From contig JAIOAW010000010.1 in NCBI GenBank assembly GCA_019873625.1, positions 18,237 through 82,236 on the forward strand: a DNA stretch of 64,000 nt, given 5' to 3'. Numbering within the stretch: the first letter of the stretch is position 1; every line of letters starts with the position of its first letter. This document shows, piece by piece, positions 1 to 64,000 of the stretch. The notes below the pieces were generated by a model, which worked only from the letters and a program-made list of their open reading frames with translations, was not told the origin of the DNA and ran no database searches. Source of the stretch: Chloroflexota bacterium (GTDB lineage Bacteria > Chloroflexota > Anaerolineae > UBA1429). The translations under genes were made by a program, and so were the position numbers.

Positions 1-471
1 CTCTGCCTCGCCGATGACGATCGCATCGGCTATCGGCGCGAGGGGCAAAGGGTTCGCCGAAACGGCCGGCCCCCCCAAGAGGATGAGCGGATCGCCCTCT
101 TGGCGCTCTTCAGCGCGAACGGGCACGGGCACGCGCCGGAGCATAGCCACCACGTTGACATAATCCATCTCAAAGGGCACCGAGATGGCCAAAACTGCCG
201 CTTCGCGCACGGGCTTTTGCGATTCGACCGTGAGGAGCGGTGCATTTGGGGGGAGCGGCTGGTCGAACCAGGCAAACGTGCGTTCGCACGCCACGCCGGG
301 CAGGGCGTTCAGCCCACGGTATAGGGTGTGCACAGCCAGGCTGGACATCCCCACGGCATAACTGTTCGGGTAAGCCAGGACGATGGGCAGCCGCCCGCCC
401 CAATCTCGCACGATGGCGCCCCGTTCGGTGGCCAGGAACTGACGGGCCGTAACGATATGGGGCCAATCCAT
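1..471 (-). CDS. B12-binding-type radical SAM protein, N-terminal part (runs off the window)
   Basis: The frame opens with ATG at 471 and stays open for 157 codons to the first base of the window, so only the N-terminus is present. It reads LAYPNSYAVGMSSLAVHTLY near residue 24, then an ERTFAW motif and a late LILLGGPAVSANPLPLAP stretch. This pattern is typical of the cobalamin-binding-like N-terminal domain of radical SAM proteins that read YPN.Y..GMS and ERxF. The radical SAM CxxxCxxC motif would lie outside the window, so the reaction cannot be named. GGAG sits about 10 bases upstream of the ATG, and a good promoter lies at 501-529. It is divergent from the GNAT gene at 601. Confidence 0.75.
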   Translation of the reverse strand, partial: MDWPHIVTARQFLATERGAIVRDWGGRLPIVLAYPNSYAVGMSSLAVHTLYRGLNALPGVACERTFAWFDQPLPPNAPLLTVESQKPVREAAVLAISVPFEMDYVNVVAMLRRVPVPVRAEERQEGDPLILLGGPAVSANPLPLAPIADAIVIGEAE

Positions 472-500
472 GCGCGCTGCTCCTCGGGCGTGTGGCGTCA

Positions 501-529
501 AGCATACTGCGCGGAAGGGGGCCTGTCAA
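501..529 (-). promoter_or_regulatory. sigma70-type promoter of the radical SAM gene
   Basis: On the minus strand TTGACA (524-529) is followed after 17 bases by TATGCT (501-506), 30 bases before the ATG at 471. It is back to back with the promoter at 538-567. Confidence 0.7.
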
Positions 530-537
530 ACAAGGGG

Positions 538-567
538 TTGGACGCAGATCCACGCATCGGTTAGAAT
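538..567 (+). promoter_or_regulatory. sigma70-type promoter of the GNAT gene
   Basis: TTGGAC (538-543), an 18-base spacer and TAGAAT (562-567), followed by a purine-rich ribosome binding site and ATG at 601. Confidence 0.65.
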
Positions 568-600
568 AGCGCACGTTGCATTTTGACAAGGGGTAGGGGA

Positions 601-1602
601 ATGCGAACGCGCCGCCATTATGAAATCGTCTCTCATACGGATTTGGGCGATCTGGCTCACCAAATCTATACCCTCACCGCGGCCTGTTTTGCGGCCTATC
701 CGGGTGTCATCGAACCCTCCGAGGCGCACCGCGTGTGGTATCTTCACCGGCCGGGGATGGATGCCGCCCTCTCCAGCGCCGCCCTGTTTGGCGATCAGGT
801 GGTATCGAGCGTGTTCGTGACGCGCGTGACGATGCGCCTGGGTGGGGACCTCGTGCCGGTGGGTATGGTGGATACCGTGATGACCCACCCCGACCATCGG
901 CAGCGCGGTTTGGCGAGCGCCGTGCTCTCGCGCGCCCTCCAAGGGATGAAGACGGAGGGCCTGGCGGCCGCGGCCCTTTCCACCCTCCTCGGTTCGATGC
1001 CGTACCGCTTTTACGAGCGCTTGGGGTTTCGCCTCGTCACGCCGATGGATTATTTTCAGCGGCGGCAACCTGCCGCACCCGCCTCAACCGCACCTGAGGC
1101 GCTCTCGCCCGCAAGGGATGCCGAGGCTATGGCCTTTTTGAACGGCCACTTTGCCGAATATGAGGGGTACATCCCCTATGATGAGGCCCTTTGGCGATGG
1201 CGCAAGCGCGAGCGCCCGGCCGAACTGCCGGCTAAACATTGCCTCTTTCGCGATGAGCGAGGGGCCATCGCTGCCTTCGTTTCCCTTTGCCAGGCGCCCA
1301 TCCTCACCGCTGGCGGCCCTGAGCCGGTCACCATCCTGACGGACCTCGCCCTGCCGGAGGATCCCGAAGGCGCCCAGCTGGCGTTGGAAGGCCTGCTCGC
1401 CCAGGTGCCGGCTGGCCGGGCCGTAGGCGCCTTGTCTGCCCGGTGCAACGAGGCGGAAGGGCGTCTCCTCGCGGCGCAAGGGTTTCAGCGCCAACATATC
1501 GAAGCCGCGATGGTCTTGCCGTTTTGGCCCGCCTTGCGGGCCGCTCTCGAAAAACCGCCGCAGCGCTGGTATCCCGTGGTGGAATCGGTCATCGGCGTTT
1601 AG
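601..1602 (+). CDS. GNAT family N-acetyltransferase
   Basis: A 333-residue protein. Residues about 90-135 carry the GNAT core: VDTVMTHPDHRQRGLASAV, in which the HRQRGLA segment is the acetyl-CoA pyrophosphate loop (R/Q-x-x-G-x-A), followed by a conserved MPYRFYERLGF strand. The length and the second alpha/beta half (about 165-320) suggest a two-domain GNAT of the Eis-like type, acetylating an amine of unknown identity in the cytoplasm. ATG 601 is preferred over an in-frame TTG at 583 because AGGGGTAGGGGA directly precedes it. It is transcribed from the promoter at 538-567, and the next gene starts 38 bases after its stop, probably in the same transcript. Confidence 0.85.
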   Translation: MRTRRHYEIVSHTDLGDLAHQIYTLTAACFAAYPGVIEPSEAHRVWYLHRPGMDAALSSAALFGDQVVSSVFVTRVTMRLGGDLVPVGMVDTVMTHPDHRQRGLASAVLSRALQGMKTEGLAAAALSTLLGSMPYRFYERLGFRLVTPMDYFQRRQPAAPASTAPEALSPARDAEAMAFLNGHFAEYEGYIPYDEALWRWRKRERPAELPAKHCLFRDERGAIAAFVSLCQAPILTAGGPEPVTILTDLALPEDPEGAQLALEGLLAQVPAGRAVGALSARCNEAEGRLLAAQGFQRQHIEAAMVLPFWPALRAALEKPPQRWYPVVESVIGV

Positions 1603-1640
1603 CCGATGCAAGAACCTGTTCGGAAAGGGAGGGATTGACT

Positions 1641-2219
1641 ATGCAAATCGTTACGCACGTTTTTGAGACGCCCGGCGCGCACAATACGGATGAAACCTTG
1701 CAGGTGGCGTTTGATCGGGCGAAGGCCTTGGGCATTCGCCAGGTGGTGGTGGCCTCTTCTCACGGGGGCACGGCGCTCAAGGCCCAAGCGCTTATGGGGC
1801 CGGCGGGGGTTCGCGTCATCGCGGTGAGCATCGGCCACGGCTGGGAGAGCCTGGGCTGGTGTATGACGCCCGAGGAGCGCGCCCGCTGTGAGGCGGCAGG
1901 GGTGCGCGTGGTTACGGGCATCCACGCCCTGGGCGATGGGGTCGGCTCGGCCTTTTCAGAAAAGTACGGCGGCCGCGCGCCGGAGGAGATCGTCCGCGAG
2001 ACGCTGTACCGCTTCTCGCAAGGGATGAAGGTGGCCGTGGAATGCGTTCTGATGGCCGCCGAGGCGGGCCTCCTAAAGATGGATGAGGAGGTCATCGCCA
2101 TCGCCGGTTCGGGCGGTGGGGCCGATACGGCCATCGTTTGCAAACCGGCCTATCCCCGCACCTTCCACGAATTGGAAATCCGCGAGATCCTTGCCAAACC
2201 CCGCGTGTTGAGCGAGTAG
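1641..2219 (+). CDS. pyruvate kinase C-terminal-domain-like protein
   Basis: A 192-residue protein composed only of the alpha/beta fold seen as the C-terminal (allosteric) domain of pyruvate kinase and in stand-alone archaeal and bacterial proteins. Visible landmarks are an N-terminal TDETLQVAFDRAKALGI helix, VVVASSHGGTALKAQ, and near the C-terminus AIAGSGGGADTAIV. No catalytic pyruvate kinase barrel is present, so it is not a pyruvate kinase; the function of these free-standing domains is not established. ATG 1641 follows GGGAGGGATTGACT. The gene lies 38 bases behind the GNAT gene and ends at a bidirectional terminator. Confidence 0.8.
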   Translation: MQIVTHVFETPGAHNTDETLQVAFDRAKALGIRQVVVASSHGGTALKAQALMGPAGVRVIAVSIGHGWESLGWCMTPEERARCEAAGVRVVTGIHALGDGVGSAFSEKYGGRAPEEIVRETLYRFSQGMKVAVECVLMAAEAGLLKMDEEVIAIAGSGGGADTAIVCKPAYPRTFHELEIREILAKPRVLSE

Positions 2220-2223
2220 GCGC

Positions 2224-2258
2224 AAAAAAGGGGGCGACGGTACACCGTCGCCCCCTTT
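2224..2258. terminator. bidirectional intrinsic terminator
   Basis: A perfect 11-bp stem (2230-2240 with 2245-2255, loop TACA). An A6 run on the left gives a U-tract for the minus-strand rraA-like transcript, and a T-rich stretch follows on the right for the plus-strand transcript. Confidence 0.85.
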
Positions 2259-2266
2259 GGGGCTTT

Positions 2267-3013
2267 TTAGGTGCGCTCTTGGCTTTGGGCCTTGCGCCAG
2301 ACCTCATATTCGGCGCGGGCCTCTTCGTTCAAGGGATAGTATTTGCGCAAATCTCCCCCTTGAGAAAGGCGCAGGCGCGTGAATTCCTCCCATTCCGAAT
2401 GGGCAAGCGCCCGCTCGACGAGTTGGGAGGCTAGGGCGATGGGCACGACCACGGCGCCGTCGTCGTCGGCAATGATGATATCGCCCGGCATCACGAGGAC
2501 GTTGCCGCAAGCGATGGGTACGTTCACGGCATGGGGAAAGATGTTCGTCTGCGTGTGAAAGTTTGGCGTAACCCCTCGCAGCCATAGGCCCAGGCCGAGT
2601 TCTTTGACCTGCGGAAAATCTCGGATGCAACCGTCTATCACCACGCCGATGCCACCGCGCCCCTTAAAGTAGGTGAGCATCATCCCCCCAAAGACGCCGC
2701 TCATCATATCGCCGCGCGCGTCCACCACCACCACATCGCCCGGCTGGGTGTGATAGAGCACATGGCGGTGCAGTTGACGTTCGGGGTCTTGGTATTCGCC
2801 GATATTGTGAAGGTCTTCGCGCTTGGGCATAAATTGCAGCGTCAGCGCCGGGCCGACGATCTTTTTGCCCGGGCTGAACGTCACCGGGCCGACGATGTGC
2901 GGGTTGCGGATGCCCAAACGGTGCAGTTCGCCGGCGGCGGTGGCGGCGCTGATATTGTAAAGCGCCTCGATCATCTCTTTGGGCGGGCGTTGGATATCGG
3001 GTGTTTCGATCAT
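2267..3013 (-). CDS. RraA / HMG-aldolase family protein
   Basis: A 248-residue RraA-fold protein. The hallmark GVVIDGCIRDFPQV (R-D pair holding the divalent metal and oxo-acid) and the preceding GVFGGMMLTYFKGRGG loop are both intact, and the C-terminal half has the VMPGDIIIADDDGAVVVP strand typical of the family. Members are 4-hydroxy-4-methyl-2-oxoglutarate/4-carboxy-4-hydroxy-2-oxoadipate aldolases or oxaloacetate decarboxylases; the longer N-terminus (about 80 residues before the core) suggests an aldolase-like enzyme rather than the RNase E inhibitor. Neighbouring dehydrogenases fit sugar-acid or aromatic catabolism, but the substrate cannot be read from the sequence. AAGGGGGAACG precedes ATG 3013. 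Confidence 0.85.
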   Translation of the reverse strand: MIETPDIQRPPKEMIEALYNISAATAAGELHRLGIRNPHIVGPVTFSPGKKIVGPALTLQFMPKREDLHNIGEYQDPERQLHRHVLYHTQPGDVVVVDARGDMMSGVFGGMMLTYFKGRGGIGVVIDGCIRDFPQVKELGLGLWLRGVTPNFHTQTNIFPHAVNVPIACGNVLVMPGDIIIADDDGAVVVPIALASQLVERALAHSEWEEFTRLRLSQGGDLRKYYPLNEEARAEYEVWRKAQSQERT

Positions 3014-3058
3014 CGTTCCCCCTTGCAGTAGTCTTTCAATGGGCAGTCTGACGGCGAA

Positions 3059-3087
3059 AAGATAATCCTATGTACGGGCAGCGTCAA
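3059..3087 (-). promoter_or_regulatory. promoter of the RraA-family gene
   Basis: TTGACG (3082-3087), 17-base spacer, TATCTT (3059-3064) on the minus strand. It is divergent from the small-RNA promoter that starts at 3121. Confidence 0.65.
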
Positions 3088-3120
3088 ACGGATTTTTGAG
3101 AACAAGTCCTGAAAAATCTA

Positions 3121-3148
3121 TTGACTTTTCCCCTTTGTGTGCTATAAA
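3121..3148 (+). promoter_or_regulatory. promoter of the structured small RNA
   Basis: TTGACT (3121-3126), 16-base spacer, TATAAA (3143-3148). The expected start site is about 3155-3157, a few bases before the first base of the long stem at 3161. Confidence 0.7.
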
Positions 3149-3155
3149 TAAAAAT

Positions 3156-3250
3156 AGAAGATGCCATCAAACCCGAAAACCGTGATGAGGTCACGGAAAC
3201 CCCATAGGGGTAGCCTGTGGAGGCGTAGGGTTTGAGGCATTTTCATTTTT
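3156..3250 (+). ncRNA. candidate small RNA with a four-helix junction (family not recognised)
   Basis: The element has its own promoter and folds compactly. The closing stem P1 pairs 3161-3174 with 3228-3240 (13 bp, one bulged A). Inside it are P2 (3180-3185 with 3191-3196), P3 (3200-3203 with 3207-3210, loop ATA) and P4 (3213-3216 with 3221-3224, loop GTGG). P1 is followed by TTTTCATTTTT, so the closing stem plus T-run could act as its own terminator. No open reading frame with a ribosome binding site is seen inside it. It lies about 200 bases before the alcohol dehydrogenase start, so it could be a leader or a free-standing RNA. I could not match it to a named riboswitch or ribozyme. The rest of the 3014-3456 gap holds only promoters. 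Confidence 0.55.
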
Positions 3251-3407
3251 ACAGATAGTTACGAAAGCGGCTTTCATCACAATAGATGTGTAGAAAGCGT
3301 CCCTTTTGCTCTTCTTTGTCGTTCATCCTTGCCTGGAGAGATATTCCTGATTGACTTTTGCCAAATCTAACCCCTCACTTGAGCCGCGTCAAGCGGGAAT
3401 GCCGCCC

Positions 3408-3437
3408 TTGCTTTTGGCCCACGAGGTATGGTATCCT
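3408..3437 (+). promoter_or_regulatory. probable promoter of the ADH-VOC-AKR operon
   Basis: TTGCTT (3408-3413), 18-base spacer, TATCCT (3432-3437). It leaves only about 15 bases of leader before a strong AGGAGG (3444-3449) and ATG 3457. Confidence 0.55.
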
Positions 3438-3456
3438 GCGGGCAGGAGGCGAGCCG

Positions 3457-4500
3457 ATGAAAGCCCTGATGAAGACAGCCCCCGGCCGGGGGCATGTGGC
3501 CCTGTGCGACGTGCCCGAACGCGCACCGCAGGCGGATGAGGTGCGTATCGCGGTGAAATACTGCGGCATTTGCGGCACCGATCTGCACATCGAGGCCGAT
3601 GAGTTCCCGAATGACCCGCCGGTGATTATGGGCCACGAGTACTGCGGCACCATCGTAGAGGTGGGGAGTGCGCTCGCCGGCGCTTGGCAGGTGGGTGAGC
3701 GCGTGGTGGGCGAACTCCACACGGGCGCTTGCGGCACGTGCTTCTTGTGCCGGGCGGGCAAACCGCACATCTGCCCCCATAAACGCGCCCTCGGCTCGCG
3801 CACCGATGGCGCCTTTGCCGAGTTTCTCACCGTGCCGGGTTGGCTGGTGCACCGCATCCCCGATGGGGTGCCTTGGGAAGTGGCTGCCCTTTCGGAACCG
3901 TTTGCCATTGCCGCGCACTGCTTGGTCGAACGGGGGGCGCTCGGCGGAGTGCGGCGGGTGCTCATCTCGGGGTCCGCGACGATGGGGTTGATGAGCGTCA
4001 TTTGGGCGAGGCGCTTGGGCATAGAGGAAATCCTTGTCTCGGGGACGGACCTCGATGCAGCGGAGCGCTTTGCGCTCGCGCGGGAACTGGGGGCCACTTG
4101 TACGGTGAACGTCCAGCGCGAGGACCTTCGCCAAGTGGTGATGGAGCGGACGGAGGGCCAGGGGGTGGATGCCTGGGTCGAGTGCTCCGGGTCGCCCGCG
4201 GCCATCTCGCAAGGGGTGCCCCTCGTCAAACGGACGGGCCAAGTCGTGCTCATCGGCCTTGTGGGGGAGGAGACAATTCCCGTGCCGTGGAACACGCTCC
4301 TTTACCACGAACTGGGCCTTGTGGGGTGTTTCAGTTCGCCGCCTTCCAGTTGGGCCTTGGCGCTCTCTGCCGAGGCGGAGGAGGGACATAAACTCCGCCG
4401 CCTGGTGACGAGCATCTTGCCTTTGGAGCGTTGGGCGGAGGGTTTTGCGATGATGCGCCAAGGGCAAGGCGTGAAAATCCTTTTGGATATGCAATCTTAG
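3457..4500 (+). CDS. zinc-dependent alcohol/polyol dehydrogenase (MDR family)
   Basis: A 347-residue medium-chain dehydrogenase. The catalytic zinc ligands are visible as CGTDLH (Cys39) and GHEYCGTIVEVG (His60-Glu61); the structural zinc site is the Cys92, Cys95, Cys98, Cys106 cluster in the CGTCFLCRAGKPHIC loop. The Rossmann half begins with RVLISGSATMGLMSVIWAR. It resembles threonine, sorbitol and glutathione-independent sugar-alcohol dehydrogenases; the substrate is unknown. The start at 3457 is fixed by AGGAGG seven bases upstream, even though the frame is open further back. It heads an operon with a VOC protein 20 bases downstream and an aldo/keto reductase. Confidence 0.88.
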   Translation: MKALMKTAPGRGHVALCDVPERAPQADEVRIAVKYCGICGTDLHIEADEFPNDPPVIMGHEYCGTIVEVGSALAGAWQVGERVVGELHTGACGTCFLCRAGKPHICPHKRALGSRTDGAFAEFLTVPGWLVHRIPDGVPWEVAALSEPFAIAAHCLVERGALGGVRRVLISGSATMGLMSVIWARRLGIEEILVSGTDLDAAERFALARELGATCTVNVQREDLRQVVMERTEGQGVDAWVECSGSPAAISQGVPLVKRTGQVVLIGLVGEETIPVPWNTLLYHELGLVGCFSSPPSSWALALSAEAEEGHKLRRLVTSILPLERWAEGFAMMRQGQGVKILLDMQS

Positions 4501-4520
4501 CGCGCGCGCGGAGGGTGGCC

Positions 4521-4949
4521 GTGTTCACGCGGATGGATCACGTGGCGATGAGTGTGCAGGATATGGAGCGGTGCATCGCCTTTTACTGTGAGGTGATTGG
4601 CTTTGAGAAGGTGTTCGACCGCACCTTTACTGAGGGCCTTGCACGGCTCATCGGCGTGCCCGGTGCGGAGGCGCGCGTCGTCCATCTGCAATTGGGCGAA
4701 AATGTCCTCGAACTCTTTTCCTATCGCTTTCCGCAGGGGCGGCCGCCGCGCGCCGATGTGCGCCAAAGCGATTACGGGTTGACGCACATCGGCTTTCGCG
4801 TCCAGGATTTTTGGGGCACCTATCGCACCCTTCAACATCGGGGCGTGCGCTTCTTGGGGGAACCGGTGGAGATCCGCCCCAAGGTATGGGTGGCTTACTT
4901 TTACGGGGCCGAACACGAAGTGTGTGAAATGCGCGAGATCCTCGCGTAA
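4521..4949 (+). CDS. VOC family (glyoxalase/bleomycin-resistance fold) protein
   Basis: A 142-residue protein with the vicinal-oxygen-chelate pattern: MDHVAMSVQDMERCIAFYCE at the N-terminus (metal His), then VHLQLGENVLELFSY and GLTHIGFRVQDFWGTY, ending with EHEVCEMREIL. This matches the glyoxalase I / methylmalonyl-CoA epimerase type of fold, with His and Glu metal ligands in the first and last strands of each half. Translation probably starts at GTG 4521 behind GGAGGGTGG; ATG 4533 is the alternative. The gene lies in a tight operon between two oxidoreductases, which fits isomerisation or lyase chemistry on a small oxo-acid, but this is inference. Confidence 0.75.
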   Translation: MFTRMDHVAMSVQDMERCIAFYCEVIGFEKVFDRTFTEGLARLIGVPGAEARVVHLQLGENVLELFSYRFPQGRPPRADVRQSDYGLTHIGFRVQDFWGTYRTLQHRGVRFLGEPVEIRPKVWVAYFYGAEHEVCEMREILA

Positions 4950-4975
4950 CATTCAAAAATAAGGAGAATAGCGAG

Positions 4976-5968
4976 ATGTCTTATCAGCCCGCAGAAACGC
5001 GTTATGATACGATGCAGTACCGGCGCTGCGGAAGGAGCGGCTTGCTCCTGAGCGCCATTTCGCTGGGGTTGTGGCACAATTTCGGTGGGGTGGACGTGTT
5101 TGAAAACGCCCGCGCCGTGGTACGGCGCGCCTTTGACCTGGGCGTTACCCATTTCGACCTGGCCAATAACTATGGCCCGCCGCCCGGCTCGGCAGAGGAG
5201 ACCTTTGGCCAGATTTTGCGCAAAGATTTGGCCCCTTACCGCGATGAGATCGTGATTTCTTCCAAAGCGGGGTACCGTATGTGGCCGGGGCCATACGGCG
5301 AGTGGGGGTCGCGCAAGTACATCGTGGCCAGTTGCGATCAGAGCCTCAAGCGCCTGGGCGTAGATTATGTGGATATCTTTTACAGCCACCGGCCGGACCC
5401 CAACACCCCTCTGGAAGAGACGATGGGCGCGTTGGATTACCTTGTGCGCTCGGGCCGGGCGCTCTATGTGGGGATCTCATCCTATAACCCGGAGGAGACG
5501 CGCCGCGCCGCGCAGATTTTGCGTGGCTTGGGCACGCCCTGCCTCATCCACCAGCCCTCGTACAATATGTTCAACCGCTGGATTGAGGATGGCCTGCTGG
5601 ACGTCTTGGCGGAAGAGGGGATGGGGTGCATCGTCTTTTCGCCGCTCGCCCAGGGCCTCCTGACGGATCGCTACCTAGAGGGCATCCCTGAGGATTCGCG
5701 CGCCGCCAAGCCGCACGGGTTCTTGCGCCCTTCGCACATCACGCCGGAGCGCCTGGCCAAGGTGCGCGCCCTGCGCGAACTCGCCCAAGCCCGTGGGCAA
5801 AGCCTGGCGCAGATGGCCCTGGCCTGGGTTTTGCGGCACCCCGGTATGACCTCCGCGCTCGTGGGCGCAAGCCGCGTCTCGCAGATTGAGGAAAACGTCG
5901 GCGCCCTGGCCAACCTCTCCTTTAGCGAGGACGAACTCCAGGCGATTGACCGCATCCTAGCGGGCTAA
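4976..5968 (+). CDS. aldo/keto reductase (L-glyceraldehyde 3-phosphate reductase-like)
   Basis: A 330-residue NADPH-dependent aldo/keto reductase. The catalytic tetrad can be placed: Asp-Tyr in FDLANNYGPP, Lys in ISSKAGYRMWPGPYG, His in DIFYSHRPDPNTPLEE. The GYRMWPGPYGEWGSRKY insertion and the N-terminal TRYDTMQYRRCGRSGL are typical of the YghZ/GprA group that reduces L-glyceraldehyde 3-phosphate and methylglyoxal. The start at 4976 follows AAGGAGAATAGCGAG. It is the third gene of the operon beginning at 3457, and its stop overlaps by three bases the stop of the convergent TPR gene. Confidence 0.88.
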   Translation: MSYQPAETRYDTMQYRRCGRSGLLLSAISLGLWHNFGGVDVFENARAVVRRAFDLGVTHFDLANNYGPPPGSAEETFGQILRKDLAPYRDEIVISSKAGYRMWPGPYGEWGSRKYIVASCDQSLKRLGVDYVDIFYSHRPDPNTPLEETMGALDYLVRSGRALYVGISSYNPEETRRAAQILRGLGTPCLIHQPSYNMFNRWIEDGLLDVLAEEGMGCIVFSPLAQGLLTDRYLEGIPEDSRAAKPHGFLRPSHITPERLAKVRALRELAQARGQSLAQMALAWVLRHPGMTSALVGASRVSQIEENVGALANLSFSEDELQAIDRILAG

Positions 5969-6606
5969 TCGTCTTCCTCGTCCTCTTCTTCGCCCTCCTC
6001 CTGAGGGCGCGCCTTTTCTTGCCGCGCCCTCGGAGGGGGTTCGGCCTTTTCATCGCGTTGGCGCAGAGAGGGGTCGAGTTGAAAGGCGCGGCGCCTATCT
6101 TCGCGCGCGCCTAGGCGATCTCCCAAGGCGGCGCGCGTTTCGGCGCGGTTCAAGTAGGCGAGGGCGTAATCCTCATCCAGGGCGAGGGCCTTGTCAAAGG
6201 CAGCCAGGGCCTGTCGGAACTCGCCGCGCCGGGCATAGAGCAAGCCCAGGTTGTGGTAGGCCAGCGTGTGGGCCGGCTCCAGTTTGAGGCATTGGAGATA
6301 GTCTTCCAAAGCCTCATCGAGCTGGCCGAGGTCAAAACGCACGTTGGCCCGGTTGTAATAGGCGTCGGCCCAATCCGGCGCGAGGGCGATGGCCTTGTCG
6401 TAATCGGCCAGGGCCTCTTGGGGGCGGTCTTGTTCTTCCAGCGCCAGGCCGCGCCATAGGTAGGCCTCGGCGCATTGCGGGTCGCGGGCGATGACCTGGG
6501 TAAAGGCCTCGATGGCCTTATCGAGGGCCTCCTCTTCATAGTGCGTTATGCCGCGCTCGAGGAGGTCGGCAGCCAGGCAAGGTCTCTGGGGCATCTCTTG
6601 GGCCAT
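5965..6606 (-). CDS. TPR-repeat protein with acidic tail
   Basis: A 213-residue protein of about four to five tetratricopeptide repeats, for example AEAYLWRGLALEEQDRPQEA, ADAYYNRANVRFDLGQLDEA and TLAYHNLGLLYARRGEFRQA, followed by a charged tail ending EEGEEEDEEDD. TPRs are protein-interaction scaffolds; no enzyme domain is present. ATG 6606 is chosen because GGGGGAGAGCGCGGA precedes it and the repeat region begins right after; the frame stays open further upstream inside the dehydrogenase gene but gives no family-like sequence. It lies 14 bases downstream of the 2-hydroxyacid dehydrogenase and is probably co-transcribed with it. Confidence 0.75.
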   Translation of the reverse strand: MAQEMPQRPCLAADLLERGITHYEEEALDKAIEAFTQVIARDPQCAEAYLWRGLALEEQDRPQEALADYDKAIALAPDWADAYYNRANVRFDLGQLDEALEDYLQCLKLEPAHTLAYHNLGLLYARRGEFRQALAAFDKALALDEDYALAYLNRAETRAALGDRLGAREDRRRAFQLDPSLRQRDEKAEPPPRARQEKARPQEEGEEEDEEDD

Positions 6607-6620
6607 TCCGCGCTCTCCCC

Positions 6621-7619
6621 CTAGCGGCGCCGCCGCGCCATCACGGCGGGGTTGGCCACGAACTCTGGAAGCTCCCCACGGGCCAGGGCCAGCGCCGTTT
6701 CGCCCACTCGGCGGTAAAGCGCTGCAAAAGTCGCATCCGCGTAGGAGGCCGAATGGGGCGTGAGGATGACGTTTTCCATACGGCAGAACGGGTGATCGGG
6801 CGCGATGGGTTCCTTTTCGAACACATCCAGCCCGGCGCCGGCGATTTTGCCCTCTTGCAGGGCCGCGATGAGATCGGCCTCGTTCACCACGGCGCCTCGG
6901 CTCGTGTTGATGAAATAGGCCGTGGGCTTCATCTGCGAGAAAAAGCGCGCATCGAGCATTCCCCGCGTGTGGGCATTGAGCGGCAAATGGCAAGAGACGT
7001 AATCGGAACGGGCCGCGAGTTCTTCAAGGGATACCGGCTCCACGCCGTACTCCGCAAAGACCTCTTGGGCCACGTAGGGGTCATAGGCGATAACGTGCAT
7101 CTCGAGCGCCTGGGCGCGCCGCGCCAGCGCGCGGGCGATGTTCCCAAAGGCGATAAGGCCCAACGTCTCCCCATGGATCGGCCCCATCGGCGAATTGATG
7201 GCCCGCGCGGCGGCCCAGCCTTCCGTGCGGATGAGCCGATCGTGCCGAGTGATCTTTTTGGCGCAGGCCAGGAGCAGCGCCAGGGCGTGGTTGGCCACCT
7301 CGCGCACGCAAAAATCGGGAAAGTTGACCACCATCACGCCGAATTCCGTGGCCGCGTCCAAATCTATCGTATCTACGCCGATGCCATAGCGGATGACGGC
7401 CTTGAGCCGGGGCGCCCCAGCAAAGACCTCGCGCGTGTATGGTTCGCTATAACACAGGGCGATATCCGCATCGCGCACGGCTTCCAGCACCTCCTGCGGC
7501 GTGGTGCAGCGCCCGCGCATAAAGAAGGCGATATCCGGCGCGTTGAGCGCGGCGCGCTCAGCCACGAGGGGCGCATCGGGCCGCGCCCCGGTATGGACGA
7601 TGATGATCTTCTCTGGCAT
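6621..7619 (-). CDS. D-isomer-specific 2-hydroxyacid dehydrogenase (CtBP/phosphoglycerate dehydrogenase-like)
   Basis: A 332-residue NAD-dependent dehydrogenase. The nucleotide-binding glycine loop is degenerate (TLGLIAFGNIARALARRA, with GxG-x-x-G reduced to G-x-x-A-F-G-N-I). The catalytic residues are present: Arg in NTSRGAVVNEADL, Glu in LDVFEKEP and His in LTPHSASY. The family reduces or oxidises 2-oxo/2-hydroxy acids in the cytoplasm; this C-terminal-binding-protein-like subgroup has poorly known substrates. ATG 7619 follows AAAAAGGGGAGATT. It is transcribed from a near-consensus promoter at 7686-7713 with the TPR gene downstream. Confidence 0.87.
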   Translation of the reverse strand: MPEKIIIVHTGARPDAPLVAERAALNAPDIAFFMRGRCTTPQEVLEAVRDADIALCYSEPYTREVFAGAPRLKAVIRYGIGVDTIDLDAATEFGVMVVNFPDFCVREVANHALALLLACAKKITRHDRLIRTEGWAAARAINSPMGPIHGETLGLIAFGNIARALARRAQALEMHVIAYDPYVAQEVFAEYGVEPVSLEELAARSDYVSCHLPLNAHTRGMLDARFFSQMKPTAYFINTSRGAVVNEADLIAALQEGKIAGAGLDVFEKEPIAPDHPFCRMENVILTPHSASYADATFAALYRRVGETALALARGELPEFVANPAVMARRRR

Positions 7620-7685
7620 AATCTCCCCTTTTTGCACAAAGCGGCCCAAAGCCAAGGCCGCCTTTGCCGCGAGTTTTCGCGCGTT

Positions 7686-7713
7686 ATCATAATCCAGAGA
7701 GGGGGGATGTCAA
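7686..7713 (-). promoter_or_regulatory. promoter of the 2-hydroxyacid dehydrogenase-TPR pair
   Basis: TTGACA (7708-7713), 16-base spacer, TATGAT (7686-7691) on the minus strand. Confidence 0.75.
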
Positions 7714-7737
7714 TTTACGCTGAACGAACACGAAAAC

Positions 7738-7766
7738 TTGAGCGGCCTTTCGTCCTATGGTATAGT
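7738..7766 (+). promoter_or_regulatory. promoter of the restriction-modification cassette
   Basis: TTGAGC (7738-7743), 17-base spacer, TATAGT (7761-7766), 34 bases ahead of the methyltransferase ATG at 7801. Confidence 0.65.
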
Positions 7767-7800
7767 CTTTGCGGTGCTTCGAAACTTGGAGGCGAGAGCA

Positions 7801-9036
7801 ATGGCAAAATCGAGTAGTTCACAGATCCCCTTGCTTCAAAGTACCCAAAACGGCATGCCGACGATTCCTAGCAAAGTAACGCCCGATACTCCTCTTGAGG
7901 CTTTGAATCTAAACTGGAGTGAACGTGATTTGCCTGAAAGAGAACGCACAAAGCACGTTCACAGGTTGCATCCTTATTTGGGTAAGTTCATTCCGCAGTT
8001 GGTCGAGATCTTTTTACGCAAATACTTTCAACGAGGGCAAACAGTTCTGGATCCTTTCTGCGGCTCGGGTACGACGCTCGTTCAAGCGAATGAACTGGGC
8101 ATCCACGCAATAGGCTACGACATTTCCTCTTTCAATGTTCTATTGTGTCGAGCCAAAACAGCGCATTATGATTATGTGAGACTTCGGCGCGAAGTGATGA
8201 ATATTCTTGAGAGAACACGTCTCTCCTCCTTGGGAGAACAACAGCTAAAATTATGGGGTAGAGAGCAAGAAACAAAGATGTTCCTTGCTGTTACCGATGA
8301 TGATTATCTGCGACGATGGTTCGCCCCTCAGGCTCTATATGAACTGCTTACTTATCGCTATTGGATCGAACATGGGGATTATGAATATAAGGATCTACTC
8401 AAGATCATCCTCTCACGTTCGGCTCGGTCAGCGCGTTTGACGACTCATTTTGATCTCGATTTCCCTAAAGAGCCGCAGACAGAGCCATATTACTGCTATA
8501 AGCATTCACGCATATGCAAGCCTACGACGGAGGCTCTCAAGTTCCTGCATCGCTACAGTTTGGATACTCTTCGTCGCATCCGAGAGTTTGCCGCAGTACG
8601 CACGGATGCTCAAGTGAGCATTATTCATGGCGATGCGCGAGAGGCCGATTTCCCTCCTGTGGATGGCGTCATCACCAGCCCTCCTTACGTTGGGTTAATT
8701 GATTACCATGAGCAACATGCTTATGCTTATCACCTATTAGGCCTAGAGGATAGGCGTGAATGTGAGATTGGTGCGGCGGCAGGAGGTAGAGGAATAAAAG
8801 CGCAAGAAGAATATAAGCGACAAATAGCCCAAGTTTTTCGCCGAGCGGCAAGTGTAATGCCTCCGGGAGGCCATATGATCGTCGTAGCAAATGATTCTGC
8901 GAATCTGTATGGGGAAATAGCGGTCTTATCAGGATTAGAGGTTGAGTATGTGGTTCACCGCCAGGTCAATCGCCGCACGGGGCGGAGAGCAGGTGAATTC
9001 TATGAGTCAGTATTTATCTGGCGTAAACCATCTTAG
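7801..9036 (+). CDS. type II DNA methyltransferase (amino-methyltransferase, N4C/N6A)
   Basis: A 411-residue DNA methyltransferase. The AdoMet-binding motif is DPFCGSGTT (84-92) and the catalytic motif TSPPY is near residue 292; about 200 residues, presumably including the target-recognition region, lie between them, an alpha-class-like order. S-P-P-Y favours N4-cytosine methylation, with N6-adenine possible. ATG 7801 follows a GGAGGCGAGAG ribosome binding site. The restriction endonuclease gene starts 11 bases after its stop in the same direction. Codon use and base composition are clearly more AT-rich than in neighbouring genes, which indicates horizontal acquisition of the pair. Confidence 0.88.
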   Translation: MAKSSSSQIPLLQSTQNGMPTIPSKVTPDTPLEALNLNWSERDLPERERTKHVHRLHPYLGKFIPQLVEIFLRKYFQRGQTVLDPFCGSGTTLVQANELGIHAIGYDISSFNVLLCRAKTAHYDYVRLRREVMNILERTRLSSLGEQQLKLWGREQETKMFLAVTDDDYLRRWFAPQALYELLTYRYWIEHGDYEYKDLLKIILSRSARSARLTTHFDLDFPKEPQTEPYYCYKHSRICKPTTEALKFLHRYSLDTLRRIREFAAVRTDAQVSIIHGDAREADFPPVDGVITSPPYVGLIDYHEQHAYAYHLLGLEDRRECEIGAAAGGRGIKAQEEYKRQIAQVFRRAASVMPPGGHMIVVANDSANLYGEIAVLSGLEVEYVVHRQVNRRTGRRAGEFYESVFIWRKPS

Positions 9037-9047
9037 TGGGGGAAGAG

Positions 9048-9863
9048 ATGTCCGATTCAAGCCCGATGAAAGAGGCTATTCAAGCCGTCATTCGTGAGAT
9101 GATGGAAAAGGTTCTTCATAGAGTCTTGATTGAGGATCCGTTTCTGCCTGAGAAACATAAAGCGGAGAAACCCCTCTATGCAGCGCTTGTGCCGGATGAG
9201 ATCTTCAAAGGCGCACACTTTGAGAGGCGGTTTGTAACGCCTTTTGGCAAGGCTTGGCAGAGTTTGGCTATTGTGGCGGCCCAATATGGCCTTGGATATG
9301 GTGAGAGCGATCATGCAATTCAAGGGATTGTCAGAGAGGACAGGCTGAGGCGTATCACGGAAACACTTAATCGTTTGGAGCATCGCTCGCCGGGAGCCCC
9401 GAGAACCTTGCCAAACTGGGATGTGGAATTGGCGTACATTTTGGAGGGGGGTGGGGAAAGTATCCCCGTAACCGTTGTTTGCGACGTGTATGCCAAAGGT
9501 CGAGATGGCAAGCGTTACGCTTTCGAACTAAAAGCGCCTTTGCCCAATAGCGATCAAACGAAGGTTAGTAAAGAAAAATTGTTCAAACTCTACGCCATGG
9601 AACCTCCTCAAGTGGATGAGGCCTATTTTGCATTACCTTACAATCCCTACGGGCGGCGAGAGGATTACCGTTGGAGTTTCCCAGAGCGTTGGTTCGATAT
9701 GCAACGCGATGTTGTAGTTCTTATAGGTGATGAATTTTGGGAAAAGATAGGAGGCATAGGCACCTACCAAGCTTTTATTCAGGCCATCGATGAGTTGGGC
9801 CGAGAATACAAAGATAGGATCTACACTGAGTTTTTGGGAATCCGCCCACCCGAAACAGAATGA
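9048..9863 (+). CDS. type II restriction endonuclease, TdeIII-like
   Basis: A 271-residue protein resembling the TdeIII family of type II endonucleases: the N-terminal FERRFVTPFGKAWQSLA segment, a central VTVVCDVYAKGRDGKRYAFE stretch and ELKAPLPNSDQTKVSKEKL. Asp146 and the Glu160-Leu-Lys162 pair fit a PD-(D/E)xK nuclease active site. Its position directly behind a DNA methyltransferase supports a restriction-modification pair; the recognition site cannot be read. ATG 9048 follows GGGGGAAGAG; an in-frame GTG at 9036 overlapping the methyltransferase stop is possible. The gene has the same AT-rich composition as its partner. Confidence 0.75.
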   Translation: MSDSSPMKEAIQAVIREMMEKVLHRVLIEDPFLPEKHKAEKPLYAALVPDEIFKGAHFERRFVTPFGKAWQSLAIVAAQYGLGYGESDHAIQGIVREDRLRRITETLNRLEHRSPGAPRTLPNWDVELAYILEGGGESIPVTVVCDVYAKGRDGKRYAFELKAPLPNSDQTKVSKEKLFKLYAMEPPQVDEAYFALPYNPYGRREDYRWSFPERWFDMQRDVVVLIGDEFWEKIGGIGTYQAFIQAIDELGREYKDRIYTEFLGIRPPETE

Positions 9864-9870
9864 CCTTTCT

Positions 9871-10902
9871 GTGCTCCGCGAATTCCTGTTTGAGGCTGGC
9901 CGCTATTTCGCCTCTTGCCACGCGGCGACGGTAGTAGAGACCCTCGAGGGCGATCTCTTGTGCGCCTGGTTCGCTGGGACGCACGAAGGCCACCCGGATG
10001 TGGCCATCTGGATGGCGCGCCGGCATCGCGAGGCGTGGGGAGAGCCATACATCGTGGCCGACGTGCCCGGTGTGCCCTTGTGGAACCCCGTCTTCTACCG
10101 CGATGCGCAAGGCGTCATCTGGCTCTTTTACAAGGTGGCCCCCAGCATCCCCGCTTGGACGGGCGCCTTCCTTCGCTCGGCGGATGGCGGCCGCACCTGG
10201 AGCGCCCCCGTCTTCCTCCCGGCGGGGCTCCTTGGCCCCAGCAAGAATAAGCCGATCACCCTCTCGAATGGGGATATCCTTTCGCCCACCTCGTGCGAGA
10301 CATGGCGCTCTTGGGCCTGCTGGGTGGAAATCAGCCCCGATGGCGGCGCCACGTGGCAGCGCGTTGGCCCTTTGGCGCCGCCGGGCGAATGGGCAAGGGA
10401 AGTCCCTCTCGGGCCGGAAGATGCCGCTTCTGCCGTGTGGGATGCTGAACGGGGCGCCCTGCGTTTGCCCCAAGCGACGTACGGGGTCATCCAGCCCACG
10501 GCGTGGGAGTGGGCGCCCGGCTGCGTGCGGATGCTGATGCGCGCCACGGCGACCATCGGTGCCGTGTGCGTGGCCGATTCGCACGATTACGGCCGCACCT
10601 GGTCGCCCTTGCGCCGCACGAGCATCCCCAACCCCAATAGCGGGCTGGACGCGGTGCGCCTGGCCGATGGGCGCATCGTTTTGGCCTGCAACCCCACGGC
10701 CGAAGGCCGCACACCGCTCTCGCTCCTCGTCTCGCGCGATAATGGGGAGACGTGGCCCGCTCGCCTCGATATCGAGACGGCGCCCGGCGAGTATTCCTAT
10801 CCCTCGATCATCCAAGGGTGCGAGGGGCGCATCCACTGCGTCTATACTCACCGCCGGGAGCGGATCGCCTACATCGCGCTTATGCCGGAGGAATTGCCCT
10901 AA
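9871..10902 (+). CDS. sialidase-like Asp-box (BNR) glycoside hydrolase family protein
   Basis: A 343-residue six-bladed-propeller protein with four Asp-boxes, SADGGRTW, SPDGGATW, SHDYGRTW and SRDNGETW, and the N-terminal ASCHAATVVE and AWFAGTHEGHPDVAIW motifs of bacterial exo-sialidase-like proteins found in sugar-catabolism loci. There is no signal peptide, so an intracellular or non-classical enzyme is implied, and activity on sialic acid is not established. The start is uncertain: GTG 9871 fits the family N-terminus but has no clear ribosome binding site, while ATG 9790 would need 27 residues read out of frame through the endonuclease gene. The original start region was probably altered when the restriction-modification cassette arrived. 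Confidence 0.75.
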   Translation: MLREFLFEAGRYFASCHAATVVETLEGDLLCAWFAGTHEGHPDVAIWMARRHREAWGEPYIVADVPGVPLWNPVFYRDAQGVIWLFYKVAPSIPAWTGAFLRSADGGRTWSAPVFLPAGLLGPSKNKPITLSNGDILSPTSCETWRSWACWVEISPDGGATWQRVGPLAPPGEWAREVPLGPEDAASAVWDAERGALRLPQATYGVIQPTAWEWAPGCVRMLMRATATIGAVCVADSHDYGRTWSPLRRTSIPNPNSGLDAVRLADGRIVLACNPTAEGRTPLSLLVSRDNGETWPARLDIETAPGEYSYPSIIQGCEGRIHCVYTHRRERIAYIALMPEELP

Positions 10903-10914
10903 CAGGGTCGCGCC

Positions 10915-11658
10915 TTAGCCCATATACTGCCCGCCGTTGATATCGAGCACGAGGCCGGTGATGTACTCGGCAAGCGGCGAGGCCAAAAAGAGCACGGCAT
11001 TTGCGACATCTTCCGGCCGGCCCAGGCGACGGAGGGGAATCTGCCGAATGTAGACCTCCTCGTGGTCGGCCACTTGGCGCACTACGGGCGGCGTGGTGAT
11101 GATGCCCGGCGCGACGGCATTCACTGTGATGCCGTAAGGCCCGGCCTCTCTGGCCAAAGTGCGCGTGAGGCCGATGATGCCCGCCTTGGATGAGGCGTAA
11201 TGGATGCCCGCCTCGAGGCCGCCTACGCGCGCGGCGAGCGAGGCAAAGGTGATGATGCGCCCCCGACGCCGGGCCTTCATCCCCTCGATAAAAGCCTGGC
11301 AGACGAGAAAGGTGCCCCGCAGGTTCACGTCGAGCACGCGGTCCCATTCTTCGAGCGAGACGGCGCCGATGCCTGGCGTGTAGGCGATGATCCCCGCCGC
11401 GAGGACGAGGATATCCACCTCGCCCAGGCGTTGGGGAACGGCCTCGGCCAGGGCGGCCACTTGGGCGGCATCGCTCACATCGCAGGTAAAGGCCACAGCC
11501 CCTGGGCAGTGTGTCGCCGTCTCCAGGGCGCCTGCGCCGTTGATATCCACGGCCGCCACACGCGCCCCGGCCTCGGCCAGGGCATACGCGCAGGCCCGGC
11601 CGATGCCGCTCGCGGCCCCCGTGACCAGGGCGACCTGAGAAGAGAGATCAATCCGCAT
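10915..11658 (-). CDS. short-chain dehydrogenase/reductase (SDR)
   Basis: A 247-residue classical SDR. The cofactor loop is TGAASGIG near the N-terminus, AAGI (of the NAG type) follows, and the catalytic Ser is in ITFASLAAR with YxxxK as YASSK. An Asp in AVDINGAG after the second strand suggests NAD preference. The C-terminus ends in the typical ITGLVLDINGGQYMG. It is related to 3-oxoacyl-ACP reductase/gluconate 5-dehydrogenase-like enzymes; the substrate is not predictable. GGGAGGGATGCG precedes ATG 11658. It is the last gene of the long minus-strand run, 24 bases after the lipoprotein gene, and converges with the sialidase-like gene. Confidence 0.87.
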   Translation of the reverse strand: MRIDLSSQVALVTGAASGIGRACAYALAEAGARVAAVDINGAGALETATHCPGAVAFTCDVSDAAQVAALAEAVPQRLGEVDILVLAAGIIAYTPGIGAVSLEEWDRVLDVNLRGTFLVCQAFIEGMKARRRGRIITFASLAARVGGLEAGIHYASSKAGIIGLTRTLAREAGPYGITVNAVAPGIITTPPVVRQVADHEEVYIRQIPLRRLGRPEDVANAVLFLASPLAEYITGLVLDINGGQYMG

Positions 11659-11682
11659 CGCATCCCTCCCTTGTTCCCCGCA

Positions 11683-13851
11683 CTAAGGCCCCAAAAGGCG
11701 CACCTCGGCGAGTTTCCCATCGCGCACGTGGGCGACGTAACGCGGCGCGCCCTCGACCCGCGAGAAATAGACGGCCTCGCCCTCTTCACGCTCGGCAATG
11801 AGGCGCACTTCCGGCGCGAGAAGCCCCAATTGTCGTACTTGGGCCACCACGGCGGGGTCCGCCACGAGGTCTTCGATGGTTTGGCCGTGACGCATCCGCC
11901 GCAAGGCCTCGTCCAATACGGCGTAAGGGGTGCGTTCGGTCATTTCCCAATATGCCTCGGCCAGCGGCGCGCCGGCGGGCAGCCGACTCTGCCGCACGTA
12001 AGCATCCCCCTGGCGCACCCACGTGGCTACAAACAGGCGATGCAAACAGACGTGGCATTCCTGAAAGACGTCATTTTCCAGGCCGAAAGACGTGCCGCGC
12101 ACTTGGAGCGTGCCCAGCCCCTCGCCGGCAAAGCGCACTTCGCCGTCAGTCGCTACCCAATCGCGCTGGCCTTGGGGCGCCCATATGACCTGCCAACCCG
12201 CCTCGCCGCGCCTCAGAAGGGCGAACGAGGGCTGAACGGCGGAGGCCCCGATCACCCCGGCGATGAGGCCGAGTTCATCCCCTTGCAATCGCGCATCGAG
12301 CACGATCTGCCCGCTCGTCAGCGGGTAGGCTGTGCCGCCCTCGAGGGCGTAAAGGGTAAGGGGCGGCAGGCCCGCGATGACGAGATCCTCCTTGAGCCGG
12401 AGCAGGCTAGGCTGGCCGAGGGGCACCTCCCAGCCGGCCTCGCTCATATACCCTCGCAGGCGTTCGCAGATGGCCTCGAGCGAATCCTCGCGGTGGGCAT
12501 TGATGTATTCGGCCACCCGTTGGGCGAGCGCAGAGGGATCCCCAACCGTCCCGGCAAAACGGGCTGGCCAGGGGTCCAAGGAGAGGGTCGGGATACTAAA
12601 GGCGGAAGAGGCCATCCAGCCCAAAAGGATCGCTTCCGCATCGAGCGAGAGGATACGGTAACCCCCGCCATCGGGGCGCACGGCGAAATAGAAGCCCGCT
12701 CCCCGTTCGTCACGCTGGTAGCCTATGATATAGGCTCCGTCAGGGGTCCAGCCCACGAGCGTGGCAAGCGGCGAGGACACGTCCAGCACCTGCTGCGCCT
12801 CGCGGCGAACCATATCAAAGATCCACAGCCCCAAGCCGCGGGTGCTCTCGTACTCATAGAGGCCGTCTCGCAGGAGGTAGGCGATGGACTGCCCATCTGG
12901 CGACCAGAGGGGGGTTGCGCTGTGCGTCTGGGGTGGGTTTTGCAAAAGGGTTTCTGGGCCACGCTGGGCAGAGACCTCGGTTGCGAGGAGGGATTGCCTT
13001 TTTTGCGCCTCGTCATACGAGGTTGTGAGAAGCCAGCGACCCTCCGGCGAGAGCGCCGCCTCCCCTTGGCCGGAGATGGCCACCTCGCTCACGGCTTGGC
13101 CGCCCAGGAGGTCATACGTGAGGAGGGATCTCAGGCGATCGTCCGCGCCAAAGGGGATGAGCATCACTCTTTGCGACGAGTCATCATAGCGCAGAAGGAG
13201 CGCCCCGGAGGTGTTCTTGAGCGAAGCGCGGGCTAAGGGCGAGTCATCTTGCACGTTGATGGCGTAAAGGGCTACGCCTTGCCCTATGGGGGAGGATGTG
13301 TCCCCCAGCACGGCCAAATAGAGCAGGCCCTTGCCCGTCTCTCCCCAAAGGAGGTGCACATCGAGCACCTCGCCCTCCAAGGGGATGTTCAGGGTCTGGG
13401 CGGCGCCGCGCGCCAAATCGAGCACGGTGAGGATGCGCCCATGGGCAGTGGCCAACAGCCCTTTGGAGAAACTCCACGTCTCTAAATCGGCCATTTCGAC
13501 GAGGGGCTGGGGGTTGTTCCCCCAGGCGTCCCCTCGGAAGATCGTGCCCAGCCGGGCATAGACCATCTGCCAGGTCTCGCCCGAGGGCGCTGCGGAGGGC
13601 TGAGGAGAAGCGACCGCACTCGGAGAGGGGGAGGGGATGGCCGATGGAGACGGCTCTGAGGCCGGTTTGAGGAGGACAAGCGTCGGCGAGGGCCGGCTCA
13701 GCGGCATAGTCGCCGTGGGCGTGAGCGGCGCGGGGGACGTAGGCCCCTCTGGGGTGGGGGTAACCGTCGGCGTAGGGCGCGAGAGGGTCCCGCACCCTAT
13801 GGCGAGGAATGCACTTAACATAATGAAGAGATAAACCCTGCGAACCCTCAT
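11683..13851 (-). CDS. lipoprotein with Pro/Thr/Ser linker and beta-propeller (TolB/WD40-like) domain
   Basis: A 722-residue predicted lipoprotein. The N-terminus MRVRRVYLFIMLSAFLAIGC is a signal peptide with lipobox LAIGC, followed by about 75 residues rich in Pro, Thr and Ser that probably span the cell envelope. The middle region has propeller-like repeats such as ALSPEGRWLLTTSYD, PLWSPDGQSIAYLLRDGLYE and LVGWTPDGAYIIGYQRD. The C-terminal third (about 480-722) is not recognised. ATG 13851 overlaps the stop of the URO-D-family gene as ATGA, so the two are translationally coupled. A sensing or binding role at the outside face of the membrane is an inference. Confidence 0.8.
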   Translation of the reverse strand: MRVRRVYLFIMLSAFLAIGCGTLSRPTPTVTPTPEGPTSPAPLTPTATMPLSRPSPTLVLLKPASEPSPSAIPSPSPSAVASPQPSAAPSGETWQMVYARLGTIFRGDAWGNNPQPLVEMADLETWSFSKGLLATAHGRILTVLDLARGAAQTLNIPLEGEVLDVHLLWGETGKGLLYLAVLGDTSSPIGQGVALYAINVQDDSPLARASLKNTSGALLLRYDDSSQRVMLIPFGADDRLRSLLTYDLLGGQAVSEVAISGQGEAALSPEGRWLLTTSYDEAQKRQSLLATEVSAQRGPETLLQNPPQTHSATPLWSPDGQSIAYLLRDGLYEYESTRGLGLWIFDMVRREAQQVLDVSSPLATLVGWTPDGAYIIGYQRDERGAGFYFAVRPDGGGYRILSLDAEAILLGWMASSAFSIPTLSLDPWPARFAGTVGDPSALAQRVAEYINAHREDSLEAICERLRGYMSEAGWEVPLGQPSLLRLKEDLVIAGLPPLTLYALEGGTAYPLTSGQIVLDARLQGDELGLIAGVIGASAVQPSFALLRRGEAGWQVIWAPQGQRDWVATDGEVRFAGEGLGTLQVRGTSFGLENDVFQECHVCLHRLFVATWVRQGDAYVRQSRLPAGAPLAEAYWEMTERTPYAVLDEALRRMRHGQTIEDLVADPAVVAQVRQLGLLAPEVRLIAEREEGEAVYFSRVEGAPRYVAHVRDGKLAEVRLLGP

Positions 13852-14855
13852 CGTTCCGGCGGCCCCCACCAGGCCTCGAAAAAGGCCCGGATATTCTCGA
13901 GCGGCTGATCCTTGTTGAACTCGGCCTGGCCGATGACGCCGCCCCGATCGTCCCACAAGGCGGCTTTGACGCGTTCCACGGCCTGGCGCACATCCTCCGG
14001 CGTGCCAAAGGGCAGGATGTGCTGACGATCTATCTCGCCCCAGAAGGTGATGCGCCCCTTGAAGCGGCGGCCGATTTCCTCGATGGGCATAGTGAACAGT
14101 TGCGAGTTGATGGCATCCACACCGATCTCGATGAGGTGCTCGTACAGGGGCAAGATGTAACCATCCGAGTGCATAAAGGCGAATTTGCCGTGGGCATGGG
14201 CTAGGTCGCAGTAATCTTTGTACAACGGCTTAAAGTATTCCACCCACATCGCCGGCGAGATGAGCAGGGCGTGCTCGCCGCCCCAATCGTCCATAAAAAA
14301 GACGGCGTTGACATCCGTCTTGACGACGTATTGCAAATGCCTCATATAAAAATCGTGCACCATCTCTAAAAGGATGCGCACCTCGCGGACGCCCCAGGCC
14401 AGGTCCAAATACAAGTTCTCGCTCCCCCGCAGGAACTGCATCCGCTCAAAGGGGCGTGGGCAACCGAGGTACACGAAGCGATCGTGGCTGGCGCAGGTGC
14501 GGTTCACCTCTTCGAACCCCTTGCCGAGGAGGTGGTAGGGGGGCTTCCAGTGGGCGAGTTGGCTCCAATCGCTCAGGGCGGGATATTTGACCTCCCCGAT
14601 CATCCCCCGCTGGATGTTCACCCAACGGCTGCCCCAAGGGTCCGTCCACTCGCCCGGCTCATAGAGGGGGGATTCATCCGCCGGATCCCGGTAGCCGCTC
14701 GGGCCGAAATCGGGGGGATACAGGTCGAGCAAGGCCCGGAGTTCCTTCTCTCGCCCGAAGAAGGCGGCAGGCAAGAGCCACACGTCGCGCGCCGGGCGGT
14801 CAACGCCCTCGAAGCGCAAGGTGCGGATGACGCGTTCGCGCGGGGTTAGGGCCAT
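13848..14855 (-). CDS. uroporphyrinogen decarboxylase (URO-D) family protein, methyltransferase-like
   Basis: A 335-residue protein with the URO-D/CmuA-type TIM barrel: RERVIRTLRFEGVDRPARDV at the N-terminus, FFMDDWGGEHALLISPAMW in the middle and the late strand GKFAFMHSDGYILPLYEHLI, where haem-pathway HemE would have different residues. This divergent branch contains corrinoid-linked methyltransferases and many uncharacterised proteins linked to sugar catabolism; it is not a HemE. AAGGAG precedes ATG 14855. It lies 32 bases after the RNA methyltransferase and overlaps the lipoprotein start by four bases. A second member of the family is at 44258-45325. Confidence 0.82.
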   Translation of the reverse strand: MALTPRERVIRTLRFEGVDRPARDVWLLPAAFFGREKELRALLDLYPPDFGPSGYRDPADESPLYEPGEWTDPWGSRWVNIQRGMIGEVKYPALSDWSQLAHWKPPYHLLGKGFEEVNRTCASHDRFVYLGCPRPFERMQFLRGSENLYLDLAWGVREVRILLEMVHDFYMRHLQYVVKTDVNAVFFMDDWGGEHALLISPAMWVEYFKPLYKDYCDLAHAHGKFAFMHSDGYILPLYEHLIEIGVDAINSQLFTMPIEEIGRRFKGRITFWGEIDRQHILPFGTPEDVRQAVERVKAALWDDRGGVIGQAEFNKDQPLENIRAFFEAWWGPPER

Positions 14856-14887
14856 ATTTTCTCCTTGGCGTGTTGAAGTGTCATCAT

Positions 14888-16129
14888 TTAGATGCGGCGC
14901 AGCAGCGCGACCGTCTCGATATGATAGGTCTGCGGGAACATATCCACGGGTTGAACGCTCTCCAGGCGGTAACCGTGCGCCGCAAGGCGGGCCACATCGC
15001 GCGCGAGGGAGGCCGGGTCGCAGGAGACGTAAACGAGGCGACGCGGCCTCTGCCGGCCGATGGCCTCGATGACGGCTGGCTCACAGCCGCCGCGCGGCGG
15101 GTCGAGGATGGCCGCCTCGTAGGGCCTATCCAGGGCAGGGAGGGCCTCCTCTACGGGCGCCTCGATGAGCATCACCTCGGCCTCGCCGCCCAAAATCCGC
15201 CAGGCGTTCGCCTCGGCATCGCGCACGGCCCAGGGCGAGCCTTCGATGGCGATAATCGGCGTATCGGCCCGGCCCACCGAAAAGGCCAGGGTCCCCACGC
15301 CGCAGTACGCATCGAGCAAGGTCTCCCCCGGCTGAAGGTCGAGATAGCCCCGCACCACGCTCACCAGGCGCTCCACCTGCTCGGTGTTATTTTGGAAGAA
15401 CGACGGCCCCGAAATCTGGAACGGCCTACCTTCGACCATCTCGAACAGGGCGCTGGAGCCGGCCATCACGGTGAGTTCGCCTCGGTCGGAGAGGTAGAGG
15501 CAAGAAACGGGCGCCGTCACCTCGAGCACCGGCGGCAAGGCGCCGCGCCCCTCAAAAATGACCATCTGCTGATGGGTGCGGAGGCCCGCCCGTAACACGA
15601 TGCGCCTGAGGCCAGAAAAATCCACATCTAGGCTATCGCGAAGCGACCACACAAAAGGGTGCGTGATGGCGCACGTCTCGACGGGCACGACGGTATGGCT
15701 GGCCTGTGCATAGAAGCCGATGTGCCCCTCGCGATCGAGCCGCAACTGCACGCGGTTGCGGTAGGCCCACGGCTCCGCCATACCCAGGATGGGGCGCATC
15801 GGCGGTTCGGCCTGGCCGCCGATGCGTTGGAGTAAATTCGCCACGATGCGCTCTTTGAAGGCCAACTGGGCGCTGTAGGCGATGTGTTGCCAATGGCAGC
15901 CGCCGCACGCGCCAAAGTAGGGGCATTTGGGCGAGACGCGCTCTGGGGAGGCCTGGACGACCTCAAGGAGCCTCCCCTGCAAAGAGTGCCCCCGGCCCGG
16001 CGAAAGGGCCACCGTAACGACTTCGCCAGGAATCGCCAGCGGCACAAAGACGGCCTGCCCCTGCCAAAAGCCTACCGCGGCGCCGCCATGCGCCATATCG
16101 GTTAGGGTGATCGTCGCCCGCTCGGCCAT
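14888..16129 (-). CDS. 23S rRNA/tRNA m5U methyltransferase (RlmD/TrmA family)
   Basis: A 413-residue class I AdoMet-dependent RNA uracil-C5 methyltransferase. Residues about 1-60 form a TRAM domain, and the iron-sulfur cysteines are Cys69, Cys75 and Cys78 in CPYFGACGGCHWQH, with a fourth in ETCAITH. The catalytic domain has LLDAYCGVGTLAF (AdoMet loop), ILDPPRGGC and the nucleophile Cys in VYVSCDPASLARD. It methylates a uridine in rRNA or tRNA; which position cannot be read. The start MAERATITL at 16129 matches the family N-terminus and lies one base after the nrdR stop; the longer open frame upstream is nrdR in another frame. Confidence 0.88.
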   Translation of the reverse strand: MAERATITLTDMAHGGAAVGFWQGQAVFVPLAIPGEVVTVALSPGRGHSLQGRLLEVVQASPERVSPKCPYFGACGGCHWQHIAYSAQLAFKERIVANLLQRIGGQAEPPMRPILGMAEPWAYRNRVQLRLDREGHIGFYAQASHTVVPVETCAITHPFVWSLRDSLDVDFSGLRRIVLRAGLRTHQQMVIFEGRGALPPVLEVTAPVSCLYLSDRGELTVMAGSSALFEMVEGRPFQISGPSFFQNNTEQVERLVSVVRGYLDLQPGETLLDAYCGVGTLAFSVGRADTPIIAIEGSPWAVRDAEANAWRILGGEAEVMLIEAPVEEALPALDRPYEAAILDPPRGGCEPAVIEAIGRQRPRRLVYVSCDPASLARDVARLAAHGYRLESVQPVDMFPQTYHIETVALLRRI

Positions 16130-16130
16130 T

Positions 16131-16592
16131 TTACGCCTCGCGGCGCTGCTGTTCGACGATCTGATCCACCTCGCGTTTGAGGGTTTGGATATCCGCGAAG
16201 GAGCGATAGACCGAGGCGAAGCGCACATAGGCCACGTCATCAATCTCGCGCAGACGCTCCATCACCATCTCGCCGATGGTGCGGCTGGGAACCTCCGCCT
16301 GCCCCAAGTTGTAGAGGTTCGTCTCAATCTCGCTCACCACCTGCTCAATGCGCTCCGCCGAGACGGGTCGCTTGGCACAGGCGCGCCGTATCCCCTCATA
16401 CAACTTTTGCCGGTCGAACGGTTCCCGCCGCCCATCGCGCTTGATGACGAGCAGATTCACGCGCGCCACCTGTTCATAGGTAGTAAATCGCTGCCCGCAT
16501 GCCTGGCATTCGCGCCGGCGACGGATGCCATCGCCCACCTCGCGGGTATCCACCACGCGAGATTCCGTGTGCCCACAGAAGGGGCATTTCAT
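16131..16592 (-). CDS. nrdR: transcriptional repressor NrdR
   Basis: A 153-residue protein of full NrdR length. Zinc ribbon cysteines are Cys3, Cys6, Cys29 and Cys32 ([18 protein letters not shown] and [13 protein letters not shown]), followed by an ATP-cone domain ([17 protein letters not shown] to about residue 140). NrdR senses ATP/dATP and represses ribonucleotide reductase genes; none are in this window. It sits 17 bases downstream of ftsZ in the dcw run, a position often seen in Gram-positive bacteria and Chloroflexota, and one base upstream of the RNA methyltransferase. Confidence 0.95.
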
Positions 16593-16609
16593 CGCACACC
16601 TCTCCCTAT

Positions 16610-17704
16610 TTATGAAAGGCCTTGCCGCAACCAGGGCGGCACTTCGAGGGTCTCTCGAGCGGTCTCTCGCGGCGGGAGTTTGATGATCTTGGATTCGCGT
16701 TCCGTCTTGAGGGGTTCCTCTCGCGCGGCGGCCTGCCGCGGTTCCGCCTCAAACCCCGTGGCGATGACCGTGATTTGGATCTCGTCGCCCATCGCCTCAT
16801 CCTGGTCGGCGCCGAACTTGATATTCGCATCCGCACTGGCCATGCGCTGGACGGCGGCGGCCGCGTCGTAAATCTCGTGCAGGCTCATATCGGGGCCGCC
16901 CTTGAAGTTCAGAAGCACGGCCCGCGCCCCTTCGATGCTCACCTCGAGGAGTTCGCTGTTTACAGCCTGCATAATGGCATCCATAGCGCGCGTTTCGCCC
17001 TTGCCGCGGCCGATGGCCATCAGGGCGGAGCCGCCGTTCTGCATAATGGTGCGCACGTCGTTGAAATCCACATTGATGATCCCCGTGCGCACGACCAATT
17101 CCGAAATGCCCTGGATGCCCTGGCGCAAGATGTCATCGGCCTTCAGAAAGGCAGCGCGGATGGAGGCCTTGGGCGGCAAAATCTGAAGAAGGCGGTCGTT
17201 CGGGATGACGATCAGCGTATCCACATTGTTGCGCAGGCGCTCGATCCCCTCCATCGCCACCTTCATACGGCGCATCCCCTCAAAGCCAAAGGGTTTGGTG
17301 ACCACGCCCACCGTGAGGGCGCCCAGTTGTTTGGCGATCTGCGCCACGAGCGGCGCCCCGCCCGTGCCGGTGCCGCCGCCCATCCCGGCCGTCACAAAGA
17401 CCATATCGGCGCCCTCGAGGGCCGATTTGATCTCTGCCGCGGATTCCTGCGCCGCCTTTTCACCACAGGCCGGGTTCCCGCCGCAGCCTAGGCCGCGCGT
17501 GAGTTTGTTGCCGATGCAAAGGCGGATCGGCGCTTTCGAATGGATGAGCGATTGGGCATCCGTGTTCACGGCGATGAACTCGACGCCGCCCACCTTCTCT
17601 TCGATCATCCGATCTACGGCATTGCAGCCGCCGCCGCCTATGCCCACCACTTTGAGAACGGCTTTTTTGCTTCTGAGATAGTCTGTTCCGTTGAGGTCGT
17701 CCAT
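16610..17704 (-). CDS. ftsZ: cell division GTPase FtsZ
   Basis: A 364-residue tubulin homologue that forms the Z-ring. GGGGCNAV (23-30) and the tubulin signature GGGTGTG (109-115) bind GTP; the T7-loop [11 protein letters not shown] completes the GTPase site of the next subunit. A linker of about 45 residues leads to a C-terminal tail ending in LEVPPWLRQ, the probable FtsA-binding peptide. The Cys-containing [13 protein letters not shown] is an unusual version of the RGLGAGGNPEVG loop, with two cysteines replacing Ala and Val. It lies directly behind ftsA (21 bases). Confidence 0.97.
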
Positions 17705-17725
17705 ACGTTGTGCTCCTTTGCTCCC

Positions 17726-18958
17726 TTACCGACGAGGTAAAAACGCCGCTTTGACCCAATTGAAAAACCGTTTCGTCCAAGGCGCTTGCGGCCAGGCCCT
17801 TTCTATCTCGGCCGCTTGCGCCCGCTGCCCCCATAGCAAAAGGCCCACGCTCGTGGCATAGGCGGGGCTGCTCAAGGCCTCTACTAGGCCATGCAGCCGC
17901 CGCGGCGTGCCGACGCGGACCGGAAAGGCCAACTTTTCTTCGGCCAAATCTCGCAGGCCCCGCAGCGAGGCCGTGCCCCCCGTGAGCACCACCCCCGCCG
18001 CGAGGAGGCTCCCCAGGTCGCTGCGTTCGATTTCCTGGGCGACCATTGCGAGCATCTCATCCAGCCGGGCGCGGATGATTTCGCACAGTTCGCGGCGGGG
18101 CACGGTGTGCGCATGGTCTTCGCCAAAGATGACGATCTCGATGACCTCGCTGGGGTCAATCTGCTCGGGGAAGGCGTGCGCGTAGCGCACTTTGGCATCC
18201 TCCGCCGCGGCAAAGGGCGTCCGCAGCAACAGGCCGATATCCTGCGTTACGTGGTTCCCCCCCACAGGGAGGACGCTCGTGCCCCACACGGAGCCGTTCA
18301 GGTAAATGGCCACGTCCGTCGTGCCGCCACCGATATCCACCAGCACCACGCCCATATTGCGCTCTTCGTCGGTCAGGGTCGCCTCGGCCGAGGCCAACGG
18401 CTGAAGGACCAACTCGAGCACTTCGATTTGGTTCATCTCGACGCAGCGCACCAAGTTTTGCACGGCCGTATCCGCCGCCGTTACGATGTGCGTCTCCACC
18501 TCTAGGCGGTAACCCATCAGCCCCAGGGGATTGCGAATGCCCCCTTGCCCATCCACCGTGTAGCCCCGTGGGATGGTGTGCAAGATGCGGCGGTTGTGCG
18601 GCAAGGCCACGGCCTCCGCCGCCTCGATCACGCGGGCGATATCGTCGCGATCCACCAGTCGGTCTCCATGCCCGATGGATACGGCCCCCCGGCTAGTTTG
18701 CGAGGCAATGTGGCTGCCCCCCACCGAGAGATAGACCTCCGAAATCGTATGGCCAGCCATCCGTTGGGCGCGCTGGATGGATTCGCCAATGCAACGCGCC
18801 GCCAACTCGATATCCGTCACTACCCCTTTGCGCACCCCCTGAGCCGGCACAACGCCCATCCCCACGATGTGCAGAGGAGCGCCGCTCTCGGCGGTGCGGC
18901 CGATTAACGTGCATACCTTGGTACTGCCTACGTCTATTCCCGCGATGATCCGTTCCAA
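17726..18958 (-). CDS. ftsA: cell division protein FtsA
   Basis: A 410-residue actin-like ATPase that tethers FtsZ to the membrane. Phosphate loop 1 is IAGIDVGSTKVCTLIGR, phosphate loop 2 VLVDIGGGTTDVAIY, and the adenosine motif VVLTGGTASLRGL. The SHS2 (1C) insertion is at about 80-160 (IHTIPRGYTVDGQGGI). The C-terminus KRFFNWVKAAFLPRR is a short amphipathic helix for membrane binding. It lies between ftsQ (20 bases) and ftsZ (21 bases). Confidence 0.96.
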   Translation of the reverse strand: MERIIAGIDVGSTKVCTLIGRTAESGAPLHIVGMGVVPAQGVRKGVVTDIELAARCIGESIQRAQRMAGHTISEVYLSVGGSHIASQTSRGAVSIGHGDRLVDRDDIARVIEAAEAVALPHNRRILHTIPRGYTVDGQGGIRNPLGLMGYRLEVETHIVTAADTAVQNLVRCVEMNQIEVLELVLQPLASAEATLTDEERNMGVVLVDIGGGTTDVAIYLNGSVWGTSVLPVGGNHVTQDIGLLLRTPFAAAEDAKVRYAHAFPEQIDPSEVIEIVIFGEDHAHTVPRRELCEIIRARLDEMLAMVAQEIERSDLGSLLAAGVVLTGGTASLRGLRDLAEEKLAFPVRVGTPRRLHGLVEALSSPAYATSVGLLLWGQRAQAAEIERAWPQAPWTKRFFNWVKAAFLPRR

Positions 18959-18978
18959 GGTCCTTCCCTCCCGTGGTG

Positions 18979-19767
18979 CTACCGGGGTTTGATGGCAGGC
19001 CGATTGGCGTTGCGAAGGTCAATATAATCCACAGCCGCTGAGCGCGCGGCCAACTGGGCACTTACCGCCTTCAGGATGGCCACCTTCGTGGGCACGTCGC
19101 CCTCGTACCCCCAAAAGATGGGCACCTTCTCCGCGCCATAGTGGGCGATGACCCCCTCTTCGAGGGCGTAATCCACCTCGGTGAGTTCGGGCAAGGCGCG
19201 CGAGAGCGCAAGGATGTAATCCCACGGGACGCCGAGCACATAATCTCCCGGCGTGGCCGCCAGCCCTTTGAGATCATGCACCACCAGGCGCCCCTTGGGG
19301 TCCGCCGTCTCACCGAACACGCGGCCCTGGGGGCCGATCCACCAATATCGCCCGCCGCTTTCCCACACCAGCGCCACGTTATGCTCCTTGATGGTGACCC
19401 GCACGCGGTTCGGCAGCGTGCACTGCACCGTGGCGCTTTCGAGGAGAGAGAAGGTGCCCTCCAGGTCGCGCTCCAGGCGGTGCACGGGCACCGTAAAGAT
19501 CGAATGCCCCGCAACGGTCAGCCGCGCGGCGATCTCAGCCTCGTCGAGAAGGGTTTCTCCCACGATTTCCACTTCCTGCACTCGAAAATGTTCCGCGCTG
19601 AGCAGCCTATAGCCCAAAAGGCAAGCGGCGACCAGGAGCACCCCCGCCGCGACCTTGCTCCAAGGGAACGCTCGGCCCCTGGCTTCAGCTGCCGGCGCGG
19701 CTAACGCCTCGGCGTAGGAAGCCAAACGGCGCTCGGAACGTGCTCCCCTGCGGGTTCGCGCTTTCAC
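18979..19767 (-). CDS. ftsQ: cell division protein FtsQ/DivIB
   Basis: A 262-residue bitopic membrane protein. A basic cytoplasmic N-terminus (MKARTRRGARSERR) is followed by one transmembrane segment (about 38-57, KVAAGVLLVAACLLGYRLL), a POTRA domain (FRVQEVEIVGETLLDEAEI to about 135) and the beta domain containing ALVWESGGRYWWIGPQGRVF. It links the early and late divisome and recruits FtsL/FtsB partners. It is positioned between ddl (13 bases) and ftsA, as usual. Confidence 0.9.
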   Translation of the reverse strand: MKARTRRGARSERRLASYAEALAAPAAEARGRAFPWSKVAAGVLLVAACLLGYRLLSAEHFRVQEVEIVGETLLDEAEIAARLTVAGHSIFTVPVHRLERDLEGTFSLLESATVQCTLPNRVRVTIKEHNVALVWESGGRYWWIGPQGRVFGETADPKGRLVVHDLKGLAATPGDYVLGVPWDYILALSRALPELTEVDYALEEGVIAHYGAEKVPIFWGYEGDVPTKVAILKAVSAQLAARSAAVDYIDLRNANRPAIKPR

Positions 19768-19780
19768 AGCCGGTCTTCTC

Positions 19781-20923
19781 CTAAGGCTGGTCGAAATCGT
19801 ACGACGTCTTGGAACGGTGCTTGTCTTCGTACCGTTCGATGGCCAGTTCGATAAGGCGATCCAACAGTTCGGCGTAAGGAATGCCGCTCGCTTCCCACAA
19901 TTTGGGGTACATACTGATGGGCGTGAACCCCGGGATGGTGTTCAACTCGTTGATGTATAACCGCCCCGTGTCTTTACATAAGAAAAAGTCCACCCGCGCC
20001 ATACCGGCGCAGTCTATCGCCAAAAAGGCGCGGATGGCCAACTCCCGCACTTGGGCCGAGGTGGCCTCATCCAGCGGCGCCGGGATGAGGAGTTCGGAGC
20101 CTTCATCCAGATACTTGGCGCGGTAGTCATAGAATTCGTGGCAGGGGATGACCTCCCCCGGCACCGAGGCGATGGGGGCGTCGTTCCCTAGCACGGCGCA
20201 CTCGATTTCCCGGGCGTTGACGCCCGCCTCGGCCAAGAGCCGCCGGTCGAAACGCGCTGCGACCTCCAGCCCCTGGCGCAGTTCCTCGCGGTGATGCGCC
20301 TTGGTGATGCCGACGCTTGAACCGAGGTTGGCCGGCTTGATAAAGATGGGGTATTCCAGGCGCGCCTCGATTTCGGCAAGGATCGTCTCCGGCTCACGCT
20401 GCCAGCGGCTGCGCAGAACGGGCACGAAATCCACCACGGGCAGGCCGTTGGCCCGCAACACCTGCTTTTGCGCGATTTTGTCCATCCCCAGGGCTGACCC
20501 CAAGACCCCCGCGCCCACGTACGGGAGATCGGCCAATTCCAACAAGCCTTGCACGGTGCCATCCTCGCCAAAGGGGCCATGTAGGATGGGCAGCACCACG
20601 TCCACATCGGGGAAGCGCCCCCGCGACGTGCCGGGCACGAGATCCCGCCCCGGCGCAGGTTCAAGGGCTGTACAGGGCGCGGCTTCTTCCCTCTCCTCCC
20701 CTTCGAGGGCGGCCAAAGGATGGTCCCCTTCACCGCGAAGGAGCGCCATAGGGTCGCCGGAGGTGATCCAGCGCCCCTCTTTGGTGATGCCGATGGGGTA
20801 GATCTCGTATTTCTCTTGATCCAGCGCGGCCATCACCGAGCGGGCCGAGATGAGCGACACCTCATGCTCGCCCGATTTGCCCCCAAAGAGGATGGCCACG
20901 CGGCGCTTGCGCGGTTGAGTCAT
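19781..20923 (-). CDS. ddl: D-alanine--D-alanine ligase
   Basis: A 380-residue ATP-grasp enzyme making the D-Ala-D-Ala dipeptide. Landmarks are ILFGGKSGEHEVSLISARSV, the lid LEYPIFIKPANLGSSVGITKA, and near the C-terminus ARVDFFLCKDTGRLYINELN (Mg ligands) with NTIPGFTPISMYPKLW. The Ser in LGSSVG and the usual Tyr region (EFYDYRAKYLDEGS) point to a D-Ala-D-Ala rather than D-Ala-D-Lac enzyme. Its ATG overlaps the murB stop by four bases (ATGA). Confidence 0.96.
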   Translation of the reverse strand: MTQPRKRRVAILFGGKSGEHEVSLISARSVMAALDQEKYEIYPIGITKEGRWITSGDPMALLRGEGDHPLAALEGEEREEAAPCTALEPAPGRDLVPGTSRGRFPDVDVVLPILHGPFGEDGTVQGLLELADLPYVGAGVLGSALGMDKIAQKQVLRANGLPVVDFVPVLRSRWQREPETILAEIEARLEYPIFIKPANLGSSVGITKAHHREELRQGLEVAARFDRRLLAEAGVNAREIECAVLGNDAPIASVPGEVIPCHEFYDYRAKYLDEGSELLIPAPLDEATSAQVRELAIRAFLAIDCAGMARVDFFLCKDTGRLYINELNTIPGFTPISMYPKLWEASGIPYAELLDRLIELAIERYEDKHRSKTSYDFDQP

Positions 20924-21918
20924 CGTAGCCTCCGCTTCTCGCCCTCTGAGCCGGCTTCGCCGAGGGTGTAAACGGTCTCAAAAGGCTCTGCTTCCCAATC
21001 TCCCACGAGTTCCACCTCCGGCTCGAGGTGTTGGGCAAAGGCAAGCCACACCTCGCGCTGTACTTTTTCCATCAAGGCGCGCACGTCGGCCGCCGTAGCA
21101 CCCCCCACGTTCATAAAAAAGTTGGCATGTTTCGGCGAGACCTGCGCCCCGCCGATGCAGCACCCCTTCAGACCGGCCTGCTCGATGAGGAACCCGGCCG
21201 GATATTGGAGCGTTCGCTTGAACATACTCCCCGCGCAGGGACCTTGCGGCGTGCGCTGTGTGCGCAGGGCCGTAACGCGCTCCGCCTCCCGCGCCAGGGC
21301 CTCTCGGTCGCCACGCTGGAGGGCCAACGTCGTCTCCAGCACCACGGCGCGGCGCGGCTGGCCGCTTTGACGCTTGAGGGCGCTCGTGCGGTAGCCGAAG
21401 GCGAGCGCCTCGGCGCCGACCTCTCGCACCTCGCCCGAGGGGAGAAGGAGTTTTACAGAGCGCACCACGTCGGACATATAGCCCCCATAAGCGCCGGCAT
21501 TGCCCACCACGGCGCCGCCCACCGTGCCGGGGATGCCCACGGCCCACTGCAACCCCGCCCAACCCTCGGCCACACACCAACGGGCCAGTTCCGCCAAGGG
21601 TTTGCCCGCCTCCACGTGCAGAGTGCCATCGGGCGCTATGCTCAAGTGGCTGCACTTGTTGACGAGGACCAGCCCGCGCACGCCGCGATCGGCCACGAGG
21701 ATGTTCGTGCCGCCCCCCAAGATGAGCACGGGCACGCCCATCTGCCAGGCCAGGCGTACGCATTGGATCAACTCCTTCTGCTCTTTTACCTCTAGGAAAA
21801 GGTCCGCCGGACCGCCGATGCAAAAGGAGGTATGGCAGGCCAGTGGCTCATTGACGCGGAGCCGGCTGTCGTACCCCTCCCGGCGGAGGGTTTCTGCCAA
21901 ACGTTCCACAGCGTTCAT
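20920..21918 (-). CDS. murB: UDP-N-acetylenolpyruvoylglucosamine reductase MurB
   Basis: A 332-residue FAD-dependent reductase of the second step of UDP-MurNAc synthesis. FAD-binding strands VPVLILGGGTNILVADRGVR and WAVGIPGTVGGAVVGNAGAYG are clear, as are the catalytic Ser in PCAGSMFKR and the C-terminal Glu in EVELVG. Absence of the Tyr-loop insertion makes it a type II (Gram-positive-like) MurB. Both ends overlap neighbours by four bases (murC TGA/ATG and its own TGA/ddl ATG), showing tight translational coupling. Confidence 0.95.
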   Translation of the reverse strand: MNAVERLAETLRREGYDSRLRVNEPLACHTSFCIGGPADLFLEVKEQKELIQCVRLAWQMGVPVLILGGGTNILVADRGVRGLVLVNKCSHLSIAPDGTLHVEAGKPLAELARWCVAEGWAGLQWAVGIPGTVGGAVVGNAGAYGGYMSDVVRSVKLLLPSGEVREVGAEALAFGYRTSALKRQSGQPRRAVVLETTLALQRGDREALAREAERVTALRTQRTPQGPCAGSMFKRTLQYPAGFLIEQAGLKGCCIGGAQVSPKHANFFMNVGGATAADVRALMEKVQREVWLAFAQHLEPEVELVGDWEAEPFETVYTLGEAGSEGEKRRLR

Positions 21919-23318
21919 CGCTCATCCCTCTCTGCCAACTCCTCCAAAAGGCGCTCGCCCACCCGGTTGCCGTCTCCCGCGCTGAGCGTGAGAAGGATGT
22001 CTCCTGGGCGGAGCGCCTCCAAGAGGTAGGCCACGGCGCGCTCGTGCGTAGGCAGATGGCGCACGTGCGGATGGTGCATCGCTCGCACCAAATCGGCGGC
22101 GCTCAAGGTACCGTGTTCCTTGGCCCGCGCGGCATAGATATCCATCACGATCACTTCGTCGGCCTCATCGAACGAGCACGCAAACTCCTCGAACAAGGCC
22201 GCCAAGCGGCTGTAGGTGTGCGGTTGAAAGACGGCTACCAGCCTTCGCCCCGGGTAGCGCAATCGCGCCGCCGCCAGGGTAGCGCGGATTTCGGTGGGGT
22301 GGTGGGCATAGTCGTCAATCACCACCACGCCGGCGCGCTCGCCCTTTACCTCAAAGCGGCGTTCTGTGCCGGCATACTGGCGGAGGTGCTGCGCCGCCTC
22401 TTGGGGGGAGAGGCCGCATTCCGCCGCCGCGAGGGCGGCTGCCGTGGCGTTGAGCGCATTATGGGCGCCGGCCACCCTGAGGGTGAATTCTCCCCAATGT
22501 TGCCCCTGGTGGCTCACGGTAAAGTGCATCTCGCCTTGGGCGCCCAAAGTGGGCCGGCCCACGCAGTAGTCTGCCCCCTCCTCGGACCCATAGGTGATCG
22601 CGCGCGCGGCCAAGGGGCGCTCAGCCAACAGGAGGCGCACTTGGGGGCTATCTATGCAGGCGATGATGGCCCCCGTAGGCGATACCCGCTCTAGGAACAT
22701 CCCAAAAGCCTCGCGTAGGGCGGCGATATCCGCAAAGCAATCCGGATGATCCATCTCGATATTCGTGATGACGGCGATCTGCGGGGCCAAGCCCAGGAAC
22801 ATACGGTCGTACTCGTCGGCCTCGATGACAAAGTATGGCCCCTCGCCGGCCTCGGCGTTGGTGCCCCACGCCGAGATCACCCCGCCCACGATGAAACTGG
22901 GCCGCTTCCCCGCGCCGCGCAGGATGGTGGCGATCATAGCGGAGGTGGTCGTCTTCCCATGGGTGCCGGCCACGGCAATGCCCAGGTGCCCCTCGAGCAG
23001 ACGGCCCAGGAATTGCTGCCGCTTGAGCACGGGGATGCCGGCCCTTTGCGCCGCAAGGATCTCGACGTTATCCTCCGGGATGGCCGAGGAAACGACTACG
23101 AGTTCCGCGCCGTTCACGTGCTCCGCCGTATGCCCCACAAAAGTGCGCACGCCGAGCGCCCTCAGCCCCTGGGTGATGGGCGTCTCGCGCAGGTCCGAAC
23201 CGGAAACGGCATAGCCCTGCATAGCCAGCACCCGGGCGATGGCCGACATACCGATGCCACCGATCCCCACGAGGTGGATGTGCTGCGGCCATTGGGTTGT
23301 GGGCGTGCCCTGTGTCAT
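21915..23318 (-). CDS. murC: UDP-N-acetylmuramate--L-alanine ligase MurC
   Basis: A 467-residue Mur ligase adding L-Ala to UDP-MurNAc. The N-terminal Rossmann motif is IHLVGIGGIGMSAIARVL, the ATP P-loop GTHGKTTTSAMIA, and the central VIEADEYDRMFL and C-terminal VVIDDYAHHPTEI motifs are complete. Its ATG overlaps the stop of the CvpA-like gene upstream by four bases, and its stop overlaps murB. Confidence 0.96.
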   Translation of the reverse strand: MTQGTPTTQWPQHIHLVGIGGIGMSAIARVLAMQGYAVSGSDLRETPITQGLRALGVRTFVGHTAEHVNGAELVVVSSAIPEDNVEILAAQRAGIPVLKRQQFLGRLLEGHLGIAVAGTHGKTTTSAMIATILRGAGKRPSFIVGGVISAWGTNAEAGEGPYFVIEADEYDRMFLGLAPQIAVITNIEMDHPDCFADIAALREAFGMFLERVSPTGAIIACIDSPQVRLLLAERPLAARAITYGSEEGADYCVGRPTLGAQGEMHFTVSHQGQHWGEFTLRVAGAHNALNATAAALAAAECGLSPQEAAQHLRQYAGTERRFEVKGERAGVVVIDDYAHHPTEIRATLAAARLRYPGRRLVAVFQPHTYSRLAALFEEFACSFDEADEVIVMDIYAARAKEHGTLSAADLVRAMHHPHVRHLPTHERAVAYLLEALRPGDILLTLSAGDGNRVGERLLEELAERDER

Positions 23319-23875
23319 CGAATCACCCGTGCGAGAAGCAGTAAGATGCTCAGGTAGAGCAGAAGACTCTGCCCCAAAAGGATCGGCTGCCCCAGGAAGG
23401 GAATCGGCAGAAATGGCAAGATGCCCTTGGCCAGGCTGGAAAGTTTATCTGCCGAAAACCCCAACCAGGTGATGGGGTAGCCGAATTTATCCATATAGAA
23501 CCAGATCGTCCCCACGATGAGGTAGCCGTTCAAGGTACCCGTCAGGGCGCCGAGGATCATCTTCTGCGGCCCTTGGGCCAGTTGCCCGCCGAAGGCCAAC
23601 GTCTCCCCTTCGTAGGAGATGAACGCCGTGGCGATGATGACGCCGATGAAAAACCAGCATTTGAGCAGGTTGTGGCTCTGCGTGGCCACGTAGCGCGTCC
23701 CCAGGGCCAGCACGCGGTTGATGCCCGTATCCAGGAATGGCTCAAACTGGTTGAGGAAAAAGAGCATAAACATCATCACCATCGTTACGCCCAATTCCTT
23801 CAAAAAGCCACGCACCAAGCCAATCAGCGTGAAGATGAAGACGAGTACACCAAAGAAAACTTCAAGGGGTGCCAC
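23315..23875 (-). CDS. CvpA-like integral membrane protein
   Basis: A 186-residue protein with about four to five hydrophobic segments (about 5-25, 30-45, 70-95, 110-130, 165-185), resembling the CvpA/colicin V production family in size and layout. No catalytic motif is visible. It lies inside the peptidoglycan run, overlapping murC by four bases and the next membrane gene by 14, so a role linked to the envelope is plausible but unproven. Confidence 0.65.
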   Translation of the reverse strand: MAPLEVFFGVLVFIFTLIGLVRGFLKELGVTMVMMFMLFFLNQFEPFLDTGINRVLALGTRYVATQSHNLLKCWFFIGVIIATAFISYEGETLAFGGQLAQGPQKMILGALTGTLNGYLIVGTIWFYMDKFGYPITWLGFSADKLSSLAKGILPFLPIPFLGQPILLGQSLLLYLSILLLLARVIR

Positions 23876-24488
23876 TAGCCCCTCCTTTGCTGCCCTGACC
23901 CTTGGCGCCGGATGCGTTGACTAGCCCCACCAGGAGGAGCACAAAGATGAACACGATGAACACGCGCCCCACCGTCTTGGCGTTGGAAAGGATCGCCTGA
24001 ACCTCTCCGCTGGGCAGGTTGATAATCGCCTCGCGCGCCGGGAAGACGATGGGCACCACATATAGCATCACCAGGTAACCGATAAAGGCCCCGATGAGCG
24101 CCCCAAAGATGCGAAAGACAAAGTTGCGCGGCCCGGCGATGCGCCGCTGGCCGATGAAATAGAAGACGAGGACGATCCCGAACATCACGATGAGGCTAGC
24201 GATTTTAATCTGCGTGCCCGTGCGAATGAGGTCGGGGGATTGTTGCGCGGCCTGGCAGGCCGCCAGGAGGTCGCCCCCGCCGAAGGCGATTTGCAAGAGG
24301 CGGTAGGAACGGTTGATGAACCCCATCAGCCCGCCTTGTGAGGCGCGCACGAGCAGAAAGCCGAGGCCCGCGCCGACGAGAAGGAACAGTTGGCGGTTTG
24401 CCCCTTGCCAAAAGCCCAAAAGGGCAAAGAGGGCCAAGCCGGCGCCCAAAAAGAGGTATTGGCTGAGCGTCCACGTGGCATTAGGCAT
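23862..24488 (-). CDS. CvpA-like integral membrane protein with short hydrophilic tail
   Basis: A 208-residue membrane protein with hydrophobic segments at about 8-28, 32-48, 92-112, 122-150 and 175-195 and a Gly/Ser/Lys-rich tail ([14 protein letters not shown]). It resembles its neighbour at 23315 in layout, so the two may form a pair or hetero-oligomer. It overlaps murG by eight bases upstream and its partner by 14 downstream. It is not a standard dcw gene. Confidence 0.6.
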
Positions 24489-25593
24489 TGGGCGCCTCCT
24501 CGGCTAGGGAGACGAGCGCCTGGGCGATGGCCCGGGCGGCCTGCGGGCGCGCCAGGCGGCGCATAGCCTGGCGCATCGCCTGAAGTCGTTCGCCATCGGT
24601 CAGGAGGCCGCGCACCGCCTCCAAGAGCCGCTCGCCCAGCAAGGCATCTTCGATGACCACCGCGCCGCCCTGTTCGGCGAGGTATAGGGCATTGGGGCGC
24701 TGGTGCTGGCCCGAATAAGGGTAAGGCACCAGGATGGCCGGCAGGCCCGCGGCGGGCAACTCGCCTAAGGTCGCGGCGCCGGCCCGGGCCACGGCCAAAT
24801 CCGCCGCGACGAGCGCCATAGGCATCTCGTGAAGGTAGGCATAGAGATGATAACGCGCTTGCAGAGGCTCTGGCAAGGCCTCTCGGCAGGCCTTCAGGGC
24901 CTCGAAACTGTGTTGCCCGCTGACGTGGATCACTTGGGCCATCCCTAAAAGCGCCTCGAGCGAGGCCTTGACGGCCTCGTTGATGGAGCGCGCCCCTGTG
25001 CTGCCCCCGAGGACGAGAAGGACGGGCGCATCCTCCGCAAGCCCTAGGGCGGCGCGTGCCTGGGCGCGATTCACCCCCCAGAAGGCGCTGCGCACGGGGT
25101 AGCCCGTCACGACGGCCTTGGCGCCAAAGGGCGCCCCAGCGGCCTCGAACGTAACGGCTACTCGCTTGGCCAAGTGCGATAAAAAGCGCACGGCTAACCC
25201 CGGCTCCATATCGGGCAGGTAGATGAGGCAAGGGCAGCGCCTCAGCCAGGCCGCCACAATAACCGGCGCGGAGACGTACCCCCCTGTGGCGAGCACGGCG
25301 CCGGGCCGAAAGGCGCCGATGAGCCGGTAAGCCTGCCCAACGCCCCGAGCCAGGCACGCTATACTGCGCAAGGCCTGGAGGGGGTTCGCCCCTCGGAGCG
25401 GCCCCGTCGAGATGCCCTCAAAACGGAGGCCCTCCCGCTGGACGATGTCCTCCTCCATCCCGCCTGGCCGCCCTACCCAAAGGATATCCTCGCGGCGCAC
25501 CTCCCAGCCATTCGGCGCCGTGAGCGCCTCGATGACCGACAGGGCCGGGTAGACGTGCCCTCCTGTTCCGCCCCCCGTTACGAGGAACCTCAT
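24481..25593 (-). CDS. murG: UDP-GlcNAc--lipid I GlcNAc transferase MurG
   Basis: A 370-residue GT28 glycosyltransferase making lipid II at the inner membrane face. The N-terminal donor/acceptor loop is [13 protein letters not shown], with [10 protein letters not shown] and the C-terminal [16 protein letters not shown] and [24 protein letters not shown] motifs. The frame is open well upstream but [12 protein letters not shown] at 25593 is the family start; this ATG overlaps the ftsW stop (ATGA). Confidence 0.95.
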
Positions 25594-26732
25594 AGGCCGC
25601 GCTCCTGGCGCCGGTGATGATCGGCGCGCGAGATGTTGAGGAGGATCCCCACCATAGTGAGCAGGCTGATGAGCGACGAGCCGCCGTAACTCACAAAGGG
25701 CAATACCGTGCCCGTCACGGGCACGGAGTTGGTCATTACGGCGACGTTGAGCGCCGCCTGAAAGGCCACCCAAGAGACCAACCCCACGGCCAAGATGCGC
25801 CCAAAGGAATCTCCGGCGCTGCGCGCGATGCGGAACCCCCGCCACACCCACAGCGCGTACAGGGCAATGATGGCCAACGCGCCGATGAACCCGAACTCTT
25901 CGGCGATGATGGCAAAGATGTAATCCGTATGGGGCACGCGCCCCAAGTGGAGTTTCTGAAGGCTCCGCGTAAACCCTACGCCGAACCATCCGCCCCGGTT
26001 GAGCGCCACAAGGCCTTGCACCGTCTGGAATCCTTTGTCCAGCGGGTCGCGCAATGGGTCGGGCCAAATGGCGATGCGCTTACGCATATAGGGCACGACG
26101 TTGGCCACGCCCAGTAGGGCGCTGCCGCCCACGCCAAAGGTGATGAGCAACTGCTTGCTATCGGCACCCGCCACAAAGAACATCGCCGTGGCCGTGGCCA
26201 CAAGGAGCGTGGTGGAGGAGAAATCCGGCTGGGCGACGACTAGCCCGGCGATAACCCCCAAGAGGAGCGCAAAGGGCACCAGGCCGAAGGTCAACTTGCG
26301 GATGTTTTGGCCGACCGAATCCAGCCAGACGGCGATGTAAATGATGGCGCCGATCTTGGCGAATTCGAAAGGCTGGACGGACCCCCCAAGGAGCCAGCGG
26401 CTACGCAAAAGGGCCGTTACGATGAGGAGAAGGAGCGTAAACCCCAGAATGACCAGGGCCACCGTGCGTTGGCGGTAAAAATGGTAATCTATCCGCCAGG
26501 CGAAGAGCATACCCGCCAAGCCGAGGGCCGCAAACCCCATCTGCCGTTTGAAAAAGTAGGCCGGCCCGGTAACGTCTTGCCAGCCGAGGAGGGGGAAACT
26601 GTAAGAAGCCGAATAGATCATCACGAGGCCGATGAGCACAAGGGCCAGCGTGAGGACGGCAATCCCCCAATCGGTGCGCGCCATACGGGGCATACGTAAA
26701 CCAGCCACGGCGTTTCTCACTCCAAAGCCCAA
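25590..26732 (-). CDS. ftsW: SEDS peptidoglycan polymerase FtsW
   Basis: A 380-residue protein with about ten transmembrane segments. Conserved SEDS features include [11 protein letters not shown] (loop with the catalytic-type Asp), [39 protein letters not shown] and the terminal [12 protein letters not shown]. It polymerises lipid II at the septum together with the class B PBP encoded nearby. It sits between murD and murG, which marks it as FtsW rather than RodA. Confidence 0.93.
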
Positions 26733-28165
26733 ACGAGTTCGCGGAAGCGCTCGCCCCGCGCCTCGAAATCCGCAAAGGCGTCAAAACTCGTGCCGCCCGG
26801 CGAAAGGAGCACCACCTCGCCGGGCCGCGCCAACTCGGCCGAGAGGGCTACGGCCTCTTCAAGTGTCCGCACCGAGCGCAGCATCGTATCGGCGTGGGGC
26901 GCGCGGCCCTTGGCCTGGTGCAGGGCGCGTTCGATGATCGGCACAGCCTCGCCAAAAGCGATGACCAGCCGCGCCCGTCGGAGCACCCAATCGGCCCATT
27001 CCTCCCAGGGGAGGTGCTTATCGCGCCCGCCGGCGAGGAGCACAAGCGGCTCTTCGTAGGCGCGCAGGGCGGCGATGGCACGCTCTGGCGAGGTGGCGAT
27101 GGAATCGTTCACATAGGTTACCCCACGGTGCACACGCACCGTCTCCAACCGGTGCGGCACGCCGGTGAATTCCAAGGCCGCTTGCCGAATGGCCTCGCAG
27201 GCCACCCCGCAGGCCGCGGCCAGGCAGGCGGCGCAAAGGACGTTCGCCACGTTATGCATCCCGCGCAGTGGGAGGGCGCGCCGCGAACAGAGCACCTCTT
27301 CCCTGTCCCCCGCGCGCAGGATGAGGTCTTGGCCCCGTAAAAAGGCCCCTTCGCTCACCTCCCCTTCCAGGCTGAAGCGCAAGACGTGCCCCTTGGCTCG
27401 CAGGGCCATCTCCCGCGTGTAGGGGTTGTCGGCGTTCAGGATGGCCCAATCTCCGGCCTTCTGGTGAGCCAGAATCTGCCATTTGGCCGAGGCGTAATCT
27501 TCCATCGTGGGGTGCCGATCCAGATGGTTGGGCGTGATGTTCGTGATGGCGGCCACGGGCGGGCTGTAGCCCTCGATAGAAAGGACCCGCGAGGCCGCCG
27601 TGCGGCGCGCCTCCACCTCTGGCCCCTGATAGGCCGGCGTAAAGAGTTCGAGTTGAAAACTCGAGAGTTCCATCACAGCCACCTCGGGGGGTGGCTCCTC
27701 CAAAAGGCGCGCGGTCAGCGGGGAGCCGATATTCCCGCCCACCCAGACGTTGCGCCCGCCGGCGATGAGCATACGGCCGGTTAGCGCGGTGGTGGTCGTC
27801 TTCCCGCTCGAGCCTGTGATGCCCACGATGAGCGAGGGCACCACCTGCGTAAAGAGCCTCGGCTCGCTGCTGATGGGCACCCCGCGTTGCCGCGCCTCTT
27901 GCACCACGGGCGCCGTGGGGGGCACCCCAGGGCTGATGAAGAGGATATCGCACTGGCTTACGTCGGGCGTGGGGTTGCCCAAATCGAGCGCGATGGGCAA
28001 CCCTTGGATGAGCGCCAGGTGCTTGGCCAACTGCTCTGCGGGCTTATTATCATTGAGCGTGACTTGGGCGCCGGCCTGCGCCAAAAAGCGCGCTAGCGCC
28101 GTGCCCTCGCGGGCCGCGCCGATGATGAGCGCCCTCACGTGTTGCCAACCTTGAAAACCCGTCAT
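26717..28165 (-). CDS. murD: UDP-N-acetylmuramoyl-L-alanine--D-glutamate ligase MurD
   Basis: A 482-residue Mur ligase adding D-Glu. The N-terminal Rossmann-like domain (RALIIGAAREGTALARFLAQ), the P-loop GITGSSGKTTTTALTGR, ITNITPNHLDRHPTMEDYA and the C-terminal YVNDSIATSPERAIAALRAY and LLSPGGTSFDAFADFEARG motifs are typical. A small insertion around residues 190-205 (about VEARRTAASRV) is not usual. ATG 28165 overlaps the mraY stop (ATGA). The gene overlaps ftsW by 16 bases. Confidence 0.95.
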   Translation of the reverse strand: MTGFQGWQHVRALIIGAAREGTALARFLAQAGAQVTLNDNKPAEQLAKHLALIQGLPIALDLGNPTPDVSQCDILFISPGVPPTAPVVQEARQRGVPISSEPRLFTQVVPSLIVGITGSSGKTTTTALTGRMLIAGGRNVWVGGNIGSPLTARLLEEPPPEVAVMELSSFQLELFTPAYQGPEVEARRTAASRVLSIEGYSPPVAAITNITPNHLDRHPTMEDYASAKWQILAHQKAGDWAILNADNPYTREMALRAKGHVLRFSLEGEVSEGAFLRGQDLILRAGDREEVLCSRRALPLRGMHNVANVLCAACLAAACGVACEAIRQAALEFTGVPHRLETVRVHRGVTYVNDSIATSPERAIAALRAYEEPLVLLAGGRDKHLPWEEWADWVLRRARLVIAFGEAVPIIERALHQAKGRAPHADTMLRSVRTLEEAVALSAELARPGEVVLLSPGGTSFDAFADFEARGERFRELVWALE

Positions 28166-29139
28166 CGCCACCACCACCCAATCATTACCCCAATGGCTGC
28201 GGCCAAGGCCGAGACGAGCCAAAACCGCGTGGTCACTTGGGTCTCGCTCCAGCCGCCCAGTTCAAAATGATGATGGAGCGGCGCCATGCGCAGGACCCTT
28301 CGCCCCTCGCCGTATCTGCGCCGCGTGTATTTGAAATAACTGACCTGGATAATATCCGAAAGCGCCTCCGCCACCAAGAGCGCCCCGATGACCGGCAGGA
28401 GCAAAATATGTCCCGAAAGGAGTGCCATCGCGGCCAAGCCGGCCCCCAGGGCCTCGGCGCCTATATCTCCCATAAAAATCCGCGCGGGGTGGATGTTGTA
28501 CCACAGAAACGCGCACAAGGCCCCCGCCATCACGAACCCGAAAAGCCCCACGCGATCTTGGCCTGAAAGGAGCGCCAAAGCCCCCATAGCCAAATAGGCG
28601 ATGGCCGAGACCCCGCCGGCCAGGCCGTCCACGCCATCGGCCAGATTCACGGCGTTGGAACTCGCCACGAGGAGAAAGGTCCCCAGGGGAATGGCCCATA
28701 GGCCGAGGTCCACCTCGCCGCCCCACCAGCGCAGGGTGATGTGAGTGCCGTTGCCCAGATAGAGGATCACGGCCACCCCAAAGGCCACCGCCCACTGCAT
28801 AGGGAATTTATCTCCAAACCGCCAGCCGACGCCGGTCGCATCCTTCAAGCCGCGCAGATCGTCTATGGCGCCCAGAAGGGCAAAAAGGATCACGGCGGCG
28901 AGCGCCCAAAGGGGCCGGTAGATGCCCATCGCCGCGAGGATGAGCGTTATGACGGTCGCCACGCCCACGAAGTAGATTCCACCCATCGTGGCGGTGCCCA
29001 CCTTGGCCTGGTGCGCTGCGGGGCCATCGCTCCGAATCCTTTTGCCGATGCCGTATCGCAAAAGGGTGCGGATGACCCACCCGCCCCAAGGCACGGCGGC
29101 GACGAAAGTCAGTGCGAAAAGGAGCAGGGCCTCGATCAT
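28162..29139 (-). CDS. mraY: phospho-N-acetylmuramoyl-pentapeptide transferase MraY
   Basis: A 325-residue polytopic enzyme that forms lipid I from UDP-MurNAc-pentapeptide and undecaprenyl phosphate. Visible motifs are HQAKVGTATMGGIYFV, the Asp pair in GAIDDLRGLK, NAVNLADGVDGLAGG and the C-terminal MAPLHHHFELGGWSE. The motif usually written MGDTGSLALG reads MGDIGAEALGAG here, with Thr to Ile and Ser to Ala changes. ATG 29139, behind GGAGGGGAGCGG, overlaps the murF stop. Confidence 0.94.
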   Translation of the reverse strand: MIEALLLFALTFVAAVPWGGWVIRTLLRYGIGKRIRSDGPAAHQAKVGTATMGGIYFVGVATVITLILAAMGIYRPLWALAAVILFALLGAIDDLRGLKDATGVGWRFGDKFPMQWAVAFGVAVILYLGNGTHITLRWWGGEVDLGLWAIPLGTFLLVASSNAVNLADGVDGLAGGVSAIAYLAMGALALLSGQDRVGLFGFVMAGALCAFLWYNIHPARIFMGDIGAEALGAGLAAMALLSGHILLLPVIGALLVAEALSDIIQVSYFKYTRRRYGEGRRVLRMAPLHHHFELGGWSETQVTTRFWLVSALAAAIGVMIGWWWR

Positions 29140-30587
29140 CCGCTCCCCTCCAGGCCATAGACAATTTCTTCCATCGCCATCCCCCGCGACCCCTTGATGA
29201 GTACGACGTCTCCCTCCCGGAGGAAGGTTTTCAGCCAATCGAGCGCCTCTTGGTTCGTCTCCACCATCGTGATATCCTGCGGCGGCAGGCCCGCCTCGCG
29301 GGCGCTCTCGGCGATCCAGCGGGCGCGGTGGCCCACGGTGAGGAGGTGTTCCACCCGCGAGGCGCAGAGGGCGCCCACCTCGCGGTGCGCCTCCCGCTCA
29401 TAATCGCCCAGTTCCAGCATATCCCCCAGCACGGCGATGCGGCGCCCGGCCAGAGAGGCCAACAGGTCCAGCGCGGCCTGGCAAGAGGCAGGGCTGGCGT
29501 TGTACGTATCATCCAAGAGGAGCGCGCCGCTCGATAAGCGTTTGGGCACGAGGCGCGGGCCGCCGCCCATCGCCTCAAGCCCACGGGTGATCTCTTCCCA
29601 AGTCAATCCCTCGGCCAGGCCCACGGCCACGGCGGCAAGGGCCGGCATCACGGCATGGCGCCCCAAAAGGGGCGTGCGCAAGGCGGCCTCTTGCGGCGCC
29701 TGTGGGAAGCGTTCCGTCTGAACCGCGAGTTCGAAGACGATGCCCCCCAGCCCCAAGGTTTGCACATCCAGGGCGCAGAGGTCGTTCTCTGGCCCAAGGC
29801 CGAAGGTTACCACGGGTGCCGCGCTGAGGGCGGCCATAGCGCGCACGCGCGGATCATCTCCATTCAAGATGGCCAAGCCCTCCGGCGGTAGGGCCTGCAC
29901 GAGTTCCGCCTTGGCCTGGGCGATGCGCTCGATGCTTCCCAGCCGCTCCAGGTGGGTTGGCCCCACGTTCATTACCACGCCCAGGGCGGGCTGGGCCAAG
30001 TCGCACAGGAGGGCGATCTCGCCCAAGGCATACATCGCCATCTCGAGCACAGCCCGTTCGTAGCGCGGCGTGAGCGTGAGGAGGGTTAGGGGCAGGCCGA
30101 TCTCGTTATTCGCATTGCCCTCGTTTTTGAGCGTAACAAAACGCTGGGCCAGCACGGCGGCGATGGCCTCTTTGGCCGTCGTCTTGCCGACGCTGCCCGT
30201 AACGCCTATCACCCGCAGGTGTGGGTGGTCTCGCCGATAGGCCTTGGCCAAACGCTGGAGCGCCGCGAGCGTATTTTCGACGCGGATGGCGATGGGCGCC
30301 TCCACGCGTTCAGGCAGATGGGCGGCCGCCAGGTCCAACGTGGGCACGCCGGGCACCTCCCGCTGGATGAGCGCGGCCTTGGCGCCCGCTGCAAAGGCCT
30401 GGGCCACGTACAAGTGGCCATCGGTGCGCTCCCCTGGTAGGGCCACGAAAAGGCTCCCCTCGCGCGCCTGGCGCGAGTCAATACACACCTGCTCGAGGCG
30501 CACGGCCTCGGCCCCCTCGATGGCGCGCGGGGCGCCCAGTTGTCTCAAAGCATAGGCTAAGGTAAACACGTCTTTCCCCAAGGTCAT
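29136..30587 (-). CDS. murF: UDP-MurNAc-tripeptide--D-alanyl-D-alanine ligase MurF
   Basis: A 483-residue Mur ligase adding D-Ala-D-Ala. VCIDSRQAREGSLFVALPG in the N-terminal domain, P-loop GVTGSVGKTTAKEAI, the NEIGLPLTLL motif and C-terminal LLLDDTYNASPASCQAALDL are diagnostic. ATG 30587 gives the family start (MTLGKDVFTLAYAL); the open frame upstream overlaps the PBP gene and is not coding. It follows ftsI directly (8 bases), with no murE between them. Confidence 0.94.
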   Translation of the reverse strand: MTLGKDVFTLAYALRQLGAPRAIEGAEAVRLEQVCIDSRQAREGSLFVALPGERTDGHLYVAQAFAAGAKAALIQREVPGVPTLDLAAAHLPERVEAPIAIRVENTLAALQRLAKAYRRDHPHLRVIGVTGSVGKTTAKEAIAAVLAQRFVTLKNEGNANNEIGLPLTLLTLTPRYERAVLEMAMYALGEIALLCDLAQPALGVVMNVGPTHLERLGSIERIAQAKAELVQALPPEGLAILNGDDPRVRAMAALSAAPVVTFGLGPENDLCALDVQTLGLGGIVFELAVQTERFPQAPQEAALRTPLLGRHAVMPALAAVAVGLAEGLTWEEITRGLEAMGGGPRLVPKRLSSGALLLDDTYNASPASCQAALDLLASLAGRRIAVLGDMLELGDYEREAHREVGALCASRVEHLLTVGHRARWIAESAREAGLPPQDITMVETNQEALDWLKTFLREGDVVLIKGSRGMAMEEIVYGLEGSG

Positions 30588-30595
30588 CTCGCGCC

Positions 30596-32341
30596 CTAGG
30601 GCGCGGGTGGAATGCCAAAATAGTTCATCAGGAACGCAAAGAGACGACTGAACTCGGGGGCGGCCGCCTGCACGCCCCCTTCGCCTTCGCGCGGCTTGTC
30701 GAACTTGACGAGCACCACAAAGCGCGCCTCTGGGAGCGGGCCATATCCCACGAATGAGGCGATGACGTCCTTGCCCTCGTATCCCTCCGGCGTGGGGATG
30801 TTCGCCGTGCCCGATTTGCCGGCGATGCGGTAGCCCGGCACCAGGGCGGGGCGCATCCCCAGTTTGACGGCCTCTTCGAGGAGGTGGGCCATCTGCGTCG
30901 CCGTCTCCGGCGAGACGACCTGGCGCAGGGGCGTGGGGCTTGTTCGCATGGCGCCTTGAGGGGTGCGCATCTCGGAGACGATGTATGGCTTCATCATCAG
31001 GCCACGATTGGCCAGCGCGCCGTAGGCCACCGCCACCTGCAAAGGCGTTACGGCGATGCCCTGGCCGAAGGCATTGCGCCCCAAGTCTGACATATGCCAA
31101 TAGGGGTCGCCCGGTACGCGCATCAGGCCCCGTTCCTCCCCGATGAGGTCCACTTGGGTGTGCTCCCCGAACCCGAAGCGTTTGAACGTCTCGTAAAAGC
31201 GCGTCGGCCCCAGAAGGGAGGCCACATGGGCTGCGCCGACGTTGAGCGAATAGGCCAGAAGTTGCGTCATCGTGGTAAGGCCATAGGCCTTGCCGTTCTC
31301 ATTCTTGATCTCTTCCTCGCCGACGGTGATAGAACCCCGATCGTCGTACGTGTCCGTGGCGCGGATGACCTGCGCCTCCAATGCCGCGGCTAGGGTCATC
31401 GCTTTGAGCACCGACCCCGGCTCATACACGGTTCCAATGCAGGGGTTGCGGTGCTCTTCGATGGAAGAGACGGACCAATATTCCGCCGGATCGTAGGTGG
31501 GGAAGTTGGCCATGGCCAAAATGGCCCCCGTGCGCGCATCCAGCACGATGATGTTGCCAGCAGCCGCCTTGTTCACCAAGATTCCCTCTTGCAGGATGCG
31601 CTCGGCCTCATACTGGATGTTGCGATCCAGCGTTAGGACCAGGTCCGCACCGGGCTGAGGCGGGCGGTACCCGCCGAGCACGGCCATCACGGGCTGGCCC
31701 CAAGGCCCTCGGATACCCTGCCATTCTCCATCTTGCCCGCGCAGTTCCCGGTCATAATAGCCCTCAAGGCCGTACTGGCCATCCCCGTCGAGATCCACAA
31801 ACCCCAAGACGTGCGCCGCCAAGGTCTCATCGGGGTAGACGCGCCAATAGCCGTATTCGATCTGCACGCCCTTTTGGCGGAGCGGCTCCAGTTCTTGGCA
31901 CACCTCGGGCGGCACGGTAACGGCCAAGATTTTGCGTTGTTCGCGCGGAGGGGCCGACGCGACGCGCTCCACGCTCTCCACGGGCTGGCGGAGCACCTCG
32001 GCCACGCGGGCGATCTTTTGCGCGCGCCCCCACTCGATACGGCCATCCTTATCCATCTTGTCAATCCGATCCAAGAGTTCGGGCACGAGAAAGATACGGC
32101 ACCCATAGGTGGAAACGGCGAGATAGTTCCCCGTCGCATCCAGAATGGCCCCCCGAACGGCCGGGATGCGCTCTGGGATGTTGCTGGCCTCGGCCCCATA
32201 GCGGACGTATTCGGGGTGCGGAAAGAGTTGCCAGCCAGCCAGCCGCAGGATGAGATAAATTGCCATCGTGCCCATCACGCCCATAAGGAGCACGATGCGC
32301 CCATATTGCAGGGCTTCTTGATTGCCGTTCGTCTCGGCCAT
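30596..32341 (-). CDS. ftsI: class B penicillin-binding protein / FtsI (division transpeptidase)
   Basis: A 581-residue membrane-anchored transpeptidase. After a short cytoplasmic N-terminus there is one transmembrane segment (about 18-38), a pedestal domain (PAVRGAILDATGNYLAVSTY), then the catalytic domain with the SxxK nucleophile in EPGSVLKAMT, SxN as YSLNVG and K(S/T)G as GKSGTAN. No PASTA repeats are present. It crosslinks septal peptidoglycan in partnership with FtsW. The start at 32341 follows GGGAAGAAAGG; ATG 32368 is a less likely alternative. It lies downstream of the FtsL-like gene. Confidence 0.93.
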   Translation of the reverse strand: MAETNGNQEALQYGRIVLLMGVMGTMAIYLILRLAGWQLFPHPEYVRYGAEASNIPERIPAVRGAILDATGNYLAVSTYGCRIFLVPELLDRIDKMDKDGRIEWGRAQKIARVAEVLRQPVESVERVASAPPREQRKILAVTVPPEVCQELEPLRQKGVQIEYGYWRVYPDETLAAHVLGFVDLDGDGQYGLEGYYDRELRGQDGEWQGIRGPWGQPVMAVLGGYRPPQPGADLVLTLDRNIQYEAERILQEGILVNKAAAGNIIVLDARTGAILAMANFPTYDPAEYWSVSSIEEHRNPCIGTVYEPGSVLKAMTLAAALEAQVIRATDTYDDRGSITVGEEEIKNENGKAYGLTTMTQLLAYSLNVGAAHVASLLGPTRFYETFKRFGFGEHTQVDLIGEERGLMRVPGDPYWHMSDLGRNAFGQGIAVTPLQVAVAYGALANRGLMMKPYIVSEMRTPQGAMRTSPTPLRQVVSPETATQMAHLLEEAVKLGMRPALVPGYRIAGKSGTANIPTPEGYEGKDVIASFVGYGPLPEARFVVLVKFDKPREGEGGVQAAAPEFSRLFAFLMNYFGIPPAP

Positions 32342-32380
32342 AGCCTTTCTTCCCGCCCGATCTCCCATAGGGTCTGGCCG

Positions 32381-32926
32381 TTACCGGCCCCAGAGCGAAC
32401 CCAACCATCGAGACACCCTTTCGGGCCACGTACCCGCCGGCTTTTGGGGCGCCACGGTGGGCGGCGCCTCGCTCACGGCAGGGAGCGCTGGGGCGCTCGC
32501 CTGCGGCGCCAAGTCCAGATACAGCCTCTGCGTGCGGTCGCCCGCCTCGGGCAAGCGATATTGGATGTGCTCGCCCTCCCGCAAGATGCGCTGCAAAGCG
32601 CCCAAGCGGGCGATCTCCGCCTGGAGGCTCACGATTTCGTGCGTCAGGTTCTCCTTTTCCTGCTCTAGGAGGAGGATTTCATGGGCTTGCGCGATGACCC
32701 GCGAGGCCTGCTCCAGATAGAGCCAGCCCGCCAGCGCCACGAGGATGCTTGCCACCAGGCCAAAGAGCACGGGCCTTACCTCCACGCGAAGCCCCACGAA
32801 CTTTTTTCCGCGCACGCCGCCGCGGAGAATCAGCAGAGAATCATCGCGCTCATCGAGCGCGCCTTTGCGGGTGCGCCCTGCATCCTGTGAGGGCCGGTTT
32901 TCCTGAATAGAAGGCAGGGTGGGCAT
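32381..32926 (-). CDS. ftsL: FtsL-like bitopic cell division protein
   Basis: A 181-residue protein with a basic cytoplasmic part, one transmembrane segment (about 52-70, VLFGLVASILVALAGWLYL) and a leucine/glutamate-rich coiled coil (about 72-118, LLLEQEKENLTHEIVSLQAE), ending in a Pro/Ala-rich tail with a final WPERVSRWLGSLWGR. This layout and the position between rsmH and ftsI identify it as the FtsL equivalent; sequence alone is weak evidence because FtsL proteins are poorly conserved. The tail of about 60 residues is longer than usual. Confidence 0.7.
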   Translation of the reverse strand: MPTLPSIQENRPSQDAGRTRKGALDERDDSLLILRGGVRGKKFVGLRVEVRPVLFGLVASILVALAGWLYLEQASRVIAQAHEILLLEQEKENLTHEIVSLQAEIARLGALQRILREGEHIQYRLPEAGDRTQRLYLDLAPQASAPALPAVSEAPPTVAPQKPAGTWPERVSRWLGSLWGR

Positions 32927-32944
32927 TTTTCACCTGCGATTGGG

Positions 32945-33915
<971 letters not shown>

Positions 33916-33919
<4 letters not shown>

Positions 33920-34353
33920 AGGTGGTATCCCATCTTGTTCAATTCGTCGAGGATGAGCGCCATATTCTCGCGATCTCGCTGGGATTGTTCGGCCCATCGT
34001 TCGGGTGACCAAATCTCGATGTACGCGTTGGCGCCCACGATGATGGCCTGCTCGCGGATATCCGCATACTCGCGCAAAGGCGTGGGGATGAGGATGCGCC
34101 CCATCTGATCGGGGGTCACCTCGAAGGCTCGCGAAAAGAACTGCCGGTTGAAGGCACGCGCCGCCGCGCTCGTTGTGGGCATCGCCGCGGCCTTGCGCGA
34201 AATCTCCTCCCACAAGGGGCGCGGGAAGACCGCCAGGCAGGGATCATGACCGCGCGTCAGCACCAGGCCTTGCGCCAACTCCTCGCGCATCCGCGCGGGG
34301 ATGGTAAGCCGCCCCTTGGCATCCAGCGTGTGTGTATATTCCCCCAAAAACAC
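33916..34353 (-). CDS. mraZ: transcriptional regulator MraZ
   Basis: A 145-residue protein with two tandem AbrB-like SpoVT domains: MFLGEYTHTLDAKGRLTIPA and RAFEVTPDQMGRILIPTPLREYA. MraZ binds repeated TGGG boxes at the start of dcw operons and controls them, including itself. It is the first gene after the operon promoter (34435-34462), and a palindrome containing TGGGA on both strands lies in between (34384-34417). Confidence 0.95.
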
Positions 34354-34383
34354 CAGTAAGCCGCCTTTGCCCTACCCCAGCAG

Positions 34384-34417
34384 GGGAGTGGGACGTATAC
34401 CATTTCGTCCCACTCCC
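34384..34417. promoter_or_regulatory. palindrome, probable MraZ operator / leader hairpin of the dcw operon
   Basis: A perfect 12-bp inverted repeat GGGAGTGGGACG (34384-34395) with its complement at 34406-34417 and 10 bases between. Both arms contain TGGGA, the core of known MraZ boxes, which are usually arranged as direct repeats. It lies just downstream of the dcw promoter, so binding there would block transcription; in RNA it would form a hairpin. Confidence 0.55.
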
Positions 34418-34434
34418 TGACATTCAATGCCACC

Positions 34435-34462
34435 ATTATATCCCGCCCCTGGCGATGTGCAA
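34435..34462 (-). promoter_or_regulatory. main promoter of the dcw operon
   Basis: TTGCAC (34457-34462), 16-base spacer and a perfect TATAAT (34435-34440) on the minus strand, about 80 bases ahead of mraZ. Confidence 0.75.
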
Positions 34463-34520
34463 GCCGTTTTGCCACTTGAGAGGGGATTTTTTATGAATTT
34501 TTACGCAGGCGCTTGGGGCA

Positions 34521-35753
34521 TCAAGGGGTCGCTCGGCGGCCGCAGCAATGTTTGTACTTTTTGCCGGAGCCGCATGGGCAGGGGTCATTGCGCCCCACGG
34601 GGCGGCGAGGGTCTGGGGGATATTCCTCGGGCGGGGTGCCCATACGTTCCAAAAGGCGATCCCTCAGGGCGAGGAACTTTTCGTGGCTATGGGCAAAGAA
34701 CTGTTGGTAGGCGCGGCAGAGGTAGTGGCGGTTGCCGCTCCACGGCCCTACGAAGCGCGGGCAGCCCTGGTGGCAGAGGGCTAGCCAAGCACACGCGGCA
34801 CATTCGGGCCGCGGCTTGGCCTTGGCCTCGGCAAAACGCCGCAAGGTGGCGCTTTCAAAGGCCTCCTCAAGGGGCAAGGTAGAGAGGTTCCCGAGCCGCA
34901 AATCTTCTTGGACGAAAAAGTCGCACGGGTACAGATCGCCATTATACTCGACGACGAGGTATCCCCCGCATTGCTCCTGGTAGCAACACATAGGCGCCTC
35001 TTGCCCGAGGTAAACGGCGAGGATTGCATCGAAATCTCGAATGGAGACCTCCGGCTCGCCGCCGTTGTACCAGCGGTCGAACACCTCGCACAGAAAATCG
35101 CCAAACTGCTCGGGGCGCACCGAAAAGGCCGTGGGGCGGCCGGTGGTGGGATCTCTTTCCACACAGGGGATGAACTGTAAAAAGCGAAATCCCTCTCCCA
35201 CCAAATAATCATAGATTTCGGCGCCGTGGCTGCCCGTTACATCGTTCACCACGCTCAAGATGTTGTATTCCACGTGGTAGGCATCGAGCAGGCGGAGCGC
35301 CTCGCGCACGCGCGCATGGGTGGGCGCACCGTGCACATATTGGCGATAGTGGTCGTGAAGCGGGGCCGGCCCGTCGAGGCTCACACCCAACAGAAAATTG
35401 TACTGGCGCAAGAAGCGCGCCCAATCCGCATCCAGAAGAAGGCCATTCGTCTGCAAGCCGTTGCTCACCGATTGGCCGGCTGTGCCGTACTTTTTTTGGA
35501 GCGCCACAACCTGCTCGAAAAACTCTAACCCGCAGAGGGTCGGTTCGCCCCCCTGCCACCCGAACACCGCCTGCTCACGGTCGAGGGCCATCCCTTGCTG
35601 GATGAGCACTTCCAGCGTTTGCCGCGTCATACGGCGCTGATGCCCCGCGCGGTAGGGGTCTGACGGGCGGTCGTGGTAAAAGCAGTAGGTGCAATGAAGG
35701 TTGCAATCGCCCGAAGCGGGCTTGATGAGCAAACTGCGCGGCAAAGTGGGCAT
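34521..35753 (-). CDS. radical SAM/SPASM protein, anaerobic sulfatase-maturase-like, with SEC-C tail
   Basis: A 410-residue protein. The radical SAM cluster is Cys17-x3-Cys21-x2-Cys24 (CNLHCTYC). FGWQGGEPTLCGLEFF and LGVSLDGPAPLHDHYR follow. The SPASM region has CYQEQCGGYLVVEYNGDLYPC and CAACAWLALCHQGCPR for two more Fe-S clusters. This is the anSME layout, which oxidises a Ser or Cys of a sulfatase to formylglycine. The last 20 residues form a SEC-C zinc motif (NDPCPCGSGKKYKHCC), an unusual addition. No sulfatase is in the window. It has its own promoter at 35787-35815. Confidence 0.85.
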   Translation of the reverse strand: MPTLPRSLLIKPASGDCNLHCTYCFYHDRPSDPYRAGHQRRMTRQTLEVLIQQGMALDREQAVFGWQGGEPTLCGLEFFEQVVALQKKYGTAGQSVSNGLQTNGLLLDADWARFLRQYNFLLGVSLDGPAPLHDHYRQYVHGAPTHARVREALRLLDAYHVEYNILSVVNDVTGSHGAEIYDYLVGEGFRFLQFIPCVERDPTTGRPTAFSVRPEQFGDFLCEVFDRWYNGGEPEVSIRDFDAILAVYLGQEAPMCCYQEQCGGYLVVEYNGDLYPCDFFVQEDLRLGNLSTLPLEEAFESATLRRFAEAKAKPRPECAACAWLALCHQGCPRFVGPWSGNRHYLCRAYQQFFAHSHEKFLALRDRLLERMGTPPEEYPPDPRRPVGRNDPCPCGSGKKYKHCCGRRATP

Positions 35754-35786
35754 CGAGGCAGCATCCCCTTATGTCAGGTAAGGGCT

Positions 35787-35815
35787 ATCATAGCGGGGGG
35801 AAGGGGGATTGTCAA
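35787..35815 (-). promoter_or_regulatory. promoter of the radical SAM/SPASM gene
   Basis: TTGACA (35810-35815), 17-base spacer, TATGAT (35787-35792) on the minus strand. Confidence 0.75.
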
Positions 35816-35880
35816 AACACCTTGGAGGGCGAGGCCCTGCCTCGTCTACACAGGCCGGGAGACCCGCGTGTCTCGATCAA

Positions 35881-35916
35881 AACAAAAAACTCCCGCAGGT
35901 TTTGGGCCTGCGGGAG
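35881..35916 (-). terminator. intrinsic terminator of rpoD
   Basis: A 10-bp stem (35890-35899 with 35907-35916) is followed on the minus strand by TTTTTTGTT, 10 bases after the sigma factor stop. Confidence 0.88.
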
Positions 35917-35925
35917 GGGAAAGGC

Positions 35926-37119
35926 CTACACGAGGTAATCGCGCAGTTGGCGGGCGCGGCTGGGGTGCCGCAGGCGATCCAGGGCCTCGTGCTCGATTTG
36001 GCGGATGCGTTCACGCGTGAGGCCGAACTTTTGGCCGACCTCCTCTAGCGTGTAACTGCGCCCATCATCCAGGCCGAAGCGCAGGCGCAGGATGCGCGCC
36101 TCTCGTGGGGTGAGCGTGGCGAGCACCTCTTGCAGTTTGGTCTGCAGCAGGCGCTGGTAGGCCGTATCGGAGGGTGTGAGCGTCTCTTCATCGGGGATGA
36201 AACTCCCGAGTTCGCTATCCTCCTCCTCGCCCACGGGTTTTTCCAGCGAGAGGGGCCGCTGAGATACCTTGAGCATCCATTGCACTTTGGAAGGCGGCAG
36301 GTCCAGTTCTTCCGCGATCTCCTCCGCCGTGGGCGGTCGGCCCCAATCCTGCTCCAACTGCTGGGCCACTTGGTACACCTTGCGAATGCGGTCGCTAAGA
36401 TGCACCGGCAGGCGGATCACGCGCCCCTGATCAGCCAGAGCGCGCGTGATGGCCTGGCGGATCCACCAGGTGGCGTAAGTGCTGAAGCGGTGGCCGCGGT
36501 GATAATCGAACTTTTCCACCGCCTTGATGAGACCCAAGTTGCCCTCTTGGATGAGGTCCAAAAAGGGCACGCCCTGGCCGAGGTAGCGCTTAGCGATGCT
36601 CACCACGAGGCGCGTGTTGGCGCGGATAAGATGGGCCCGGGCCTCTTCGCCGCGCGCCACGAGTTGCTGCAGGCGATCCTTCTCCTCTTCGGTGAGGCCG
36701 TTCGCGCGGCTCAAGCGGGCTTGCGCTTGGCGGCCCATCTCATAGTCGCGCGCCAAGGATACCTCTTCTTCGGCCGTAAGAAGGGGCACGCGGGCCATCT
36801 CTTTGAGGTAGAGGCTGATCGTATCATCGCTGGCGATCTCGCTCAGCGAGGCCTCGGTCATATTCAGGGGAACCGGCTCCTCTTCCCCTTCCGCGGCGAC
36901 CTCCGGCTCTACCTCAGGCTCCTCGGGCTTTTGGTCGTCATATAGAACCTGGATGCCTTCCTCGCTGAGATGGATGAAAAGGTCCTCCAACTCGGCCAGG
37001 TTTTCCTCGGCTTCCGGGAAGTAGGCCATGAGATCGTCCAAGGTCAAGAACCCCTGCCGCTCGGCCTTGGCCAAAAGAGGCTGGATATCAATGGTTTGTT
37101 TCTCTGTCGGTGCTGCCAT
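35926..37119 (-). CDS. rpoD: primary RNA polymerase sigma factor RpoD/SigA
   Basis: A 397-residue group 1 sigma factor. Residues about 1-90 are a short region 1.1-like acidic segment; region 1.2 is [22 protein letters not shown]; region 2 includes [24 protein letters not shown] and the -10 recognition stretch [20 protein letters not shown]; region 3 follows. Region 4 has [18 protein letters not shown] and the -35 helix-turn-helix [20 protein letters not shown]. It lacks the long spacer of proteobacterial sigma70. It has a consensus promoter and a leader of about 210 bases. Confidence 0.95.
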
Positions 37120-37330
37120 ATTCCCACCTATCGAAATCGCGAAAGGGACAAGGCGCCTTTCACGCGAGATTCAAAAGTACTCCGCCGATGTCTGGCCATC
37201 GGCGGAGTGATGATGCCAAATCAGTGGGCACATAACACCGCATCAGGCCAGACTTTGGCACAAGCAGACGATGCTTCTATGACGGTGCTGGACCCTAAGC
37301 ACGGCTGGCCAGTGCTCTTTTACCCCACTT
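37120..37330 (-). promoter_or_regulatory. long structured leader of rpoD
   Basis: The promoter at 37338-37366 gives a transcript with about 210 untranslated bases. Near the gene is a perfect 12-bp hairpin (37179-37190 with 37197-37208) followed on the minus strand by ACTTTTGA. Farther upstream AGCAC/GTGCT and AGTGGG/CCCACT pairings can form. No known riboswitch was recognised; attenuation or mRNA stabilisation are both possible. Confidence 0.4.
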
Positions 37331-37337
37331 CACCGCC

Positions 37338-37366
37338 ATTATAGCATACTTTTATAAATATGTCAA
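37338..37366 (-). promoter_or_regulatory. consensus promoter of rpoD
   Basis: TTGACA (37361-37366), 17-base spacer and TATAAT (37338-37343) on the minus strand, a perfect sigma70-type match in an AT-rich stretch. Confidence 0.88.
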
Positions 37367-37574
37367 GTATTTTTTGAGGGAAAATCTCAAATTTAGGGGA
37401 TTTCGTCAGAACCGGATCAAGCCGCCTTTCCCCCCTCTATCGGCGCAGGCAGCCGGAGATAAGCGCCAATAGCATATTATACAGGATTTATCGTATATTG
37501 TCAACCCCTTTTTGAGGCAATTTTTAAAAAATCCGCCAAAATGCGGGTGCCAGCATACTGCCGCGCTCGCCCTT

Positions 37575-37603
37575 TTGACATTTCTCCTTTTTTGGGTTAT
37601 GGT
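37575..37603 (+). promoter_or_regulatory. promoter of the fluoride-riboswitch/MoxR operon
   Basis: TTGACA (37575-37580), 17-base spacer, TATGGT (37598-37603). The predicted start at about 37610 is six bases ahead of the riboswitch aptamer. The stretch 37381-37574 between the rpoD promoter and this one is AT-rich and holds no gene that I can support. Confidence 0.78.
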
Positions 37604-37615
37604 AACCACTGTCAA

Positions 37616-37702
37616 GGCGATGAGGCTCGCCGGGGGGCAGGTGCCCCCGAACCGTTGCCTAGCGACTGATGGCCTCTGCCCCCTGGGGGTAGAGGCCTTT
37701 TC
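37616..37702 (+). promoter_or_regulatory. fluoride riboswitch (crcB motif) with transcription terminator
   Basis: The aptamer matches the crcB motif closely. P1 hairpin GGCGATGAGGCTCGCC is at 37616-37631; GAAC (37649-37652) leads to P3 (37654-37658 with 37662-37666) and the signature TGATGGCCTCT (37667-37677). The loop GAGGC pairs with GCCTC as the diagnostic pseudoknot. An extra 7-bp hairpin (37633-37639 with 37642-37648) is inserted after P1. The expression platform is a strong hairpin (37671-37677 with 37691-37697, plus an inner C5/G5 stem) followed by TTTT; it reuses the pseudoknot strand, so fluoride binding should prevent termination and turn the operon on. Confidence 0.93.
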
Positions 37703-37743
37703 TGCAAGATAGGGCCGTTTGCATCCCATACGGTGAGGAAGAG

Positions 37744-38718
37744 ATGACTCTGGATATTCACCCCGTGCAGCGCTTTGGCGCCCTGGTGCGCGAAAATGTG
37801 GGGCGCGTCATCGTGGGCAAAGAGGATACGGTGGAGTTGATGCTGGTGGCGCTCCTGTGTGAGGGGCACGTCCTTCTGGAAGATGTGCCCGGCGTCGGCA
37901 AGACGATGCTCGCCCGCGCCCTGGCGCGCAGTTTGGGCTGCTCCTTCCGGCGCATTCAGTTCACGCCGGACCTATTGCCTACCGACATCTTGGGCGTGAG
38001 CGTGTACAACCAAGGCACGGGCGCCTTTGAATTCCGGCCCGGGCCGATCTTTGCGCAAATCGTCTTGGCGGATGAGATCAACCGCGCCGGCCCCCGCACG
38101 CAGAGCGCCCTTCTTGAGGCGATGCAGGAGCGCCAAGTGACGGCCGACGGCCGCACCTATCCCTTAGAGCGCCCCTTCCTGGTGCTGGCGACCCAGAACC
38201 CCATCGAGTTGGAGGGTACCTTCCCCTTGCCGGAGGCCCAGGTAGATCGCTTCCTGATGCGCTTGGCCCCCGGTTACCCCGACGAGGAAGAGGAACGCGC
38301 CATCTTGCGGCGCTTTCGCACCGAAGACCCGCTGGAGCGACTGGAGCCGGTGGTCAGCGGCGAGGAGGTGTTGGCCCTTGGGGCATTGTGCCGGCAGGTG
38401 TACGTGCACGACGTGGTGGAAGGGTACATCTTGTCGCTGGTGCGCGCCACGCGGGAACATGAGGACCTGCGCCTGGGGGCCAGCCCCCGTGGGAGCCTGG
38501 CGCTCTATCGGGCAAGCCAAGCCCTAGCCGCCCTGCGCGGGCGCACGCACGTCCTGCCCGACGATGTGCAGTACCTCGCCGGGCCTGTGTTGACGCACCG
38601 CCTCATCCCCAGCGCGCGGTTGCGCCTGCGCGGCGAGACGGCGGCGGATATCCTGAAGCGCATCGTGGCCCAGGTGCCCGTGCCCGTAGAAGAGACCTGG
38701 CAACAGCCCGCATCATGA
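37744..38718 (+). CDS. MoxR-type AAA+ ATPase
   Basis: A 324-residue AAA+ ATPase of the MoxR/RavA clade. Walker A is [17 protein letters not shown], Walker [21 protein letters not shown], sensor 1 [20 protein letters not shown] with the Arg finger in VDRFLMR; the C-terminal lid domain has [19 protein letters not shown]. MoxR proteins act as chaperones for metal-cofactor insertion or assembly of partners, often together with DUF58 and VWA proteins, as here. ATG 37744 follows GGTGAGGAAGAG and is the first gene after the fluoride riboswitch. It overlaps the DUF58 gene by four bases. Confidence 0.92.
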
Positions 38719-39929
38719 CCGGTAAGCGTTGGTGGGGCAGCCTTCTTATCCTGTTCATCATAGCCCTCATCGCTCGCGAGGGGCTTCTCATCGTGTTCGT
38801 GTTGGTGCTGGCCCTGGCCGGGGGCCTTTCGGAACTGTGGGCGCGGCACTGCTTGACGAACGTCTTCTATAGGCGGCATTTCGGCACCAATCACCTCGCC
38901 TTTGGCGAGGAGACGACCCTGACGGTGGAGTTCGTCAACGCCAAACCCCTCCCCTTGGCCTGGCTGGCCGTGCGCGATTCCTTCCCACGCGCCGTGACGC
39001 TCCTCGAAGGCACCGTGCAAGGCAGCCCCAGCGAAGATCGCGGCACGCTGACGAACGTCGTCTCCTTGCGGTGGTATGAGCGCGTCCTGAGGCGTTACCA
39101 CATTCGGGGCGATCATCGCGGCATTTTTGAATTCGGCCCGGCCGAGATGCGCTCTGGGGATATCCTGGGGTTCCGCATCCAAGAGAAAGCACTTCCCCAG
39201 GTGGATACACTCGTGGTGTATCCCAAGATCGTGCCCGTGGAGGCGCTTGGTTTGCCCGCCGATCGCCCTATGGGCGAGTGGCGCGCCCTGCGGCGCGTGG
39301 TAGAGGACCCTTTGCGCTTTGCTACCGTGCGAGATTATCAGCCCGGCGACCACCCTCGGAGCATCCATTGGAAGGCCACAGCCCGCCTAGGGCGCTTGCA
39401 GACCAAGGCCTATGACCCCAGCGCCACCCTGGCCCTGATGCTCGCTGTGGATGTGCAAACCCTGCCCGGCGCGTACGAATATCGCCCGAACGCCCTGGAA
39501 TACACCATGATGGCGGCGGCTTCGCTTGCGGCGCATGCCTTGGAGGAACGCCACCTCGTGGGGCTATGCGCCAACAGCATTGATGCTTATGGGCACCAAC
39601 ACCTCTATATGCCGCCGGGGCGCCATCCTCAACAACTTCAGGCCCTCCTCGTGGCGTTGGCCTCCTTGCGCCCCCTGCGGGGCCTACCTTTTGAGGCGCT
39701 CTTGGAGATGATGACCCCGCAACTCCCCTTTGGGGCCACCGTGGTGGCGCTCACGGCCTTTTTGCGAGACGAGATTCTCGAGGCGCTCCTCACCGTGCAG
39801 GGGGCGGGGCACCCGGTTATCCTCTTGCCAGTGGGCGATGCACCCCTGCGCGTACCCGAAGAATTGGCCTGTTACCCCTTGCGAGGTATAGATGGCTGGC
39901 GCGATGTGGAAACGCTTCAATTGGCTTGA
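38715..39929 (+). CDS. DUF58 domain protein
   Basis: A 404-residue protein with two N-terminal hydrophobic segments (about 8-38), a beta-rich part (about 55-190), and the DUF58 core at about 195-290: [38 protein letters not shown]. The C-terminal half looks like a VWA-type fold ([13 protein letters not shown]). DUF58 proteins are partners of MoxR ATPases; the substrate is unknown. It overlaps the moxR stop by four bases and the following membrane gene by 38. Confidence 0.88.
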
Positions 39930-41364
39930 TGGGGCCGTGGTGCCCTTCCTTGCCGGGGCTATGCGCGCCGCGTGGATGACGCCGCTCATCCATACGGCGC
40001 TCAACAATGTGCTCATATGGCCGCAGGGCACGCACTATCCCTTTGGGCTGGTCCTCTTGCTCCTCCTGGGGGCGGCAGGCACTTCGTATCTCTTGCGTAA
40101 CCAGCGCGCGGCGCGCCTGAGGAGCGCGATGGTGGGGATGGCCGTCATCGCCCTGGTGTGCCTCTATCTCTTCCCCGGCGAGGCCGCGTCTCCCCAAGCC
40201 TGGGTGAAGGGCCTTTTGGCGGCTATGGCGAACACCGAGCAGGGGGTGCACCCGGCCATACCCGTCATCCTCATCACGGCGGCGCTCTGGGCGCGCGGGG
40301 CTACCCTCGAATTTGACGATTCAGATAGCCTATGGCGCTCCTTCCTGACGGGCATCGCCGCGCTGGTTTTCGTCCTTTTGGTTTCGCGCTCGCCCTATGT
40401 GAGGAACGGCGAGAGGATGCCGGGGGCCATCTCGGCCTTTCTCTTGTGGGGGTTCTTGGCCTTGGCCCTTTCGAGCGTGGCGCGGGCGCTCTGGTTGGAA
40501 CGGCTGCGCAGCGGCCGCTCGCCCAGCCTCAGCCGCCATTGGCTGGGCGTCGTCGTCATCGTCTTGGCCACCGTGGTGCTCGGCGGGATGATCCTTGGCC
40601 AACTCTTTGCGCCACAAGCCGTAGCGCGGCTGTTGGCCGCTGTGGGCATCGTCTTGGGGGCCGTTTGGCAGGTGATCGCCTTCGTGGCGACAGGGCTGGT
40701 GTATCTCCTCTTTTTGATCATCGGCCCTTTGATCCAGAACTTTCGCCTGCGCACGGAGCCATTCCAGCCCAAGGCCCAGGAATTTATGCCCAATTTCACC
40801 GAGCAGTTCCAAGACCTTTTCGAAAAGCAGGCCGAACAAGGGCAGGGCGCGAACTTGGGGTGGCTCCTGCCGGTGCTTGTCATCCTCTTTGTTACGGGGT
40901 TGCTCGTTCTCTTTTGGCGCCGCCGGCGCCGAGAGCGCATTGCCCCCTTGGAGGAGAGCCGGGAGATCATCTGGTCGCGCGATTTGATGATTGAGCAGTT
41001 GCGCGGCCTGTTGCGCCGCAGGCCCAAACGCCAGCCCCCCTTGCCCTACTTCCCCCTGGAGGGCGCGGGGGACCCTCGCGTGCGCATTCGGCGCGCCTAC
41101 CAAGGACTTCTTCGCCTAGCCAGGCAGGAGGGGTGGCCCCGCCGTCCGTGGCAAACGCCCCTCGCCTATCTGAAGGCGCTCCAATCGGCGTGGCCCAGCG
41201 TGGGCGAGGCCCTCGAGACGTTGACGGGGGCCTATATCTCGGCGCGGTACAGCGCTCAAACGCCCTCTCCGGAAGAGGCCGAGGCGGCGGAACGGGCCTT
41301 TTTGCATATCCAACAGGCCTTGGCTGAGGGCCTGCAACCGGCCGATGGCGCCCCCGCGCACTAA
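39892..41364 (+). CDS. polytopic membrane protein with C-terminal DUF4129
   Basis: A 490-residue protein with about six to seven transmembrane segments in residues 10-355, including LVLLLLLGAAGTSYLL, VVVIVLATVVLGGMILG, VIAFVATGLVYLLFLIIGPL and LLPVLVILFVTGLLVLFW, followed by a basic hinge. The cytosolic C-terminus (about 385-480, IRRAYQGLLRLARQEGWPRR and LTGAYISARYS) is the DUF4129 domain commonly fused to transglutaminase-like proteins in MoxR-DUF58 operons. No transglutaminase domain is present here. GAGG lies six bases before ATG 39892; ATG 39904 is an alternative. Confidence 0.8.
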   Translation: MAGAMWKRFNWLDGAVVPFLAGAMRAAWMTPLIHTALNNVLIWPQGTHYPFGLVLLLLLGAAGTSYLLRNQRAARLRSAMVGMAVIALVCLYLFPGEAASPQAWVKGLLAAMANTEQGVHPAIPVILITAALWARGATLEFDDSDSLWRSFLTGIAALVFVLLVSRSPYVRNGERMPGAISAFLLWGFLALALSSVARALWLERLRSGRSPSLSRHWLGVVVIVLATVVLGGMILGQLFAPQAVARLLAAVGIVLGAVWQVIAFVATGLVYLLFLIIGPLIQNFRLRTEPFQPKAQEFMPNFTEQFQDLFEKQAEQGQGANLGWLLPVLVILFVTGLLVLFWRRRRRERIAPLEESREIIWSRDLMIEQLRGLLRRRPKRQPPLPYFPLEGAGDPRVRIRRAYQGLLRLARQEGWPRRPWQTPLAYLKALQSAWPSVGEALETLTGAYISARYSAQTPSPEEAEAAERAFLHIQQALAEGLQPADGAPAH

Positions 41365-41385
41365 ACTTGGCAAAAGGAGCCTCCT

Positions 41386-42507
41386 ATGCAGTACCGCGAT
41401 TATGGCAGGACGGGGTTGAAAGTCTCTGCTTTAGGGTTTGGCGCGATGCGCCTGCCCACCCGCCCCGATGGCACCTGCGATGAGGATCGCGCCGTGCCCA
41501 TCTTGCGGCGAGCCATCGAGTTAGGGGTTACCTATTTTGACTCGGCATATGACTATTTGCGCGGCACGAGCGAAGTGGCGGTGGGGCGGGCCATCCGGCC
41601 TTATCCACGAGAGAGGATCGTCCTTTCCACCAAAATTCCCATTGGCGGCTTGAATGCGGGAGGGTTGCGCGAGCGCCTTGAGACGCAACTCAAGCGCTTC
41701 AACACGCCGTATATTGACGTTCTGCACTTTCACTCGCTCTCTTTGGACGCCTTCCGCCGCTACGGGGCGGGGAAGGGGGGCTGTGTGGAGGGCGCCCGCC
41801 GCGCCCAAGGGGAAGGGCTAATTCGCCACCTCGCCTTTTCTTCGCACGATTCGCCGGCGAACGTCCTTCGGCTCATCGAGACGGGCGAGTTCGAGGGCAT
41901 CCTTTTGCAATACAACCTGCTCGACCGCCGCATGGCCGAATGCTTTTGGGCGGCGCATACGCGCGGCCTGGGCACAGCCGTAATGGGCCCTGTGGCCGGC
42001 GGGCGTTTGGCCCTGCGCCGCGAGGCTGGGGGCCTTTCTGTGCCGGCGCTCGCGCTGCGCTGGGTCCTCTCGAACCCACATATCAGCGTGGCCCTTTCGG
42101 GTATGAGCACGGTGGCTATGGTGGAAGAAAACGCCGCTGCGGCCAGCCGCACCGATCCTTTGAGCGAAGAGGAAACTGCCGCCGTGCAAAGGCTCTTGGG
42201 AGATATGGCCGGCCTGCGCGACCTCTATTGCACGGGGTGCGGCTACTGTATGCCTTGCCCCAACGGCGTGGATATCCCCGGGAATCTGCTTCTCCTCAAC
42301 CACCTTCGCCTATTGGGCGAGGAGGAGGTCGCCCGCCGGGGCTATGCCCGGCTTGTACGGGGCGAGGTGCCCTTCCGCCTCGGGGAGATGACGCTCAACG
42401 GCCGCGCGGCGGCGGATTGCGTGCGCTGTGGGGCCTGCGAACCCAAGTGCCCCCAACGGCTCCCCATTATGGACCAACTGGAGCAAGTGGATGCGGCGCT
42501 GGGCTAG
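41386..42507 (+). CDS. aldo/keto reductase with C-terminal bis-[4Fe-4S] ferredoxin domain
   Basis: A 373-residue protein. Residues 1-260 are an aldo/keto reductase barrel (YFDSAYDYLRGTSEVAVG, VLSTKIPIGG, VLHFHSL, and a C-terminal LSNPHISVALSGMSTV). Residues about 280-370 carry CTGCGYCMPCPNGVDIP and CVRCGACEPKCPQRLP, two CxxCxxCxxxCP motifs for two [4Fe-4S] clusters. This fusion is common in anaerobes and probably couples substrate redox to ferredoxin-like electron transfer. AAAAGGAGCCTCCT precedes ATG 41386. It is the last gene of the fluoride-riboswitch operon, 21 bases behind the DUF4129 gene, and converges with the HEAT-repeat lipoprotein gene. Confidence 0.88.
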   Translation: MQYRDYGRTGLKVSALGFGAMRLPTRPDGTCDEDRAVPILRRAIELGVTYFDSAYDYLRGTSEVAVGRAIRPYPRERIVLSTKIPIGGLNAGGLRERLETQLKRFNTPYIDVLHFHSLSLDAFRRYGAGKGGCVEGARRAQGEGLIRHLAFSSHDSPANVLRLIETGEFEGILLQYNLLDRRMAECFWAAHTRGLGTAVMGPVAGGRLALRREAGGLSVPALALRWVLSNPHISVALSGMSTVAMVEENAAAASRTDPLSEEETAAVQRLLGDMAGLRDLYCTGCGYCMPCPNGVDIPGNLLLLNHLRLLGEEEVARRGYARLVRGEVPFRLGEMTLNGRAAADCVRCGACEPKCPQRLPIMDQLEQVDAALG

Positions 42508-42513
42508 CGCCGG

Positions 42514-43401
42514 TCAGGGGCACGTCTGGTTGGCCCACCAGGCCTGCCAGGCCCCCACATCTTGCCCGAGCGATTGGCCGGTGATCTGCATCAACACGGC
42601 GTGGATGAGAAAGCGCTCGGTCTCGTCAGCCGTGCCCAGGGCCTCGATAAGGTAAGGCACGGCATGGCAATCGCCAATTTCCCCCAAAGCCCAGGCCGCC
42701 GAGACGCGCACCGGCTCGCTTTGATCGCGCAATAGGCCGCCCAAGGTCGGCACGGCCTCGGCGTTTTTGAGGCGCCCCAACACGCGGATGGCATACCCCC
42801 GCACGCGAGATTCCATCGTCGGGTCCGTGGCCACGGCCAAGAGGTGCGGCACAGCATCCATCTGCTGAAGCGCCTCCAGCCCTTCGCGGCGCACGGCGTA
42901 AAGCGCGGTGGCCGCGCGGGCGCGCGCCTCAGGGTCGTTGCTCTGGAGTTCTTGCACGAGCCGAGCGATCCCCTCTGGCCGGCCGATGCGCGCCAAGGCC
43001 ACGGCGGCCTCCTGCGCTGGGCTGGTGGTGGCCAGGCCGAACTGCGCATAGAGTTCCGTGCGGTCATCCAAAAGGGCCATTAGGGGTTCCACGGCCGCGC
43101 CTGCCTCAGGGCCCATCAGGCCCAGTTCATGGGCGGCCTGGGCGCGCTCCACGGCCTGTTCCGAGGAGAGTTGGCCGATTAACTGGCGCACGGTAGGCGG
43201 CACCACCGTAACCGTGGGCGAGGGCGTAGGGCGCGGCCGCGTGGGCGAAGGGAGCGCCGTCGCCGTGGGTTGAGGCGGCGTGGGCGAGGGCGGTGTAGGC
43301 GGCCGGCAGCCGGCCCATACCACGGTGAGGGCCAAAAAAGCAAGGCGCCAAACCCATCGGTTCGTTGAGGAGCCGATTCCCCCCCCAATGCTATGGCTCA
43401 T
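42514..43401 (-). CDS. HEAT-repeat (PBS lyase-like) lipoprotein
   Basis: A 295-residue predicted lipoprotein: signal peptide with lipobox VVWAGC (about 27-32), a Pro/Thr-rich linker of about 40 residues, then HEAT repeats such as QAAHELGLMGPEAGAAVEPL, EAAVALARIGRPEGIARLVQ and VSAAWALGEIGDCHAVPYLI. These are protein-interaction solenoids; no catalytic residues are visible. ATG 43401 is preferred because the lipoprotein signal begins there; the open frame upstream is a shadow of mscL. A weak TTGGGC-N16-CATAAG promoter can be drawn at about 43430-43460. Confidence 0.78.
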   Translation of the reverse strand: MSHSIGGGIGSSTNRWVWRLAFLALTVVWAGCRPPTPPSPTPPQPTATALPSPTRPRPTPSPTVTVVPPTVRQLIGQLSSEQAVERAQAAHELGLMGPEAGAAVEPLMALLDDRTELYAQFGLATTSPAQEAAVALARIGRPEGIARLVQELQSNDPEARARAATALYAVRREGLEALQQMDAVPHLLAVATDPTMESRVRGYAIRVLGRLKNAEAVPTLGGLLRDQSEPVRVSAAWALGEIGDCHAVPYLIEALGTADETERFLIHAVLMQITGQSLGQDVGAWQAWWANQTCP

Positions 43402-43472
43402 CAAACCGCCTCGTGTTGAGGTAGAAATTTGCGCCGTAACCTTATGCTCTCGTAAGGCGTGCGCCCAACGGC

Positions 43473-43964
43473 TCATCCGGCCGATTCGGTCGGCGTTTCG
43501 AGGGTCGAGGTGCAGTAAGGGCAGCGCGTCGCCTTGATTGGGATCGTCGAAAAGCAGTAGGGGCATTCCTTTGTGGTGGGCACCGCAGGGGCCGGCGCTG
43601 GCTTGGCGCGCAGGCGGCTGAGGGCCCGGACGACCCAAAAGAGCACCCAGGCGATGATCAGAAAACTGATGATGCTGTTGAGTAAAAGGCCGACGTTGAG
43701 CGTAACGGCCCCCGCCTCTTTTGCCGCTTGAAGGGAGGCATAAGGGGGGGGCGCCCCAGCGCCCGCTTTGAGCAGGATATAGAGGTCCGAGAGATCTACA
43801 TTCCCCACGAGCCAGCCGATGGGCGGCATAATGATATCCGTTACGAGCGAGTTGACGATTTTCGTAAAGGCCTGGCCGAGGACGAGGCCGATGGCCAATT
43901 CGATCGCGTTCCCTTTGATGGCAAAATCTTTGAACTCTTGCCAAAGGCTCAATGCTTTTTTCAT
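43473..43964 (-). CDS. mscL: large-conductance mechanosensitive channel MscL with C-terminal zinc ribbon
   Basis: A 163-residue protein. The N-terminal amphipathic helix and pore helix (EFKDFAIKGNAIELAIGLVL and FTKIVNSLVTDIIMPPIGWL) and TM2 (about 92-113) are typical MscL, which releases solutes during hypo-osmotic shock. Instead of the usual cytoplasmic helical bundle, the C-terminus has a Pro/Ala linker and a zinc ribbon with Cys134, Cys137, Cys148 and Cys151 (CPYC...CPYC). AAAGGAGCCTGCCG precedes ATG 43964, and a good promoter is at 44001-44029. Confidence 0.92.
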   Translation of the reverse strand: MKKALSLWQEFKDFAIKGNAIELAIGLVLGQAFTKIVNSLVTDIIMPPIGWLVGNVDLSDLYILLKAGAGAPPPYASLQAAKEAGAVTLNVGLLLNSIISFLIIAWVLFWVVRALSRLRAKPAPAPAVPTTKECPYCFSTIPIKATRCPYCTSTLETPTESAG

Positions 43965-44000
43965 CGGCAGGCTCCTTTCGCAATCTGTGGTGCAGGGCGC

Positions 44001-44029
44001 ATCATAGCCCTAGGGCGATGCGCCGTCAA
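44001..44029 (-). promoter_or_regulatory. promoter of mscL
   Basis: TTGACG (44024-44029), 17-base spacer, TATGAT (44001-44006) on the minus strand. The -35 overlaps the stop codon of the small gene upstream. Confidence 0.72.
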
Positions 44030-44232
44030 CCGGTGCAGCCTTGGCACGGCGTTTCTCCGCATCGTGCGGTTCGGGCGCCCTCCGGGGTGTAGCCATGCGC
44101 GGCGAGCCACCGCCTTACGCCCACGCGTTGCCTCTCCAAAAGCCGGCCTACGGCGCGGGCGTGGTGTGCCCACTGGCTGGCCCAGCAATCCAAAGCGCAC
44201 GTAGCCAATCCGCCGCACAAAAAGGTCCCCAT
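44026..44232 (-). CDS. small cysteine-rich hypothetical protein
   Basis: A 68-residue protein with cysteines at 6, 12, 16, 58, 63 and 66; the C-terminal CGETPCQGC could bind metal. No family was recognised. A strong AAGGAGGAAGGG just before ATG 44232 and its place 25 bases downstream of the URO-D-family gene support translation as the last gene of that operon. Confidence 0.55.
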   Translation of the reverse strand: MGTFLCGGLATCALDCWASQWAHHARAVGRLLERQRVGVRRWLAAHGYTPEGARTARCGETPCQGCTG

Positions 44233-44257
44233 ATCCCTTCCTCCTTCGGATAGGGCG

Positions 44258-45325
44258 CTAGTCGTAGCGCCCCAAGGCCTTGGCGCGGGCCACGAACTCA
44301 CGAAATACGGCAAGCGAAACGCTATCAGGCACGGAGTGATCGGTGCCGGCGATGTAGCCGCCCCCCTCTTTCATCACCGGGATGAGGCGTTCCATCTCGG
44401 CCCACATCGCCTCAGGGTCATCGTAAAGGCGCGCATCCAGCCCACCCCAGAAGGACATCTTGTCCCCGTACTGTGCCTTGAGCGCCAAGGGATCCATCCC
44501 CGCCTTCACCTCGAGGGGGTTCAAGAGGTCCACGCCCAAATCGGCCCATTCGCTCACAAAGGGGGTTACGTTTCCGCAGGAGTGGTACATCACGGGGAGG
44601 CCTTTGGAGTGCGCCCATTCTACGGCGCGCTGATCCGCCGGTTTGAACAGATCGCGGTACATTGCCACCGACATAAACTGCGCCCCTTTATAGCCCATAT
44701 CGTTCCACCACTGCACCCCGTCAAAGTGGTAGCCCGCCTCCCAAATCATCTCCATAAGCGCGATGCTCAAATCCAACATCGTATCGGCCATCTCTTTGAC
44801 CCATTCCGGCTCCTCGACCATAGCCAAAAAGAGCGGCACCCCTACAAAGTGGGAATAGGTTACCTCGAACCCGAACCACAGGCTGCCGTTGATCCAAGCG
44901 CCCTCCTCGCGCCAGCGGCGCCAATTCGCCTGGAGGCGCGCCCAATCAATGCGATCGGGGGAGGGGGTCATCCGCTCTTTCGCCTTGCGCCAAGAGTCGG
45001 GGTCTTGCACGGTAAAGGCCTCGCGGTGCGGCGTGCCCGCGGCGTGGCGCCATTCGCGCAGAGTTACCCCCCAACGTGAGGTATACACGCGGTAGCGGTC
45101 GGTCTCCTCGAGGACGCGTTCGGGGTAGCGAGGGCTATTATCGGCGGTGATGACGACGATCTTATCCACGCCGAGGTGATCTTCCCAATCGCCCTCGGCG
45201 GGCAGACCCTCGCGGCGCCAACGCTCCAGCGTGGTGGCCCAAGGGATATCCGCCACGGGGATACGGTCGGCCTCGCGATGGGCCAAGATGCGCCCGATGC
45301 GTTCGCGGGTGCTCATACGATCCAT
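44258..45325 (-). CDS. uroporphyrinogen decarboxylase (URO-D) family protein, second copy
   Basis: A 355-residue URO-D-superfamily protein (MSTRERIGRILAHREADRIP, ITADNSPRYPERVLEETD, GLPVMYHSCGNVTPFVSEWA, DLLNPLEVKAGMDPLALKAQ). The YHSCGN motif, with a cysteine where zinc-dependent methyltransferases place a ligand, suggests a corrinoid or methyl-transfer related enzyme rather than HemE. AGGAGA is nine bases from ATG 45325, which is preferred; ATG 45334 and 45316 are alternatives. It lies behind the GT39-like gene and before the small Cys-rich gene, and is related to 13848-14855. Confidence 0.83.
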   Translation of the reverse strand: MDRMSTRERIGRILAHREADRIPVADIPWATTLERWRREGLPAEGDWEDHLGVDKIVVITADNSPRYPERVLEETDRYRVYTSRWGVTLREWRHAAGTPHREAFTVQDPDSWRKAKERMTPSPDRIDWARLQANWRRWREEGAWINGSLWFGFEVTYSHFVGVPLFLAMVEEPEWVKEMADTMLDLSIALMEMIWEAGYHFDGVQWWNDMGYKGAQFMSVAMYRDLFKPADQRAVEWAHSKGLPVMYHSCGNVTPFVSEWADLGVDLLNPLEVKAGMDPLALKAQYGDKMSFWGGLDARLYDDPEAMWAEMERLIPVMKEGGGYIAGTDHSVPDSVSLAVFREFVARAKALGRYD

Positions 45326-45355
45326 AATGCGCATTCTCCTCAGAATAGAATTTCT

Positions 45356-46918
45356 TTATGGCCCCTGCGACCGGCAAAAGGCCTCTAGGGCGGGCGAACG
45401 GTAAATCCCCTCGCCGATGGGCACATAGTGGGTTTGCAGGAACTCGTCAAGCGGCCGCAGGTAAACCCGCGTATCGTACCGTTCCCAGACGATCGCCTCT
45501 TGGCGCACCACGAGGGCAAGTGCGCCTTCCTCGTCGAGCGCCTGGATGACCTCCCCCAAACCCACCTCGGCTACCCAAGGCCACATAAACACATACCGCG
45601 AGACGGGTTTCATCCCGCTGAAAAAGTAGGCGTACACGCTGCCGCCGCCGGGGTAGACGCCCAGCCGCGCCTCGGGGTGATGGCAGGAGAGCGCGCGCAT
45701 CTGCTCGGCCTGCTCGCGCCACGGGCGGAACGTCTGCGGCGAAAGAGATTGGCGAAAGGCGACGAGCGAAAACCCAACGCGCAGGCCCAGCCAAGCGCCC
45801 GCCAGGGCCGGCCCCAGGCCAACGCAGAGTGCGGCAACCCGAGCCGCTCGGTGCGCTGAGAGGGGTTTGTATAGCCCCGCGAGCACAAGTGCCAAGGCCA
45901 CGAGCGCGGTTAGTACGAACGGCTGACCCCGAAAATCCCACTTGTTGATGACGAGCGCCGCTGCGCTGAAAAGATACACGAAGACGGCCGGCCTCCAAGC
46001 GCGCCGCCACGCGAGGAGTGCGGTGAGGGCCAGGCAGGCCGCGCGGTAGAGAAGGCCTGTGAACACCCACTGGTCGAACTGGGTGTACTGCGTGGGAATG
46101 GGCCGCAAGGGGTTGGCGTGCCACCATACCCGGTCAAAGATTTCCAAACCCGTGAGGGCCATGCGGGCCAGTTCTTTCAAGCGCACGGGGTTCGTATCGA
46201 GGTATTTGCCGTAGGTTTGGGCGTTGAAAAGGATGGCCTCGCGCCAAAAATCATCCAGCGCGTTGGCAGTGGCCAATGCCCCCACGGTCAGCGCGCCCGC
46301 CAGGGCACACGCCCCGGCCGCCGCCCAGCCCCGTTTGGGATGCTCGATGAGAAGGCACATCAGGGCGATGGCCACGGCATAGACCGCCAGCGGGTCGCAA
46401 AGGATGGCAAAGGCGCCCGCCAGCCCAACGACGATCATCTCTGACCAACGCGGCGGCCTGTGATCTAGGAGGAGGCCCAAGGTCAAGATAAAGACCACGA
46501 CGAGCGCAGGGGCGCAAAGGGAACTGTAGAGCACCATATTCCCCTTGTAAAAGGGGCGCAGGAGGCTCCACCCGAGGGCAGCCAGGCCGAGCGCGAGGCG
46601 ATCGCGCCCTAGGGTCATAGGCAGGGCAAAGGCGCCTATCTGCAAGGCGAGCACCGAAAAGCGCGCCGCAAAAAGGGAGCGCCCAAAGATGGCCACGACC
46701 GCGGCCATCCAATAGTAGGGCAGGGGGAAGTGGTGCGAAAAGACGTCTCGATAGAGGGTGTACCCCTCGCGCACCAAGGCGCCCACGGCGAGGTTATCGG
46801 CCTCGTCGCCAAAGGCGCCGCGATATAGGGTCAGGGTGCCGATGAGCGCGGCCAGGCCCAGGCACCCCCAAGGGAGCCAGCGCGCCCCGCTTCGCCAAAG
46901 TCGTTCAGAGGTTGACAT
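45356..46918 (-). CDS. polytopic glycosyltransferase, GT39/ArnT-like
   Basis: A 520-residue membrane protein with about ten or more transmembrane segments. The acidic loop after TM1, TLYRGAFGDEADNLAVGALV, and the SHHFPLPYYWM segment after it resemble the GT-C fold of dolichyl/undecaprenyl-phosphate-sugar dependent glycosyltransferases (PMT_2/ArnT), whose catalytic Asp/Glu lie in this first extracytoplasmic loop. The C-terminal soluble domain (about 410-520) has GVYPGGGSVYAYFF and ALVVRQEAIVWERY. ATG 46918 follows AAAGGAAC; the frame stays open upstream but the signal begins here. The acceptor is unknown. Promoter at 46946-46974. Confidence 0.78.
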   Translation of the reverse strand: MSTSERLWRSGARWLPWGCLGLAALIGTLTLYRGAFGDEADNLAVGALVREGYTLYRDVFSHHFPLPYYWMAAVVAIFGRSLFAARFSVLALQIGAFALPMTLGRDRLALGLAALGWSLLRPFYKGNMVLYSSLCAPALVVVFILTLGLLLDHRPPRWSEMIVVGLAGAFAILCDPLAVYAVAIALMCLLIEHPKRGWAAAGACALAGALTVGALATANALDDFWREAILFNAQTYGKYLDTNPVRLKELARMALTGLEIFDRVWWHANPLRPIPTQYTQFDQWVFTGLLYRAACLALTALLAWRRAWRPAVFVYLFSAAALVINKWDFRGQPFVLTALVALALVLAGLYKPLSAHRAARVAALCVGLGPALAGAWLGLRVGFSLVAFRQSLSPQTFRPWREQAEQMRALSCHHPEARLGVYPGGGSVYAYFFSGMKPVSRYVFMWPWVAEVGLGEVIQALDEEGALALVVRQEAIVWERYDTRVYLRPLDEFLQTHYVPIGEGIYRSPALEAFCRSQGP

Positions 46919-46945
46919 AAGTTCCTTTGAGCGCCTGTTGGGCAC

Positions 46946-46974
46946 GTTATGCGCGAAGAGGGGGGCCTTGTCAA
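46946..46974 (-). promoter_or_regulatory. promoter of the glycosyltransferase-URO-D operon
   Basis: TTGACA (46969-46974), 17-base spacer, CATAAC (46946-46951) on the minus strand. No convincing promoter for the divergent kinase operon was found in 46975-47060. Confidence 0.6.
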
Positions 46975-47067
46975 GCGTTCGAACGCCCTTTGCCGATTCA
47001 TAGCCGGCCGGGCAACAGCGCAACCCTCAGCACCCCCTTGCGTAATGAAAGAGTAGGAGGGATCTCG

Positions 47068-48429
47068 ATGGGGGAATCGGCACCCTTGGCCGTGGGCACG
47101 CTCCTCAAAGGGCGGTACGAGATCGTACGCCGCATCGCGGGCGGCGGGATGGCCTGGGTCTATGAGGCGCGCGAGCATATGCCTGGCCAAGTGCACACTT
47201 GGGCCATCAAAGAACTGCGCGCCGATGGTTCGGCGGTCAGCCAGGCGGAGGCGCGCCGCCTTTTTGAGCAGGAGGCGAATATCCTCGTCCGCCTAAAGCA
47301 CCCCAACTTGCCCGAGGTGAGCGCCTTCTTTGAGGAAAGGGGGCGCTGGTACCTCGTGATGGAATTCGTGCCGGGCGTGTCGCTGGCGCGCCGCTTGGAA
47401 GAGGCCAACGCGCCGCTCCTCCCTGGCGATGTGCTGGAATGGGCTATCCAAATCTGCGATGTGCTCCACTATTTGCACAGCCAGCCTCAGCCGGTCATCT
47501 TTCGAGACCTCAAACCGAGCAACGTGATGGTCACGCCGGCGGGATGGGTAAAACTCATTGACTTTGGCATCGCGCGGACCTTCAAACAAGGCCAAGATCG
47601 CGATACCTTTACAATGGGGTCGGAGAACTATGCCGCGCCCGAGCAGTGGGGCAAGGCGCAGACCGATGCCCGCGCGGACCTCTATGCCCTAGGGGCGACG
47701 ATGTATCACCTGCTCACGAACGTGGCCCCCTTGCCCGCCTATGTGCCCACGCCCCAGGTGCCCCTTCGGGCGCACAACCCGGCCGTGCCGCTGGCGCTCG
47801 CGGCGGTGGTGGAACGGGCGATGCAGCCCGATCGCGAAAAGCGCTTTCAGAGCGCCGCCGAGATGGGCGCGGCCTTGTGGGGGTGCCTGAACGGTTGGGA
47901 GCGCCGGCAACTGCGCGCCCGCCTCGCGGCTTTGCGCCAAAGGGAGGGCCATCTTGGCGAGCCGACGCCCCACGAGGCCCCTCACGCTGGGCAATCGGCG
48001 CTGGGCGCAACCCTCCGCGGCGAAAGATGCCCCTCTTGCGGGGCGCAGAATCGCCCGGCGGCGCGCTATTGCCGGGCCTGTGGCGCGCCGCTCGGAGCGG
48101 CGCCTTCCGCACACCTTGCCCTCATTGAGCCGGCGCTCGCCCCGCTCGACGTGCCCTTGGGCGAAGGGGTCTTGCTCTTGGGGCGGCGCGGCGGCGCAAG
48201 GCCGGTGCACCTTGACCTTTCGCCCTATGATCCCCAAGGGTACGTTTCGCGCAATCATGCGGCGGTGGCCTCTCGCCGTGGAACGCACCACCTCATTGAC
48301 CTGGGGAGTACGAACGGCTCATTTGTGAACGACCAACGCCTTGCGCCGCACATCCCACGGAGGTTGCAGGATGGCGATCGCATCCGTCTAGGGCGCGTCG
48401 TGCTCGAATTTCGCGAAAAGGGTGGTTGA
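47068..48429 (+). CDS. Ser/Thr protein kinase with zinc ribbon and C-terminal FHA domain
   Basis: A 453-residue soluble protein. Kinase domain about 14-275: glycine loop RIAGGGMAWVYEA, Lys in WAIKELRAD, catalytic loop VIFRDLKPSNVMV (Phe instead of the usual His of HRD), LIDFGIART and YAAPEQWGKA. A zinc ribbon (CPSCGAQNRPAARYCRACG, about 313-331) and an FHA domain (about 350-450, with GYVSRNHAAV and LGSTNGSFVND) follow. It can therefore phosphorylate and bind phospho-Thr partners. GTAGGAGGG precedes ATG 47068. It is the first gene of a five-gene phospho-signalling operon; the next start lies 17 bases after its stop. Confidence 0.92.
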   Translation: MGESAPLAVGTLLKGRYEIVRRIAGGGMAWVYEAREHMPGQVHTWAIKELRADGSAVSQAEARRLFEQEANILVRLKHPNLPEVSAFFEERGRWYLVMEFVPGVSLARRLEEANAPLLPGDVLEWAIQICDVLHYLHSQPQPVIFRDLKPSNVMVTPAGWVKLIDFGIARTFKQGQDRDTFTMGSENYAAPEQWGKAQTDARADLYALGATMYHLLTNVAPLPAYVPTPQVPLRAHNPAVPLALAAVVERAMQPDREKRFQSAAEMGAALWGCLNGWERRQLRARLAALRQREGHLGEPTPHEAPHAGQSALGATLRGERCPSCGAQNRPAARYCRACGAPLGAAPSAHLALIEPALAPLDVPLGEGVLLLGRRGGARPVHLDLSPYDPQGYVSRNHAAVASRRGTHHLIDLGSTNGSFVNDQRLAPHIPRRLQDGDRIRLGRVVLEFREKGG

Positions 48430-48446
48430 TTCGAAGGAGGCAAAGG

Positions 48447-49709
48447 ATGCAGTGTGCCCATTGTGGCTATGCCAATCGCCCGCAGGCCCTCTACTGCGCC
48501 CATTGTGGGCAAGCGCTTGCCCAGGTGAACGAAGCTCCGCACCCCGCGCAAGAGGAATCGGAAGGCGCCTCCGCCCCTATCGAGGAAGGGGAGGGCCAAT
48601 CGAACGCGCAAGCCCTTGCGCCGGGAGAAATCCTCGCCGGGCGCTATGAGATTTTGGAGGTCATCGAGGCCGAGGTGCCGGCTCCCCGGCGTCGCTACCG
48701 CGCCCGAGATTTGGGGCGGTGCGCCCGATGTGGGGCGGAGGATAATGCGCCCGAGGCGGAATATTGCGCGCACTGCGGTGCCGCGCTCGATGATGCGCCG
48801 GTCGTTACGCTCATCGAAGAAGAACCCCCTGCGCCGGAGGGGTGCCTGGCCCAGTTCCAGGATCGGGGATATGCCTACTATGTCGTTCGCGATGCATCCC
48901 CTGGCCGGGCTGAGCCGCCGCAACCCGCCTCTTGGGAATGGCGTTACGCCGTGGCGAGCGACGTAGGCCGGGTGCGCGATCTCAACGAGGATTGCGCGGA
49001 GGCGCACCTCTATACCGAAAGCGGCGGGCATGCGCTCGGGGTCTTTATCGTGGCCGATGGGTTAGGCGGGCAGGATTCGGGCGAGGTGGCCAGCCGTTTG
49101 GCCGCCGCGGCCGTTTGGGAGGGCCTTCGCGAGCGCGTCTGGCTGCCCATCCTCCGGGGCGATGAGATGCCCTCCGCAGGGGTCGAGGAGGCGCTCTGCG
49201 AGGTGGTGCGGGCTGCGAACGAGCGAGTGTATGCGGCGCGCACCCTGCAAGCGAGCCAAATGAGCACCACGCTCACCGTGGCGCTCGTGGTGGATGCCGA
49301 GGTGTACATCGCCCACGTGGGAGACAGCCGCGCCTACCGTTGGGGGGCCAGAGGGCTGGAGCGCATCACTAAAGACCATTCCCTCGTCCAGCGTTTGCTC
49401 GATGCCGGGCAGATCTCCCCAGGGGAGGTCTATACGCATCCCCAGCGGAACCTCATCTATCACAGCATCGGCGATCAGCCTCACCTCGAGGTGGATATCT
49501 TGACGTTGACGCTTGAGGAGGGCGACGGCCTTATCCTGTGTTCCGATGGCCTGTGGGAGTCAGTGCGCGACGAGGGCTTGGAGGAGGTCCTTTTGGCGGA
49601 ACCGGAGCCGGAACACGCCTGCCGGCGCCTTATCGAGTATGCCAACTTGGCCGGCGGCGAGGATAACGTCTCGGTCATCGTCGCCCAATTGGCCCGAAAA
49701 ACCCTTTAG
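48447..49709 (+). CDS. PP2C-type Ser/Thr phosphatase with two zinc ribbons
   Basis: A 420-residue protein. An N-terminal zinc ribbon (CAHCGYANRPQALYCAHCG) is followed by an acidic linker and LAGRYEILEVIEAEVPAPRR, which looks like the start of a kinase N-lobe, and a second ribbon (CARCGAEDNAPEAEYCAHCG, about 92-111). The PP2C domain (about 165-415) has all metal motifs: SDVGRVRDLNEDC, FIVADGLGGQDSGEVAS, HVGDSRAYRW, LCSDGLWESV and GGEDNVSVIVA. It should reverse phosphorylation by the operon kinases. GAAGGAGG precedes ATG 48447, and the VWA gene follows nine bases after its stop. Confidence 0.92.
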   Translation: MQCAHCGYANRPQALYCAHCGQALAQVNEAPHPAQEESEGASAPIEEGEGQSNAQALAPGEILAGRYEILEVIEAEVPAPRRRYRARDLGRCARCGAEDNAPEAEYCAHCGAALDDAPVVTLIEEEPPAPEGCLAQFQDRGYAYYVVRDASPGRAEPPQPASWEWRYAVASDVGRVRDLNEDCAEAHLYTESGGHALGVFIVADGLGGQDSGEVASRLAAAAVWEGLRERVWLPILRGDEMPSAGVEEALCEVVRAANERVYAARTLQASQMSTTLTVALVVDAEVYIAHVGDSRAYRWGARGLERITKDHSLVQRLLDAGQISPGEVYTHPQRNLIYHSIGDQPHLEVDILTLTLEEGDGLILCSDGLWESVRDEGLEEVLLAEPEPEHACRRLIEYANLAGGEDNVSVIVAQLARKTL

Positions 49710-49718
49710 GAGGTCCAT

Positions 49719-50984
49719 ATGGCAGAATATGTCGCGCTGAGCACGCGGTTGAACAAGGCCTTTGTGCCCGTCACGCCGGTTCAGCAACTCGTGTACGTCT
49801 TTATCGCGGCCAAGCCGGGAGAAGAGGTGTCTCGGAGCCGTATGCGGCTCAACTTTGGCTTCGTGCTCGATCAGAGCGGCTCGATGCGCGGGGAAAAGAT
49901 TGAGCGCCTCAAGCAGGCGGTCGCCTTGGCCCTGGCCAAGATGGCCCCCGACGATCTCGTCTCGGTTACCGTGTTCAACGATCGCGCCCAGGTCATCGCG
50001 GGGAATGCCCCCGTCTCTCGCCAAGGGGCCTTGCGAGAGAAGGTGTTGGCCCTGCGCGCGGGTGGCGGCACGCAGATGTCTCGCGGGATGAGCCTGGGCC
50101 TGCGCGAGGTGTACCAATCGTTCAGCGCCGATCGCGCCAACCAGGTGCTCCTCCTGACGGATGGGCAAACCTACGGGGATGAGGCTCAATGCCTGCGCTT
50201 GGCCAAAGAGGCGGGCGAGCATCGCATCGCCATCCAAGCCCTTGGCCTGGGGGATGATTGGAACGAAGACCTCCTCGACGAAATCGGCAAGTTGAGCGGG
50301 GGGTCTTCGGATTTGGTCGAATCTCCGGATGAAATCGTGCCGCTCTTCACGCAAACCGTCGAACGCACCCAAAAGGCCGTGGTGCGCAACGCGCGCCTCA
50401 CGCTGCGCTTGGTGAGCGGGGTGGCGCCCCGGCAAGTGTGGCAGGTTACGCCGCTCATCGCCAACTTGGGCTATGCGCCCATCGGCCCGCAGGATGTGCA
50501 GGTGGAACTGGGCGATTTAGATGCCGAGGAGGGCAAGGCGCTCCTCGTGGAACTCCTCCTCCCGCCGCGCCAGCCGGGCCGCTATCGCGTGGCCCAGGCG
50601 GAGATATCCTACGATCTCCCCGTGCAGAACGAGGCCGGCCTTTCGACGCGCAGCGACATCGTCATCACCTACACGGCCAGCCCTCAAGAATTGCAAGCCT
50701 ACGATCCCTTTGTGATGAACCTGGTCGAAAAGGTAACGGCCTACAAACTCCAGACGCGCGCCATGGAGGAGGCCCGCCAGGGGAACATCGCGGGGGCCAC
50801 GCAAAAACTGCGCGCCGCGGCCACGCGCCTGCTCGATTTGGGCGAGATGGAACTGGCCGAAGCCGCCCGCCGCGAGGCGGATAACCTTGAGCAAAGCGGG
50901 CAGATGTCCTCCAGCGGCACCAAGAAATTGCGCTACCAGACGCGCAAACTCACCCAGCATTTACCCGATCTTCCCGAATCCTAA
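49719..50984 (+). CDS. VWA domain protein
   Basis: A 421-residue protein with a von Willebrand factor A domain at about 43-225. The MIDAS metal site is complete: Asp51-x-Ser53-x-Ser55 in VLDQSGSM, Thr in GGGTQMSRGM and Asp in LLTDGQTYGD. The C-terminal half is beta-rich (about 230-330), then alpha-helical (AMEEARQGNIAGATQKLRAA). No signal peptide or transmembrane segment is present, so it is cytosolic, probably a scaffold or a target of the kinases. AGGAGG precedes ATG 49719. It lies between the phosphatase and the zinc ribbon-FHA gene. Confidence 0.9.
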   Translation: MAEYVALSTRLNKAFVPVTPVQQLVYVFIAAKPGEEVSRSRMRLNFGFVLDQSGSMRGEKIERLKQAVALALAKMAPDDLVSVTVFNDRAQVIAGNAPVSRQGALREKVLALRAGGGTQMSRGMSLGLREVYQSFSADRANQVLLLTDGQTYGDEAQCLRLAKEAGEHRIAIQALGLGDDWNEDLLDEIGKLSGGSSDLVESPDEIVPLFTQTVERTQKAVVRNARLTLRLVSGVAPRQVWQVTPLIANLGYAPIGPQDVQVELGDLDAEEGKALLVELLLPPRQPGRYRVAQAEISYDLPVQNEAGLSTRSDIVITYTASPQELQAYDPFVMNLVEKVTAYKLQTRAMEEARQGNIAGATQKLRAAATRLLDLGEMELAEAARREADNLEQSGQMSSSGTKKLRYQTRKLTQHLPDLPES

Positions 50985-51006
50985 TGCGTTGGAAAGGAGC
51001 ACGCCG

Positions 51007-51927
51007 ATGAAATGCCCTTATTGCGGAAATGACGCTCAAGACGATGCCATCTTTTGCGATCAGTGCGGCAAACGCCTGGCCGGGATCGAGGCCTCGCCAG
51101 CCGGCGAGGCGAACCCCGCCCCAGAGCCTGAATCTGCCCCTGCGACGGGAGCGGAGATCATCTGCGCCCAATGCGGTGCGCACAACGTGCCGGGCGAACT
51201 CTTTTGCAGCGAGTGCGGCGCACCGCTCAGCGCTCCCCAGCCCACGGCAACCGCCTCAGCGATGGTGAAGGAGGCGCCTGCCCCCCAGGTGGAGGCGCGC
51301 TGCCCGGCCTGCGGGGCCAACGTGGAGCCGGGAGATGCCTTTTGCTTTGCCTGCGGCGCCGCCCTAACGCCCCAAGCCCCGGCGGCGGTGGCGGCCAAGG
51401 TCGAAGCGCCCCCTGCCGAGGCGACCACGCAGACCGCGCCTACCCCGCAAGGCCAGGCTGACGAGTGCCCCTTCTGCGGGGCCAAGGTCAAGCCGGGGGA
51501 TGCGTTCTGCGACTATTGCGGCGCGGCCCTCACGCAGGGCGTAGCGGCAGCCGCTGCCCAACCCCAACCGAGCGCCCCAGCCCCCGTGCAGAGCGCGACG
51601 GCTGGGCCGAGGCTCATCGTGGGGGCAGAGCAGGTGGAAATCGCCCTGCCGGAGGGGAGGGAGGTCTTGGTGGGGCGTGAAGACCCCGTGAGCAACATCT
51701 ACCCCGACGTGGATCTCACCCCCTATCAGGCGGAGGAGGCCGGCGTCTCACGGCGACATTTCAAGATCACCCTGGCCGAGGGGCAGTACGCCATCCTGGA
51801 CCTGAACAGTACGAACGGCACACTCCTGAACCGCACGCGCCTCCAACCGGGCGTGCCGGCGGCGCTCCATAACGGCGATGAGATCCGCGCGGGGCGGCTC
51901 AAGATGGTGTTCCGGGTCGGGCTATGA
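51007..51927 (+). CDS. four zinc ribbons plus FHA domain protein
   Basis: A 306-residue protein with four double-CxxC ribbons (first at Cys3, Cys6, Cys17, Cys20; others near 54, 98 and 156, each of the form CxxCGA...FCxxCGA) separated by Ala/Pro-rich linkers, then an FHA domain (about 210-306) with VLVGREDPVSN, AGVSRRHFKI and LDLNSTNGTLLN. It has no enzyme domain and is best read as a phospho-Thr-binding adaptor. ATG 51007 is chosen because the first ribbon begins there behind GAAAGGAGC. It overlaps the following kinase gene by four bases. Confidence 0.9.
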   Translation: MKCPYCGNDAQDDAIFCDQCGKRLAGIEASPAGEANPAPEPESAPATGAEIICAQCGAHNVPGELFCSECGAPLSAPQPTATASAMVKEAPAPQVEARCPACGANVEPGDAFCFACGAALTPQAPAAVAAKVEAPPAEATTQTAPTPQGQADECPFCGAKVKPGDAFCDYCGAALTQGVAAAAAQPQPSAPAPVQSATAGPRLIVGAEQVEIALPEGREVLVGREDPVSNIYPDVDLTPYQAEEAGVSRRHFKITLAEGQYAILDLNSTNGTLLNRTRLQPGVPAALHNGDEIRAGRLKMVFRVGL

Positions 51928-53795
51928 CGAACGCGTGCCCTGCCTGTGGCTGCCCTTTGCGGCCCCAGGCGCGCTTTTGCCCTCGCTGCGGGCGACCCGT
52001 CGAGGTGCGCTTGGGGCCAGGCGTGAGCCTGCAAGGGGGAGACTATATCATCGTGCGCTCCCTCTCCAAGGGCGGGATGGGTGCCATCTACCTTGCCCAA
52101 GATCGCCGGGCCTTCGATCGGCCCTGCGTGGTCAAGCAGATGCTGGATTACTTTGACCCCGCCGATGCCGCCGAACGCCAGCGCGCCCAGGCCCGCTTTG
52201 AGGAGGAAGGGCGCGTCTTGGCCTCTCTCAGCCATCCGGGCATCCCGCGCATCTATGCCTTTTTTGAGGAGTATGGGCGTTATTACATCGTGATGGAGTA
52301 TATCGAAGGAGATCCCCTCGAATCGTTCATTACGCGCCGAGATGGCCACGGCGTGGTGCGGCCAGTGCGCCGTTTGGCCTTGGAGGAGGTCTTGCGTTAC
52401 GGCGCGCAGGCGGCGATGATCCTCGAATATCTGCACGCGCAGCCCCGCCCCGTCATCCATCAGGATATCAAGCCGGCTAACCTCATCGTCGAAAATCATC
52501 TGGGGCAGGTGCGGCTGGTAGATTTCGGCACGGCGCACACGAAGGTGCTCGAAGGGGCGCCTGGGGCCGATCGCACGAGCGCCTACGGCACCGATGGCTA
52601 CGCCCCGCCGGAGCAGTACCGTGGCCAGGCCGTGCCCGAATCGGACGTGTTCGCCCTGGCGGCCACGTTGTACCATCTTCTCACCGATGATGATCCACGC
52701 GATCACCCCTTCCAATGGCCGCGCCTGGGCAGCCTGAGCAAGGAATTGGCGGCTATGCTTGAGCGCGCCCTCCGCCCAGACCCCACCAAACGGCCGAGCG
52801 CCCGCGAACTGCGCCAGGCCCTGGAGGCCTTTGTGACGCCGAAACGCACCCTGGAGACGTTCACCTTCCCGGGGAATGTGCAAATCCGCACGGTGGCGGG
52901 CCTAGCAGCCCTTTGCGATGAGCATTGGAGCGCGGCGCGCACCTTTCTCTACCGGGGCGATTTTCAACGTTGGCTGAGGGATATCAACCGGCATGACTTG
53001 GTGCTCGCGGCCGATGAAATCGTGGGGCGTGAGGAGAACCGCGACCGTGGGCTAGAGTTGTTCTTGCGCCAGGTAGACCCGGGCCTGCCCGCGCCGAAGG
53101 TCGTGGTGGATACGCCGCTGGTGGATGTGGGGGCCGTCTCCCGGCAGGCGGCCCTCGCGCGCAGGGTAACCGTCGTCAACAGCACGCGCGGCTACACCTC
53201 GGCCGCCGTGGAGGCCGACGTGCCTTGGCTTGAGGTGCGCCCTCGCTTGCTCCACCTGTGGAAGGGCACGCCGAGCGACGTGCATATCCACATCCACGCC
53301 GAGGACCTACCCCTGCGCACGCGCCAGCGGGGAGTCGTGCGCATCGCGCCGGAGGGCCAAGAGCCCGTGGAGGTGCAGGTGCTAGTGCGCGTATCGCTTG
53401 CGCGCGAGGTGGGGCGCTTGGCCTGGCGGGCCTTGGCGGCGGCCTTCCCCGAAGGGTGGCGCCTTTTCAGGCGAGCCTGGGCGTTTGACGTGCGCCTCAC
53501 GCGGCGGCTCGCCAAGCCTTTCGTGCGGCGGCCCATCCTTTTCTGGGCCTTGTGGGCCGTGCTGGGGATAGCCACTGGCCTCGCGCTCGCCCTGCCGCTC
53601 CCCTGGGGCCGCGCTGTGCCCCTCGTGGGCGCGTACCTCGCCGAGGCCTTCCCCTGGGATTTCGCGGTCATCGTCGCCCTTTTGGGGCCGTTAGGCTTTT
53701 TCACCGCCCTTTGGCTCGGCTGGATGCTCTCCAGCCTCCTGGGCAGCGCCCTTTGGGGCATTATGCGCGGGGCGTGGCGCTCCTTCGCGCAGTAG
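51924..53795 (+). CDS. membrane Ser/Thr protein kinase with N-terminal zinc ribbon
   Basis: A 623-residue protein. Zinc ribbon Cys5, Cys8, Cys19, Cys22; kinase domain about 38-300 with SLSKGGMGAIYLA, Lys in CVVKQML, VIHQDIKPANLIV (HQD in place of HRD), LVDFGTAHT and GYAPPEQYRG. After it come an uncharacterised helical part and an Ig/MSP-like beta domain (about 405-495, VVNSTRGYTSAAVEADVPWL). Two hydrophobic segments follow at about 535-555 and 572-605, so the kinase is anchored by its C-terminus. It is the last gene of the operon and converges with serS 24 bases away. Confidence 0.9.
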   Translation: MTNACPACGCPLRPQARFCPRCGRPVEVRLGPGVSLQGGDYIIVRSLSKGGMGAIYLAQDRRAFDRPCVVKQMLDYFDPADAAERQRAQARFEEEGRVLASLSHPGIPRIYAFFEEYGRYYIVMEYIEGDPLESFITRRDGHGVVRPVRRLALEEVLRYGAQAAMILEYLHAQPRPVIHQDIKPANLIVENHLGQVRLVDFGTAHTKVLEGAPGADRTSAYGTDGYAPPEQYRGQAVPESDVFALAATLYHLLTDDDPRDHPFQWPRLGSLSKELAAMLERALRPDPTKRPSARELRQALEAFVTPKRTLETFTFPGNVQIRTVAGLAALCDEHWSAARTFLYRGDFQRWLRDINRHDLVLAADEIVGREENRDRGLELFLRQVDPGLPAPKVVVDTPLVDVGAVSRQAALARRVTVVNSTRGYTSAAVEADVPWLEVRPRLLHLWKGTPSDVHIHIHAEDLPLRTRQRGVVRIAPEGQEPVEVQVLVRVSLAREVGRLAWRALAAAFPEGWRLFRRAWAFDVRLTRRLAKPFVRRPILFWALWAVLGIATGLALALPLPWGRAVPLVGAYLAEAFPWDFAVIVALLGPLGFFTALWLGWMLSSLLGSALWGIMRGAWRSFAQ

Positions 53796-53819
53796 CCGCG
53801 CCCCGCGCCCATCTCCCTT

Positions 53820-55088
53820 TTAGCGGATAACCTCGATGCCCCCCATATAGGGCCGCAGGGCTTCCGGCACGCGGATGGAGCCATCCGCCTGCTGATAATT
53901 CTCCAGCACGGCGATCATCATACGCGGCAGGGCCAGGCCCGAACCGTTCAGCGTGTGCACATACTGGGGGCGCCCGCCATCGGCCGGGCGATAGCGAATG
54001 TTCGCCCGCCGCGCTTGAAAATCCTTAAAGTTGCTGCACGAAGAGACCTCCAGCCACTCCTGGCAGCCCGCCGCCCAGACCTCGATATCGTATTTCACGG
54101 CGGCCGAAAAACTCAAATCTCCCGTGCACATTTGCACGATGCGATAGGGCAGCCCCAAGCGCTTGCAGATTTCCTCCGCCGCGGCGATGAGCGACATCAG
54201 TTCGTCCATCGAGGTTTCGGGCTTGACGAACTTGACGAGTTCCACCTTGTCGAACTGATGGCCGCGCTTGATGCCGCGCGTATCCTTGCCGGCGGACATC
54301 TTTTCGCGGCGGAAGCAGGCCGTATAGGCCACGTGGTAGATGGGCAAATCCTTCTCGTCGAGGATCTCCCCGCGATACATATTCGTTACGGGCACCTCGG
54401 CCGTGGGGATCATCCACAGGTCCTCTTCCACATCGCGGTAGAGGTTATCGGCGAACTTGGGGAGTTGCCCTGTGCCCACCAAACATTCGCCTCGCACCAT
54501 ATAGGGCGGGTAGATTTCGGTGTAGCCGTGCTCTTGGGTGTGCACGTCCAGCATAAAGGTGATGAGCGCGCGCTGCAGGCGCGCCCCCAGCCCTTTGAGG
54601 AGGTAGAAGCGCGTCCCCGAGATTTTGACGCCGCGCTCGAAATCCAAAATGCCCAGCCGTTCGCCCAAATCCCAATGGGGGAGGGGCTGAAAGTCAAAAG
54701 AGGGAATCTGCCCCTCGTAGCGCACGATGACGTTCGCCGATTCATCCGGCCCGATGGGCACGCTGGGGTCGGGTAGGTTGGGCACCTCTAACAGGGCGGC
54801 GTTGAGGCGCTCTTCGACGGGTTGAAGGGCCTCCTCCAGGGTGCGCAAGCGCTCGCCCAGTTCGCGCATCGCCTCGATGAGACGCTGTTTTTCGGCCGCG
54901 TCTTTGAGGCGCGGAATCTCTTTTGAGACGCGATTACGCTCGGCGCGCAGGGCCTCGATTTCGGTGAGGAGTTGGCGGCGGCGCTCGTCCAGGGCGAGGA
55001 TCTCATCAATAGGCGCCTCGGCATTGAGGGCCGCCATCGCCTGCTTGACGTATTCCGCGTTCTCTCGGATGAAGGCTAGGTCAATCAT
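53820..55088 (-). CDS. serS: seryl-tRNA synthetase
   Basis: A 422-residue class IIa synthetase. The N-terminal coiled-coil arm (about 25-105, rich in Glu/Arg/Leu) contacts the long arm of tRNA-Ser. Class II motifs are complete: motif 2 ACFRREKMSAGKDTRGIKR and motif 3 LNGSGLALPRMMIAVLENYQ, with the serine/ATP site TAEVPVTNMYRGE. GGAGGGAACG precedes ATG 55088. Expression is controlled by the T-box leader upstream. Confidence 0.96.
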   Translation of the reverse strand: MIDLAFIRENAEYVKQAMAALNAEAPIDEILALDERRRQLLTEIEALRAERNRVSKEIPRLKDAAEKQRLIEAMRELGERLRTLEEALQPVEERLNAALLEVPNLPDPSVPIGPDESANVIVRYEGQIPSFDFQPLPHWDLGERLGILDFERGVKISGTRFYLLKGLGARLQRALITFMLDVHTQEHGYTEIYPPYMVRGECLVGTGQLPKFADNLYRDVEEDLWMIPTAEVPVTNMYRGEILDEKDLPIYHVAYTACFRREKMSAGKDTRGIKRGHQFDKVELVKFVKPETSMDELMSLIAAAEEICKRLGLPYRIVQMCTGDLSFSAAVKYDIEVWAAGCQEWLEVSSCSNFKDFQARRANIRYRPADGGRPQYVHTLNGSGLALPRMMIAVLENYQQADGSIRVPEALRPYMGGIEVIR

Positions 55089-55377
55089 CGTTCCCTCCAT
55101 TAGGGTATGGAATGAGACGGGCACCGACGCCCGAAGGACGTCGGTGCCCGAACGTGGTGCCACCTTCTACTCGCTATGGCCTTGCGGCGCATAGCCTTGA
55201 GGCCCCAAGGGGGCCTTAGGCCCGATAACGGGGGCAACCGGTAGCGCTTAGCGGCCCAAAGGCCTTTTCGCGCACGGCTCGGGAGGGGATTTCTCAGGGG
55301 GCGGCGGCAGCGCTCTCACCTTGGGCTGCTCTCTGGGCGCCGCAGGCGCCTGATACTTGTCTCCGTCAAGGCCGTTC
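55089..55377 (-). promoter_or_regulatory. T-box leader of serS
   Basis: The minus-strand leader of about 290 bases holds the T-box signature UGGCACC (55156-55162) inside an antiterminator that pairs GAAGG with CCUUC and ACG with CGU. It competes with an 11-bp terminator/sequestor stem (55119-55129 with 55139-55149). Farther upstream, a Stem I-like region has AGUA and GAGAAAUCC, the latter offering a UCC (Ser) specifier at about 55287-55289. Uncharged tRNA-Ser should stabilise the antiterminator and turn serS on. The stem is not followed by a clear U-run, so the read-out may be partly translational. Confidence 0.85.
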
Positions 55378-55383
55378 AAAGAT

Positions 55384-55412
55384 ATTTTAGCATGATGAGG
55401 AGAAAAAGCCAA
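55384..55412 (-). promoter_or_regulatory. promoter of the serS T-box transcript
   Basis: TTGGCT (55407-55412), 17-base spacer, TAAAAT (55384-55389) on the minus strand, ending one base before the stop of the giant secreted-protein gene. Confidence 0.65.
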
Positions 55413-58400
55413 CTAACGGGAATCCTTTAAAGAAATGCGAACTGGTTCTTTCATAGGCAAAGACTCTTGACTACTGCTTCCTCCGGCTAAATAGATTTCG
55501 TACTCCCAGAAAGAATAATTGTTCGTGTTGGGTGCCATTGCCAACGCGATTACGATAGCATAACGGCCGCTTCGAGTACCAATGTTGTGTCGATAAGTAC
55601 CTGGCTGGGAGATGGAATATTCATAACCCCAATAGGTTTCTCCATCATTAGACCAACCAATGTAATATTTAGCAGCATAGGCTGTATCCCACCGAATAAC
55701 CACTTGATCGAACGTTTTTTGGTCGCCCAGATCCACATACCAATATTCGAAATCAGATGAATCTGGCATTGAGGCCCAACGAGTTGTCAAATTCCCATCA
55801 TTGCCATAGCGCGGGAGGTAAGTTGAACTCTCAGCGGACGAAGCGTACGAAGGACGCCCAAGCGCGATATTTGGAGACGTTTGAGCGGCCCAGGAGAGTT
55901 TAGCGGTAGCGCCGCCGCTGTTCTCATAGTATTCGACTTTGAGGGTATGCTGGCCGGCGGTGAGGTATTTGGAGGCGCGGTAGGTGGTGGGGGCCTGATC
56001 GCGCCAGGCGTCGATGAGGAGGGTATTATCGACCCAGAGGCGGATACCGTCATCGGCGGTGGCGGTGAACTCGTAGGTGGCGTTGGCATCGAAGGTGAAG
56101 GGGCCCTGCCAACGGACGGAGAAGTTATCGGTATTGACGCCACTGCCGGGGCCTCCGCTGCCCCAGTCGTAGTTGATGGCGGACTCATCGCGTTGGAGGA
56201 CGGGGGAGCCGGAGAGGGAGCGGTTGTTGAAGTAGGCGGCGCACCACTTGTTTATGGCCCCACTGCAGCCGGTAGAGGGCTGGGTAGCCCAGGAGAGTTT
56301 AGCGGTAGCGCCGCCGCTGTTCTCATAGTATTCGACTTTGAGGGTATGCTGGCCGGCGGTGAGGTATTTGGAGGCGCGGTAGGTGGTGGGGGCCTGATCG
56401 CGCCAGGCGTCGATGAGGAGGGTATTATCGACCCAGAGGCGGATACCGTCATCGGCGGTGGCGGTGAACTCGTAGGTGGCGTTGGCATCGAAGGTGAAGG
56501 GGCCCTGCCAACGGACGGAGAAGTTATCGGTATTGACGCCACTGCCGGGGCCTCCGCTGCCCCAGTCGTAGTTGATGGCGGACTCATCGCGTTGGAGGAC
56601 GGGGGAGCCGGAGAGGGAGCGGTTGTTGAAGTAGGCGGCGCACCACTTGTTTATGGCCCCACTGCAGCCGGTAGAGGCTCGGTAGCCGCTATCGGCTGCG
56701 CTGAAATTACTGCATCCGCTCGTGTTGCACGCTTTGATGCGATAGTAATAAGTCACATTTTCGGAAACACTACTATCGTCATAAGTTGTATCTGAGAGTT
56801 CGATGATTTTGCTACCGTTGTCGGTTGCCACCATTGAGCGCCATACCTCGTAATAGGTAGCATCGGCAGAAGCATTCCAAGTAATACGAATTCGATCAAC
56901 ATAGGTGCCATCTGACGCACTGACCCCAGAAGGTGCGGAAGGTGTGCTAACGGCTCGGTAACCGCTATCATAGGCGCTAAAACCAGTACAGCCGATATTG
57001 CACGCCCTTACGCGATAGTAATAAGTTGTACCTACCACAGCCGTCATATCATCATAACTCGTGGACACAGGATCGGCGATTTTGACGCCGTTATCGGCCG
57101 CTGAGGTTGATCGCCAAACTTCATAGCGCTTTGCGCCATCCACCGCGTTCCAAGTTACGCGAACTCTATCAGAAAAAGTGCCATCAGAAGCTGAAACACC
57201 CGTAGGCGTTTGAGTTGGCGTCAAATAGGCACACGACTCGTTGGATGGAGCCGATTCTCCAGATGCATTCACTGCGGTAACCTTGTAACAGTAGTATGGT
57301 GCACCCGTCAGGTTTCGATCTTGATACGTTGTTACATTTGCGCTTGTGGAGGCTAAATATGCACTATCGCGATATATTTTGAACCCCGTTTCATTATCCG
57401 AACCGTCTTGCCAGGAAAGATCGATTTGGTTGCTCGAAATGATCGTAGCCGTGAGGCCGTATGGTGGGTTGGGAGGTGGTTGCGAGACAGAAAATGTCCA
57501 AATAGAACTGAAGGGACTTTCCCCATACTCGTTACGGGCTTTTACCTTCCAACTATAGGTACCAGCCTGCATGAGGCCCAGGCGCCACTCCGAGCTAGCC
57601 AGCCATCCCGATTCCACATTAACTCCTGATCCGAAGATATAGGCATAATACTGAGTAGCATTGGAGGCGGCGTTCCACTTGAGAGTTACAGGGGTATCCC
57701 AATTGATAATACTCCCATTTGTCGGAGAAATAAGAGTTGGCGCCGAAGGCAAACAGCTGGTTATTCTGGTCCAGTTTAGTGAAAGGTTGGCGTAGCCTCC
57801 TGCTTCATAGTGGTCTAGCTCGATTTCGTGATACCCTTGGCTTAGATCGACTTCTACTTCATGAGTGCCGACGCTGCCCCACTGATCTAATTTGAGAATA
57901 CCATCGATCTTTAACCTGGCGCCGTCATCGTGGTTCACCCTGAAGCGGTAACGCCCACAGTCAAAATACACACGCCGTCGAAACTTGGTGCTAAAATTAT
58001 CACTGGGCATATCCCAACCAGGGCTACCGGTTCCCCATACCTTGTTAAGGTCGCCTGTCCCTTCATTACGCCGGGCGAAAGCATCCCACCATTGATTTGT
58101 GTTGATCCAATATTCACCATACCATTGATTAGGATCTCGGTCCTCATGGGGAATTTCATAGCCCGGGCCCCACCACCACGCCGTGAGTTTGGCCAAACCC
58201 AATGTATCGGCAAATTCGACCCTTAAATCATAATCACCTTCGGTCAGTTGTCTCAGCTCGTAGTGTTGGGTTGATTCGGCCCATTTGTTCACTACGAGAT
58301 CGTTGTTGACATAGAATCGTGCCCAATCGTCTGCATCCAACGCAAAAGTGTACATTCCGGAATATAAGTGCACACGTCGTGTAATACGGGCGCCCCAATG

Positions 58401-59966
58401 GTCGCTAGGGCAACCGCTGGTAGGCGCACCATCTCCCCAATCCATAAAGATAAAAGCATTATTGTACCCCGTCGTCGAACCACATCGGCTGGTCAACTCC
58501 TTATTGCTAAAGTATTCTACCTGCCATAAACCAGGAGCGGGCGTAGGCGCTAGCGTAGGTTGCGGTACTCCGGAAGCATCGATACGAAAAGCCCATGGCC
58601 CTCCTCGTGAGCCATAACCTGCGTTATTATGCGGCCAAATTGCCCAATAAAGGGTTTTTCTCTCATAATTTGAAGGAATCGTTTCCGTTGTCTCACTTTT
58701 GTCTGCAGAAATGCCGTGATCAATAATCCAGGGAGGATTATCAATATCTGGGTGATCCGCAACACGGAAGGTGTAGTAGTCTAGCCCCGAACAACTCGGC
58801 GGGGTCCACGTAAACCGAACTTGGAAGCTATTCAGTGTTACACCATCGCGAGGATAGCCATTAGTGGGGGCAGAACATATCCCTGTTGAGGGCCAGTTTC
58901 CGGATATGAGTTCATCACAGGGTTGCAAGCTATCCCACGATCTCTCCGCAAAATCGACCGTCGTAATGCTTCCTGCCGGAGGCCACATCGCGTCTTCGGG
59001 ATTTGAGGGATCGGGCCAGTTGCTTGGGCTGGGTATTGCGGTTGAAATATGGTAATGCAAATGCGGAGTTGTAGTGAACCCCGTCATACCTACTTCGCCA
59101 ATTATGTCGCCAGCCCGAACTGTATCACCGACATTTACAAAAGCCCCATTGTAAGCGAGATGCCAATACCACGAATACTCATTGGACGCATTCTGCACTA
59201 TGATAAAGTTGGCTTTCTTCCAACAGCTAAGCGTTCCACAGTAGTTATTGTTAGGGCTGCTTTCTTTAACAAAGATGACAGTGCCGGGTTTTGATGCCAC
59301 GACATAAGTGCTTGGTTCCTTGAACTGGAAATCGAGCTGATTGTCATGTCCTACATAGTTACAACTGCCAGAGGCACAATTACATGTCCCTTTGTTAAGG
59401 ACTTTCCCTTTCTTACCACCTGACCAGGGTAGCTTATGTCCGCCTACCCCTTGAGTTCCAAACGTATTCTCAGAAACCCACAGGAAATTTTTCGTTTGTG
59501 GATCCATGAAATCATCATTAAGGGACATAAGAGCATCGTTATATGCTTTAGCGGAACTAATTCCCGGAACGAAACCAGACCATCCATCAATAGCATATCG
59601 CAATGCGACTATTACTCGAGCCAAGTACAAATCCGGGTTTCCTTCCTTGTCAAGTGCCTGAACTTCTGCAATCGCCTGATTTGCCTGAATCTTAGTTCTT
59701 ACAATGCGAAACTGATATTTTGGTTTGAATTGATCATTTAAAATCTTAATATATGAAGAAAATACTTCTTCGGCAGATGCAAAATACCCTAATGTAATTG
59801 GGGTTTTTATATCATAGTCATCACTGTTGAATGGCATCCCCGCTTGGACACGGATATTCCTAGGTATACCAAATAAGCCTTCGGGTAGGATGCTTGCTTG
59901 AAGGGCTAGACATAGGATGATGGAAAAAAGTGTACGCTTGTAGATATTACGTCTTTGGGGATGCAT
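55413..59966 (-). CDS. giant secreted M23-peptidase/PA14/FN3/discoidin protein
   Basis: A 1517-residue exported protein. Signal peptide about 1-33 (RTLFSIILCLALQASILPEG). An M23 LytM-type domain lies at about 195-320, with GHDNQLDF and the HLHYH zinc motif. Next come an FN3-like region, two PA14-type domains (about 478-590, LWQVEYFSNKELTS; 610-730, QWYGEYW), several FN3 repeats (for example GVSASDGTYVDRIRITWNAS), two identical PA14 domains (about 1096-1226 and 1229-1359) and an F5/8 type C (discoidin) domain to about 1490. It probably binds carbohydrate and cleaves peptidoglycan or another peptide. ATG 59966 is fixed by AAAAAAGGAGGAAAT. The gene is AT-richer than its surroundings except for the PA14 repeats. 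Confidence 0.85.
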   Translation of the reverse strand: MHPQRRNIYKRTLFSIILCLALQASILPEGLFGIPRNIRVQAGMPFNSDDYDIKTPITLGYFASAEEVFSSYIKILNDQFKPKYQFRIVRTKIQANQAIAEVQALDKEGNPDLYLARVIVALRYAIDGWSGFVPGISSAKAYNDALMSLNDDFMDPQTKNFLWVSENTFGTQGVGGHKLPWSGGKKGKVLNKGTCNCASGSCNYVGHDNQLDFQFKEPSTYVVASKPGTVIFVKESSPNNNYCGTLSCWKKANFIIVQNASNEYSWYWHLAYNGAFVNVGDTVRAGDIIGEVGMTGFTTTPHLHYHISTAIPSPSNWPDPSNPEDAMWPPAGSITTVDFAERSWDSLQPCDELISGNWPSTGICSAPTNGYPRDGVTLNSFQVRFTWTPPSCSGLDYYTFRVADHPDIDNPPWIIDHGISADKSETTETIPSNYERKTLYWAIWPHNNAGYGSRGGPWAFRIDASGVPQPTLAPTPAPGLWQVEYFSNKELTSRCGSTTGYNNAFIFMDWGDGAPTSGCPSDHWGARITRRVHLYSGMYTFALDADDWARFYVNNDLVVNKWAESTQHYELRQLTEGDYDLRVEFADTLGLAKLTAWWWGPGYEIPHEDRDPNQWYGEYWINTNQWWDAFARRNEGTGDLNKVWGTGSPGWDMPSDNFSTKFRRRVYFDCGRYRFRVNHDDGARLKIDGILKLDQWGSVGTHEVEVDLSQGYHEIELDHYEAGGYANLSLNWTRITSCLPSAPTLISPTNGSIINWDTPVTLKWNAASNATQYYAYIFGSGVNVESGWLASSEWRLGLMQAGTYSWKVKARNEYGESPFSSIWTFSVSQPPPNPPYGLTATIISSNQIDLSWQDGSDNETGFKIYRDSAYLASTSANVTTYQDRNLTGAPYYCYKVTAVNASGESAPSNESCAYLTPTQTPTGVSASDGTFSDRVRVTWNAVDGAKRYEVWRSTSAADNGVKIADPVSTSYDDMTAVVGTTYYYRVRACNIGCTGFSAYDSGYRAVSTPSAPSGVSASDGTYVDRIRITWNASADATYYEVWRSMVATDNGSKIIELSDTTYDDSSVSENVTYYYRIKACNTSGCSNFSAADSGYRASTGCSGAINKWCAAYFNNRSLSGSPVLQRDESAINYDWGSGGPGSGVNTDNFSVRWQGPFTFDANATYEFTATADDGIRLWVDNTLLIDAWRDQAPTTYRASKYLTAGQHTLKVEYYENSGGATAKLSWATQPSTGCSGAINKWCAAYFNNRSLSGSPVLQRDESAINYDWGSGGPGSGVNTDNFSVRWQGPFTFDANATYEFTATADDGIRLWVDNTLLIDAWRDQAPTTYRASKYLTAGQHTLKVEYYENSGGATAKLSWAAQTSPNIALGRPSYASSAESSTYLPRYGNDGNLTTRWASMPDSSDFEYWYVDLGDQKTFDQVVIRWDTAYAAKYYIGWSNDGETYWGYEYSISQPGTYRHNIGTRSGRYAIVIALAMAPNTNNYSFWEYEIYLAGGSSSQESLPMKEPVRISLKDSR
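55889..56278 (-). repeat. tandem PA14-coding repeat, copy 2 in the protein
   Basis: A 390-base unit identical by eye to 56288-56677 (period 399 bases, 133 codons). It encodes an AINKWCAAYFNNRSLSG... PA14 domain. Confidence 0.9.
56288..56677 (-). repeat. tandem PA14-coding repeat, copy 1 in the protein
   Basis: The partner of 55889-56278 with the same 390-base sequence. The perfect identity points to a recent duplication or ongoing gene conversion. Confidence 0.9.
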
Positions 59967-60017
59967 ATTTCCTCCTTTTTTGAAATCAAGGATATTCATA
60001 TTTGTCTCGCTGATGAT

Positions 60018-60047
60018 ATTATAGATCGAAAGATAGATGTGTGTCAA
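60018..60047 (-). promoter_or_regulatory. consensus promoter of the giant secreted-protein gene
   Basis: TTGACA (60042-60047), 18-base spacer, TATAAT (60018-60023) on the minus strand. The region 60048-60288 between this and the next promoter holds no gene that I can support. Confidence 0.82.
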
Positions 60048-60288
60048 GGTATTTGGGGTAGTAAATCCCATAAATTTTCTCGGGAAGATACTTACCTTTT
60101 CAATACAGGCTAATCGGCTTTCACTGCCATTCCTTTACTTCGGGGGGTGTGCACCCTGTGGGGGATGTATATAGCATAAAAGCAATACTGGTATGATGTA
60201 TTTTTTTATTCCTCTTCCCCGTTGGATAGTATCGGCGCAGCTGAAACGATAACGCATTTCGAGTTGGAGAATGACTTGTTTGGGTGTG

Positions 60289-60316
60289 TTGCGAAACGCC
60301 CAAAGTGTGATACAAT
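60289..60316 (+). promoter_or_regulatory. promoter of the STAND/BTAD regulator
   Basis: TTGCGA (60289-60294), 16-base spacer, TACAAT (60311-60316). An imperfect inverted repeat, TGGGTGT...ACGCCCA at about 60281-60302, overlaps the -35 and may be an operator. Confidence 0.72.
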
Positions 60317-60363
60317 AGCCCTAAGCGTCGCGTTCCTTTGCCTTTATGCAACGGGTGGGACGA

Positions 60364-63300
60364 ATGAGCGCTGTCTATCCGTTGATTAGCACCAAGACCC
60401 GCATCCCGCCGCGCGCCGAGACCCTCCTGCGCCGCGAGCGGTTGCTCAACTTTATCCACAGCAATATCCAGCACAAGTTGATCCTCATCTCGGCGGGGGC
60501 TGGCTACGGCAAGACGTCTCTCCTCATTGATTATGCCTATGATACGGATTTGCCCATCTGTTGGCTCTCGCTCGATGCGAACGATGCCTACGTTCCCACG
60601 TTCGTCGAGTATCTCGTCGAGGCCTTTCGGGTGCGCTTCCCCCAATTCGGCCAGCGCATTCTCGATGTTCTGCGCCGGTACACGGGGCCGGCGGAGGACG
60701 TAGAACCGTTCGTTCGGCTCCTCATCGAGGAAATCGAACGGGCGGTAGATACCTATACCGTCCTTATCCTCGACGATTACCAAGAGGTGCTGGAAAGCGA
60801 ACCGGTCAATGCCCTTCTCGATGGCCTTTTGCGCTATTTGCCCGAGCAGTGCCACATCATCTTGGCCTCGCGCGGCATCCCGCGGCGGCTGACCCTTTCG
60901 CGCTTGGCCGCTCGCCAAGAGGTGGTGGGCCTAGGCGTCAACCATCTGCGCTTCACCGAGGATGAGATTCGCCTGGTGCTCCAGGCCCTTGGGCGAGATG
61001 ATTTCACGCCGGAACAGGTCCATCTTTTGGCCGAACGATCCGAGGGGTGGATCACGGGCGTCCTCCTGGCCATCCAGACCGACCGGTGGACGGAGACGCG
61101 GGAGGATATCCTGCGCCTTTCGGGCACGAACGAGGGCGTCTTTGACTATATGGCGGGCGAAATCCTCGAAAAGCAAGAGCCGGCCATCCGCGACTTTTTG
61201 CTGGGGAGTTCGCTCCTAGGGGAGATGAGCGCTCCCCTATGCGATGCGCTCCTGAGGATCACCAATTCGGCCCAAATCCTGAATTACCTTGTGACCCAGG
61301 GCCTCTTTACCTCGCGGCTCGATGCGGAAGGCATCTGGTATCGCTATCACCAGATGTTCCGCGAGTTTCTGAACGCCAAACTCCAGAGAGACGATCCCGC
61401 GCTCTTCCGCCACCTTTGCCTGCGCCAGGCCGAGTTGATGGCCAACCAAGGGCGTTGGTTCCAGGCCATCGAGGGGTATCTCGCGGCGGGGGCCTACGAA
61501 CAGGCGGCGGATGCCGTCGAGATCGTGGCCCAAGAGATGTTCCTATCGGGCAACCGCAAACAACTCGCCCGCTGGATAGACTCCCTCCCCACCGAGGTGC
61601 TGGAACGGCATCCCCTCCTCATTCTGCGGCGCGGGCGCATCCACACGGAGAACGCCGAATGGGAACGCGCCGAGGCGATGTTGGATCGTTCCTTCCGCCT
61701 TTTGGTGGAACGCGAAGACCTGCTCAATGCCGCGCGCGCCCTGGTGCAGAGGGCCGCGATGTACCGCCTGCGCGGTGCGCCGGGTGAGGCCATCGCCATC
61801 TTGCAGCGCGCCCGCGAAATCGGCGGCGAACGGGATACCACCTGCGCGATTCAGGTGCACCATAACTTGGGCATTTGCTACCATATGCAGGGCCTCTTTG
61901 CCGAAGGCGATGCGGAACTGCGCACAGCCCTGGAAATCGCTCGCCGCGCGATGGACGATACGAATGCGGCCCTGGTGGCCCACGATATCGGCCGCACGGC
62001 CGTGATGCAAGGGCGCCTGTTGGAGGGACGGCAATATTTCCACCAAGCCTTGCTCTATTGGCGCAAGATCGGCAACCTGAGCGAACTCTCGACCACGCTC
62101 CAAGGCCTGGGCGTGGTGCATCATTACCTCGGCCAATATAACGAGGCCGAGAGCCGCTTTCAAGAGAGCCTGGCCAAGGCGCGAGATCATTCCAACGTGC
62201 GCTTGGAGGCGTATGCCTTCCTCAACCTGGGGGACCTGTACCGCGATACGAACCAATACGCCAAGGCGCTGGAGGCCTACGCCGAGGCCATCGAGGCGGC
62301 CTCCGCCGGCCGCTACACGGACCTCATCCTATACGGGCAAGTTGGCAAGGCGGAGGTCTACCGCCTGATGGGCGATCTCGACGAGGCCCACCGCCTCTTG
62401 GTGGAGACGCTCGATCAGGCCCCGGAGTCCATGCACCCCTACGAGGCCGGCTTGTGCCGCCTCGGCCTTGGGGCGGTATGGTGCGCCTGGGGAGACGGCC
62501 TCCAGGCCAAGGAACACCTCAACGCCGCGCTGAGCCTTTTCGAACGGATTGGGGAGAAGCGTTCGCTGGGGCGCGCCCATCTGCATTTGGCCATCTTGGC
62601 CTATGCGCAATCGTCCGAGCGCGAGGTGGCCCAGCACCTCCGTGAGGTAGCCCGTCTGGCTGAGGAATTGGGCACTGAACAGTTCATTGTGGCCGAGGGG
62701 CCGGTCGTCGTGCCGCTCTTGCAGTATGGGGCCGAAGGGCTAAATGGCCTGCGCATCCGCGCGGAGATCGAACGGCTATTCCCCAGCGCGCCGGGGGTGC
62801 CCACCGCCTTCAGGCCGGCGCGCCGCTACGCGCTGGAACTCTATGGCCTGCGGGGTGGGCAGGTGCTCTTTGAGGGGAACCCGGTCATCTCTTGGGAGGC
62901 GGCCTCGGCGCGCGATATGGCCTTCCTGTTGGCCCTTTACCCCAATGGCCTGCCGCGCGATCAGATCATCGCGCACCTCTGGCCGGAGATCAACCCCGCC
63001 AAGGCGAGCAGCCAATTCTATGCTACGATGCACCGCCTGCGCAAGGCCCTCTCGAAAGATGCCGTGGTGTATGAGCACGGGCTGTATCGCCTCAACCCCT
63101 CGCGGCCTTATTGGTATGACGTGGCCGAGTTTGAAGAACTCGTGCGCCGGGCGCGAGCCGGCGGCGAGGCGGCTCATTTGGCGCGAGTGCGGGCTATTCA
63201 ACTCTACCAGACGGATTTCCTCGAGATGTGCGATTTGGAGTGGGCCGATAGCCTGCGCTATCAACTCCAAGTCGAGATCCTTGAGATCCTCAATGCCGAG

Positions 63301-63561
63301 GCCAACTATGCCTTGGCGAACGATAACCTCGCCGAGGCGGAGGCGCTTTTCTTACGCCTCTTGGGATATGACCCCTATGCCGAGTATGCCCATCGTGGCT
63401 TGATTCAGTGTCGCTTGCGGCGCAACGATCGAGATGGCGCCCTGCGGCAATTCCGCGAGTGCTTCCGCGTCCTCCAGGAGATCGGGAGCCAGCCCAGCGC
63501 CGAAACGATGGCCTTGTATCAAACCGTCCGCGCTGGGCGGCCAGCGCGCGCCATAGATTGA
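60364..63561 (+). CDS. STAND ATPase-TPR-winged helix-BTAD transcriptional regulator (MalT/SARP-like)
   Basis: A 1065-residue regulator. The N-terminal NTPase (about 10-330) follows an ISTKTRIPP start typical of MalT/LuxR-type STAND proteins, with Walker A SAGAGYGKTSLL (about 43-52) and Walker B VLILDDYQEV (about 132-141). A TPR solenoid fills about 380-760 (for example AALVAHDIGRTAVMQGRLLE and AYAFLNLGDLYRDTNQYAKA). The C-terminus carries an OmpR/SARP-like winged helix (about 840-930, LPRDQIIAHLWPEI...) and a BTAD domain (about 935-1060). The TPRs are the likely ligand-sensing part. ATG 60364 has GGGTGGGA before it; ATG 60346 is possible. It is followed by a terminator and two tiny peptide genes. 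Confidence 0.9.
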   Translation: MSAVYPLISTKTRIPPRAETLLRRERLLNFIHSNIQHKLILISAGAGYGKTSLLIDYAYDTDLPICWLSLDANDAYVPTFVEYLVEAFRVRFPQFGQRILDVLRRYTGPAEDVEPFVRLLIEEIERAVDTYTVLILDDYQEVLESEPVNALLDGLLRYLPEQCHIILASRGIPRRLTLSRLAARQEVVGLGVNHLRFTEDEIRLVLQALGRDDFTPEQVHLLAERSEGWITGVLLAIQTDRWTETREDILRLSGTNEGVFDYMAGEILEKQEPAIRDFLLGSSLLGEMSAPLCDALLRITNSAQILNYLVTQGLFTSRLDAEGIWYRYHQMFREFLNAKLQRDDPALFRHLCLRQAELMANQGRWFQAIEGYLAAGAYEQAADAVEIVAQEMFLSGNRKQLARWIDSLPTEVLERHPLLILRRGRIHTENAEWERAEAMLDRSFRLLVEREDLLNAARALVQRAAMYRLRGAPGEAIAILQRAREIGGERDTTCAIQVHHNLGICYHMQGLFAEGDAELRTALEIARRAMDDTNAALVAHDIGRTAVMQGRLLEGRQYFHQALLYWRKIGNLSELSTTLQGLGVVHHYLGQYNEAESRFQESLAKARDHSNVRLEAYAFLNLGDLYRDTNQYAKALEAYAEAIEAASAGRYTDLILYGQVGKAEVYRLMGDLDEAHRLLVETLDQAPESMHPYEAGLCRLGLGAVWCAWGDGLQAKEHLNAALSLFERIGEKRSLGRAHLHLAILAYAQSSEREVAQHLREVARLAEELGTEQFIVAEGPVVVPLLQYGAEGLNGLRIRAEIERLFPSAPGVPTAFRPARRYALELYGLRGGQVLFEGNPVISWEAASARDMAFLLALYPNGLPRDQIIAHLWPEINPAKASSQFYATMHRLRKALSKDAVVYEHGLYRLNPSRPYWYDVAEFEELVRRARAGGEAAHLARVRAIQLYQTDFLEMCDLEWADSLRYQLQVEILEILNAEANYALANDNLAEAEALFLRLLGYDPYAEYAHRGLIQCRLRRNDRDGALRQFRECFRVLQEIGSQPSAETMALYQTVRAGRPARAID

Positions 63562-63597
63562 GTTCTCGCCGCCTTCACAACAGATTGCGGATGGCAT

Positions 63598-63631
63598 CTG
63601 CTCCGCTCCCCAGAGCGGAGCAGATTTTTTT
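63598..63631 (+). terminator. intrinsic terminator of the STAND/BTAD regulator
   Basis: An 11-bp stem (63598-63608 with 63614-63624, loop CCCCA) followed by A and a run of seven T. It separates the regulator transcript from the peptide genes. Confidence 0.92.
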
Positions 63632-63654
63632 GAAAATTCCCCCGCAAGAGGCCC

Positions 63655-63704
63655 TTTTCGTAAGGGTTTTGTAAGGGCTTTTCGTTAGACTGGAGGTGTA
63701 ATCT
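63655..63704 (+). promoter_or_regulatory. activator-type promoter with three 12-bp direct repeats
   Basis: Three consecutive units, TTTTCGTAAGGG (63655-63666), TTTTGTAAGGGC (63667-63678) and TTTTCGTTAGAC (63679-63690); GTAAGGG recurs at 11-bp spacing in the first two. A -10-like TGTAAT (63697-63702) or TAATCT (63699-63704) follows 6-8 bases after the last repeat, and there is no -35 match. This is the arrangement SARP-type activators use, and the upstream gene encodes a SARP-like winged helix. Confidence 0.6.
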
Positions 63705-63725
63705 CGAGCGGGGGAGGATACGGCT

Positions 63726-63830
63726 ATGAAAAAGTTCTACCTGACCATCGTGTACGTGGTCCTGTCCTTGGGCGCCATCCTCGTTGCGAGCGGTGCGCCC
63801 ATTCCCTGGACGGGCACCGGCGGCCCCTGA
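63726..63830 (+). CDS. small secreted signal-peptide-like protein, copy 1 (34 aa)
   Basis: A 34-codon gene. MKK is followed by a hydrophobic stretch to about residue 22, then SGA and the tail PIPWTGTGGP. It looks like an export signal plus a short mature peptide, or a small one-pass membrane peptide. GGGGAGG (63711-63717) lies eight bases before the ATG. The second copy differs in protein only at residue 20 (Val/Ile) while several third positions differ, so the peptide sequence is under selection. It directly follows the STAND/TPR/BTAD regulator and its terminator. Confidence 0.75.
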   Translation: MKKFYLTIVYVVLSLGAILVASGAPIPWTGTGGP

Positions 63831-63884
63831 TCATAAGCTGAGTCGGGTTATCACGCGCACATACGGCATAAGGGGGTGCTCACT

Positions 63885-63989
63885 ATGAAAAAGTTCTATC
63901 TGACCATCGTCTATGTGGTCCTGTCCTTGGGCGCCATCCTCATCGCGAGCGGCGCGCCCATCCCCTGGACGGGCACCGGCGGCCCCTGA
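63885..63989 (+). CDS. small secreted signal-peptide-like protein, copy 2 (34 aa)
   Basis: The same length and layout as the gene at 63726, ending in the same PIPWTGTGGP, with Ile at residue 20. Its own ribosome binding site AGGGGGTG (63871-63878) is six bases before the ATG. Both copies are followed by TGATCATAA, so the repeat unit is about 159 bases and may continue beyond 64000. Synonymous differences (for example TAC/TAT, GTG/GTC, GGT/GGC) show the copies are not a fresh duplication. Confidence 0.75.
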   Translation: MKKFYLTIVYVVLSLGAILIASGAPIPWTGTGGP

Positions 63990-64000
63990 TCATAAACCGA

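What the first reader, a model, noticed from the sequence alone, without database searches (positions are those of the whole stretch)
60289..63989. Candidate new peptide-signalling system: STAND-TPR-BTAD regulator with tandem 34-residue peptide genes
Seen: a regulator with a TPR solenoid and a SARP-like winged helix is followed by a terminator and then two tiny genes with good ribosome binding sites. Their products share a hydrophobic leader and an identical Pro/Trp/Gly tail (PIPWTGTGGP) despite synonymous drift. Known: in RRNPP systems (PlcR-PapR, Rgg-SHP) TPR regulators sense short exported peptides encoded next to them. Inference: the 34-mers are pheromone precursors or RiPP-like products sensed by the TPR domain. 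I know of no described STAND/BTAD regulator paired with peptides of this type.
Basis: partly seen in the sequence, partly recalled or inferred. Interest (0 to 1): 0.93.

Follow-up and report, generated by a model that had tools for sequence, protein, structure and literature searches.

The report
Self-contained peptide signalling circuit in Anaerolineae
Across many Anaerolineae bacteria one large switch protein sits next to a tiny membrane-peptide gene, followed by two more conserved genes that it is predicted to turn on through a repeated DNA motif, and the peptide likely acts as the signal; related peptides occur with the same membrane partner in other phyla beside a different signalling enzyme, so this may be a widespread undescribed peptide-signalling module.

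Summary
The regulator and both 34-residue peptide genes are present. The window stops at a contig end; a second contig carries two more intact copies, then a DUF5317 membrane protein and a 74-aa Os1348-type protein. In the 64 of 248 class genomes with a peptide hit at E<=1e-4, the regulator lies directly upstream in 58, DUF5317 downstream in 53 and the Os1348 protein in 58. The peptide is under purifying selection (pN/pS 0.16), tail included. It has a basic start, one hydrophobic stretch, a near-invariant GAP and a short tail. Upstream lie direct repeats with an 11- or 12-bp period, as SARP activators bind (36 of 64; control 3 of 53), kept in two genomes whose regulator is elsewhere. In 23 of 37 other DUF5317 loci (Bacillota, Bipolaricaulota and others) a related MKW...KW peptide sits with an HD-domain membrane protein instead. 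Shown: a conserved peptide operon. Strongly inferred: the regulator activates it. Untested: that the peptide is the regulator's ligand. The main rival is that peptide and DUF5317 are the output. It is not an RRNPP member (receptor too long); it works partly like AfsR-afsS.

The parts
60346..63561 (+). STAND-TPR-SARP regulator (1071 aa)
   Evidence: Pfam TPR_12, TPR_MalT, BTAD; profile of 35 regulators matches MalT NTPase 8bob (E 4.6e-74) and the AfsR SARP region 8jke (E 5.2e-42); AF2 model pLDDT 88.5, pTM 0.52
60502..60516 (+). P-loop GYGKT of the NTPase
   Evidence: invariant in 35 of 35 aligned regulators
61396..62778 (+). helical TPR-like solenoid, model residues 345-805
   Evidence: DSSP of the model; MalT domain III 1hz4 TMt 0.77
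63118..63531 (+). BTAD part of the C-terminal SARP region
   Evidence: PF03704, residues 925-1062, E 5e-11
63596..63625 (+). intrinsic terminator after the regulator (T tail follows)
   Evidence: 13-pair stem, loop 4, T run
63660..63690 (+). SARP-type direct repeats: GTAAGGG at 63660 and 63671 (11-bp period), imperfect GTTAGAC at 63684-63690, which ends 8 bp before the -10-like element
   Evidence: sequence; TRF row 63654-63685; 18-bp pattern found once in the genome at 0 mismatches, one more place at 3
63699..63704 (+). -10-like TAATCT
   Evidence: sequence and spacing only; the sigma-70 scan found no promoter at its thresholds
63726..63830 (+). peptide gene 1, MKKFYLTIVYVVLSLGAILVASGAPIPWTGTGGP
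   Evidence: family A4
63885..63989 (+). peptide gene 2 (V20I)
   Evidence: synonymous excess

Best explanation
The regulator likely switches on an operon of one or more short membrane peptides, a DUF5317 membrane protein and an Os1348-type protein, and the peptide is likely the signal that returns to the regulator, which would close a peptide-signalling loop. Shown: the gene set, its conservation in neighbourhood and frame, purifying selection on the peptide, and direct repeats with an 11- or 12-bp period ahead of the peptide gene in 36 of 64 genomes. Strongly inferred: the C-terminal SARP region binds these repeats and activates the operon, as AfsR does at afsS. Predicted: the peptide sits N-in, with its short tail outside, on the same side as the most conserved loop of DUF5317. 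Inferred without test: DUF5317 cleaves, releases or presents the peptide, and the tail or the peptide is perceived through the TPR/STAND part. In the sister branch the output would be an HD-GYP-type protein instead of the SARP activator.
For: Linkage: regulator directly upstream in 58 of 64 genomes, DUF5317 within 1.5 kb downstream in 53, Os1348 within 2 kb in 58; the peptide search was of whole genomes, so place was free. In 22 genomes searched with the regulator profile, 19 have a full-length match of 712 bits or more; the best one lies beside the peptide in 16 and elsewhere in 3 (G053, G071, G088). G001 and G008, without peptide hit, have no match at E<=1e-25; G005, without peptide hit, has a partial one at a contig end. 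Operator: repeats at lag 11 or 12 in 36 of 64 vs 3 of 53 upstream of DUF5317; earlier set 33 of 47, shuffles mean 1.85, maximum 7, upstream of other mechanical ORFs 13 of 252, upstream of the regulator itself 4 of 40. In G053 and G088 the repeats are kept where the regulator lies on another contig. Signal reading: copies vary (1 in 54, 2 in 9, 3 in 1 of 64; at least 4 intact here), tails vary between lineages, DUF5317 is in 62 of 64 genomes, and a related peptide plus DUF5317 is found with an HD-domain membrane protein in 23 of 37 other DUF5317 loci. K+R average 3.11 before vs 0.29 after the hydrophobic stretch.
Against: No ligand, export or processing was tested. The strict operator pattern occurs at one place only in 9 of 12 genomes and exactly once in its own genome, so the operon products may themselves be the output. 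HD-branch tails are very short and keep K-W across phyla, unlike species-specific pheromones. The tail is about as constrained as the leader between close relatives (pN/pS 0.20 vs 0.17). 28 of 64 upstream regions lack the repeat at the threshold, G071 among them, and some of the 36 are not of the expected motif by eye (G007, G011). Full-length regulator paralogues without a peptide hit exist (702.8 bits in G041, 660.8 in G053). No exporter or protease is in the four-gene set; flanking genes were not surveyed systematically. DUF5317 has no PDB match at E<=0.001.
Confidence: 0.45

Rival explanations
1. The peptide, DUF5317 and the Os1348 protein are the output: a small membrane peptide works as a subunit or effector with DUF5317 in the envelope, and the regulator is a dedicated activator that senses something else, as AfsR does for afsS.
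For: Strict operator at a single place in 9 of 12 genomes; K and W near the end at 90% or more of 23 HD-branch peptides; DUF5317 in 62 of 64 peptide genomes; AfsR-afsS precedent (PMC10936776, passages). In L186 a 275-aa Cys-rich protein with the same leader as the peptides also follows such repeats.
Against: It does not explain why the same pair is found with two unrelated signalling proteins, nor the copy number changes and variable tails in the regulator branch.
Confidence: 0.33
2. The peptide is a RiPP-like or bacteriocin-like product under a pathway-specific SARP activator, with DUF5317 for maturation or immunity and the Os1348 (NHLP clan) protein as RiPP partner.
For: Os1348 domain NF038399 above its cut-off (43.8 vs 40); [quoted passage not shown]
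Against: No modification enzyme or exporter is in the four-gene set (flanks not surveyed systematically); the peptide is strongly constrained and its operon order widely kept (43 of 64), unlike fast-evolving bacteriocins; PF14407 is below its cut-off (28.6 vs 48).
Confidence: 0.12
3. The small ORF is a regulatory leader or a chance ORF and not a functional peptide.
For: It is short and sits just upstream of the operon's larger genes.
Against: pN 0.050 vs pS 0.301 over 9 pairs of loci, ribosome sites, tandem copies, and loci where the peptide is not next to DUF5317.
Confidence: 0.02

Closest known systems
AfsR-afsS (Streptomyces large SARP and its target gene)
   Same: SARP + NTPase + TPR regulator and a direct-repeat operator with 11-bp period ahead of its target gene (PMC10936776 passages); the regulator profile matches the AfsR SARP region.
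   Different: SARP region is C-terminal here (N-terminal in AfsR); the target is a membrane peptide with DUF5317 and Os1348 genes. AfsS is, as recalled, a 63-aa cytoplasmic protein.
MalT-type STAND activators
   Same: N-terminal NTPase matches MalT over profile positions 11-422; TPR solenoid like MalT domain III.
   Different: Output is SARP/BTAD, not a LuxR-type HTH (recalled for MalT); NF003420 score 229 is below the MalT cut-off 537.
RRNPP quorum sensing (PlcR-PapR, Rgg-SHP, Rap-Phr)
   Same: Small hydrophobic-leader peptide gene next to a TPR regulator; duplicated pheromones are described there (PMC11343458 abstract).
   Different: Receptor 1071 aa vs 250-500 aa (PMC10075063 passages); STAND NTPase; SARP output; extra conserved membrane partner; Chloroflexota.
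Sister branch: MKW...KW peptide + MASE9-like/HD_5 protein + DUF5317
   Same: Related peptide (hhalign probability 95.4, E 1.9e-8 over 25 columns) and DUF5317.
   Different: Partner is an HD_5 membrane protein (HD-GYP type is my label). This branch was also found here.
PF17248 (DUF5317)
   Same: The downstream membrane protein is a clear member (114.5 bits, cut-off 25).
   Different: Family of unknown function; no paper in the held library names it.

Membership tests
RRNPP | propeptide gene small and directly next to the receptor gene | tested here: met
   58 of 64 genomes; criteria from PMC10075063 passages
RRNPP | receptor with TPR repeats | tested here: met
RRNPP | receptor 250-500 aa | tested here: not met
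   1071 aa; family model 1075 positions
RRNPP | propeptide secreted by Sec (SignalP) | not testable with these tools
   only charge and hydrophobicity computed
RRNPP | mature peptide binds the TPR domain | not testable with these tools
   needs a binding assay
SARP-controlled promoter | direct repeats at 11 or 22 bp ahead of the target | tested here: met
   lag 11 in 20 and lag 12 in 16 of 64 loci, 28 below the threshold; the 12-bp period is a small departure
SARP-controlled promoter | 3' repeat 8 bp from the -10 element | tested here: inconclusive
   8 bp in the window only if the imperfect third repeat counts; other loci not counted
SARP (large) regulators | wHTH + BTAD with NTPase and TPR | tested here: met
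   BTAD by Pfam; wHTH only through the alignment to AfsR's SARP region, no Pfam wHTH hit; domain order reversed relative to AfsR
MalT equivalog | NF003420 cut-off 537 bits | tested here: not met
   229 bits
STAND NTPase | P-loop and acidic Walker B in an NTPase-TPR context | tested here: met
   G47-T51 and D137-D138 invariant in 35 of 35; fold matches 8bob and 6mfv
Os1348 NHLP clan | NF038399 above 40 bits | tested here: met
   43.8 bits, own genome's protein
Frankia_peptide PF14407 | gathering score 48 | tested here: not met
   28.6 bits

The most novel reading that the evidence does not exclude
A cross-phylum family of peptide-signalling systems whose core is a short membrane peptide with an (S/A/G)GA motif plus DUF5317, the maturation or presentation partner, and whose output has been swapped between a STAND-TPR-SARP gene activator (Anaerolineae) and a membrane HD-GYP c-di-GMP phosphodiesterase (Bacillota, Bipolaricaulota, Actinomycetota and others).
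Probability: 0.33. Interest if true: 0.95.

Novelty: categorically new. Interest (0 to 1): 0.86.

Why it matters
Peptide signalling through TPR receptors is described for Bacillota (PMC10075063 passages); my searches found nothing of this kind for Chloroflexota (listings). Here a peptide, an uncharacterised membrane family and a large STAND regulator form a conserved gene set with a readable operator, which gives a direct assay. It would offer a function for DUF5317 (no paper in the held library names it), a candidate ligand type for STAND-TPR-SARP proteins, and a second branch that would link related peptides to c-di-GMP.

Tried and rejected
RRNPP membership was rejected on receptor length. 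DUF5317 as a known fold: a confident model (pLDDT 94.1) gave no PDB match at E<=0.001; its invariant D146 and S161-x-G163-D164 suggested an aspartyl-protease idea from memory, which nothing here tests. A wide regulon was looked for with a strict pattern only, in 12 genomes that I chose: 4 extra sites in one genome (G105), 1 in another (G109), none at all in one (G102); the reversed control pattern gave 3 hits. Weaker sites would be missed. A leader/tail split of substitutions was faulty for sequences with a second GGP; I use instead. Two loci from the first peptide search (L045, L056; E about 0.03) showed neither regulator nor DUF5317 and were taken as chance hits. A homologue search of the large protein database was not possible for this length. 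Chance small ORF and leader-peptide readings were rejected on pN/pS.
Full report
WHAT IS THERE. The window holds a 1071-aa regulator (60346-63561) with TPR repeats and a BTAD domain, a terminator at 63596-63625 and two 34-aa ORFs (63726-63830, 63885-63989). Base 64000 is the end of contig C10. Contig C44 (L004) begins inside the same 159-bp tandem unit: a partial copy with an in-frame stop at the contig edge, possibly an assembly fault, then two intact copies, then DUF5317 (L004:376-942; PF17248, 114.5 bits) and a 74-aa protein (L004:993-1217) above the NCBIfam cut-off for Os1348 NHLP (43.8 vs 40). That C44 follows C10 is inferred. The peptide is found at four places in this genome and no others at E<=10; the regulator once at E<=1e-10.

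CONSERVATION. Of 100 genomes (own and relatives) 25 have a match at E<=0.1; 12 of the 99 others at E<=1e-3. A profile of 45 peptides searched in 248 genomes of the class (completeness 80 or more) gave 88 genomes at E<=0.01, the weaker ones doubtful. I kept the places at E<=1e-4 (the script's label says 1.2e-4, but the list stops at 7.7e-5): 64 genomes. In these the regulator is directly upstream (within 1 kb) in 58, DUF5317 within 1.5 kb downstream in 53, the Os1348 protein within 2 kb in 58; the order regulator-peptide-DUF5317-Os1348 holds in 43, with the last two exchanged in 5; the other 16 lack one or more in the stretch seen. The six without it: G053, G071, G088 (regulator elsewhere in the genome), G084 (2.2 kb upstream, behind at least one gene), G087 (contig starts 193 bases before the peptide), G086 (HD branch). 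Copies: 1 in 54, 2 in 9, 3 in 1. DUF5317 (E<=1e-15) occurs somewhere in 62 of the 64; the two without are 83% and 81% complete; 13 of the 75 genomes with DUF5317 have no kept peptide hit. A scan of named genomes with DUF5317 kept the best 80 of 232 loci; 12 are the same contigs as loci already held. Of the other 68, 31 have the regulator upstream, 30 of these with a candidate peptide judged by eye (L104 without; L110, L112 and L114 lack GAP; L112 and L114 share one peptide). One is a named strain, Bellilinea caldifistulae GOMI-1 (L119).

THE PEPTIDE. Basic start, about 15-20 hydrophobic residues, GAP (41 of 45 rows), then a short, often Gly-rich tail that differs between lineages. K+R average 3.11 before and 0.29 after the hydrophobic stretch, which predicts N-in with the tail outside. 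Over 9 pairs of loci pS is 0.301 and pN 0.050 (ratio 0.16); leader 0.17, tail 0.20. This points to a translated, selected product, tail included. In L186 (G084) a 275-aa Cys-rich protein starts with nearly the same leader as the peptides beside it: one case, but it suggests that the leader is an export or anchor signal.

THE OPERATOR. Ahead of the first peptide gene, a 9-base window repeats at 8 or 9 positions with lag 11 or 12 in 36 of 64 genomes (20 and 16); no other lag from 6 to 24 exceeds 4; upstream of DUF5317 the count is 3 of 53. A few of the 36 are not of the expected motif by eye (G007, G011), and several of the 28 below the threshold look like degenerate boxes. In the first set it was 33 of 47 (shuffles mean 1.85, maximum 7), 13 of 252 regions upstream of other mechanical ORFs and 4 of 40 upstream of the regulator. 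SARP proteins bind direct repeats with 11 or 22 bp period, the 3' one 8 bp from the -10 element (PMC10936776, passages; heptamers with 4-nt spacers in PMC5930380, passages). In the window GTAAGGG occurs at 63660 and 63671 and an imperfect GTTAGAC at 63684-63690, 8 bp before TAATCT at 63699. G053 and G088 keep such repeats where the regulator is on another contig, which argues for action in trans; G071 does not pass the threshold. The pattern GAAGCCTGTTTTGAAGCCT (2 mismatches) is at one place in 9 of 12 chosen genomes, at two in one, at five in one and absent in one; the reversed control gave 3 hits. In its own genome the window's box has one exact place and one at 3 mismatches.

THE REGULATOR. 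A profile of 35 regulators matches the MalT NTPase (8bob), AfsR's SARP region (8jke) and many TPR proteins, Rap and NprR among them. The model (pLDDT 88.5, pTM 0.52, so domain placement is uncertain) matches the MalT NTPase, a STAND-TPR protein (6mfv) and MalT domain III. It is thus a MalT-like STAND-TPR protein with a C-terminal AfsR-like SARP region. In 22 genomes searched, 19 have a full-length match of 712 bits or more; the best lies beside the peptide in 16. Weaker full-length paralogues without a peptide hit exist, for example 702.8 bits in G041 and 660.8 in G053.

DUF5317. Model pLDDT 94.1, no PDB match at E<=0.001. Charges place loops 17-31, 74-79 and the C-terminus inside and loop 97-161 outside; N97, G98, G99, M101, P102, D146, S161, G163 and D164 are invariant in 78 of 78. 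The conserved face is so predicted on the side of the peptide tail.

THE SISTER BRANCH. Of the 37 new named loci without the regulator, 23 have, within 2.6 kb on the same strand as DUF5317, a short peptide (MKW...GA..KW type; loose threshold E<=0.5) and an HD-domain protein; 5 have the HD gene only, 9 neither (L060 and L065 start within 850 bases of DUF5317). 4 of the 23 peptides (L094, L096, L122, L136) were not in the profile. Eight HD proteins tested all match HD_5 (PF13487) well above cut-off; MASE9 is above its cut-off in 5 of 8. By record title the 23 are Bacillota, Bipolaricaulota, Chloroflexota, one Actinomycetota and one Fraserbacteria. The two peptide profiles align with probability 95.4 over 25 columns; hydrophobic stretches can inflate this.

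HOW IT LIKELY WORKS. The regulator, when switched on, would activate the operon through the repeats. The peptide would insert with its tail outside, where DUF5317 would bind, cut or present it. I think it most likely (0.45) that the peptide is the signal and feeds back on the regulator, because the peptide-DUF5317 pair is found with two unrelated signalling proteins, copies vary and tails diversify. The main rival (0.33) is that the operon products are the output of a regulator that senses something else: the strict operator is nearly unique per genome, and in the HD branch the tails are almost constant across phyla. The data do not decide between them.

NOVELTY. No paper in the held library names DUF5317; searches for peptide systems of Chloroflexota and for STAND/TPR/SARP pairs gave no description of this one (listings and starts of abstracts only; most subscription papers are not held). 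RRNPP: passages of PMC10075063 give receptor length 250-500 aa, not met here. I rate it categorically new at the level of the system; its regulator and operator are of known kinds.

Noticed in passing
55888-56687 (inside the - strand ORF 55413-60071): Two 399-bp tandem copies, 99% alike, in a 1552-aa secreted-looking protein; the repeat resembles a PA14-type domain by eye (recalled, not tested).
   Followed up: no
L186:4218-5042 (-): 275-aa Cys-rich protein sharing the N-terminal leader of the peptides beside it, behind three 11-bp-spaced repeats and a TACAGT: a possible cargo of the same leader.
   Followed up: partly
L144, L150, L153, L154 (G105): Four extra operator-like sites in one Anaerolineales genome, one ahead of an HU-HIG protein (PF18291); possible regulon.
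   Followed up: partly
L149:1626-3017 (G109): Operator-like site ahead of a GAF-domain protein.
   Followed up: partly
L241:1703-6754 (G088): The unlinked regulator of G088 is followed at once by genes that look like an ABC transporter ATPase and permease (by eye), so it may have another target there.
   Followed up: no
L004:1-83: Partial peptide copy with an in-frame stop at the very start of contig C44; decayed copy or assembly fault.
   Followed up: no
L181:721-820: A second peptide-like ORF in G260, with a second regulator-like gene on the opposite strand.
   Followed up: no
L077, L101, L105, L126, L136 and others: The HD branch (peptide + MASE9-like/HD_5 protein + DUF5317) in several phyla deserves its own survey.
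   Followed up: partly
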